Positions 1 through 46,222 of a stretch of DNA of 46,222 bases are shown in pieces. The DNA is from Flavobacteriales bacterium (GTDB lineage Bacteria > Bacteroidota > Bacteroidia > Flavobacteriales_D > Crocinitomicaceae): positions 1-46,222 of the forward strand of contig CANJNE010000010.1 in the NCBI GenBank assembly GCA_947475275.1, in the 5' to 3' direction. The notes beneath the pieces were generated by a model. That model was given only the letters and a program-made list of their open reading frames with translations. It was not told where the DNA came from and ran no database searches. Within the stretch, counting starts at the first letter, position 1. Each line of letters opens with the position of its first letter. The position numbers and the translations under genes are program-made.

Positions 1-394
1 TTCAATTTTTAATAATTTTTGTTTCATTTGGTTGAGACAAAGTTGTAGGCATTTCAACCGAAAAAAAAGAAATCTGATGTTACAACATACCAATTTGGAA
101 GCTTTCACCTATGAAGCCTAAGTAGTTGTACTTATTTATGATGCGTTTTAATCTATTTAAATCAAAAACACACCAATAAATGATTTATAAAAACATATTG
201 GTCCTCGATACAACTATTAAAAAGCCTTTTGTTCTTTGTGCTTTTACAAGATTTTATCAAGTCAAAAAACTGGACTCAGTTAAGAAAAGTAATACCAATT
301 ATTTTACGCCAATTTTTAATGGTCTAGGGTCTTTGTTGTTCGAGGCAATATTTAAAGCTGGAAGAAAAATAATTAAACACAAATCAAAATTTAC

Positions 395-1042
395 CTATAA
401 AAGGTAGTGAATCACCTCCTCCTCATTTGAGTTTTCTAGTGTAATTGAAGGAATTATTCCTTTGTCCAACATGGCCTTTTTTGTTGTCGATCCCCAAGCA
501 ATTATTACACCTTCCGGTTTTGGATTGCATGATAAAAATGATTCCAAATTAGAAGGACTCGTAAAAACATAAAAATCGCAAACAGTTATCGATTTACAAT
601 CAGACAATGTTTGATAAACTGCTATTTCTTGTAATTGATTGCTTGGTATAACACTACCTATTGTTCTTTTGGATTGTTTCGAGCATGGGATCAATACCTT
701 TCTATCACCCAACCATTTTAAAAATTCGTGACCTACTTCATCAGGATTTCCACTTTTTTTACCTCTAAAACTGATATTAAAACCTTTTTTTACAAGTTTT
801 TTGGATGTTGTGTCGCCAATACACGCAATTTTTATCCCTGAGGGGATAGTAGCCTGTTCAAGAAAAAACGTTGCTGATCTTATACTACTAAAAAAAATTA
901 CGTCATAAACATACTCCGTTTTGAATAGGATTGGTTCAAAATGAATAAGCGATGAAGCTATCAATTCAATGTCGTTTCTTTGACAAAATGATGGTAATTG
1001 ACTTAATTCTTTTAGATCTTTAGAAATAAAGAGTTTTTTCAA
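395..1042 (-). CDS. hemD: uroporphyrinogen-III synthase
   Basis: 215 aa ORF overlapping hemC by 4 nt; HemD-like fold features (FFSSIRSATFFLEQ, CIGDTTSKKLVKKGF, IIAWGSTTKKAMLDKG) and hemA-hemC-hemD order. Confidence 0.85.
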   Translation of the reverse strand: MKKLFISKDLKELSQLPSFCQRNDIELIASSLIHFEPILFKTEYVYDVIFFSSIRSATFFLEQATIPSGIKIACIGDTTSKKLVKKGFNISFRGKKSGNPDEVGHEFLKWLGDRKVLIPCSKQSKRTIGSVIPSNQLQEIAVYQTLSDCKSITVCDFYVFTSPSNLESFLSCNPKPEGVIIAWGSTTKKAMLDKGIIPSITLENSNEEEVIHYLL

Positions 1043-1935
1043 AATTCATTGGAGTTTTCCGAAGTTAAATCATGAACGATGGTTTCTGCAATATGCTCCA
1101 AATCCTCACTTTCATAGGTGTTAAATATTGCACCTTCTTCCCAAGTTTTAGCAAAAGCAACGTGCACCTTAAAGTCATCATCACAATAAACACCCAATGG
1201 CAATTGACACCCTCCTTTCATCAATTCTAATACCTTGCGTTCAATTTCAATTTTTGATTGAACATCCCGATGGTTGATTTCTTGAAGAAAAGCGTGTAAT
1301 TCTCTGTCATTTTCACGTATTTGTAAGGCTAAAACCCCTTGAGCCGGCGCAGGAACGAATGAAGTAGGGTCGAAACGAATGGTTTTGAATTTATCTAGAT
1401 TAATTTGAAGTCTATCAACTCCAGCTTTGGCAAGCATTATGGCATCAAATTGACCATCTTCAAGTTTTTGAATACGTGTTGGTATATTGCCACGAATATC
1501 CTTGATTTCTATTTCATCGCACAAGGCAACCATTTGCGCCTTTCTCCTTGCTGATGAAGTTCCTACAATAGCACCTTTTTTTAAGTTAAAAACTTGATTG
1601 TTTTCTACTGCATCAGGCCTTATGAGCAACAAGTCAGCAGGGTCCTCACGTTCTGAAACACAAGCAATTTTTAATCCACTAGGCTGACTAGTTTCTAGAT
1701 CTTTATGGGAATGAACAGCTAAGTCTATTTCATTTTTCAACAACGCTTCTTCAATTTCCTTGGTGAAAAATCCCTTACCCTCTATTTTATCAAAGCTTAA
1801 ATTCTGAATAGCATCACCTCTAGTTTTAATAATTGTAATGGTAACAGCAGCACCTAAATTCTCAAGTTGATTTTTGATGTGATGTGCTTGCCATAATGCC
1901 AAATCGCTACCACGTGATCCGATTCGAATTTGCAT
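1039..1935 (-). CDS. hemC: hydroxymethylbilane synthase (porphobilinogen deaminase)
   Basis: RIGSRGSDLALWQA N-terminus, HSHKDLET, GTSSARRKAQ, RGNIPTRIQKL, cofactor Cys in GGCQLPLGVY. Confidence 0.97.
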   Translation of the reverse strand: MQIRIGSRGSDLALWQAHHIKNQLENLGAAVTITIIKTRGDAIQNLSFDKIEGKGFFTKEIEEALLKNEIDLAVHSHKDLETSQPSGLKIACVSEREDPADLLLIRPDAVENNQVFNLKKGAIVGTSSARRKAQMVALCDEIEIKDIRGNIPTRIQKLEDGQFDAIMLAKAGVDRLQINLDKFKTIRFDPTSFVPAPAQGVLALQIRENDRELHAFLQEINHRDVQSKIEIERKVLELMKGGCQLPLGVYCDDDFKVHVAFAKTWEEGAIFNTYESEDLEHIAETIVHDLTSENSNEF

Positions 1936-1938
1936 AAT

Positions 1939-3177
1939 TTACTGATTTTTTAGTAATATCTCTTTGGCCATCAACATTGGAACGCTCATGTACTTCTTTT
2001 CCATATAGCCGATAATTTTATCTAAAACTTCTTTAGATTCATCATCTAGTTTTTGAAGGTCATTTTTGAACACTACATTTAATGCTGTTGATTTGATTTC
2101 CTTCACTTTCTCTGGAACAGTCCTCATCACCAATTCTACAGCTCTAATTTTTTCAATTTGTTCAAAATCGTATAGCGCCTCTGATAAAATTTCTTCAACA
2201 TGCTGAATTTCTTGTGACCTGCTTTTAAGGTTTTCATTTGAAACTTTCTGCAGTAAGTCAACTGAAATATGAGTAACAGTGTGCTTATCAAGAATTTCCG
2301 GGTGTAAATCTTGAGGTATAGCAATATCAATTACTACTTTTCTTGAGGATTCTCCTAACAAAAGCTGCTCGTAAATCTCTGGTGTAATAATGTGCGTGTC
2401 TGCCCCTGTGCAAGCAATTATAATATCAAAGCCTTCGTTGAATTCCAAAATGGTATTTAGAGGAAATGCCCTTCCATTAAGGTCTGCCGCTAATTGTTCA
2501 GCTTTAGAAAGGGTTCTGTTGAAGACGGTGAAATTTTTAAAACCATGTTTCTTCAGAAAGCGACCCATATTTGTGTTGGTAACTCCAGCACCGATTATCA
2601 AAATCCTCGCGTCCAATGAAATATTCAGATCCCTTAATTTATGATATGCTAAAGCAACAACTGAGACTGGCTTGGTTGCAATACTGGTTTCAGTGTAAAC
2701 GCGTTTAGCCGTTTCAATGGTATGACGAACAACCAAGCGAATATAATCTCCAGTTAACCCATTTTTTTTAGAATTTTCATAGGCAGATCTTACTTGAGTA
2801 ATGATCTCTCGCTCTCCAACTACCATGGAATCAATTGAAGAAGCTACTGCAAGAATATGTGAAACAGCAATTTGGTCTTTATAAATCTCAGCTTGTCCTG
2901 CAAACATAGAAACTTGATCCTCATTCATATTTGGATAAAGTAATTTACAGAAATCTGCTAAGAAAGATGCGTTAACCTCATCGGAGCAAACCAATGAAAA
3001 TTCAACCCTATTGCAGGTTGATAAAAACATTAATTCATCGATTTCCAAATGATTTTTGACTTTTGACAGACGTTCTTTTTGATCAGCTACATTAATATGT
3101 AACATGCCAATGTCTGCAACAGACATGTTTCTGTGTGTAAATGCAACAATATAAAACGACCTATCCCTAATCATCAC
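1939..3177 (-). CDS. hemA: glutamyl-tRNA reductase
   Basis: FLSTCNRVEFS catalytic Cys motif, VVGEREIITQVRSAYE, NAD-binding IIGAGVTNTNMGRFL. Confidence 0.97.
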   Translation of the reverse strand: MMIRDRSFYIVAFTHRNMSVADIGMLHINVADQKERLSKVKNHLEIDELMFLSTCNRVEFSLVCSDEVNASFLADFCKLLYPNMNEDQVSMFAGQAEIYKDQIAVSHILAVASSIDSMVVGEREIITQVRSAYENSKKNGLTGDYIRLVVRHTIETAKRVYTETSIATKPVSVVALAYHKLRDLNISLDARILIIGAGVTNTNMGRFLKKHGFKNFTVFNRTLSKAEQLAADLNGRAFPLNTILEFNEGFDIIIACTGADTHIITPEIYEQLLLGESSRKVVIDIAIPQDLHPEILDKHTVTHISVDLLQKVSNENLKSRSQEIQHVEEILSEALYDFEQIEKIRAVELVMRTVPEKVKEIKSTALNVVFKNDLQKLDDESKEVLDKIIGYMEKKYMSVPMLMAKEILLKNQ

Positions 3178-3360
3178 TTATGCAAAATTGGGACTTAGAA
3201 CTTTGTGTTGTGTCATAGAAATGTCAAAAAACATTATTTAGACCCGATTTAAATTAAATAATTAGCAAAATGAGCACAATAAGTTTTGAAACCATCACTT
3301 TTGGTTATTTTAGTCATCGATTTTAGCTTTCAAACAAGTTTGTTATTCAATTGATAATTT

Positions 3361-4035
3361 ATGGGGAAACTTTGTTTTGTGCCAACACCTATTGGAAATT
3401 TGGAGGACATTACCATTAGGTCGCTCAACGTACTCAAAGCGTGTGATTTGATTTTAGCTGAGGATACACGAGTAACAAAGCGTTTATTAACCCATTTCGA
3501 AATTTCCAAACCTATTCTTGCTTTTCATGCGCACAACGAACACAAAAGTTTAGAAACCGCTATTCAAAAAATTCAAAACAACGCATTAACAGTTTTGGTT
3601 TCAGATGCAGGAACGCCTGGAATTTCAGATCCCGGTTTTCTGTTAGCAAGAGCATGTGTTGCTCAAGGAATTGATTTGGAATGTTTGCCGGGGCCAACAG
3701 CATTTGTTCCAGCTCTTGTTGTAAGTGGTTTTCCAATAGATAAATTTGTTTTTGAAGGCTTTTTACCACATAAAAAAGGTAGACAAACAAGACTAAAACT
3801 TTTGGCTCAAGAAGAAAGAACTATAATTCTTTACGAATCACCTCATCGTTTATTGAAATGTTTGGAACAGATTCAAGAATTTTTTGGTTCTGAACGAAAG
3901 GTCTGTGTTTCTCGAGAAATTAGTAAATTTTTTGAAGAGCATCAAAGAGGCACAGCAGCAACATTGCATGCGCATTTTACTCAAAAAGCTCCAAAAGGTG
4001 AAATCGTCATTATTATAGAAGGGTTAACACAATAA
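3361..4035 (+). CDS. rsmI: 16S rRNA (cytidine(1402)-2'-O)-methyltransferase
   Basis: FVPTPIGNLEDITIRSLNVLKACDLILAEDTRVTKRLL, SDAGTPGISDPGFLLARAC, LPGPTAFVPALVVSG, YESPHRL. Confidence 0.97.
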   Translation: MGKLCFVPTPIGNLEDITIRSLNVLKACDLILAEDTRVTKRLLTHFEISKPILAFHAHNEHKSLETAIQKIQNNALTVLVSDAGTPGISDPGFLLARACVAQGIDLECLPGPTAFVPALVVSGFPIDKFVFEGFLPHKKGRQTRLKLLAQEERTIILYESPHRLLKCLEQIQEFFGSERKVCVSREISKFFEEHQRGTAATLHAHFTQKAPKGEIVIIIEGLTQ

Positions 4036-4036
4036 A

Positions 4037-5065
4037 ATGAAATCACACGCTTTCTTCTTGACCAAATTTGGCAACCCTGAAGTTGCCTTTGAATTACGTG
4101 AGTTTGATTTACCAGCGCTTGGTAATTATCAAATTTTAATTGAGGTAGAGGCTTTCGGTCTAAATTTCGCAGACGTTATGGCCCGCAAAGGTTTATATCG
4201 TGAAGCACCACCACTACCCTGTGTTCTTGGTTATGAAGTAGTTGGGCGCGTTAAACAAATAGGTTCACAAGTAGATCAAGGTTTATTAAACAAACGTGTT
4301 CTCAGTTTTTGTCGATTTGGAGGTTATGCTAAACATGTTATCGTAGAAAATAATGCTTGTGTCGAAATAGGTGAAATTTCAGCCCATGATGCTCTTCCTT
4401 TAGGCACTCAAGGAAGCACTGCATATTACATGGTCGAATATTTATTCAAAATTAGAAAGGGTGAAAAAGCCCTCGTGCATGCAGCTGCTGGCGGCGTAGG
4501 AAACATAATTATTCAACTATTAAAACGCAAAGAAGTATATACTTTTGCGAAAATAGGTGATGATTCTAAGGAAAATGCGGTTTTAAATTTGGGAGCAAAT
4601 GAAGTTATAAATTACAATACAGAAGATTATGCTTCCGCAATCCAAAAGAAATTAAATGGCCTTAAATTGGACATGAGTTTTAACCCAGCTGCTGGTAGTA
4701 CTTATAAAAAAGATTTATCATTAATTGGTTCAGGCGGTAAATTGGTTTTATTTGGTGCTTCAGAATTGGCAAAAGGGAAGTGGGGATTTTTTTCAAAATT
4801 AAATTTTGTAAAGAAAATGGGATTTGCCCCACCGATTGCATTAATGATGCAATCCAAAGGAGTTTTTGGAGTAAACATGTTAAGAATTGCCGAATCCCAC
4901 CCAGAAATTTTTAAGGAAGCAATGACCGAACTCGTTAATTTATATAAAACCGGGGAGTTAAAAATTCTAGCGGGAAAGCAATTTCCACATACAGCCTTGA
5001 ATGAAGCACACAACTGTTTAGAATCGGGAAAATCAATAGGAAAAATCAGTGTTTTTTGGGATTGA
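4037..5065 (+). CDS. zinc-type/quinone oxidoreductase-like medium-chain dehydrogenase (VAT1-like)
   Basis: MDR-family N-terminal GroES-like domain and Rossmann AAAGGVGNIIIQLLK; starts 1 nt after the rsmI stop. Confidence 0.85.
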   Translation: MKSHAFFLTKFGNPEVAFELREFDLPALGNYQILIEVEAFGLNFADVMARKGLYREAPPLPCVLGYEVVGRVKQIGSQVDQGLLNKRVLSFCRFGGYAKHVIVENNACVEIGEISAHDALPLGTQGSTAYYMVEYLFKIRKGEKALVHAAAGGVGNIIIQLLKRKEVYTFAKIGDDSKENAVLNLGANEVINYNTEDYASAIQKKLNGLKLDMSFNPAAGSTYKKDLSLIGSGGKLVLFGASELAKGKWGFFSKLNFVKKMGFAPPIALMMQSKGVFGVNMLRIAESHPEIFKEAMTELVNLYKTGELKILAGKQFPHTALNEAHNCLESGKSIGKISVFWD

Positions 5066-5129
5066 ATAAATTGTTAAAAAACTTTCGCTGTCATTCAGCA
5101 ATTTCCTAAACCACTCGAATAATTTCAAT

Positions 5130-5137
5130 TAACTTTG
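5130..5137 (+). promoter_or_regulatory. -7 box TAACTTTG of the ALDH gene
   Basis: Matches TAnnTTTG, 22 nt upstream of ATG 5160; no clear TTG at the expected spacing. Confidence 0.45.
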
Positions 5138-5159
5138 TGTCAATTTAATACATAATAAT

Positions 5160-6707
5160 ATGTCAACAGATTTAGGAATACATTCTATATTAAAGCAATT
5201 GGGAATTGAGGAGGTGAATAATGGCGCTTCAACCGGAGGTAAATGGTTTAAAACCAGAGGATCAAAAATTGATTCTGTTTCTCCAGTTGATGGCAAAATA
5301 ATCGCTTCTGTTAACGCTGCCACAGAGGCTGATTATGAAGCTGTAATTCTTAAAGCTCAAGAAGCATTCAAGGAATGGCGTATGATTCCTGCTCCTAAGA
5401 GAGGTGAAGTAATTCGTCAGTTGGCAGAAAGAATAAGATATTATAAAGAGCCACTTGGAAGATTGGTTTCATACGAAATGGGGAAATCCTTACAGGAAGG
5501 ATTAGGCGAAGTACAAGAGATGATAGATATATGTGATTTTGCAGTTGGTCTTTCCAGACAATTATATGGACTGACTATGCATTCGGAACGCCCCGGACAT
5601 CGCATGTACGAGCAATACCACCCGCTTGGAATTGTAGGTATCATATCTGCTTTTAATTTCCCAGTGGCTGTTTGGAATTGGAACACAGCTTTGGCTTGGG
5701 TTTGCGGAGATGTTTGTGTTTGGAAACCTTCAGAAAAGACTCCAATTACAGCAATAGCGTGTCAGCAAATTACAAAAGAAGTATTTGATGCAAATGGTGT
5801 TCCTGAAGGTGTTTCGGGATTGGTAATAGGTGGGCCTGAAATTGGTAAATTAATGGCTGACGACACACGAGTTCCTCTAGTTTCTGCAACTGGTTCAACC
5901 CGAATGGGTAAATCAGTAGGCGCGGCAGTAGGTGCTCGATTAGGACGATCTCTTTTAGAGTTAGGGGGGAATAATGCTATTATTATTACTCCAAGCGCTG
6001 ATTTAAAAATGGTTGTACCGGGAGCTGTATTTGGTGCTGTTGGTACGGCTGGGCAGCGTTGCACCTCTACAAGAAGATTAATTATTCATGATTCGATTTA
6101 TGAAAAGGTGAAAGATGCTTTGGTAAAAGCATATGGCCAATTGAAAATTGGAAATCCTTTAGACCAAAATAATCACGTTGGACCACTGATTGATAAAGAT
6201 GCTGTTAACAATTACCTTAATGCTATTGAAAGTGCTCAAAAAGAAGGTGGAAAATGTCTTGTTGACGGTGGGGTTTTGAGCGGAGAAAGTTATGAATCAG
6301 GTTGTTATGTAAAGCCTTGTATCATTGAAGCTGAAAACCATTTCGCTATTGTACAACATGAAACATTTGCTCCTATTCTTTATCTTTTGAAATATTCAGG
6401 AGGAATTGAAGAAGCTATTAGCATTCAAAACAATGTTCCTCAAGGACTTTCATCTGCTGTAATGACGAATAATCTCAAAGAGGCAGAAGCTTTCTTATCA
6501 CAGGCAGGATCAGATTGCGGAATTGCAAATGTGAATATTGGAACATCTGGTGCTGAAATTGGTGGTGCTTTCGGTGGAGAAAAAGAAACAGGTGGCGGAA
6601 GAGAATCTGGCTCTGATTCTTGGAAAATCTACATGAGACGTCAAACCAACACTATTAATTATTCAGATAGTTTACCGTTAGCACAAGGCATTAAATTTGA
6701 ATTGTAA
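5160..6707 (+). CDS. aldehyde dehydrogenase, ALDH7 (alpha-aminoadipic semialdehyde dehydrogenase) type
   Basis: SAFNFPVAVWNWN, WKPSEKTPITA, LELGGNNAIII, GTAGQRCTSTRRL catalytic Cys; GGEKETGGGRESGSDSWK C-terminus typical of ALDH7. Confidence 0.9.
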   Translation: MSTDLGIHSILKQLGIEEVNNGASTGGKWFKTRGSKIDSVSPVDGKIIASVNAATEADYEAVILKAQEAFKEWRMIPAPKRGEVIRQLAERIRYYKEPLGRLVSYEMGKSLQEGLGEVQEMIDICDFAVGLSRQLYGLTMHSERPGHRMYEQYHPLGIVGIISAFNFPVAVWNWNTALAWVCGDVCVWKPSEKTPITAIACQQITKEVFDANGVPEGVSGLVIGGPEIGKLMADDTRVPLVSATGSTRMGKSVGAAVGARLGRSLLELGGNNAIIITPSADLKMVVPGAVFGAVGTAGQRCTSTRRLIIHDSIYEKVKDALVKAYGQLKIGNPLDQNNHVGPLIDKDAVNNYLNAIESAQKEGGKCLVDGGVLSGESYESGCYVKPCIIEAENHFAIVQHETFAPILYLLKYSGGIEEAISIQNNVPQGLSSAVMTNNLKEAEAFLSQAGSDCGIANVNIGTSGAEIGGAFGGEKETGGGRESGSDSWKIYMRRQTNTINYSDSLPLAQGIKFEL

Positions 6708-6714
6708 TACGCTA

Positions 6715-7599
6715 TTATTGAAGCGTTTCTTCTAATGCTTCATCAAGATTCGGGTGCTGAAAATGAAAGCCGGTTTTGATAATTTTTTCATTGCTGGCTT
6801 TTACACCATTCAACAGAATAATGGACATTTCTCCGTACATCATTCTCATCACAAATGCTGGAACTTTTGGAAACCAAAATGGCTTGTGCAACACCTTGGC
6901 AATGCTCTCCATAAATTCTTTATTTGAGGATGCAGCAGCCAAAGCATTATAAGGTCCTTCCAATTGATGCTCAATAATATGAAGGTAGATTTTTACCAAA
7001 TCTTCCGCATGAATCCAAGGCATCATTTGATCTCCTGAACCTAGAGCAGATCCAATGCCTTTCTTAACAATTGGAACCATTTTCTGCAATGCCCCACCAT
7101 TTCCATCTAATACCACAGCTGTTCTTACAGTTGCAACCTTTACGTCTGGCTGGAATTGTTCAGCACTCAATTCCCAACCCTTAACAAGTTGAGAAACGAA
7201 ATCTCCACCATAAGGATCATCCTCAATATATGTTTTGGAAGGGTCTTTAAAGCCATAAGCATTAATACCAGATGCACAAATAAATTGTTCAAGTTTTGGC
7301 ATTTTCTCGCGTATACTGTAAAGGAAAACATTAGTGCCAACTCGTGATTGCTGCAAGTAAAGTTTACGGTTGTGCGTCCATTTTTCATCTGCAATTCCTG
7401 CTCCGCTTAAATTTATAAAAACCGAAGCATCAGCTATTGCGCTTTCATCTATTACTCCTTCACGTGGATCCCAACGATATTCGCCCTGAAGTAGTGGCTT
7501 TCTTGATAAGACATTTACTTTGTATCCTGAGTTTCTAAGTAAATTGACCAATCGTTTACCTATTAAACCTGTTCCACCTGCAACTACTATAGTTTTCAT
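6715..7599 (-). CDS. TIGR01777-type NAD-dependent epimerase (SDR39U1-like)
   Basis: VAGGTGLIGKRLVNLL, NLSGAGIADEKWT..RK, SGINAYG, DQMMPWIHAEDLV, C-terminal DUF1731-like segment. Confidence 0.92.
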   Translation of the reverse strand: MKTIVVAGGTGLIGKRLVNLLRNSGYKVNVLSRKPLLQGEYRWDPREGVIDESAIADASVFINLSGAGIADEKWTHNRKLYLQQSRVGTNVFLYSIREKMPKLEQFICASGINAYGFKDPSKTYIEDDPYGGDFVSQLVKGWELSAEQFQPDVKVATVRTAVVLDGNGGALQKMVPIVKKGIGSALGSGDQMMPWIHAEDLVKIYLHIIEHQLEGPYNALAAASSNKEFMESIAKVLHKPFWFPKVPAFVMRMMYGEMSIILLNGVKASNEKIIKTGFHFQHPNLDEALEETLQ

Positions 7600-7637
7600 A
7601 AAGCTTTATTAATGCAACAAATAGATTTTGGGAAGGT

Positions 7638-8081
7638 TCAAAAAAACAAACGGCCATTGACCCATTCAGGATCTAGCGTTGCCATTTTCTTCTTGTAGAA
7701 TGAGATTGCGGGTTCATTCCATTCTAACACCTGCCAATCCATACGTTTAACCTTTCTATCCTTTGCTATTTCAACAACACAATCAAAAAGTTGAGAACCA
7801 ATACCCTTCATTCGATATTCTGGTTGAATGTAAAAATCCTCCAAATACAGACATTTCCCTTTCCATGTTGAATAGTTGGTAAAATACAGTGCAAAACCTA
7901 CTATGAGCTGATCTAAGGTTTCTACTACCAAAGCATCACAAATATTTTCTTCAAATAAATGTAAAGCCAAATCTTCTGAAGTGTTAACTACTTCAAGTGG
8001 AGCCTTTTCATATTCAGCGAGTTCGTGAATAAGAGACATAATAGCAAGCTCATCGCCTTTTATGGCTTCTCGTATAACCAT
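7638..8081 (-). CDS. GNAT N-acetyltransferase, SSAT/thialysine acetyltransferase-like
   Basis: LIHELAEYEKAP, NYSTWKGKCLYLEDFYIQPEYRMKGIGSQLF, WNEPAISFYKK; TAATG overlap with sprA stop. Confidence 0.85.
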   Translation of the reverse strand: MVIREAIKGDELAIMSLIHELAEYEKAPLEVVNTSEDLALHLFEENICDALVVETLDQLIVGFALYFTNYSTWKGKCLYLEDFYIQPEYRMKGIGSQLFDCVVEIAKDRKVKRMDWQVLEWNEPAISFYKKKMATLDPEWVNGRLFF

Positions 8082-11000
8082 TATTGAACGCCGGCTAAGT
8101 TAAACCTTAACCTTAATCCACAACTCATGTTTCCTGTAGGGAAAGCCGTTGCAATTTTTGGGGTATTGATTACTTGATCATAATAGAATTGTACAGTAAG
8201 ATTCTGCGACACATTATAATCAGCAGAAGTTTTAATAGAAACAACCCTTTGACCTGCTGTTGCTTGATTGGTGTTTTCTATAATTTTTCTTATTACAGTG
8301 ATGTTGTCCCTAAATGTTATATCTACTCTCAAATTGATATCACTAGCAGGGATTTTTTCTATCGGTAATTTCACTTTGGAGAATTTATATCCTGAACCAA
8401 TTACCCACTCTTTACCGTTTACCTCTGTAACCTGATTGTTATTCAATGAAAGCGTAGCGGAACGATCCTTTTTGAATTCAAATTTTGTAATCAACCCCTG
8501 ACCTTTAATATTCCACGTAGCATCAAAACCAAGTAAAGGACCAAATTTCTCCGTTATCGTGATGTTTTGCATTTGTCTATCAGCTATGAAATTATTGTTG
8601 ATATCAAATGCACTAGCATCACCATTACCGTCAAATACCGCATTGAGATTAGTCTGTAATCCTGTTACACTTATGGAGCTGCTATATGCATGTTTGATTA
8701 CGAAATTCTTAAAAAGTTTCTTAGCGAATTCAAACTTGGTTAAACCGTTATAGTTCACAGACCAATTCGGTAAAGGCAAGTTTTTGACAGGATTGATGTT
8801 CTTATCATTTATTCCTCTATTGGTATATGAAGTTAAAAATGCACCTGTAACAACCTCTTGTTGTGATCCGCTATATCCCGTATAATATCCTGAAGTAAGT
8901 GAATTAGAATTGTTATTGGCTTGTCCTAGCAATTGAGAAACGTCTCTTCTATTATCTAATAATTGATCAAATACCGTGGACTGGTATTCATTTCCTAATA
9001 ATGCAAATGCTGAACTCAATGACACATTAGAATATGTTAGAGTACCCGTTTGAACGCGACTTTGGCCTTCAAAGACCTGTGTTGAATCATTCCAACGGTA
9101 GAATTCACTCGAATTATTTCCAAAGGTTCTGTTCAATGTAAGTTCTATTGTAACATCTTTCAATGGTTCCAAGGATGCCCTTAGATTAAGGTTCTTAGAA
9201 TGTGTCATCGTGAACTGCTTGTTCAAATTCTCATTTTTCACCAACCAACCTTGACCAGCTGCCGTAGTTGCAATATTGTAATCTGTTTGGCGACCAAAAA
9301 TATCATATTGTTGCTGACCAAAGACAAATCCAGCTAAAGGCGCATCGAAAGCTCCATTAAACCCTAGAATTCGCGTTTCCTGATTGTATCCTGGTAACAT
9401 GGTTCCATCATTCAAAGCATATGTTCCAGAAACATTTCTTACAGTCATAATTGCTCTCGCAAAAAATCCAGCAACGGGGTGAACTTTACCACCTCTTTTC
9501 TCTTCAGCACGTTTTTCTCTTTCTTCTTTACGCTTTTTACGCTTGGCCTTTCTGCGCTCTTTATTCGTCATTTCAGAATCCGAAGTCTCAGCGTCCTCTT
9601 CAGTAGCAGTATCAGTATTGGTTTCATTCTTTTCACCTGTATTACGCACCCCTACTTCTTTTGCTGCAATAGCGCCGCGTCCACCTTTACCATCTCCTAA
9701 CACCTTCTTAAAATAAGGTAATTTATTATAGAGATTCGTAAAGTTTAATTGCGCAGTAACATTAACCGTTCTGTTATTTTGGATGATATTTCCAAATTCA
9801 GATTGATTAAGTGGCGCACGTTGCCAGTTGTATGTCCCACCGTACTTAAAATTGGCAGTCATCCAATCGGTTGCAGGAATCTTATCCAATGGCAACGTAT
9901 AATTAACCGCATAAGTATGCGAATAATCCGTTGTTGTTCCAAAGGTTGAAAGCTGGTCGACTATAGTATCTCTGAATTGTTGGAATCCTTCAGGATCTAA
10001 TTTACGATCTACACGTCCATCCCCTTCAGTGAATAAGGCTTGATTGGTAGCGTTGAAAGTTAGTTTCAAATTCTTGGTAAGATCATAACCCAAACTGTAG
10101 GTTCTATTCCATGTAAAACGTTTGACATAAACCGGCTGGAATTCATAATCAGGCACCATATTATTCCTTACCTGTCGCTCATTATAGGTTCTTAGAATAT
10201 CATTAGTAAATGAAATGTTTTTTGGCGTTAAGTATAAATTAAAGTCCTTAATTAGGGTAAACCATTTAGATTTTTTCAAAAATTCGTTGTTCTTGAATGG
10301 CTCAAATGCTTTAGCAGTAAATGAATAATTGTAATTCAAGCCGGCCGTCCACGTTTTCGTTAAATCAGATTTTGTATTGAAATCACGTCTCAAGTTTTCT
10401 GCATACGCGTAGTTTGCCGACCAGTTAGAAACCCTCCAGAAATGAGCAGTAGCTCCGGCTTTTAATTCCTTACGTACATTGGTAAAATTATATGATTTTC
10501 TTTCATTAAAATCTTGACCTAGTTTAGCTCTTTCCTTACGCGTTGCTAAATCATAGTCGCTCAATCTGACATCTGGATTGAAAGGATCATATTCAGGATT
10601 TATTAAGCCGAGAGAATATGCATAGAAGAATGGCAATGAAACCGATGCTCTTTTACCAAAGAATTGACCGAGTTGCACATTTGCATTCATATCAACCCCT
10701 ATCTTTTCATTTCGCTGTCTTTCCTGAACCCTACTTTCAACACTTCCCCAGTTGATGCCTGAATAGTTTCCTGATGCAGAAATGTTCGCAAAATCAGCAA
10801 GTTGTACCTGCATTTGTGCTATTGCCGCAGACCCACCTTCACTTACGAAATCTGTCAAACGCAACTCATTGATCCAAATAATTGCACATTCTGCGTCACC
10901 ATTATCCGGCCAAGGGTTGACTTGATTAACCCCTGGATTGCGCACACCAACCATTAGTGTTTTTATACCTTGAAGATTTGGACTACCCTTTACTTTGAGC

Positions 11001-14000
11001 AATCTTTTTGGATTCGCTGGATCTAAATCACTATACTCAACTACATAAGAAACATCTGTACTTCCAGAAGCAATCAATTCATTACGTTTCTTTTTCAGGT
11101 TAAGAAGGTCATCGAAAACAATTTCTACATTGTTTTCTTCCGGCCAAATATCCTCTGCTACCGTAGCACCCCAATCAGTTGTATAAAGTGGTAATTCATA
11201 TTCGTAGTAATTGTCGTTAAAATCTGTTCCTAGACGTACAAATAAAGTGAGATCTTCATCATTAAGTGGCAAAGTTTGTAGCACTTCTTCCGCGTGCACA
11301 AACATTTTGAGCTTTTTATAAGTGCGGACATCAAACTGAACATTGCGGTATGCTGCTCTTGCGTCACCATCTTGTAGGTTACAAACATCAAGCACCAACG
11401 ATTGCTCGTTAAGCTGTCTTTGGAAAGTTTGTGATGGGTCAACTTCACGAATAATTCCTGGCGGTATTTCGTATTTTATCGGGCTTCTTTGGTCGTTTTC
11501 TTCAACATTAACGGCTCCAATATTAAAGCTTGTCAAGTTAGGGTCGGTTTGAACACTTTCGCCTGGTGCCGTAAGATCTTCTAAATAACGTCGCCATTCA
11601 CCTCTAATGAGTTCAAGCCTAGCAAAGCGCAGCAAGACCTCTTCATCAAAGTCCTTCATGAACATACGCATAAAACGAATAGACCTGAAATCTTGAATAC
11701 CGTTTATTTTCTTTTCATAGCCCTGTATTGGGATTTTAAATTGGTACCATTTTTCAGTTTTTGTACCATTTTGAAAAGTTTGCACATTGGTAATGAAGTT
11801 CTTCCCTACCTGCATGTCGTTAGGTCGTAAACTCACACGATATTGAAAATAGCTTTCAGACTCAGCTAAATTATTATCCTGATTGATGTCTTCGATATCT
11901 GGAAGGTTTGTGCCTTGTGTTGGATAACCATCTGCATTTGCGGTGTCCGACATTTCGGTGGTCGGGGAGTTGCCCTCCATTCCGTTGTACTTTTTGTACC
12001 GCTGCAATATATTCAGCGTATCTGCATCATAATTATCATCACGATAAAAATTGTAATCATCCGTTGATGGGTCACTTATCATTCTTGCTTTCGTGGCAGC
12101 ATCTAGAACAGGATTACTTAACACCCAATTTACGTAATTATCGAAAGCTATTTTTTCATCGGTATCTGACCATCCATCCAAACCAACATCTTGGTTTAAT
12201 CGTGATTGTGGATCAGTATCAAAAGCATTAACAACTACTTGTTGCGTTGAAATTCTTGCCCAAGCTGTAGTGTCCAAATCATCATTTACAGATATTCCTG
12301 TTGGTGGCAGTCCATTTTCAAAACTTTTTCTAGAATCTGGAAGTGCATCTTCTGAAATATTTCCGAGATTAAAATACAAGTCTCCTCCGGTATGAATTGA
12401 GTTCGGATTGGCATTTTCCGCATCTTCATTAAATGGATCCAAAACCCAGAACTGAATAAATTCGATATTGGTCTGCTCGAAATCATTTGTCGTCAAACCA
12501 CGCATAATCCCTCCCCATCGATTTTCAGGATTGGTGAATGTTCCATCGGCATTAACGGTTGCTGTAGTATCATAATTGTACATACCCCGTTCTGATGGAT
12601 AATATGCTAACTCTAAAATGGGAATATTAGGTATAGATCCGTATTGCTGCTGTAAGTTTGGAAAAATATCCGTTTGATTTACAAGGCGCATTCTACTATC
12701 AGAAAGCATTAATGGATTGTCCTTGATGTGTTGAGGTGTGAGCGAATTGCTTTGATAAAATAATGGATCGATCAAATACCAACATGTTTTTGAGCGCTTG
12801 AATCCTGCGGAAAGGTCTTTATAAATAGCTTCTGGAAACAAATCTGGTTGTCCTTGTGGTATAGATGATAGTCGCCAAGCAGTAATTGTTCTGAGGTCAA
12901 TAGTGCTTTGAGACCCCTCGAAATCATCGATGTACGATGTTCCATCTTTGTTGATTGCTCGGGGTTGTCCTGGGATTAAATGTGCGAATTCACCAGAAAG
13001 AGAAAAAGTAGACTTTTGAGTTGTTGAAATTACGGGTAAGAGATCAACTAACTTAGTTAAAAATGGTACATCTGTTCGATAAGCAAAATCAAATCCAATA
13101 ACATTGTTTTTGAATGGTTCGCTACCAATATCTACTTTTTGAGTAACGGGACGTTCCATCATTCGCATCCATGTAGCCCCAAAATTGAATTGATCATTCA
13201 ACTTAAAGTTGTAATGCATACCCATCAGCGAACGCGCTTGAAATCCAAAAACAGAATTGCTTTCTATTGAAATTTTAATTGGCGCATTAGACTCTAAAAT
13301 TCCTGTATTAAGGATTTTTACCCGACCTAAATTGTAATCAACTGTATAATCAACGCCTTCCGTAAGTTTTATTCCACCAGCGGTAACCACAACAGCACCT
13401 TCAGGAACATTTATAGCATTCAAAGGAATATCTGAAGAAACCGAAGATTGGTATTGGCCTTTAAAACTGAAACGATTTTTACTCGGAATCTGCTGAGCTG
13501 CCGTTTTGGTGGAATCATACAATTCAGTGAAAACTACTTGATCGATAATTAATGGTGGCACCGCAGCTGCTTCAAGTTTGGTTTTTAAAGTTTTACCAAA
13601 TGGCTCAACGGTAGAAAAATAAATTCGACCATTCTTTGTATTTATTGTACCTCCGTTTTCTGCTCTGTTTCCAGTGTATGTAATGGGAACGAAATCAAAA
13701 ACCCCATCAGAGAATGGTTGGTTGTTTTGGTTCAACCTGTCCATTTCAATTAAGGTAACTATTTGTTTATCATCTACACCTTCTTGCGGAAAGAATGGAA
13801 CAAGCAATGATGTTGCAGGATTATTGTACAAAATATCAATTCTAAAACCTGTTTGATCAAGCTGTGAAGCGCCTATTGAATAAACGTTTTTCATCATCAA
13901 GTCCCAAACCTTATTTTTAGGATTTGTAATGGTAGGTTTTAAAAGTTTTAGAATTAACGCTTGCTGTCCCGCCACACCATCTGTAGAAAATTCTCCAACT

Positions 14001-15382
14001 TGATAAGTGTCGCCGCGATAAGTATATTCATAAGCCACAGCAAGTACCTCGTCATTATTAAGAGGTAAATTCAATGATATATATCCTAATTGAGCATTGT
14101 AAGTAAATTCTTGTTCTGTTAGTTTTCTGGCATTTTCAACCTTTTCATATTCTATTGCTTGTTGAAATGGCCCCGGTGCAGTAACCTGAGTGCTTAATGC
14201 AAGTACAGAGTTGGCGAAGCCTCTTACGAGGGGTTGGTTTGCTGCCCAATTGTATAAATTATTGGCCTCATTATCGGGCAATTCACTTGGCCCAAATCCA
14301 CCAGGTTGGCCTTGACAATTTTCAGCTTTAGCTTCACCTAAATCTGCAAAGGCGATTATATTTCTCGTGTTTTCAATACTGCTTGTCCTATTGGTAAGCC
14401 AAACTTCGATTCTTGTAATGTTTATGGTAGAATTCACTATTGGAACTGTTGACATAGCTTCATCATAGTGATCTTTATGATACAGGTTGATAAAATAGTG
14501 TCGATTCACCTCATAATTATCAGCATTCAATTCAAATTGTTGCACTTGAGCGCCACCTGAAACATTGATTTCAGTTCGTTTTCCCTTTGAAGATGCCGCA
14601 ATCAAATCGATAGTTGATCTTCCAAATTTTAATTTCGTTTTAGCTCCAAAAAGAGTTTGTGAGCCTTGTATTAAGGTAGTAGGTAATTGCAAAGCAACAT
14701 TTCCAAGTTCCAGCTTTTGCAAAATTTGATCTTCATCGCCTGTGTATTCCAATTTTGTTACGTTATCAAAATCGAAGGTTGCTTGTGTATTGTAGCTTGT
14801 AGATACCTTTAATTTGGTACCTATTAATCCAACCAAATTCAGCTGAATTTGCTGGTTGAAGTCAAAACGGGTAATCCTACGCTGTTTCATTGGTAAAATG
14901 GGATTGTCGTAGCGAGAAGAATTAACTCCAAATGACAACTCTACAGCACCTTGGGGTCTAATGGTAATTTGATCTGAACCAAAAACGCTTTCAAACGCTT
15001 TGCTTCCTATTTTTATTGGAAATTCTATGGGTTGACCTGCTTCGGTTTGTTCTTCGATTTTATCCTTCCAATTATCTCTTAAAGCTTTTTGGCGCTCATA
15101 CTCCAGATATTCCTCTAGAGTCATCATTGAAGGATTTCGATAATTTAAGCCATTTGAAAATGTTTCTTTAAAAACGTATCTTCCCGTTATTGGATCGTAA
15201 ACAATAGTTTGGGAAACAGAGGATGGGTCTCCTAGATCGAAGCTTTGTGACTGCGTTTGGGTAGGATCAATATAATTTTGAATAGGAAAAGGTAAAGTAT
15301 CTTGAGTATAAAACTTCCCCGTTATACTTGTAAAAGTACAAATAAGCAGTAGTAATTTTCCTATATATTTCTTTTTTAGCAT
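8081..15382 (-). CDS. sprA: SprA/Sov-type type IX secretion translocon (gliding motility protein)
   Basis: 2433 aa outer-membrane protein; LMGMHYNFKLNDQFNFGATWMRMMERP, INKDGTSYIDDFEGSQSTIDLRT, WWGGIMRGL-like segment, IIWINELRLTDF; adjacent to ruvA and maeB as in other Bacteroidetes. Confidence 0.95.
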   Translation of the reverse strand: MLKKKYIGKLLLLICTFTSITGKFYTQDTLPFPIQNYIDPTQTQSQSFDLGDPSSVSQTIVYDPITGRYVFKETFSNGLNYRNPSMMTLEEYLEYERQKALRDNWKDKIEEQTEAGQPIEFPIKIGSKAFESVFGSDQITIRPQGAVELSFGVNSSRYDNPILPMKQRRITRFDFNQQIQLNLVGLIGTKLKVSTSYNTQATFDFDNVTKLEYTGDEDQILQKLELGNVALQLPTTLIQGSQTLFGAKTKLKFGRSTIDLIAASSKGKRTEINVSGGAQVQQFELNADNYEVNRHYFINLYHKDHYDEAMSTVPIVNSTINITRIEVWLTNRTSSIENTRNIIAFADLGEAKAENCQGQPGGFGPSELPDNEANNLYNWAANQPLVRGFANSVLALSTQVTAPGPFQQAIEYEKVENARKLTEQEFTYNAQLGYISLNLPLNNDEVLAVAYEYTYRGDTYQVGEFSTDGVAGQQALILKLLKPTITNPKNKVWDLMMKNVYSIGASQLDQTGFRIDILYNNPATSLLVPFFPQEGVDDKQIVTLIEMDRLNQNNQPFSDGVFDFVPITYTGNRAENGGTINTKNGRIYFSTVEPFGKTLKTKLEAAAVPPLIIDQVVFTELYDSTKTAAQQIPSKNRFSFKGQYQSSVSSDIPLNAINVPEGAVVVTAGGIKLTEGVDYTVDYNLGRVKILNTGILESNAPIKISIESNSVFGFQARSLMGMHYNFKLNDQFNFGATWMRMMERPVTQKVDIGSEPFKNNVIGFDFAYRTDVPFLTKLVDLLPVISTTQKSTFSLSGEFAHLIPGQPRAINKDGTSYIDDFEGSQSTIDLRTITAWRLSSIPQGQPDLFPEAIYKDLSAGFKRSKTCWYLIDPLFYQSNSLTPQHIKDNPLMLSDSRMRLVNQTDIFPNLQQQYGSIPNIPILELAYYPSERGMYNYDTTATVNADGTFTNPENRWGGIMRGLTTNDFEQTNIEFIQFWVLDPFNEDAENANPNSIHTGGDLYFNLGNISEDALPDSRKSFENGLPPTGISVNDDLDTTAWARISTQQVVVNAFDTDPQSRLNQDVGLDGWSDTDEKIAFDNYVNWVLSNPVLDAATKARMISDPSTDDYNFYRDDNYDADTLNILQRYKKYNGMEGNSPTTEMSDTANADGYPTQGTNLPDIEDINQDNNLAESESYFQYRVSLRPNDMQVGKNFITNVQTFQNGTKTEKWYQFKIPIQGYEKKINGIQDFRSIRFMRMFMKDFDEEVLLRFARLELIRGEWRRYLEDLTAPGESVQTDPNLTSFNIGAVNVEENDQRSPIKYEIPPGIIREVDPSQTFQRQLNEQSLVLDVCNLQDGDARAAYRNVQFDVRTYKKLKMFVHAEEVLQTLPLNDEDLTLFVRLGTDFNDNYYEYELPLYTTDWGATVAEDIWPEENNVEIVFDDLLNLKKKRNELIASGSTDVSYVVEYSDLDPANPKRLLKVKGSPNLQGIKTLMVGVRNPGVNQVNPWPDNGDAECAIIWINELRLTDFVSEGGSAAIAQMQVQLADFANISASGNYSGINWGSVESRVQERQRNEKIGVDMNANVQLGQFFGKRASVSLPFFYAYSLGLINPEYDPFNPDVRLSDYDLATRKERAKLGQDFNERKSYNFTNVRKELKAGATAHFWRVSNWSANYAYAENLRRDFNTKSDLTKTWTAGLNYNYSFTAKAFEPFKNNEFLKKSKWFTLIKDFNLYLTPKNISFTNDILRTYNERQVRNNMVPDYEFQPVYVKRFTWNRTYSLGYDLTKNLKLTFNATNQALFTEGDGRVDRKLDPEGFQQFRDTIVDQLSTFGTTTDYSHTYAVNYTLPLDKIPATDWMTANFKYGGTYNWQRAPLNQSEFGNIIQNNRTVNVTAQLNFTNLYNKLPYFKKVLGDGKGGRGAIAAKEVGVRNTGEKNETNTDTATEEDAETSDSEMTNKERRKAKRKKRKEEREKRAEEKRGGKVHPVAGFFARAIMTVRNVSGTYALNDGTMLPGYNQETRILGFNGAFDAPLAGFVFGQQQYDIFGRQTDYNIATTAAGQGWLVKNENLNKQFTMTHSKNLNLRASLEPLKDVTIELTLNRTFGNNSSEFYRWNDSTQVFEGQSRVQTGTLTYSNVSLSSAFALLGNEYQSTVFDQLLDNRRDVSQLLGQANNNSNSLTSGYYTGYSGSQQEVVTGAFLTSYTNRGINDKNINPVKNLPLPNWSVNYNGLTKFEFAKKLFKNFVIKHAYSSSISVTGLQTNLNAVFDGNGDASAFDINNNFIADRQMQNITITEKFGPLLGFDATWNIKGQGLITKFEFKKDRSATLSLNNNQVTEVNGKEWVIGSGYKFSKVKLPIEKIPASDINLRVDITFRDNITVIRKIIENTNQATAGQRVVSIKTSADYNVSQNLTVQFYYDQVINTPKIATAFPTGNMSCGLRLRFNLAGVQ

Positions 15383-15389
15383 TAAGCCA

Positions 15390-15965
15390 TCAAAGTATTT
15401 TAAGTGCTTCTTTTATTAATTGTTCTACTGTTTCATTTCCAGTTGAGATTTTGTCAAGAGCTTTATCGGCAGCCTTTTTATCAAAACCTAAAGAAACAAG
15501 TGCTGTTAACGCATCAAATCGTTGGGTATTGTTTTGGCTGAACATATTTTCAGCAGAAAATGTCATTTTTAACACTTTGTCTTTCAAATCAATAATTACA
15601 CGCTGTGCTGTTTTAGCGCCAATACCTTTTATACTTTGTATTGTTCTTACATCCTCAACTTGAATGGCATGTGCAATCTCATCTGGCACCAATGATGACA
15701 ACATGATCATTGCAGTATTTGGCCCTATTCCAGAAACTGAAATCAAATGACTGAACATTTCTCTTTCCTCTTTGGATGCAAAACCATAAAGTATGTGCGC
15801 ATCTTCACGAACGATCAGCCTGGTAAACAAACGAATTGCCTCGTCATTACCAATTGCAGAAAAAGTATTAAGAGAAATTTTTACCTCATAACCAACTCCT
15901 GCACAATCTATGAGCAGCTCCGTTGGGTTTTTCTCTATTAACTTTCCGTTTAACTGTCCAATCAT
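15390..15965 (-). CDS. ruvA: Holliday junction branch migration protein RuvA
   Basis: MIGQLNGKLIEKNPTELLIDCAGVGYEV, FSHLISVSGIGPNTAMIMLSSL, IKGIGAKTAQRVIIDLKDK. Confidence 0.97.
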   Translation of the reverse strand: MIGQLNGKLIEKNPTELLIDCAGVGYEVKISLNTFSAIGNDEAIRLFTRLIVREDAHILYGFASKEEREMFSHLISVSGIGPNTAMIMLSSLVPDEIAHAIQVEDVRTIQSIKGIGAKTAQRVIIDLKDKVLKMTFSAENMFSQNNTQRFDALTALVSLGFDKKAADKALDKISTGNETVEQLIKEALKIL

Positions 15966-15968
15966 TTA

Positions 15969-18233
15969 CTACTTATTTTGTGCATCTACAACTGCAACCT
16001 TCACCATATTGATAATTTCTCTTACAGATGAACCAAGTTGCAACACATGCACCGATTTTTTTAACCCAACGAGAACTGGTCCAATAGCATCTCCTTCGGT
16101 CATTTCTTGTAATAATTTATATGCAATATTTCCAGCAGAAAGATTTGGGAAAATCAAAGTATTTACTTGTTTATTCGCTAAATGTGAAAATGAAAATTTT
16201 TCCATCATAAGTTCATTGTTCAAGGCAAAGTTTGCTTGAAGTTCCCCATCAACAACCAGATTTGGATGCTTTTCATGAAGTATTTTTGTAGCCTTCGACA
16301 TTTTTTCAGCATCATTGCCAATTGAGGAACCAAAATTACTATAGCTCAACATTGCAATCCTGGGTGTAACTTTAAATTTTCTTATTGTTTTCGCAACGTT
16401 TGCAGTTATTTCAGCAATTTGCTCAGCTGTAGGGTCCAAATTTATCGTTGTATCGGCCAAGAAAAACAATCCTCTTTTTGTATTTAACATGTAAAGGCCC
16501 GCTAAGGTATTAACATCTTTATCAAGACCTATTGTTTGCAAAACTGGTCGAACGCTATTTCTATAGCTACGAGTAAGGCCCGTTATCATTGCATCTGCAT
16601 CGCCCATTTCCACCATCATGGCGCCAAAGTGATTGCGCTCGCGCATGATTTGAATAGATTCAAACTCTGTGAATCCTTTGCGTTTACGTTTCTCGAAAAA
16701 TGCTTTACCAAAAGCTATTCGACGCTCGTCTTCCTCCTCCGATTTTGGATCAATGATAACAACATCAGGAATTTCAATTGCGTACTCATTTATCAAGGCT
16801 TCTATTTTACTGCGTTTTCCAAGTAATACGGGAACCGCTATTCCTTCTTCATATGACGTTTGTGCCGCTTTAAGTATTTTGATTTGGTCCGCCTCAGCGA
16901 AAACCACCCTTTTAGGGTTAGCTTGTGCTTTTTCTGTTAATGTTCTCACCAATTTATTATCCAGCCCCAAACGATTTTTCAAAAGTACTTCATAAGCCTC
17001 CCAATCGGTGATGGGTTCTCGGGCCACTCCTGAAGAAATCGCTGCCTTAGCTACAGCAGGTGCAACGTAATAAATCAAGCGAGGGTCTAATGGTTTTGGT
17101 ATAATTTGTTCTCTACCGAAAGAAATATTTTTTTCTCCGTAGGCTTCTATTACTTCCTCAGGAATTGTTTCTTTAGCAAGATCGGCGAGTGCCTTAACTG
17201 CTGCCAACTTCATTTCTTCATTAATTGCCGTAGCGCGGACATCTAACGCGCCTCGAAAAATAAAAGGAAATCCAAGAACGTTATTTACTTGGTTAGGGTG
17301 ATCCGATCTTCCTGTGGCCATTATAATATCCTTACGAACTGAAGTTGCGTCCTTGTAAGATATTTCCGGTTCAGGATTAGCTAATGCAAAAACAATAGGA
17401 TCCTTCGCCATGTTTTTAATCATTTCTTTTGAAACAACATTTCCTTTGGAAAGCCCTAAAAAGACATCAGCCTTTTTCATTGCATCAAACAGGGTCATCG
17501 ATTTTTTATGCCCAGCATAAGGAACTTTACTTTCGTCTAAATCTTCCCTTTCGGCACAAATTAGGCCTTTAGAGTCAAACATGTAAATGTTATCTTTTTG
17601 AACCCCTAAGGCACAATATAGATTCATGCAAGACATTGCCGCTGCACCAGCTCCTGAAACAACTATTTTAATACGATTGATTCTTTTCTTTGCCAATTCA
17701 AGTGCATTTAACAATGCGGCAGAGGATATTATTGCGGTTCCATGCTGGTCATCATGCATTATAGGAATATCAAGTTCCTCTTTTAACCTTCTCTCTATCT
17801 CGAAAGCTTCTGGCGCTTTTATGTCTTCAAGATTAATTCCTCCAAACGTTGGCGCAATAGCTTTAACAGTTTGAATAAATAATTCTGGATCCTTGGCGTC
17901 AACCTCAATATCAAAAACATCAATGTCGGCAAATATTTTAAAAAGCAATCCTTTACCTTCCATAACCGGTTTGGAAGCCAACGGGCCTATATCTCCTAAT
18001 CCCAGAACAGCTGTTCCGTTCGAAATTACAGCTACTAGATTTGACTTGCTGGTATATTTGTATACATCATCAGCATTTTCAGCAATTTTGAGACAAGGCT
18101 CGGCAACACCAGGCGAATATGCTAGAGATAAATCACGTTGTGAAGAATAAGGCTTGGTTGGAACCACTTCTATTTTACCAGGTCTTCCGGAAGAGTGGTA
18201 ATCCAATGCGTCTTGTTTTCGAATTTTCGGCAT
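15969..18233 (-). CDS. maeB: NADP-dependent malic enzyme with C-terminal phosphotransacetylase-like domain
   Basis: [47 protein letters not shown], followed by a PTA-like domain. Confidence 0.95.
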
Positions 18234-18254
18234 AATATCTTCAATTCAAGCCGA

Positions 18255-18284
18255 CAAAGATACAAAATTAGACCGTAACAGCAA
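18255..18284 (-). promoter_or_regulatory. Bacteroidetes-type promoter (TTG-N19-TATCTTTG) of maeB-ruvA-sprA
   Basis: Minus-strand TATCTTTG at 18262-18255 and TTG at 18284-18282, spacing 19. Confidence 0.65.
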
Positions 18285-18323
18285 TTTAAAAAACGGAGTG
18301 ATATAACGACTGTGGTATTAAAC

Positions 18324-18357
18324 AAAAAATGGCCGCCTTATTCAGACAGCCATTTTG
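18324..18357 (-). terminator. Rho-independent terminator of the T9SS thioredoxin-fold gene
   Basis: AAAATGGC ... GCCATTTT with an inner extended stem; T-run on the minus strand. Confidence 0.8.
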
Positions 18358-18376
18358 TATGAAATTTAATTATTTC

Positions 18377-19903
18377 TTATTTAACAACAACGCTTTTAGT
18401 TGAGGTTACTCCGTTTGCAGAGATAGAAACAATGTAGCTTCCTTTTGCCAATTCAGAAACTGGAATTTCAATAGTTTGTGTACCATTTAAACCTGTTAAT
18501 GATTGTGTATTCATAATTCTACCTTGAAGATCAAGCATTGAAACAACATAGTCAGATCCAGTTCCTTCAAAAGAAACATTAACTACATCAGACGCTGGGT
18601 TAGGGAAAACATTGAAAGTACTTGCAAAAGCCTCCTCGATTCCAGCAACCGCATCAATTTGGAATGCATCAGCAGCCTCAGACCCTGAAGGGAAGTTAGA
18701 AACACCAGCGATTTTAACACCGCTTACCCATACTTCAACCAATCCATCGCCATATCCGCTATCAAAACCATCACCATAAGCATCATAAACTTCTAAACGG
18801 TAGCAATCATCTGTCAAAGAAGTATTGATGTCAGCTTGTGGATAAGTTCCATTTGCTGCTGCATCCGCATATGTAGGGCTAGTGTATGCTATTGAACCAT
18901 TAGATTTAAAAAGCTTCCATGAAGTTTCTGAACCATAACGATCTAAGGAAACTTTAATTGTAGCATTTCCATTTGTTGCTGTTGTAGCTAATCCAACCAC
19001 TTGAGCTAATGTATTGTTAGCAGCATTATTGTCGGCGGAAGAAATATTGATTGAGATATTTTGTGAAGCTGCTGTTGGCGTGTACTGACCAATAGTAACG
19101 TTTTGTACACCGTATGTCGCTAAACTTCCAGACCAGTTGTATGTTGCGATTGTGTTTGCTCCTTGAGTTGCTGTGATTGTACAAGCTGTAAGTGGTGAAG
19201 TACCATTGTTTTGTAATTTAACCACTAAATCAATAGGACCACAAGATTTTGTCTCGCCTTCATAGCTCAATAAAGCTGGGTCGTTAGCTTGAGAAGCTGG
19301 TGGAGGACAGTCAACAACAGAACTGTATAATGCTGCTGCAGAAAGTTGACCTACTTCTTCTACGATTCTGTTTGGACAAATTCTGTAGATTGTAGGGAAA
19401 TAACCAATATTGTAATCATTGTTAATTTGAGTTGCACCGGCAGATGCTGGGTTTGCCATTGGGAACTGAACTTGCCCTAAAGTTGCATTAGGCTCTATCC
19501 AGTTTCCGATTGTTCCAGAACCATCAAGCATTGTTGCGTCGGCAGTTGTACCATCACCTTCAATCCAAATAACCATAATATCATCTGTAGTGCTAGCGCT
19601 AACACCTGGATATCCAGCTGGACCGTGGTTGATGTAAGCATCATCCAAAGCACCACTTAAGTGGTAATTCCAACATGGACCACACCAAGTTGCAGATACA
19701 TCTAAAAATACAGTATAACCTGCATCAAGGTAATCATAAAGCGTGTATGTACCATTTCCGTTTTCACCTGCAGTAGATAACCAAGACTGATAAGCTGTTA
19801 CCGTAAAGTTTGGCGCAACACTTCCGGCAGCCAATTGGGCATTAGATGTATTAAACGCTCCACCCAAAGACAAAGCTAAAGCTGAGAATAAAAGTTTTTT
19901 CAT
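18377..19903 (-). CDS. secreted thioredoxin-fold protein with T9SS type A C-terminal sorting domain
   Basis: Signal peptide, VSATWCGPCWNY (CxxC), terminal NVFPNPASDVVNVSF...KGSYIVSISANGVTSTKSVVVK. Confidence 0.9.
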   Translation of the reverse strand: MKKLLFSALALSLGGAFNTSNAQLAAGSVAPNFTVTAYQSWLSTAGENGNGTYTLYDYLDAGYTVFLDVSATWCGPCWNYHLSGALDDAYINHGPAGYPGVSASTTDDIMVIWIEGDGTTADATMLDGSGTIGNWIEPNATLGQVQFPMANPASAGATQINNDYNIGYFPTIYRICPNRIVEEVGQLSAAALYSSVVDCPPPASQANDPALLSYEGETKSCGPIDLVVKLQNNGTSPLTACTITATQGANTIATYNWSGSLATYGVQNVTIGQYTPTAASQNISINISSADNNAANNTLAQVVGLATTATNGNATIKVSLDRYGSETSWKLFKSNGSIAYTSPTYADAAANGTYPQADINTSLTDDCYRLEVYDAYGDGFDSGYGDGLVEVWVSGVKIAGVSNFPSGSEAADAFQIDAVAGIEEAFASTFNVFPNPASDVVNVSFEGTGSDYVVSMLDLQGRIMNTQSLTGLNGTQTIEIPVSELAKGSYIVSISANGVTSTKSVVVK

Positions 19904-20012
19904 AGTTAAAATTTAAAATAAACCGTTTTAGAAACGTAAATATAAGCCATTTAAACCAAATTCAATTATATTTTCATTATTATTCTTGGATTCCTGAATT
20001 AAATTTACACCC

Positions 20013-20702
20013 ATGAAAAACATCGTTATTCTATCTGGAGCAGGAGTGAGCGCAGAAAGCGGTATTTCTACGTTTCGCGATTCTGGAGGGCTCTGGGAAC
20101 AATACAAAATAGAGGAGGTTGCGACTCCAGAAGCTTGGGAAAATAACCCTCAAAAAGTTCAAACCTTTTACAATTTAAGGAGGAAACAGATTCTTGAAGT
20201 TAAACCTAATGAAGCACATTTTTTAATTGCCAAATTAGAGTCGCGTTTTCATGTAAATGTAATTACGCAAAATATAGATGATTTGCATGAAAGAGCGGGT
20301 TCAACCAATGTTTTGCATTTGCATGGAAATATTAGGTATGCCAAAAGTAGTGGGCCAAACCAAGAAGTCAATTACTATCCCGTTGAGGGTTGGGGGTTAA
20401 AAATGAGCGACCTATGCCCTGATGGCTATCCGCTCCGACCGCATGTTGTATGGTTTGGGGAATCTGTTCCTATGATGGATAAGGCTGCTGAATTGATAGC
20501 CGAAGCAGACATTTTAATCGTTATAGGCACATCTCTTCAAGTTTATCCAGCGGCTGGTTTGGTTTATATGACTCCTCGGCAATGCCAAAAATTTATCATT
20601 GATCCTGGAATAAATGAACGCGATATTCCTTCAGATTATACTTTGATCAAAAAAAGTGCTTCGCTAGGGATGAAACATTTAATGGAACAAGTTTTATTTT
20701 AA
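20013..20702 (+). CDS. cobB: NAD-dependent protein deacylase, Sir2 class III type
   Basis: GAGVSAESGISTFRDSGGLW, TQNIDDLHERAGS, HLHGN catalytic His, FYNLRR (YxxR desuccinylase motif), RPHVVWFGE. Confidence 0.95.
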   Translation: MKNIVILSGAGVSAESGISTFRDSGGLWEQYKIEEVATPEAWENNPQKVQTFYNLRRKQILEVKPNEAHFLIAKLESRFHVNVITQNIDDLHERAGSTNVLHLHGNIRYAKSSGPNQEVNYYPVEGWGLKMSDLCPDGYPLRPHVVWFGESVPMMDKAAELIAEADILIVIGTSLQVYPAAGLVYMTPRQCQKFIIDPGINERDIPSDYTLIKKSASLGMKHLMEQVLF

Positions 20703-20725
20703 AATAATCTAAATGTATAAAACCA

Positions 20726-22453
20726 TTAATAGTGTTCACGAATATCCTTAATGTTCAACTGCAAATTAGTTTTACCGTTCCATGTGTTGGATTCAATAGT
20801 AAACACAATGTCCATAGGTTTACCCTGACTAACTAGAGAAATTTTGTTTCCGAGATTGAAACCAATACCATCTATTGAATAATTGGATGGTGGCTGGGTC
20901 AAAAGCAATTTTAGATGCGTTTCCTTCAAAACTTTTGCAGATAGACAAAAACAGTTTTTTACTAAGAAAACTGGTTTCATATTTCCCGGACCAAAAGGCT
21001 CAAAGCGTTCCAATTGCTTTAAAATTTTCGGAACTGTTGGATTCGTAATTTGAGAATCAAATAAGTCCTGAAAATTAATTTCTAAATCAATTTCTAGTTC
21101 AGGTGCTAAATTTTCTGGAGAGATGCTGGCCTGCACAACCTTTTCGAAATGATCAACAAAAGCATCTAACTTTTCAATAGATAAATTAATCCCAGCAGCA
21201 TGTTTATGTCCGCCAAATTGATCTAGCAAATGCTCACATTGAAGTAAAGCCGAATAAATATCAAAATTGTGAACGGTTCTTGCTGAACCGGTGGCCATTC
21301 CATTGGATTCGGTAAGGACAATCGTTGGTTTATAATGTTTTTCTATCAGTCTTGAAGCCACTATTCCAACAACACCTTTATGCCAATGTGGTTGGAAAAC
21401 AACCGTTGTTGTTGAATTTCTAATTTTTTCACTTTGCTCTATTAATTCAAGTGCTTCACGAGTAATTTCCTGATCGAGCAGTCTTCTAGACTTATTATCA
21501 TTTTCAATTTCACTGGAAACTTTTAAAATTTCATTCTCATCTTCGCTAATCATAAGTTGAACAGCTTCTCGTCCTGAGCGCAATCTACCTGCCGCATTAA
21601 TTCGAGGCGCAATTGCAAAGACAACATCTGTTAAATTTATTGGAAAAGATTTATTGGCATTTTTAAGAAGTAATGTGAAGGCTTTTCTTGGATTTGAGTT
21701 CAACTGAGCCATTCCGAGAAAACAAAGTGCGCGATTTTCACTTGTAACTGGAACGATATCAGCCCCAATGCTCACCGCAACAAAATCAAGCAGTTTGTAA
21801 AGTTCTTCTAGATTCCAATTATTAGTTGCTGCGCAAGCTTGTAAAAGTTTAAAACCCACACCGCAACCAGATAATTCTTTGAATGGGTAACTACAATTTT
21901 TTTGTTTTGGATTTAATAAAATGGCTTTTGGTAAATCTTCACCCGGTTCGTGATGATCACATACGATAAAATCAACATTATTATTTCTTGCGTATTCAAT
22001 TTGATCAACAGCTCGTATTCCACAATCGAGGGCAATAATTAATTTAAAATTGTTCAATATGGCAAAATCGACGCCTTTATAACTCACACCGTACCCTTCA
22101 GAATAGCGGTCGGGAATATAAAACCCCACATTTAATCCTTGGCTTTTTAAAAAAGTATATACCATTGCCACCGCTGTTGTTCCATCCACATCGTAATCAC
22201 CGTAAATCAGAATGTTTTCATTTTTGGATACGGCAGTGTTGATGCGATCAACTGCTAGCTTCATATCCTTCATCAGAAACGGATCATATAAATCACCTAT
22301 CTTGGGATTTAGAAAATTTTTAGCGTCGTCAAATTCTCGAATGCCTCTTTGATAAAAAAGTGCCGCAAGAAGTTGACTAACATTTAATTCACTCGAAATT
22401 TTAGAAATAATTTCTAACGTGGGTTGTGGTTTTATACTCCATTTTTTCTCCAT
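20726..22453 (-). CDS. recJ: single-stranded-DNA-specific exonuclease RecJ
   Basis: IYGDYDVDGTTAVAMVYTFL, VCDHHEPG, RINAAGRL, WHKGVVGIVASRLIEK, FGGHKHAAG. Confidence 0.97.
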   Translation of the reverse strand: MEKKWSIKPQPTLEIISKISSELNVSQLLAALFYQRGIREFDDAKNFLNPKIGDLYDPFLMKDMKLAVDRINTAVSKNENILIYGDYDVDGTTAVAMVYTFLKSQGLNVGFYIPDRYSEGYGVSYKGVDFAILNNFKLIIALDCGIRAVDQIEYARNNNVDFIVCDHHEPGEDLPKAILLNPKQKNCSYPFKELSGCGVGFKLLQACAATNNWNLEELYKLLDFVAVSIGADIVPVTSENRALCFLGMAQLNSNPRKAFTLLLKNANKSFPINLTDVVFAIAPRINAAGRLRSGREAVQLMISEDENEILKVSSEIENDNKSRRLLDQEITREALELIEQSEKIRNSTTTVVFQPHWHKGVVGIVASRLIEKHYKPTIVLTESNGMATGSARTVHNFDIYSALLQCEHLLDQFGGHKHAAGINLSIEKLDAFVDHFEKVVQASISPENLAPELEIDLEINFQDLFDSQITNPTVPKILKQLERFEPFGPGNMKPVFLVKNCFCLSAKVLKETHLKLLLTQPPSNYSIDGIGFNLGNKISLVSQGKPMDIVFTIESNTWNGKTNLQLNIKDIREHY

Positions 22454-22677
22454 AAAAAATCTTGTTTATCCTTCAATTTAGTTTTAATATTCAGCATACA
22501 AAATTAGCGTCATGGATTTTCAACCAAATTATTTAGAGTCAGCAACCTCATGAATCTGTGTGATATAACCTAGCTTCTAATCGATAACACATTTGAACAT
22601 CTTTTGTCCGGTATCAATTAGATCTAATTTTTGCTAAATTTACTTATAAAGGATAAGTTTTTTAATCCCTAATTGTA

Positions 22678-23268
22678 TTGGAAATATTACAAAAATTATA
22701 TCAGTCCATTTTAATAACCGGTATTTGGGAGTGGATTGCTGTGGTTTCAAGTTTGATTTATGTAGTTTTAATGTCTTACCATAAAATCTCTGCTTGGCAC
22801 TTTGCTGCAATAAGTTCAGGAATTTATGTGTACATCTGTTATAATGCAAACTTGTATCTAGATGCTACATTACAAATTTTTTATGTTTTCATGGCTGTTT
22901 ATGGTTGGTATTCATGGAATTCAAATGACAAAAAGTTGAAGTTTAAAACATTTCCCCTGAAAACTAACATTTTACTCATAGTTCTTGGTGTTTTTACCAG
23001 TGTTATTTTAGGGTGGTTATTTTCAACTTTCACCCGGCAGTACAATCCTTTTTTAGACGCGGGAATATTTGTTTTTTCTATTATAACTACCTATCTAGCT
23101 AGCATAAGTATTATCGAAAACTGGTTATTTTGGATATTAATAGATCTTTTAGCGATGTACGTGTTTGGTTCAAGAGAACTATACTTAACAGCTGTTTTAT
23201 ACCTCATATATTCTCTAATGGCCGCATTTGGATATATAAATTGGATTAAACTTTATAAAAAGCAATAA
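22678..23268 (+). CDS. pnuC: nicotinamide riboside/mononucleotide transporter PnuC (TTG start)
   Basis: WEWIAVVSSLIYVVLM...W, YVFMAVYGWYSWN, multi-TM; followed 1 nt later by an NadR-like kinase. Start codon at 22678 is TTG. Confidence 0.9.
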   Translation: MEILQKLYQSILITGIWEWIAVVSSLIYVVLMSYHKISAWHFAAISSGIYVYICYNANLYLDATLQIFYVFMAVYGWYSWNSNDKKLKFKTFPLKTNILLIVLGVFTSVILGWLFSTFTRQYNPFLDAGIFVFSIITTYLASISIIENWLFWILIDLLAMYVFGSRELYLTAVLYLIYSLMAAFGYINWIKLYKKQ

Positions 23269-23269
23269 C

Positions 23270-23770
23270 ATGATTAAAATTGCTTTTACAGGTCCTGAAT
23301 CTTCAGGAAAAACAACTTTGTGCAAAGCGCTTGCAGATGAACTCAAATGTTTGTGGATTTCTGAATATGCCCGCGAATACCTCGAAAACAAGAACAACTA
23401 TGAAATGAGCGATTTGGACGTCATGGCACTAGAACAAGTTTTGAAATGGGATGCAATCAAAAATCAACCGTTGATTTTATGTGACACAGAAATGTTAGTT
23501 TATAAAATCTGGTCAGAAGTGAAATTTGGAAAATTATCTGAAACCATCAAACAACTTTATGAAGCTCAATACTTTGACTTCTATTTCCTATGCAAACCAG
23601 ATATTCCATGGCAGCCAGACCCAATGAGAGAAAATGAAAACAACCGTGATGAATTATTTGAATTGTATAGCGCTGAATTAATAGCAACACATCGACCATA
23701 CAAAATATTAACAGGTAGTTTGGAAAACAGGATAGGACAAGTTAAAAAAACAATAGCCGAATTACTTTAA
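23270..23770 (+). CDS. AAA/NadR-like ATPase, probable ribosylnicotinamide kinase
   Basis: Walker A FTGPESSGKTTLCKAL, EYAREYL, LCKPDIPWQPDPMREN (NadR kinase domain motif); coupled to pnuC. Confidence 0.85.
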   Translation: MIKIAFTGPESSGKTTLCKALADELKCLWISEYAREYLENKNNYEMSDLDVMALEQVLKWDAIKNQPLILCDTEMLVYKIWSEVKFGKLSETIKQLYEAQYFDFYFLCKPDIPWQPDPMRENENNRDELFELYSAELIATHRPYKILTGSLENRIGQVKKTIAELL

Positions 23771-23910
23771 GAAAAATTATGGAAAATTCGCAGTTTATAT
23801 TTCAATTCAAATTGCTTTTTCTAAAACTTATATCTCTATTACTTTAGACTTGTTGCTTTAGTAAAACCCATAATTTCAAAAACCTTCAAAGCGTTTAATA
23901 TGATAACATG

Positions 23911-23945
23911 AAAAAGGGGCTGCCTCGTTGAGACCGCCCCTTTTA
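23911..23945 (-). terminator. Rho-independent terminator of the T9SS PA-domain gene
   Basis: AAAAGGGGC-tgCCTC-gtt-GAGaccGCCCCTTTT stem-loop; T-run on the minus strand. Confidence 0.85.
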
Positions 23946-23964
23946 CTATTTAAAAGTTTATTTC

Positions 23965-25722
23965 TTATCTTTTAACTACGTTAAATTGAGAAGTTTTTCC
24001 ATTTTCAAATGTTACGTTAAATACGTATACACCTGAATCTAAACCATCAATATTTACTTTAGTTGTTCCGTTCAAGAAATTTACAGCGTTATTCATTACC
24101 ACTTTTCCAGAAAGGTCAGTGATAACCAAGTTTGCAGAACCTTCACTTGCCAATTCAATTGTTACATTGTCATTTGCTGGATTAGGATAAGCTTTACCAT
24201 CAATAAATGATGTTTCACCTATGCTTAATTCAGACGCATTGAATATAGCAACACCTACAGCAGAAGGAGTGTCCATTCCAAAACCTGAAGCGAAATAAGT
24301 TCCATCACTCTCATTTGGAGTTAGAGGTTGCAAATAAAGAGCCTCGTTCCATAAATAGTTTTTCTTAGTGTCATGACCTAAATATACCTCAACATTTACC
24401 GTTTGTGCACAAGCCAAATAACGTTGATTGTCTTCTAATACTACTGGTGTGTCAAAAACACCTAATACTGTCTCACCTTGCAAATCTGCTGTGTAGTTAT
24501 AAAAACCAAAAGCAACTGCATTTAAAGCTGTAAAGCCTAAATTTGCATCGTTCAAATCAACGAATACATCTTCCCAACGGTATAAGTTTAATGCAATCTC
24601 TTCTCCCGTCAATGCTAAACCTGAAGCAGTAGATGTAGAAGCTTGGAAATAAATCCCCGCTGCTGCAATTCGGCTTGCGTTAGGATCACTTATTACCATA
24701 CAAGTTGAAAAAGTCGCATTGTTAGTAGAAGGACGGAAACCATTGTTTGATGTTGGCAAGCCTGTCACCTCATCAATTGTTGCATAAGTAAAAATTGAAT
24801 CATTGATTACGAAATCAGAAGTAATAGTGTTATCAGCATCGTACTCATCTGCAATTCCTAGATTTACGTCATAAGATAATGTATATCTTCCTGCTGGATA
24901 ATTAGGTAAGGAGAATTGAGGGAAAGAAAATGCTCCTCCAGGGAAAACATCAATACTGTCTCCAGAGGCTAATGCGCCTACAGATACACTTTGATTATAA
25001 ACAGAAGTTCCAGAAGGACCATCAATATTCGCAACTACAGTTATGTTAGATTGTGGTAATTGTCCATAATTGTAAATACGTGTTCCCAAATCAAAATTAA
25101 ATTCAGTTCCGTTTTGTGCCAATTGAGACGCAACTCCTGAAGATTTAGAAATTAAAGTTGCGTCATCGGTAATTCCAGCATCATTAGCAAATAGTCCGGT
25201 TTTGTTACCAATTAAACACACAACAGGTCCGTTAGCCATTTGATCAATTAACAATTGACCGTCTGTGCTTGTTAACATTACTACAGGGATAGTTACGTTC
25301 GCACCTTGAGCACCAGGTCCCATTCCAATAACAGCAGGATCGCGATTTACGACGATAACTGCTACAGCTCCCGCCGCTTGCGCTTCAAAAGCCTTTGTTC
25401 CAAATTCACAAGTGTTTCTTCTGATAACACAAATTTTTCCTGCATAAGCATTTGCTGGTGAAGGATTACAACCTTCTTCAGACAACAAGTTACCATATGT
25501 AGCATTTGTTCCTGGAGTGCCATCATTCACCATGATGAGCGTGTCCTCAACAAACGTTCCTGGAATAAGGAAATCCGGCGTACCCCATCCTCCTGGAGGG
25601 TCTGCCCATGTAAAGTCATAGTTGCCAGCAATATTAGCAGGCGATTGCACTGCACATATTACCTGCGCTTGAGTCATTAAAGCTGACCCAATAAATGTGA
25701 AAGCAAGTAAGATTTTTTTCAT
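23965..25722 (-). CDS. secreted PA-domain protein with T9SS type A sorting domain
   Basis: Signal peptide; PA domain (GKICVIRRNTCEFGTKAFEAQAAGAVAVIVVN); C-terminal YPNPANDNVTIEL...SGVYVFNVTFENGKTSQFNVVKR. Confidence 0.88.
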   Translation of the reverse strand: MKKILLAFTFIGSALMTQAQVICAVQSPANIAGNYDFTWADPPGGWGTPDFLIPGTFVEDTLIMVNDGTPGTNATYGNLLSEEGCNPSPANAYAGKICVIRRNTCEFGTKAFEAQAAGAVAVIVVNRDPAVIGMGPGAQGANVTIPVVMLTSTDGQLLIDQMANGPVVCLIGNKTGLFANDAGITDDATLISKSSGVASQLAQNGTEFNFDLGTRIYNYGQLPQSNITVVANIDGPSGTSVYNQSVSVGALASGDSIDVFPGGAFSFPQFSLPNYPAGRYTLSYDVNLGIADEYDADNTITSDFVINDSIFTYATIDEVTGLPTSNNGFRPSTNNATFSTCMVISDPNASRIAAAGIYFQASTSTASGLALTGEEIALNLYRWEDVFVDLNDANLGFTALNAVAFGFYNYTADLQGETVLGVFDTPVVLEDNQRYLACAQTVNVEVYLGHDTKKNYLWNEALYLQPLTPNESDGTYFASGFGMDTPSAVGVAIFNASELSIGETSFIDGKAYPNPANDNVTIELASEGSANLVITDLSGKVVMNNAVNFLNGTTKVNIDGLDSGVYVFNVTFENGKTSQFNVVKR

Positions 25723-25814
25723 AGTTAAAAATTTTGTGTTGCTAAAATAATATAAATATTAACGATTTTTTAACTTGAAAACGATTTTTACTTCGACTAA
25801 GTTGGTTAATAAAC

Positions 25815-25836
25815 AAAAAAGGCCGCAAAAGCGGCC
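25815..25836 (-). terminator. Rho-independent terminator of the sdhCAB operon
   Basis: GGCCGC-AAAA-GCGGCC perfect hairpin; TTTTTT on the minus strand. Confidence 0.88.
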
Positions 25837-25861
25837 GATATTGATATAATTTAAACCATTT

Positions 25862-26629
25862 TTACTTCTCTGAAGTAAGCGCAGCTTTCAAAAATTCACG
25901 ATTCATTCTTGCAATATTTTCTATAGAAATGCCTTTAGGGCATTCTACTTCACAAGCTCCAGTATTTGTGCAATTTCCGAATCCTTCTTCATCCATCTGC
26001 CTCACCATATTCAAAACACGCTCTTTAGCTTCTACACGACCTTGCGGTAATAGTGCATATTGAGACACCTTTGCCCCAACAAAAAGCATTGCTGAACTAT
26101 TCTTGCATGATGCAACACAAGCACCACAACCAATACAAGCTGCGGCTTCAAAAGCTTTGTCAGCGTCTACTTTAGGAACTGGAATTGCATTAGCGTCCAT
26201 AGTTCTTCCTGATGTATTCACTGATACGAACCCTCCCGCTTGCTGTATGCGATCAAATGCGCTTCTATCAACAACCAAGTCTTTAATTACCGGAAAAGCC
26301 TTTGCTCTCCAAGGTTCAATGTAAATGGTATCACCATCATTGAATTTTCTCATGTGCAATTGACATGTTGTTGTTCCAGTATCCGGGCCATGGGCTCGAC
26401 CGTTGATATACATTGAACACATCCCACAAATTCCTTCGCGACAATCATGATCAAATGCAACAGGCTCCTGTCTGTCATTAATGAGTTGTTCATTAAGCTG
26501 ATCCATCATTTCCAAAAAGGAACTGTCAGTTGAAACTTCATTCAACTTATACGTTTCCATTGCACCTTTTGCATTGGCGTTTTTTTGACGCCAAACTTTT
26601 AAGGTAATATTGATATATTTAGATGCCAT
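25862..26629 (-). CDS. sdhB: succinate dehydrogenase/fumarate reductase iron-sulfur subunit
   Basis: [21 protein letters not shown]...TTCQLHM [2Fe-2S]; [15 protein letters not shown] and [15 protein letters not shown] clusters. Confidence 0.97.
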
Positions 26630-26660
26630 AAGATGGTTTTTTCAAAATTATTTAATGCTT

Positions 26661-28673
26661 CTATTTGTAATTTCTCGCAGCAATTTTTATGAATTCGTAC
26701 TTCAATTCTTCTTTATGTAACTGCTCTTGACTGATGTCATCTCCTTTATACTCCCATGCTGCAACATACTTGAAGTTTTCATCATCTCTTAAAGTTTCAC
26801 CCTCTTCATCTTGATACTCATCACGAAAATGCCCACCACAAGATTCTTTTCTTTGAAGCGCGTCAATCGCCATAAGTTGACCTAAATCTATTAAGTCTGC
26901 TACACGAAGTGCTTTTTCTAATTCAGGATTCAATTCTTCAGCGGATCCAGGAACAAACACATCCGCAAAGAACTCTTTTTTCAAAGTTGCAATTTCCTCT
27001 ATGGCTTCTTTAAGACCTTGCTCGTTTCTACCCATTCCGACTTTGTTCCACATGATTAACCCTAAACGCTTGTGGAAATGATCAACAGACTTTGTTCCAT
27101 TGTTTGACAACATTCTATCGATTGATGATTTCACGCGGTTTTCAGCTTCTTCGAATTCGGGTGTATCAGTAGGGATTTTTCCAGTACGAATTTCATTTGC
27201 TAAATAATCAGAAACAGTATAAGGAAGCACGAAATAACCATCGGCGAGACCTTGCATCAATGCAGAGGCTCCTAATCGATTTGCTCCGTGATCAGAAAAA
27301 TTAGCCTCACCTGCAACGAAACAACCTGGAATTGAGGATTGTAGGTTATAATCTACCCAAACTCCCCCCATTGTGTAATGCACAGCAGGATAAATTTTCA
27401 TCGGTGTTTCGTATGGATTCTCGTCTGTAATCTTTTCATACATTTGAAAGAGATTTCCGTATTTTTCTTCAACCCACTTTTTTCCTAATTCTAATATTTT
27501 ATCCTCAGAAGGATTTTGATCTCCCTGTGCAAAAGCAGCCTGTTTACCTTTTGAGCGAATTTCAGATGAAAAATCTAGATAAACTCCTTCGTTGGTATCA
27601 TTAGCCTCTATACCATAGCCAGCATCGCAACGCTCTTTTGCAGCTCTTGAAGCGACATCACGTGGCACAAGGTTTCCAAAAGCAGGATATCTTCTCTCTA
27701 AGAAATAATCTCTATCCTCCTCTGCTAACTGTGTTGGTTTCAAGCGACCTTCGCGAATAGCCTCGGCATCTTCTTTTCTTTTTGGAACCCAAATTCTTCC
27801 TGAATTTCTTAACGATTCTGACATCAGGGTCAACTTTGACTGATTGGCACCATGCACCGGAATACAAGTCGGGTGAATTTGAACAAAACAAGGATTAGCA
27901 AACATGGCGCCTTGTTTATGTATTTTCCATGCTGCAGTAACGTTACTTCCCATCGCATTCGTTGATAGAAAATACACATTACCGTAGCCACCAGTTGCAA
28001 TTATTACTGCATGTGCAGAATGTCTTTCGATTTCTCCTGTTACAAGATTTCTTGCTATTATACCTCGCGCCTTGCCATCCACCTTAACGATGTCTAACAT
28101 TTCGTGCCTGTGAAACATTTGAACACGACCCAAGCCAACCTGGCGAGATAATGCAGAGTATGCTCCTAATAACAATTGCTGTCCGGTTTGTCCTGCAGCA
28201 TAAAATGTTCGCTGAACCTGAGTTCCGCCAAAAGAACGATTATCCAAAAGACCACCATACTCACGCGCAAATGGAACACCCTGGGCAACACATTGATCTA
28301 TAATATTGCCTGAAACTTCCGCCAATCGATGCACATTTGCCTCGCGCGCGCGATAGTCTCCACCTTTAATGGTGTCGTAGAATAATCTATAAATGCTATC
28401 CCCGTCATTCTGATAATTTTTCGCAGCATTTATACCACCTTGTGCAGCGATTGAGTGCGCCCTTCTTGGGGAGTCCTGAAAACAAAATGCCTTAACATTA
28501 TAACCCATCTCTCCTAATGATGCAGCTGCAGATGATCCAGCTAAACCAGTTCCAACAACAATTACATCAATTTTAGGACGATTATTTGGAGCAACCAACT
28601 TCAAATGATTTTTATAATCTGTCCATTTCTGGGAAATGTGACCTTCTGGTATTTTTGAATCTAACATAGACAT
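26661..28673 (-). CDS. sdhA: succinate dehydrogenase/fumarate reductase flavoprotein subunit
   Basis: [79 protein letters not shown]. Confidence 0.97.
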
Positions 28674-28689
28674 AACATTAATTTTAAAT

Positions 28690-29637
28690 TTATTTAGTTA
28701 GATAAATGACTATCGGAATTATTGCAAAGCCGAGTGGAACTAGAATTGAAAAAACTAATCCAAACTTCTTTATTAAGGGTGTGTATTTACGATGATTTAA
28801 TCCTAGAGACTGGAATGCTGATGAAAACCCGTGCATCAAATGAAATGACAAAACAATCATGGATAAAACATATAATAACAATGCAATTTCAGGCATTGTA
28901 TTCGTTTCAAACCCTTGTTCAGATCTATTATGACCAAAAAAAGCATAAACCAAAGAATGTAAATCTTTATATCCTTCCGCTATTTCGACATTTTTATCTT
29001 TATTCTCAAACATTTTAGGGTCTATCTCTTGTCCTTGAGATTTAGCCGCTTCAATCTCACTGTTTAACCATTCATCACTAATGAATATTTTGTTTCCATC
29101 TCTAATTTCAAATTGAGCGGATACTGGCAGCTGCATACCACTTGTTGTGTAATATAATGTGTCACCTGAAGGATTTCCTGTTTGAGGAGGATATACAACG
29201 TAAGTATGTAAGGGCATTTGCTTTGAGGAATATTTCATTTTCCACCAGAAGTTTGCCATGTGAATAACGATAAAAATCAATATCGCAGAACCTAAAACAG
29301 CCATTTGACGCGCAGGAAGCTTTGAATTCGCTGATGGATTGTTATAATGATAATTTACTGGTCTAGCCTTTTTATTTTGAATAGCAAGTAAAATACCATC
29401 TACGGCGTGAAAAAGTATTGATATATAGGTGACGTAAGAAAGTATTTTAATAAACGGATTATGAGTCATAAAGTACGCGTACTCATTAAATGCCCGCTTT
29501 CCGTCTTCACCATCAATAAGTATAAGTTGTAAATTACCCAACAAATGCCCCACGAGAAACAAACACAGAAATAAACCTGTTAACGCCATCCAGTATTTTT
29601 TTGCAATTGAGGATGAAAGAATCGCTGATTTGCTCAT
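28690..29637 (-). CDS. sdhC: succinate dehydrogenase cytochrome b subunit with enlarged soluble insertion
   Basis: [25 protein letters not shown] haem-ligand region, [16 protein letters not shown]; upstream of sdhA. ATG at 29637 preferred over the 29661 ORF start because a TAnnTTTG box spans 29659-29666. Confidence 0.92.
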
Positions 29638-29658
29638 TTTAGTTCTTTTTTTAAGGTA

Positions 29659-29666
29659 CAAATTTA
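29659..29666 (-). promoter_or_regulatory. -7 box TAAATTTG of sdhCAB
   Basis: Minus-strand TAAATTTG just upstream of ATG 29637. Confidence 0.5.
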
Positions 29667-29781
29667 ATACTTACAACAATGTTTATCTCTTATGGTTCTT
29701 ATTTAGATTTATTTTAAATAATGCGTGGTGGTTATTTTGATTTCGCTTCAACGTTCTTAGGAATACTTAAATGATGTTGAC

Positions 29782-30126
29782 ATGTGCAGAACAGGAACTT
29801 TTCTAATTGCTTTTGGGTTATTTATTTCTTTTGATTTATTAAGTCAAGCCGAAAACATCAATGAAAATGAGATTTTACGGATAAAAACTGTTATCGCCGA
29901 ACAAAATGATTGGGTACAAATTTACCCTAACCCGTCATACGGTGAAATAACACTTATAAGTGAAATGTATGCAGATGTTTTTATAGTGGCCGAAACGGGA
30001 AACTATGTGCAAAACATTACACTTTTAGAAAATGAGGAACAACAAATAATTCTTCCTAAAGGAAACTATATTGTTAACGTAAAAAGTGGTGATAGAATTA
30101 TTCCTAAACGTGTTATCGTTAATTGA
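29782..30126 (+). CDS. short secreted protein consisting almost only of signal peptide plus T9SS type A sorting domain
   Basis: 114 aa; hydrophobic N-terminal signal ending LLSQA; VQIYPNPSYGEITLISE...KGNYIVNVKSGDRIIPKRVIVN. Confidence 0.75.
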   Translation: MCRTGTFLIAFGLFISFDLLSQAENINENEILRIKTVIAEQNDWVQIYPNPSYGEITLISEMYADVFIVAETGNYVQNITLLENEEQQIILPKGNYIVNVKSGDRIIPKRVIVN

Positions 30127-30127
30127 T

Positions 30128-31021
30128 TTAAACCTGTGTGAGTTGCACTTCATTGTCATTGACTTCCAAAACATATTGGTAACCAAGAATTAAAGCCCTA
30201 TTGTCATCGACATGCCCCGCTGGAAAATCAAATGCTATGGGAATATTTCTTTGTAACAATTTTGAAATAATAATTTCCTTATAACCTTGTCCGAAAGGTA
30301 TGGCACTATCCTTTAAATCTGTGAAACCACCGACAATTAAACCTTTAATCTGATTTAAAACACCAGCTTTTTCGAAAGCATACAACATGCGATCTATATT
30401 ATAAAGCTGTTCTCCTATATCTTCAATAAACAAAAGTTTATTATTATAATCTATGTTATCATTTGTTCCTAATAGACTATACAAAATGCTTAAGTTTCCA
30501 CCCACCAACTCTCCTTGAGTCTTGCCCAATTTATTTTCTATACACGAATTCAGTTTGTATGATAGTTTTTTACCTGTAATTGCATCGATTACAGTTTCTT
30601 TTGCTTCCACAGAATTTTCTTTCAAGTTCAAAGGCATGGTTGCGTGCACGCTTGGAATATTTATCCTATTCAATCTATTGTGAAAAACAGTGATATCACT
30701 AAAGCCTATTAACCATTTAGGGTTTTTCTGAAAATTATTCCAATTCAATCTGTCAACTATGCGAACAGCGCCATAACCACCTCTCGCACACCAAATTGCA
30801 TCAAAACTATCATCGTCCAAAGCGCGTTGCATATCAGAAATTCTCACTTCATCTGTGCCTGAAAAATAGTGGTGGTGTCCCAAACAATGCTCCGAAATTT
30901 GCACTTCGTAACCCTTTTCCTCAAGAAAAACTTTAGCATTCTCCACAGATTCTTTGTCAATGGCCTTTGCGGGCGAGGTGATATAGATTTTACTGCCTGG
31001 GACAAGGGGTTTTATTTGCAT
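30128..31021 (-). CDS. ldcA: LD-carboxypeptidase (peptidase S66)
   Basis: ARGGYGAVRIVDRLNW, LIGFSDITVFHNRL nucleophile Ser region, FIEDIGEQLYNIDRML, GHVDDNRALILG. Confidence 0.93.
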   Translation of the reverse strand: MQIKPLVPGSKIYITSPAKAIDKESVENAKVFLEEKGYEVQISEHCLGHHHYFSGTDEVRISDMQRALDDDSFDAIWCARGGYGAVRIVDRLNWNNFQKNPKWLIGFSDITVFHNRLNRINIPSVHATMPLNLKENSVEAKETVIDAITGKKLSYKLNSCIENKLGKTQGELVGGNLSILYSLLGTNDNIDYNNKLLFIEDIGEQLYNIDRMLYAFEKAGVLNQIKGLIVGGFTDLKDSAIPFGQGYKEIIISKLLQRNIPIAFDFPAGHVDDNRALILGYQYVLEVNDNEVQLTQV

Positions 31022-31045
31022 TTCTTAAAAATTTATTCATAAAAA

Positions 31046-31063
31046 AAGGGGGCTAGCCCCCTT
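31046..31063 (-). terminator. Rho-independent terminator of the lipoprotein gene
   Basis: Perfect AAGGGGGCTAGCCCCCTT palindrome; followed by TTTTTTT on the minus strand. Confidence 0.85.
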
Positions 31064-31084
31064 CTCAAATTATTTGATGGATTA

Positions 31085-31411
31085 TTACATATTTTTCAAT
31101 GCTTCCATTGCTTTGTCTTGCATTTCTTTTGCGTTATTCATCGCATCTTCTTGCATTTCTTTTGCTTTGTCCATCGCATCTTCTTGCATTGCTTTTGCAT
31201 CTTCTACAGCATCGCTAACGTCAGCTGCATCCATAGATGCATCTTCAGCACCTTCTGCTGCGTCTGCTGCTGCATCAGTTGCTGCATCCATAGCTCCTTC
31301 AACTTCTCCAGCCATTTCAGTCAATGCGTCTTTTGCTTTTTCTTCATCAGACTTACCACCACATGCAGCCAACAATGCAACTGCAGTAATCATTAAAAAT
31401 GTTTTTTTCAT
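31085..31411 (-). CDS. small lipoprotein with Ala/Glu/Lys/Met-rich 11-residue helical repeats
   Basis: Lipobox MKKTFLMITAVALLAACGGK; repeated AKxMQEDAMxx units; terminator directly downstream on the minus strand. Confidence 0.85.
   Translation of the reverse strand: MKKTFLMITAVALLAACGGKSDEEKAKDALTEMAGEVEGAMDAATDAAADAAEGAEDASMDAADVSDAVEDAKAMQEDAMDKAKEMQEDAMNNAKEMQDKAMEALKNM
31116..31214 (-). repeat. three tandem 33-bp coding repeats (11 codons each)
   Basis: Copies begin at 31116, 31149 and 31182: tcttgcatttcttttgcgttattcatcgca.. / tcttgcatttcttttgctttgtccatcgca.. / tcttgcattgcttttgcatcttctacagca.. Confidence 0.9.
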
Positions 31412-31436
31412 GTTATTTTAAAGTTTAATACAGTAA

Positions 31437-31444
31437 CAAATGTA
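31437..31444 (-). promoter_or_regulatory. -7 box TACATTTG of the repeat lipoprotein gene
   Basis: Minus-strand TACATTTG 25 nt upstream of ATG 31411. Confidence 0.45.
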
Positions 31445-31707
31445 AAAATATTTTCAAAAGCTACAGTTTTTTTATGAATTTTTATTACCCTTAAAAGTTT
31501 GTTAACACAGAGGATTGCAGTAAATGAAAGATTCTTTGGGCTTAGACTCTTTTTTTGTAGACTTGGTTGAACCTCGCAATCATTTCACATGCAATGATTA
31601 CTCACGGTGGGTCCTGAAAAGGAGATAATATTCTATTATTTTCAAAGCTCTTGGAAATTTTTACAAAAGGGTGCATCTAAACATTATGTTTCACAATTGG
31701 ATCAGCA

Positions 31708-31735
31708 TTGTTAAACACTATTATGTTTACATTTG
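31708..31735 (+). promoter_or_regulatory. Bacteroidetes-type promoter (TTG-N17-TACATTTG) of ispG
   Basis: TTG at 31708-31710 and TACATTTG at 31728-31735, 20 nt before ATG 31755. Confidence 0.6.
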
Positions 31736-31754
31736 TTATAAATGTATTTCCTCT

Positions 31755-33710
31755 ATGCAAGACAAACAAAACGACAACTTTTTACCCTATACAACTGATC
31801 CGCTTCAAAGGCTGCGCTTTCAAACTAGAGTTGTAAAAATTGGTGACATCAAAATGGGAGGAGAAAACCCTATAGTGGTGCAGTCAATGACAACCACAGA
31901 CACTATGAACACAGAGGAAACTATTCAACAGTGCATTAGGATGGTAAATGCTGGTTGTGAACTGATAAGAATTACGGCGCCAAGCATTAAAGAAGCTGAA
32001 AATTTACAACACATAAAAAATAAGTTAGAAGATTTATATTGTCAGGTTCCGCTTGTTGCTGATATTCATTTTACTCCAAACGCTGCTGAAGTAGCTTCAA
32101 AAATTGTCGAGAAGGTTCGTGTAAACCCAGGAAATTACGCTGACAAGAAAAAATTCGAGAACATTGAATACAATGATGAAAGTTATTCGGCCGAACTAAA
32201 ACGCATTGAAGAAAAATTCACACCATTGGTTATATTGTGTAAAGAACATAAAACAGCAATGCGCATTGGAACCAACCACGGCTCATTATCAGATAGAATT
32301 CTAAGCAGGTATGGCGACACTCCAGAGGGGATGGTTGAGTCCGCAATGGAATTCATACAAATATGTGAAAAACTGAACTTTCACGACCTCGTAATTTCGA
32401 TGAAGGCCAGTAATACATTGGTAATGGTTCAGGCATACAGACTTTTGGTTGCAGAAATGCTCAAGAGCGGGATGAATTATCCTTTACATTTAGGCGTCAC
32501 TGAAGCCGGTGATGGTGAAGATGGAAGAATTAAATCTGCTGTAGGTATTGGTGCATTACTCGAAGATGGTATCGGAGACACTATAAGGGTTTCTTTAACG
32601 GAAGACCCAGAATTTGAAATACCTGTTGCACGCAAACTATTATCAAAATTCAATACAGTAAATCCAGAATATCAAATACCGCAGACTTCTATAAAACTTC
32701 CATATAATCCATATCAATATAAAAAAAGAGAAAGTAAAGATTTAGAAAATATTGGTGGGAAAAATGTTCCTGTTGTAATCTCCGACTTATCACATAGAGA
32801 TAACATAACGCAAGCAAACTTTTATGGAGCAGGATACACTTATTCACCTTCCCTAGACAAGTGGAACATTCAAGATCAAGCGGTTGATTACATATATATC
32901 GGTCATAAAACTATTGATTTTGAGATTCCAGGTACCCTAAGAATCTTATGTGAAATCGAAAACTGGAAAGATAATTATACAAATAAAGAAGGGTATTTTC
33001 CCCTAATAAGAACACAAATAGAACTTGAAAAACTAAATGAAAATCAAACTGTATTCTTAGAAATACATCCAGGGCAAGAATATAATTGGAAAGCCCTAAA
33101 AATCAGAACAAATATCATTCTAGTTTTGGTTTCGAATTACTCTAATACAACACATATATTTCGCAATTTTTACACGACTTTAACGGAAAACAATATCTCT
33201 TCCCCTGTTATTTTAAAAAGAACGTTAAACGAACATGATGATGAAAGCTATCAATTACACGTAGCCTCAGAATTGGGTTCGTTATTCATAGATGGATTTG
33301 GTGATGGGATTTGGCTTGATGGACCTCATTCACTGAAACATTTAAACTCAACATCCTTCGGTATTCTTCAAGCAACGAGAACAAGAATATCCAAAACAGA
33401 ATATATATCATGTCCGTCATGTGGAAGAACCTTATTTGATTTACAGGAAACAACGGCCAAAATAAGAAAAGTTACCTCGCATTTAAAAGGCATCAAAATA
33501 GGTATAATGGGCTGTATTGTTAATGGCCCAGGAGAAATGGCTGATGCCGATTACGGTTACGTTGGCTCTGGACCAGGCAAAATCAATCTCTATAAAGAAA
33601 AGGATGTGGTTAAAAGAAATATACCTGAAAACGAGGCTGTTACGGCCTTAGTCGACCTTATAAAAGAAAATAAAGACTGGGTAGAACCAATAATTTCTGA
33701 AGAACAATAG
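31755..33710 (+). CDS. ispG: (E)-4-hydroxy-3-methylbut-2-enyl-diphosphate synthase, large (insertion-containing) form
   Basis: GGENPIVVQSMTTTDTMNTEETI, GTNHGSLSDRIL, CPSCGRTLFDLQ, IGIMGCIVNGPGEMADADYGYVG. Start set to ATG 31755 (in frame with the 31671 ORF start) because a promoter-like TTG-N17-TACATTTG lies at 31708-31735. Confidence 0.95.
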   Translation: MQDKQNDNFLPYTTDPLQRLRFQTRVVKIGDIKMGGENPIVVQSMTTTDTMNTEETIQQCIRMVNAGCELIRITAPSIKEAENLQHIKNKLEDLYCQVPLVADIHFTPNAAEVASKIVEKVRVNPGNYADKKKFENIEYNDESYSAELKRIEEKFTPLVILCKEHKTAMRIGTNHGSLSDRILSRYGDTPEGMVESAMEFIQICEKLNFHDLVISMKASNTLVMVQAYRLLVAEMLKSGMNYPLHLGVTEAGDGEDGRIKSAVGIGALLEDGIGDTIRVSLTEDPEFEIPVARKLLSKFNTVNPEYQIPQTSIKLPYNPYQYKKRESKDLENIGGKNVPVVISDLSHRDNITQANFYGAGYTYSPSLDKWNIQDQAVDYIYIGHKTIDFEIPGTLRILCEIENWKDNYTNKEGYFPLIRTQIELEKLNENQTVFLEIHPGQEYNWKALKIRTNIILVLVSNYSNTTHIFRNFYTTLTENNISSPVILKRTLNEHDDESYQLHVASELGSLFIDGFGDGIWLDGPHSLKHLNSTSFGILQATRTRISKTEYISCPSCGRTLFDLQETTAKIRKVTSHLKGIKIGIMGCIVNGPGEMADADYGYVGSGPGKINLYKEKDVVKRNIPENEAVTALVDLIKENKDWVEPIISEEQ

Positions 33711-33724
33711 TTTCACGTGAAACA
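33709..33724. promoter_or_regulatory. parS: parS-like centromere site (15/16 to TGTTTCACGTGAAACA)
   Basis: AGTTTCACGTGAAACA, a perfect 14-bp GTTTCACGTGAAAC palindrome between convergent ispG and mnmG. Confidence 0.88.
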
Positions 33725-33733
33725 CAACTAACT

Positions 33734-35605
33734 TTACCTGCCAATATGAATTAACAATACTGATATATCACTTGGTGAAACACCACTAATCCGCGAAGCT
33801 TGTCCAATTGAACGAGGTCTTAGTTTAGAAAGTTTTTCCTTTGCCTCAAGACTCAAACTATTCATAGAAGGATAATCAATATTGTCCGGTAATAAAACAT
33901 CCTCTAGCCGCTTTGTTTTTTCAGCAAGATCTTGCTCTCTTTCTATATAACCCTGATATTTTAAAAGAATTTCAACTTGCTCTAAAATATCTTTTTCATC
34001 TGGAAGGATCAAACCTAATGTATGAAAGAGTTGATCATCCATTTCTAGAATGTCTCCTACACTCAACTGAGGCCTTGCAACCAGCGAGGCAGCCTTAACC
34101 TGTTGAGTAATCGGGGAAGAACCCAATTCCTTTAAACGAAGGTTGGCTTTGTCTGGTGAAACACCAAAGGTTCGAAAAGAATAAAGTGAACTATCTATTT
34201 TTGTCTTTTTACTCTCTATTAAACCTATTTGAGTTTCATCCAAGAGACCGAGCTTATGTCCAAAATATGATAACCGCGTGTCTGCATTGTCTTGTCTTAA
34301 TAGAATTCTAAATTCAGCCCGGCTAGTAAACATTCGATAAGGCTCTTCAGTACCTTTTGTAATTAAATCATCAATAAGAACACCTATATAAGCCTGATCA
34401 CGAGACAGAATAAAAGATTCCTCTCCTTTAACATACAAATTAGCATTAATACCTGCCATAAGGCCCTGGCAGGCCGCTTCTTCATAACCTGTGGTTCCAT
34501 TAATTTGACCCGCAAAGAAAAGTCCACGAATTAACTTGGTTTCAAGAGAATGCTTCAATTGTGTTGGTGGAAAATAATCATACTCTATAGCATAACCTGG
34601 TCTAAACATTTTTACCGATTCCAAACCTGGGATTGTTTTCAATGCCTTCATTTGAATTTCCTCCGGCAAGGAAGAGCTGAATCCATTCAAATAAATTTCC
34701 ACAGTTTTCCAACCTTCTGGCTCCACAAATAATTGATGCCTATCTCTATCCGCAAAACGATTTATTTTATCCTCGATACTCGGACAATACCTCGGGCCTG
34801 TGCTTTTAATTGATCCGTTAAACATTGGTGAACGATCAAAACCCGTCCTTAAAACATCATGTGTTTTAGTATTGGTATAAGTAATGTAACAAGGTAATTG
34901 CTTATTTAATACTGTTCGTTTTCTAAAACTAAAAATAGAATGATGTTCATCACCATTCTGAACTTCCATTTTAGAATAATCTATTGACCTTCCATCTAAT
35001 CTTGGGGGCGTACCCGTTTTCATTCGGCCCGCTTCAAAACCATGGTTCACCAAGTCCTCTGTAATACCTATTGCGGCTTTTTCTGCCATTCGACCACCAC
35101 CAAATTGTTTTTCACCTAAATGAATCAAACCATTTAAAAAGGTTCCGTTGGTCAATACAACGGCATTTGAATAAATTGAGAAACCCATGGAAGTCCTAAC
35201 GCCCTTTACATAACCTTCTTCAACGATTAAACCCACACACATGTCTTGCCAAAAATCCACATTCCGATTAGACTCAAGTGACAACCTCCATAATTCAGAA
35301 AACAACATTCTATCATTCTGTGTGCGGGGGGACCACATGGCCGGGCCTTTTGAACGATTCAACATACGAAATTGCAAGGCGCTCGAATCGCTGATGACAC
35401 CCGACTCACCGCCTAAAGCATCAATTTCACGAATTATCTGACCTTTCGCAACGCCTCCCATTGCAGGATTACAACTCATTTGAGCTATAGTACCCATATT
35501 CATTGTCAGCAACAAGACCTTACTGCCCATTTTCGCGGCCGCATTCGCGGCCTCACAACCAGCATGACCTGCGCCAACAACAACAACATCATAATGACCT
35601 AGCAT
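33734..35605 (-). CDS. mnmG: tRNA uridine-5-carboxymethylaminomethyl(34) synthesis enzyme MnmG
   Basis: [83 protein letters not shown] at 35605 (MLGHYDVV) preferred to the TTG at 35626. Confidence 0.97.
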
Positions 35606-35635
35606 CACCTCGTATTTTAATATCAAATGAATATA

Positions 35636-36058
35636 TTATGTTTCACGTGAAACAAATAAAGCCAAATATTTATCCTCCATTGTTCTCATTAGCATTTTCT
35701 CCTCATCAGTCTTATCTACAAAACCACACAAATGTAGAACTGCATGAACCATAACCCTTAACAGCTCTTGGAAATACATTACACCCAAAACACTTGCATT
35801 ATCCTTTACCCGATCAACTGATATAAATACATCAGATAGAATTATATCACGGCTATAATCAAACGTTATTACATCGGTATAATAATCATGGTTCAAGTAT
35901 TTATTATTAACATCAAGTAGATAGTCATCAGAACAAAACACAAAATTAACACAATCCAGGTTTTTATTCTGGTCTGAAATTACACCATTAATCCATGATT
36001 CAACATCACGATAATTGATATCATAACCTATAACAGATACTTCATTAAAAGTTATCAA
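35636..36058 (-). CDS. ybeY: endoribonuclease YbeY (rRNA maturation)
   Basis: NHDYYTDVITFDY, LLRVMVHAVLHLCGFVDKTDEEKMLM; the last codons overlap a parS palindrome. Confidence 0.93.
   Translation of the reverse strand: MITFNEVSVIGYDINYRDVESWINGVISDQNKNLDCVNFVFCSDDYLLDVNNKYLNHDYYTDVITFDYSRDIILSDVFISVDRVKDNASVLGVMYFQELLRVMVHAVLHLCGFVDKTDEEKMLMRTMEDKYLALFVSRET
35639..35654. promoter_or_regulatory. parS: parS centromere site (16/16 to TGTTTCACGTGAAACA)
   Basis: TGTTTCACGTGAAACA at the ybeY 3' end, directly before its stop codon; encodes VSRET of YbeY. Confidence 0.92.
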
Positions 36059-36060
36059 AC

Positions 36061-36474
36061 CTACTTCTTGAAGTAAATATAAACATGACTACCGCCGTGT
36101 GAATAAACGACCTCATCCGCCAGTGACCTCATTAAGAAAACACCACGCCCATTCTCTTTAAGCATGTTCTCTGGAGAAGTTGGATCAGGTAAATTATCAT
36201 AATCGAATCCAACACCTTGATCTTTAATTGCATAGCAAAACTCATCTTTATTATCACCAACCAAAACAGAGACAATCAAACTAGTTGACTTCTTGTTTCC
36301 GTGTTCAATCGCATTGTTAACGGCCTCAGTAACAGCTATTAGGATGTTACCATAAGCATCCTCATTAATTCCTAAATCACCGCACGAATGCGTTATTAAT
36401 GACTCTACCTTATTCATTTCATCATAACTAGAAGCAATTGAAACCTCTCTTATAACAACAAAACCATCTTTCAT
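36061..36474 (-). CDS. RsbW-like ATP-binding protein (anti-sigma regulatory/serine kinase fold)
   Basis: AVTEAVNNAIEHGNK (N-box), IKDQGVGFDYDNLPDP (G1), NGRGVFLMRSLADEV (G2). Confidence 0.9.
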   Translation of the reverse strand: MKDGFVVIREVSIASSYDEMNKVESLITHSCGDLGINEDAYGNILIAVTEAVNNAIEHGNKKSTSLIVSVLVGDNKDEFCYAIKDQGVGFDYDNLPDPTSPENMLKENGRGVFLMRSLADEVVYSHGGSHVYIYFKK

Positions 36475-36495
36475 AAAAGAAATAATATTGTTCCA

Positions 36496-39400
36496 TTAAA
36501 AACTGTTGTTGAAGTACTCATTAGCTTTATCCTTATAATACTTTTTATAGACAGGATCTATGGTTTTTAATAATTCTATTTGTTTTAATTTCTCTCGGTT
36601 ATACTCATCGAATCGAATTTTGTTTCCATCCTGAACACTTTTTCCCGTAGTTGATTCACGTTTCTCTTCAAAACCCCTTTCTAATATAGCTTTTTCACTT
36701 TCTAATAACCTGGTCAAAATATTCTTTTGACGCGTTAACATATCACTATTAAAAGACTTATTAATCAAATCAGACTCTTGCTTTTCCAAGTCCTTTATAA
36801 GATCATTCAAGGCATTTCCCTGACCCTGTCCTTCTTTATTTAACTGTTGCTTTAACTCTTCCAAACGCTGCCTAATTGCCGTCTGCTCGGCTGCCATCTT
36901 AGCTATTTGCTCATTACTTAAACCCAGCATATTCTGACCATCCTTCCCTTGGCCCTTACCGTCTCCAGGACTCTTGCCTTCTTTACCTTGACCTTTTTGC
37001 ATTTGCTCTAGTTGTTTTTGCAACATTTGTTTCATATCACCGGGTGTCATAGAAGAGCCCGGTTTAGGCTTACCTTTTCCACCAGGATTGTTACAACTAC
37101 CTGAACCCTGTTGAATACTTTGCATTTGTTGTTGCATGCTCTGCAAGCTTTCATTAAGCAATAAAGCAAGGTTGTTATAAGAGGTCATAACAAGCTGCTG
37201 ATGCATTTGCAATTCCCTTTTCATGTGCTCGTCAATATCTTCTACGCTCAAAGATAAATTGTCTTCAATACTTGCCAATTCAGCATCTATGAACGTTGCT
37301 ATTTTCGGTTGGCGCTTAGCAAGTGCCAACAAACTGTCTTTTACAATTTTCGTATCATCAATTATCTTTCGTTGCCTACGTCCATATTTACGATAAGACG
37401 GATCACTATCACTAATACGATTAAAAGAACTAATTAAATCCTCCTGATCAAAACTTAATGTCATCAAACTCTCTAAAATCATTCTTAAGGCGTCTATATC
37501 TTCTTCTTGCTGTTGCTGATTAGCCGCTTGTTGGGCAGCGTCCATTTCTTCAGCCATTTTTTTCATGCCATCAGCGGCAGATTTCTGATTTTGTGCAGCC
37601 TTACTTGCTTTTTGATTCGATAGGTTGTCTTCTGCATTATTAAGATCGTCCGAAACATCCTGTTCATTCTCGTCCATATTATCCAATTCCATTGGCTGCT
37701 CCAATTCTTGATTCAATTCTTTTAGTTTTTCTATATCCTCTTTTAGCTCATCAAACTTTTCATTTATCGCTTTTTGTTCTTCCGTTGCGCTCTCATTTGA
37801 TATACTTTTATTCTCAACCTGTTCCTTTAAGGCCTCCTGCTCTTCTGACAATTCTTTAAGTTCGCTTTCTATATCATCAATCTTTTCATTTACCTGAAGA
37901 CGCTTTAACATCTCTAAACTTCTATCCAATTGCTTTTTTAAATCTTCGGAAGACTGATCAATATCATCTAGTTTTTCTTGCATTTGCTCCCTATTATTTT
38001 CTCTCATCAACTTTTCCAACTCATCAAGTAAATTTTTTAACTCATCGTCCATTAATTCTTGTAAAAGCTTATCTATTAGCTCTTGTTTTTCAAGAATCGT
38101 AGGATCTATTTCAGAAAGTTGATTTTTCTCATCTTTACTCAACTGCATTTGATTCTGAAGTTGCTCAAGATTATTTATTATCTGCTGTTGTTCTTCCTTT
38201 AATTGGTTGACTTTGTTCAATTTATTCCAATCCGTAGATTTTGAATTTAAAGCTTCATTTTTCAGTTTTTCCACTTTCTTTTGAAAGTCATCTGTTTTTT
38301 GCAACAACTCGGACAAATCCGCTTTAACTTGTTCTTGCTCATCTTCTCTTTTATCATTCAATTCTTGAAGGGTAGGTAGTTGGTATGTAAAAATTTGGCT
38401 TTTTGTGGACTTAGCACCATTTACACCATCATTATCAGACACTATAAAATAATACTCTATTTTATCGTTTATTTTTACATTTTCCCTTCTGAAATCTACA
38501 GCAAAATCAAAAGGTAAATCAAAACCCGAAACAGACCTAACGGACATCCTGTTATTCTTTTTAGAACCATCTTTAGATATTATAGTATAAACAAAAGTTA
38601 AGTTTGATAAACCATAATCATCACTAACCCTACCATTAAAAAACCTCAATCCATCACCAGCAGAATCACAAGTTTCTTGAACAAAAACATCAGGATAAGC
38701 ATCTTTAATAACATCAATATAAACCTTTGAGCTATCCATTTTATTCTGGTACTTATTATGCATATTTAATTTTATAGATAACGGTTCCTTTATCCTTTTT
38801 ACAATTCTAAAACCATCATTGGCGTATCTCGTTTGCTTACCATTTAAAGATACATCTGTAAACTTCGTGTTCTTTGTTGAAACGTTCCACTCTATTTCTG
38901 TACCCTCAGGTAGTGTCAAATCACCAGCATTCTGAATAATTTCATCAGTCTTACCTAAGTACTTTGGATAATGAATTTTTGCTTCAAACTTTCCTATTAC
39001 ACTCTTACCAAAAACGGTTAAACCAAATTTAGGGCTAGTCACTTCATTCGCTTCAAAATAAAAATTACCGGATTGTTTTGGCTTTTTAATAATTCCCTTA
39101 AAATAATTTCGGGAGACTTTTTCCATAAGTACTTTACCATTATCGGATACCATATAAACAAAATCGGGAAGTTCATCGCCCTTTATTTGGACTTCGACAG
39201 GTAAATCGTTCCCCTCTTCGAGAACCAAATTTTTCGTTTTAAGGACATAGCTAAATGGGGGTGGGTCTTTGTATTCCTTATTGTAATTTAAAACGCGCTC
39301 ACCTCCCCTAAGAAACAATGAAGGGGCTGCAATACCTATAGCAATGAATATAACAAAAAGGGGTATCAAATATTTTGCATACCTTCTATTCGCTCCATAA

Positions 39401-39846
39401 TCCACTGCGGTTGAAAAAGAAAATTTGCTAAGTTTTTCAGAACGCTGGGAAACACTTGCTCTTAACAATTCAACATTTCCTTCGTTCATTTCTAAATTTT
39501 CATGCAGCTGAAGCGTGTTCTTCAATCTATCTGAAATTTCAGGGAAAAAAGACCCTATTATTTCTGCAGCTTGGTGTCTATTAATTCTCCTTCCAAAAGA
39601 ATAAAGCTTTAACAGTGGTCTTAAAAAAAAGTAGAGCAAAATAACAGTGTTCAGACCTATAAATGAGAAAAATAAAAACGCCCTAAACCATGAAGCAAAA
39701 CGCCCATAAAATTCTACAGATGTTGCTACCAAAAAGGAAGTTAACAATACTACTATGAATAGTAGAACACCTTTTAACATTTGATTTTTATAATATTTGC
39801 GTATGAACGCATCTATTTGTTCTAATAATCTTTCAAAAGAATTCAT
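36496..39846 (-). CDS. DUF4175-type membrane protein with long Q/E/K-rich coiled coil
   Basis: 1116 aa; N-terminal TM helices, long coiled-coil segment (DELKNLLDELEKLMRENNREQMQEKLDDIDQS...), Gly/Pro/Gln-rich stretch; next to ybeY/RsbW-like ATPase. Confidence 0.75.
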   Translation of the reverse strand: MNSFERLLEQIDAFIRKYYKNQMLKGVLLFIVVLLTSFLVATSVEFYGRFASWFRAFLFFSFIGLNTVILLYFFLRPLLKLYSFGRRINRHQAAEIIGSFFPEISDRLKNTLQLHENLEMNEGNVELLRASVSQRSEKLSKFSFSTAVDYGANRRYAKYLIPLFVIFIAIGIAAPSLFLRGGERVLNYNKEYKDPPPFSYVLKTKNLVLEEGNDLPVEVQIKGDELPDFVYMVSDNGKVLMEKVSRNYFKGIIKKPKQSGNFYFEANEVTSPKFGLTVFGKSVIGKFEAKIHYPKYLGKTDEIIQNAGDLTLPEGTEIEWNVSTKNTKFTDVSLNGKQTRYANDGFRIVKRIKEPLSIKLNMHNKYQNKMDSSKVYIDVIKDAYPDVFVQETCDSAGDGLRFFNGRVSDDYGLSNLTFVYTIISKDGSKKNNRMSVRSVSGFDLPFDFAVDFRRENVKINDKIEYYFIVSDNDGVNGAKSTKSQIFTYQLPTLQELNDKREDEQEQVKADLSELLQKTDDFQKKVEKLKNEALNSKSTDWNKLNKVNQLKEEQQQIINNLEQLQNQMQLSKDEKNQLSEIDPTILEKQELIDKLLQELMDDELKNLLDELEKLMRENNREQMQEKLDDIDQSSEDLKKQLDRSLEMLKRLQVNEKIDDIESELKELSEEQEALKEQVENKSISNESATEEQKAINEKFDELKEDIEKLKELNQELEQPMELDNMDENEQDVSDDLNNAEDNLSNQKASKAAQNQKSAADGMKKMAEEMDAAQQAANQQQQEEDIDALRMILESLMTLSFDQEDLISSFNRISDSDPSYRKYGRRQRKIIDDTKIVKDSLLALAKRQPKIATFIDAELASIEDNLSLSVEDIDEHMKRELQMHQQLVMTSYNNLALLLNESLQSMQQQMQSIQQGSGSCNNPGGKGKPKPGSSMTPGDMKQMLQKQLEQMQKGQGKEGKSPGDGKGQGKDGQNMLGLSNEQIAKMAAEQTAIRQRLEELKQQLNKEGQGQGNALNDLIKDLEKQESDLINKSFNSDMLTRQKNILTRLLESEKAILERGFEEKRESTTGKSVQDGNKIRFDEYNREKLKQIELLKTIDPVYKKYYKDKANEYFNNSF

Positions 39847-39993
39847 TGCTTTACTTTTTCACTAACTTTCTAAGGTAATACTTATTATTAGTTTGATTGA
39901 TTACATTTCATTTAAAGTTCGTTAAATAAGCCTAACCTTTATAAGCGGTCAAAAAGCCTTTTTTATGATTTCTGTTAAATGGTTTAAAGCTGT

Positions 39994-40001
39994 TATCTTT
40001 G
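39994..40001 (+). promoter_or_regulatory. -7 box TATCTTTG of gltX
   Basis: Matches TAnnTTTG; 15 nt upstream of ATG 40017. Confidence 0.6.
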
Positions 40002-40016
40002 CAAAAAAAACTTCTT

Positions 40017-41528
40017 ATGTCCAATAACACTGTAAGGGTAAGATTTGCTCCTTCACCAACAGGTCCCCTTCATATGGGGGGAGTACGAACAGCACTTTAT
40101 AATTATTTGTTTGCTAAAAAATATAATGGAACATTTATCATTCGTATAGAAGATACAGACCAGACTCGATTTGTTTCGGGGGCTCAAGATTATATTTTAG
40201 AATCACTCAAATGGTGCGGAATAGAACCAACCGAAGGGCCTGGTATAGGAGGCGCGTTTGGTCCTTATGTGCAGTCTGAGAGAAAGCATTTATACAAACC
40301 TTATGCTGAACAACTTATAGAGGAAGGTAAAGCATATTATGCCTTTGACACAGCTGAAGAGCTTGAAACAGTAAGAGAGAAAGCTAAACTCATGGGAATG
40401 CCCAATTGGCAATACAACCATGTCACAAGAAGTAGCATGAAAAATTCATTAACCCTCTCTCAAGATCAAGTTAATGAACTACTTGATAAAGAAACACCAT
40501 ATGTTATTCGAATGAAAATGCCTAGAAATCAAGACGTTAGGTTCGAAGATATTATAAGGGGTTGGGTGGTTGTTAATACCAATAACCTCGACGATAAAGT
40601 ACTATTCAAGAGTGATGGAATGCCAACGTATCACCTTGCCAATATCGTTGATGACCACTTGATGGAAATATCTCATGTTATACGCGGTGAAGAATGGTTA
40701 CCCTCAGCGCCTTTGCACTTTCTATTATATGACGCTTTTGGTTGGGAGTGTCCAAAATTCGCTCATTTACCTTTATTACTTCGTCCTGATGGAAACGGAA
40801 AACTCTCTAAAAGAGATGGCGATCGACTAGGGTTTCCAGTTTTTCCATTAGACTGGAGAACTGAAGAGGGAGAATTGTATTCTGGATACAGGGAGAAGGG
40901 ATATTTTCCTGGAGCATTCATAAATATGTTGGCCTTTTTAGGGTGGAACCCAGGAACCCAGCAAGAAATTTTTTCTTTAGAAGAACTATCCGAGGCATTT
41001 ACTTTAGATCGCGTATCAAAAGCGGGGGCAAAGTTTGACCCTGACAAAACGAAATGGTTTCAGCAACAATATTTGCGCGCCATCTCCAATGATGAATTAG
41101 GCAAATTAATCCAAGAAAAAAACTTATCGTCATTTGATTTAGAAAAACTTGAAGGTATTGCTTCTCTAATGAAGGAGCGCGCTACATTTATTGAGGATAT
41201 TCTTTCAGAAGGACATTACCTCTTTGAAAGACCCACAACTTTTGATGAAACCCTAATTCAAAAAAAATGGAACGAACAAGCAAGAGCGTTGCTCAAAGAC
41301 TGGAAAATAGTTCTACATAATTTAAACAACTTCGATAAAGAACAAATTGAAGAATCTTTTAAAAATTTTCTGTCTGAGCGAAATTTAAATACTGGAATGT
41401 TTTTACCTATTTTCCGACTGGCTTTAACGGGTACGGGGATGGGGCCCAGCATGTTTGATATTTCTGATTTCTTAGGAAAACAGGAGTGTTTGGAACGAAT
41501 TGATATTGCTCTAGAACAACTTCCATAA
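40017..41528 (+). CDS. gltX: glutamyl-tRNA synthetase
   Basis: RFAPSPTGPLHMGGVRTALYNYLFAKK, FIIRIEDTDQTR, GKLSKRDGDRLGFPVFPL. ATG 40017 preferred to TTG 39999 (the promoter-like box TATCTTTG occupies 39994-40001). Confidence 0.97.
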   Translation: MSNNTVRVRFAPSPTGPLHMGGVRTALYNYLFAKKYNGTFIIRIEDTDQTRFVSGAQDYILESLKWCGIEPTEGPGIGGAFGPYVQSERKHLYKPYAEQLIEEGKAYYAFDTAEELETVREKAKLMGMPNWQYNHVTRSSMKNSLTLSQDQVNELLDKETPYVIRMKMPRNQDVRFEDIIRGWVVVNTNNLDDKVLFKSDGMPTYHLANIVDDHLMEISHVIRGEEWLPSAPLHFLLYDAFGWECPKFAHLPLLLRPDGNGKLSKRDGDRLGFPVFPLDWRTEEGELYSGYREKGYFPGAFINMLAFLGWNPGTQQEIFSLEELSEAFTLDRVSKAGAKFDPDKTKWFQQQYLRAISNDELGKLIQEKNLSSFDLEKLEGIASLMKERATFIEDILSEGHYLFERPTTFDETLIQKKWNEQARALLKDWKIVLHNLNNFDKEQIEESFKNFLSERNLNTGMFLPIFRLALTGTGMGPSMFDISDFLGKQECLERIDIALEQLP

Positions 41529-41544
41529 CAAAGTTTATCTTTAT

Positions 41545-41901
41545 ATGAAACACATTATTCACGTAAATGGCATCAAATTATATGCTTTTCACGGTTGTTT
41601 ACCCGAGGAAGAAAAAATAGGCGGCCATTATCGTGTTGATGTTATGTTAAATACGGATTTTTCTGTTGCCGCCCAAACTGACGACCTCAACCAAACCGTC
41701 GATTACGTAATCGTCAATAAAATAGTCACAGAAGAAATGGCTATTCGTTCCAAGTTAATAGAGCACGTTGGCCATCGTATTGTTACTCGTTTAAAACTTG
41801 AGTTACCATCGATAGAAAAAGTTAAGTTAACAGTTACCAAAATTTCACCTCCAATAAATGGAGATGTTGACAACGTAGCAATAACAATAGATGAATTTTA
41901 A
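41545..41901 (+). CDS. folB: dihydroneopterin aldolase
   Basis: INGIKLYAFHGCLPEEEKIGGHYRVDV-like core, TVDYVIVNKIV, HVGHRIVTRL, KVKLTVTKISPPI. Confidence 0.95.
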   Translation: MKHIIHVNGIKLYAFHGCLPEEEKIGGHYRVDVMLNTDFSVAAQTDDLNQTVDYVIVNKIVTEEMAIRSKLIEHVGHRIVTRLKLELPSIEKVKLTVTKISPPINGDVDNVAITIDEF

Positions 41902-41932
41902 TTAATACCTTCCCAAACTCCAATTTTATTTT

Positions 41933-41940
41933 TAACTTTG
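41933..41940 (+). promoter_or_regulatory. -7 box TAACTTTG of tRNA-Cys
   Basis: Matches TAnnTTTG; 7 nt before the mature tRNA 5' end. Confidence 0.6.
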
Positions 41941-41947
41941 TGACACC

Positions 41948-42018
41948 GGTCTCGTGGCCGAGCGGCTAGGCACCGGTCTGCAAAACCGCTTACTCCGGTT
42001 CGAATCCGGACGAGACCT
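41948..42018 (+). tRNA. tRNA-Cys (GCA anticodon), CCA not encoded
   Basis: Acceptor GGTCTCG/CGAGACC, D stem GCC/GGC, anticodon loop CTGCAAA, T arm TCCGG-TTCGAAT-CCGGA, discriminator T. Confidence 0.95.
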
Positions 42019-42019
42019 C

Positions 42020-42043
42020 AAAACCCCGCTTTGGGGTTTTTTT
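42020..42043 (+). terminator. Rho-independent terminator of tRNA-Cys
   Basis: AAAACCCC-GCTTT-GGGGTTTTTTT beginning 2 nt after the tRNA. Confidence 0.85.
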
Positions 42044-42081
42044 ATGTTACAAAGCCACTTTATTGAAATCAAAATAAGGTG

Positions 42082-42089
42082 TACCTTTG
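42082..42089 (+). promoter_or_regulatory. -7 box TACCTTTG of the epimerase/CPBP/SDR/7-TM cluster
   Basis: Matches TAnnTTTG; 23 nt upstream of ATG 42113; TTG at 42063-42065. Confidence 0.55.
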
Positions 42090-42112
42090 TTACTGCAATT
42101 GAAGTCTGAATT

Positions 42113-43111
42113 ATGGAAGTATTGGTTACTGGTCCGGATGGGGTGTTGGGAAGTAATTTAGTTAGGGAATTACTCAAAAGAAATTACAAGGTAAGCGTGT
42201 TTTTAGAGAAAGGAAAAGACCCTATCACCTTAAAAGAATTGCCTATTGATAGATACTTTGGGAACATCGTTGACTTTGAAGCGGTAAATAATGCCGTTAA
42301 AGGTAAAGATGCTGTTTTACATTGTGCTGCATCAACATCTGTCTTTCCTGCAAGGAATCCTATTGTAAACTCCGTTAATGTTAAAGGGACAGAAAACATT
42401 GTAAACAGTTGCATAGAAAATAAAATACAACGATTAATCTACGTTGGAACCGCCAATTCTTTTGCTTTCAGTAACGACATCAGTAACCCAGGAACAGAAA
42501 AAGGACCTTATTTATCAGAAAAATATGGTCTAGATTACATGGATTCCAAAAAACAGGCTCAAGAACTTGTACTCAAAGCTGTAAAAGAAAGAAATCTTCC
42601 TGCTATTGTTGTTAATCCTACATTTATGATTGGTCCCTATGATTCCAGACCCAGTTCTGGCGCAATGATCTTAGGGGTTTATCAAAGAAGGGTTCCTGGT
42701 TATACACTGGGGGGGAAAAATTATGTCGCTGTAAAAGATGTCGCTTATGCTATGGCTAATGCCATAACAATGGGCAGAATCGGAGAGTGTTATATCTTAG
42801 GAAACGCTAACCTAACTTATAAAGAAGCTTTTGAAACCATTGCCTCATCTGTTGGTGTAAAACCCCCAAAAAGAAAGCTATCCAATTTTATAGTAGTTAC
42901 TTATGGTACTTTAAACTCTTGGTTTGCTAAAATTTTTAAATATCATCCAGCGGTAACACGTGAGCTAGCAATAATCTCATGTGAAAAACATTTCTATTCT
43001 CCGGAAAAAGCTCGAAAAGAACTTTTATTGCCGGAAACACCTCTTTCCCAAGCTATAGAAGAGTGTTTTGAATGGTTCAAACAAAATGATTACCTAAATA
43101 AAAAATTATAA
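42113..43111 (+). CDS. extended SDR / dihydroflavonol-4-reductase-like NAD-dependent epimerase
   Basis: VTGPDGVLGSNLVRELL, HCAASTSVF, NVKGTENIV, YMDSKK (YxxxK). Confidence 0.88.
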   Translation: MEVLVTGPDGVLGSNLVRELLKRNYKVSVFLEKGKDPITLKELPIDRYFGNIVDFEAVNNAVKGKDAVLHCAASTSVFPARNPIVNSVNVKGTENIVNSCIENKIQRLIYVGTANSFAFSNDISNPGTEKGPYLSEKYGLDYMDSKKQAQELVLKAVKERNLPAIVVNPTFMIGPYDSRPSSGAMILGVYQRRVPGYTLGGKNYVAVKDVAYAMANAITMGRIGECYILGNANLTYKEAFETIASSVGVKPPKRKLSNFIVVTYGTLNSWFAKIFKYHPAVTRELAIISCEKHFYSPEKARKELLLPETPLSQAIEECFEWFKQNDYLNKKL

Positions 43112-43866
43112 TGCAGCCACTTTATAAAGATTTATCATGGCTAAATTGGGATCCTATCAAATTGGTTAGTGTTCTTCCCATTATACTAACGCTTATTGGT
43201 TTCATTATTTTTTGGTTCATTTCCAAATCAGAAAAAATCAAAGAACTGTTTTATCTTAAACATGATGAGGACACGGCATCAGTCAAACACATATTTTTTA
43301 CAAAATATATTGGTTTCATTTCAATGGGCGTGATACCTACTGTCGTTTGTTTGATATTTATACCTAATTACAACTTAGCGGATTATGGATTAACAATAAT
43401 CCCATCGACCTTATTATTTTCCTTGTACTGGACAATGGGTTTGTGTGCCTTGGTTATTCCTCTTGCATATATAAGTGCTCAAAAACCCAAAAACCTCATC
43501 AATTATCCTCAAATGAGGGCTAAAATATGGACGAGAAAAACAGTCATCACCCATGCTTTTGGTTGGTTCATTTATCTTTTTGGATATGAGTTCATGTTTA
43601 GAGGACTTCTATTATTCCCTTTAGTTGATGCTATTGGTGTTTGGCCGGCTATTGCAGTAAACATTGCTTTATATTCAGCTACCCATATTCCTAAAGGATT
43701 AGACGAAACTATCGGGGCTATTCCTCTTGGATTGGTGTTATGCATATTAACTTTGGCCTCAGGAACTATATGGATTGCATTGTTTGTGCATGTTGCGATG
43801 GCTTGGACGAATTGTTTCACAGCCTTAAAATTTCACCCTGATATTCATTATCGTCCTAGAAGTTAA
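43111..43866 (+). CDS. CPBP-family intramembrane metalloprotease-like protein
   Basis: Multi-TM; YEFMFRGLLLFP (motif 1), YSATHIPKG (motif 2), HVAMAWTN (motif 3); overlaps the previous gene by 1 nt. Confidence 0.8.
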   Translation: MQPLYKDLSWLNWDPIKLVSVLPIILTLIGFIIFWFISKSEKIKELFYLKHDEDTASVKHIFFTKYIGFISMGVIPTVVCLIFIPNYNLADYGLTIIPSTLLFSLYWTMGLCALVIPLAYISAQKPKNLINYPQMRAKIWTRKTVITHAFGWFIYLFGYEFMFRGLLLFPLVDAIGVWPAIAVNIALYSATHIPKGLDETIGAIPLGLVLCILTLASGTIWIALFVHVAMAWTNCFTALKFHPDIHYRPRS

Positions 43867-43868
43867 AC

Positions 43869-44681
43869 ATGAAAAAATACGAGGGGAAAGTTGCAATAAT
43901 CACAGGGTCTAGCAGAGGAATAGGTAAAGCTATAGCCTTACAATTAGCTCAACAAGGTGCGTCAGTTGTTCTTAATGGAAGAGACTTGGAAAGGCTTAAC
44001 CAAACAGCTTTAGAAATTAACAAATACACTCAAGAGGTTGAAGTGATTTGTGCAGATGTTTCTCATACAGAAGGTGCTCAAGAATTAATCAATCGAACGG
44101 TTAATCGCTTCGGAAAAATTGACATGCTTATCAATAACGTCGGTGTATCTATGCGTGGAAACTTTTCCGATTTGAACCCAGAAGTGTTTAGGCGTGTTTT
44201 CGAAAGTAATGTGTTAGGCACTGTTTATCCAACTATTCCAGCAATAGAACACTTAAGAAAAACCAAAGGAAGTATTGTTTTTATATCAAGTTTAGCCGGT
44301 ATTAGAGGTTTACCAGCGCTTTCTGCTTATTGTTCATCGAAAATGGCGCTTCGAGCTATAGCAGAATCCATAAGAATTGAAGAGGCACAACACAATATAC
44401 ATGTTGGTCTTATTTATGTTGGCATTACAGATATTGAACACAATAAGGAAACAATAGCAGCTGATGGAAGTATGAAGGTTTTAGCATCTAGAAAAACCAA
44501 AAAAGTTCAAACAACCGAAAAGGTAGCAAAGTCAGTTTTAAAAAATATTGAAAGAAGAAAATTTATTTCTGTATTAACTAGAATAGGTAAAATTAACCAT
44601 TACCTTCAGCCAAGGTTTCCAAGTTTAGTAGAAAAAATAATTCTTAAAAACCTCGATAAATTTGAAGAGAACAGCAAATAG
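43869..44681 (+). CDS. classical SDR oxidoreductase
   Basis: ITGSSRGIGKAIALQLA, NNVGVS, SSLAG...YCSSK (Ser-YxxxK). Confidence 0.92.
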   Translation: MKKYEGKVAIITGSSRGIGKAIALQLAQQGASVVLNGRDLERLNQTALEINKYTQEVEVICADVSHTEGAQELINRTVNRFGKIDMLINNVGVSMRGNFSDLNPEVFRRVFESNVLGTVYPTIPAIEHLRKTKGSIVFISSLAGIRGLPALSAYCSSKMALRAIAESIRIEEAQHNIHVGLIYVGITDIEHNKETIAADGSMKVLASRKTKKVQTTEKVAKSVLKNIERRKFISVLTRIGKINHYLQPRFPSLVEKIILKNLDKFEENSK

Positions 44682-44684
44682 ATT

Positions 44685-45401
44685 ATGTTAATCGGTAAAG
44701 ACTTTGATAAAATAGAATTTGACTTTTTCGGTCTTGATTTACTTGAGCCTAATGCGTTTATTGGTGATACAATAATTCTAATTGTGGCGCTATATTTTGC
44801 TGTTCAAATAAAAAAATTCAAACTCAGAAATCCTTTTTTTAAAAACTGGAAACGGTTTTATATCGTTTTTGGGATTGGCTTTTTCCTAGGAGGAATAGGT
44901 CATACTTTTTATAATTATTTTGGATTAACCGGTAAATATCCTTCTTGGTACAGCGGGATTCTTTCAACCTTATTTGTTGAGCAAGCTATGTTTTCACTGA
45001 TAACCAATCAAAAATTGAAAAGTATTGCTTTAAAAACTTCTCATTTCAAAGCTTTATTTGTTGCCATTATAGCAACTTTTGTTTTTACGTATATTAACTT
45101 AAAAGACGATGTTTCAAAAGGTTTAATTGTTCCAACGCTCAATTCTGTAATTGGTTTAGGTTTTTCTCTTGGCTTCCTTGGGTATCATTTTTCTAAAACT
45201 ATACACCCTTCTTTTAAGTGGTTATGGATAAGCGCCTTAATTCTAATTCCTTCTGCTATAATCCAAGCGATGAAAATCAATATAGCGCCTTGGATGGATA
45301 GAAATGACTTAAGTCATGTGTTATTAATTCTTGGAATGTTTTGTTACTTTATTACTATAAAAAATTATAGTAAACAACTTAAATCGACAACTGTACCTTA
45401 A
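44685..45401 (+). CDS. 7-TM membrane protein of unknown function
   Basis: 238 aa with about seven hydrophobic segments; 3 nt after the SDR stop, so probably co-transcribed. Confidence 0.7.
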   Translation: MLIGKDFDKIEFDFFGLDLLEPNAFIGDTIILIVALYFAVQIKKFKLRNPFFKNWKRFYIVFGIGFFLGGIGHTFYNYFGLTGKYPSWYSGILSTLFVEQAMFSLITNQKLKSIALKTSHFKALFVAIIATFVFTYINLKDDVSKGLIVPTLNSVIGLGFSLGFLGYHFSKTIHPSFKWLWISALILIPSAIIQAMKINIAPWMDRNDLSHVLLILGMFCYFITIKNYSKQLKSTTVP

Positions 45402-46222
45402 TAGGTTATTCTTAGTAAACTTGACTTGTATACCGAAGATCCTGTTTTATCCTTACCCGTTATATAGTAGACGTAATCACCGACAGGTACTTTATCACCA
45501 TTTAAACCCGAACCGTCCCAAGTAAAACTTGAATCTGATGAAGAATAAACCACTTCATTTGATACATTCAAAACTATTAAATAAAACTCGTCTATTCCCT
45601 CTGAATTAACAGTTAGATTATCATTTATTCCATCGTTGTTCGGGGTAAATATATTCGGAAGTTCGTCGATAAAATAAGTGGTTTCTTTTTCCTCGGGAAT
45701 ATCTTCGTTGAATGTAGCATTTACTATTCGTGTATCTTCCTGTTTAAAGAATGTGAATACACTTTGATTAATAGCGGATAGTTGTTCTCCGATTAGCTGT
45801 GGCAAAATTTCTGATTCGAATGGGGGCAATATAATACCAGTGAAATTTGACACTACGATATCCGGATTATCTGCTTTTTCAAAGGAAATGGAGTCCGTTT
45901 TTTTATCATTTACATGTATTTCAAAACTACTCAGATTGTCCTCTTTAGTGACTAATTGTGAAGGTGTCTCTAACGTATTATTTGATAATGAAACATTTTC
46001 ATCTTTCTGAATTCCTTTTTCCTCTCTTGCATTAGATTTATTAAATGAATCAGAAGTCTTTTCTTTCGTTAACAATAGGTATGTAAAACCACCCACAACA
46101 GCAGCGGCTGAAAAACCCACAACTACTTTTTTTATCAGTGTTTTTGTTAAAAATTTAGTTGTTGACGAAGGAATATTCTTTGAAATAGAAGACCATAAAT
46201 CGGCTCTTACATCTGTTTCCAA
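45398..46222 (-). CDS. gliding motility-associated C-terminal (CHU_C/T9SS type B) domain protein, truncated at the window edge
   Basis: FTPNNDGINDNLTVNSEGIDEFYLIVLNVSNEVVYSSSDSSFTWDGSGLNGDKVPVGDYVYYITGKD; N-terminal DLWSSISKNI plus single TM; ORF runs into the window end. Confidence 0.85.
   Translation of the reverse strand: METDVRADLWSSISKNIPSSTTKFLTKTLIKKVVVGFSAAAVVGGFTYLLLTKEKTSDSFNKSNAREEKGIQKDENVSLSNNTLETPSQLVTKEDNLSSFEIHVNDKKTDSISFEKADNPDIVVSNFTGIILPPFESEILPQLIGEQLSAINQSVFTFFKQEDTRIVNATFNEDIPEEKETTYFIDELPNIFTPNNDGINDNLTVNSEGIDEFYLIVLNVSNEVVYSSSDSSFTWDGSGLNGDKVPVGDYVYYITGKDKTGSSVYKSSLLRITY

Follow-up and report, generated by a model that had tools for sequence, protein, structure and literature searches.

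A conserved parS site at the ybeY-mnmG junction of Crocinitomicaceae is read in different frames by the end of ybeY

In other bacteria a centromere is found next to gidA (mnmG) near the replication origin, in the gidA-gidB-parA-parB origin cluster. Livny et al. reportedly published a survey of parS sites in 2007. For Pseudomonas aeruginosa, nine of ten predicted parS sites were placed in coding sequences (PMC4368675). Here we describe a parS site at the junction of ybeY and mnmG in a contig of 46,222 nucleotides from a Flavobacteriales bacterium of the family Crocinitomicaceae; the whole contig is called the window below (Table 1). Very probably the site is a chromosomal parS centromere that is bound by ParB and located near the origin at ybeY-mnmG, where it is the DNA that is selected and the variable end of ybeY that has been fitted over it.

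Table 1. Features of the ybeY-mnmG region and their positions in the window.
Feature	Position	Strand	Remarks
ispG (gcpE)	31671..33710	plus	Pfam PF04551; convergent with mnmG; stop overlaps second parS
Second parS, AGTTTCACGTGAAACA	33709..33724		one mismatch; 9 nt past mnmG stop
mnmG (gidA)	33734..35626	minus	longest ORF; Pfam PF01134 and others
ybeY stop codon TAA	35636..35638	minus	directly 3' of parS
ybeY (endoribonuclease YbeY)	35636..36058	minus	Pfam PF02130, E 2e-21; TTG start as listed, provisional
parS, exact TGTTTCACGTGAAACA	35639..35654		encodes VSRET of minus-strand YbeY; kept in relatives
Cumulative G-C minimum in window	40071		genes diverge here

An earlier note on this DNA had placed a perfect 16-bp parS directly before the ybeY stop codon, and the site indeed matches the consensus without a single mismatch. 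On the minus strand ybeY ends with TTT GTT TCA CGT GAA ACA TAA, giving the YbeY C-terminus ...ALFVSRET*, and the span 35636-35656 comprises the stop codon, parS and two more bases. The Pfam match of YbeY stops at residue 133, and VSRET occupies residues 136-140, beyond the domain. On the plus strand, MFHVKQ... begins a 38-aa open frame starting at 35638; the earlier note was right about this reading but not in calling it spurious, since FHVK is a real YbeY tail in other lineages, a consequence of the identical sequence that a palindrome has on its two strands. According to pattern searches, from which all whole-genome site statistics are taken, the 2.68-Mb draft genome has only two parS sites with at most one mismatch, namely this exact one and the second parS, which begins with the AG of the ispG stop codon TAG. 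Allowing up to three mismatches, 7 of 100 shuffles of the window reached its two matches, and because this count alone is only mildly unusual, the significance of the site is drawn from the exact match and from the comparison with relatives. The true start of mnmG is probably the ATG at 35605, because homologues align from about residue 7-8. Directly upstream of ybeY, a small HATPase_c_2 protein (Pfam), similar to anti-sigma-factor kinases, is encoded at 36061-36474 on the minus strand.

YbeY was sought in 150 Crocinitomicaceae genomes and was present in 142, representing 24 of 24 sampled genera, and 141 loci could be analysed. All 141 have a parS-like site no more than 200 nt from the ybeY stop; it falls at -45 to +15 nt of the stop in 136, the other five having one within 200 nt, and overlaps the ybeY ORF or stop in 98, although genome counts of this kind overstate independence because the sequences are related. 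Site-density profiles of the 141 loci show that around ybeY parS is nearly absent elsewhere, the exception being the end of mnmG some 1.9 kb off, and five decoy palindromes scored in the same way as parS gave no match within 100 nt of the ybeY stop in the 141 relatives. The profiles and the decoys rule out a chance occurrence of parS at the ybeY stop. Exact matches to the consensus occur in 21 family genomes, and every such match is at ybeY-mnmG. The information content, calculated from 116 dereplicated relatives anchored on the core, is 2 bits inside the site (lower at the Y, R and end positions) vs. 0.05-0.8 bits outside, where the anchoring on CACGTG within 85 nt causes a mild ascertainment of the core only, and the limits of conservation coincide with the 16-bp parS. 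An extra exact parS is located inside the conserved part of ybeY, 133-148 nt before the stop, in 16 family loci (L150, L184, L188, L190, L193, L200, L201, L203, L204, L210, L211, L212, L216, L217, L219 and L221), where it encodes NVSRETE just before the HGVLHLCG motif and where relatives read NVSF..EL; three more genomes (L013, L186 and L213) have a site at the same internal position in the FHVE frame.

The YbeY tail proved as free to vary as had been supposed, reading VSRET, VPRET, FHVKH, FHVEH, GFT, ISFT or something unrelated among relatives. The V[SP]RET register is found in 49 of the 141 family genomes and the FHV[KE] register in 16. In 22 genomes parS itself supplies the stop, as a TGA inside the site in the frame TTC ACG TGA (e.g. 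TTC ACG TGA AAC), while in 11 the last bases of the ybeY stop codon are the first one or two bases of parS. The site starts at most 15 nt after the ybeY stop in 38 of the 141 genomes, and five of the 141 have none at -45 to +15. The stop codon is found after, inside, overlapping the first bases of, or before parS. The earlier note had offered two alternatives, a variable tail taken over by parS or a stop codon that moved through the site; tail variation and stop movement are both seen, and therefore both alternatives are true. On a tree of MnmG and of YbeY without its tail, the register classes cluster, and at least 29 register changes are required, a number that is approximate because the quick tree has many weak inner branches. 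For every class but the rarest reading, the well-supported branches alone force several register changes.

For the codon comparison the V[SP]R[EG]T and FHV motifs were located at the protein level only. In the V[SP]R[EG]T tails (n = 49), Val is encoded by GTT in 49/49 vs. 55% elsewhere in ybeY, Ser or Pro by TCA or CCA in 49/49 vs. 22-24%, Arg by CGT in 49/49 vs. 37%, and Glu by GAA in 48/48 vs. 69%. Thr is ACA in 42 (29% elsewhere), and the third base of this codon is the outer base of parS, where conservation is weak. Given the residues, the probability of the four codons is roughly 0.03 per sequence. The FHV frame uses CAC for His and GTG for Val in 16/16 each (31% and 19% elsewhere, respectively); the codon of the same residue, Val, thus depends on the frame, being GTT for V[SP]R[EG]T and GTG for FHV. 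By comparison, 39 other conserved ybeY codon columns from the same 49 genes all vary synonymously, the catalytic-motif histidines included. A testable pattern in related species had been anticipated, with the synonymous positions of VSRET as the check, and such a pattern exists: the wobble positions of V-S/P-R-E are invariant in the 49 genomes, without free variation among relatives. The commonest change inside the motif, Ser to Pro (14/49), alters the protein and stays within TGTTYCACGTGRAACA, the base being one that the parS degeneracy permits.

Outside the family, parS was found at one mnmG end in 71 of 80 named Bacteroidota mnmG loci; ybeY is directly upstream of mnmG in 62 of those loci, and 48 of the 62 have parS at the ybeY stop. 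Two further genome sets from the phylum have parS at mnmG in 26/29 and 32/40 cases, respectively, the latter set having been chosen for family diversity and ybeY being rarely adjacent to mnmG there. MFHVEQ* is a common YbeY tail in Flavobacteriaceae, and in Chryseobacterium parS lies between ybeY and mnmG without touching ybeY. Of the 102 Crocinitomicaceae loci with a complete mnmG, 61 also have parS at the mnmG stop, and in 36 of these 61 it shares two bases with the stop codon; mnmG is therefore often bracketed by parS. Judged from these arrangements, parS was probably associated with mnmG first, and its overlap with ybeY would follow from adjacency.

The G-C minimum of the window is about 4.4 kb from parS and is consistent with a replication origin. 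An ORF of 1116 amino acids without a Pfam match (36496-39846, minus strand) adjoins this inferred origin. In the complete relative G059 the skew turns from minus to plus in the interval 1.75-1.78 Mb, with mnmG adjoining at 1.746 Mb, and in the complete relative G004, where the skew is noisy away from mnmG, it does so between 2.74 and 2.76 Mb, with mnmG at 2.72 Mb. By GC skew, the parS sites appear origin-proximal. In four complete relatives (G059, G070, G096 and G004), the dnaA gene lies about 1.6-1.9 Mb from mnmG, far from the inferred origin, and parB about 1.9-2.3 Mb from mnmG; in G059 parB is where the skew returns to minus, and therefore near the terminus. A position of parAB near parS and the origin, which is usual for ParABS but not defining, is not seen in these four complete relatives. 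The window's own genome has a single ParB_N match, with an adjacent ParA-like ORF containing KGGVGKTT, on a contig (C66, L227) other than that of parS. By the residue criteria that separate parS recognition by ParB from recognition of the Noc site (PMC7383237), this protein has the R173 and G201 of ParB instead of the Noc-type pair; it keeps Q162, K171, S172, N178 and R204, while position 170 is Ala and position 184 is Lys.

We propose that ParB binds the site as a chromosomal parS centromere, which may serve in segregation and would be anchored near the origin, at the ybeY-mnmG junction in Crocinitomicaceae and, for most of the Bacteroidota sampled, at mnmG. Selection would act on the DNA site, and the variable ybeY end, in itself presumably neutral, would be fitted over parS. 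Frameshifts and stop changes would slide the reading frame across the fixed site, so that one frame yields VSRET or VPRET, another FHVK or FHVE, and the remaining one the TGA stop from parS itself. As it is very probably the DNA site and not the protein that is held fixed, the entering frame sets the last residues of YbeY and sometimes its stop codon. We also consider it likely that Bacteroidota share an ancient centromere that is tied to mnmG close to the origin and uncoupled from parAB; the gene ends around it would have been refitted again and again, and in some species it supplies the ybeY stop.

Could the VSRET tail instead be conserved for the function of the YbeY protein, the palindrome being incidental? 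No single tail is commoner in the family than VSRET or VPRET, as counted above. However, other relatives keep the DNA and read it as FHVK, as GFT* or not at all, the synonymous sites are invariant, yet Ser may be replaced by Pro, and the tail is outside the Pfam domain. Protein constraint on VSRET, which we hold to be exceedingly improbable, is ruled out by the other reading frames together with the frozen wobble bases. Conservation by shared ancestry alone, without selection on the site, would agree with the clustering of registers on the tree, but it is contradicted by the scrambled synonymous positions elsewhere in the same genes, even at invariant residues of the catalytic motif, and the bases flanking parS carry little information; the likelihood of this explanation is practically negligible.

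It is also very improbable that the palindrome serves the ybeY-mnmG operon in some other way, as a regulatory element or a terminator, and is not a ParB site. Such an element would account for a perfect inverted repeat that is always near gene ends, yet the palindrome fits the 16-bp parS consensus with variation confined to its degenerate positions, and it recurs beyond the end of mnmG, at the ispG stop and within ybeY. Moreover, it is present at mnmG even without an adjacent ybeY, and parA and parB are present in the genome. The site is a clear case of one fixed DNA element having every frame read by the same gene in different species, and selection on DNA and on protein therefore becomes directly separable. 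If Bacteroidota do share an ancient centromere of this kind, nature has provided a test of the extent to which a binding site can shape a protein sequence. The site further marks the centromere and the probable origin in a group with a distant dnaA, and prompts one to ask how ParABS can operate when the genes encoding it lie across the chromosome.

In a search of the literature on parS with ybeY, mnmG/gidA or Bacteroidetes, the arrangement was not found described, which is weak evidence of novelty as the search covered open-access papers only. As far as the papers searched go, what appears to be undescribed is the fixed position, a gene frame and stop that slide over a conserved centromere, and a parAB that lies apart from it. 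With the parS of chromosomal ParABS systems, the site has in common the 16-bp palindrome, the few copies, the place beside the inferred origin and a ParB with the residues for parS recognition; unlike them, it has a constant place at ybeY-mnmG, where each of the three frames reads it and the stop codon moves, and parAB is about 2 Mb away from the sites in complete relatives. The likeness to the gidA-gidB-parA-parB cluster is that of a centromere beside gidA (mnmG) near the origin, but in these Bacteroidota the sites stay with mnmG and the parAB genes do not. A parS inside a gene is already known from Pseudomonas aeruginosa (PMC4368675), whereas here the site is on the stop codon of the gene, at one syntenic position across the family, and therefore a single site can be compared across reading frames.
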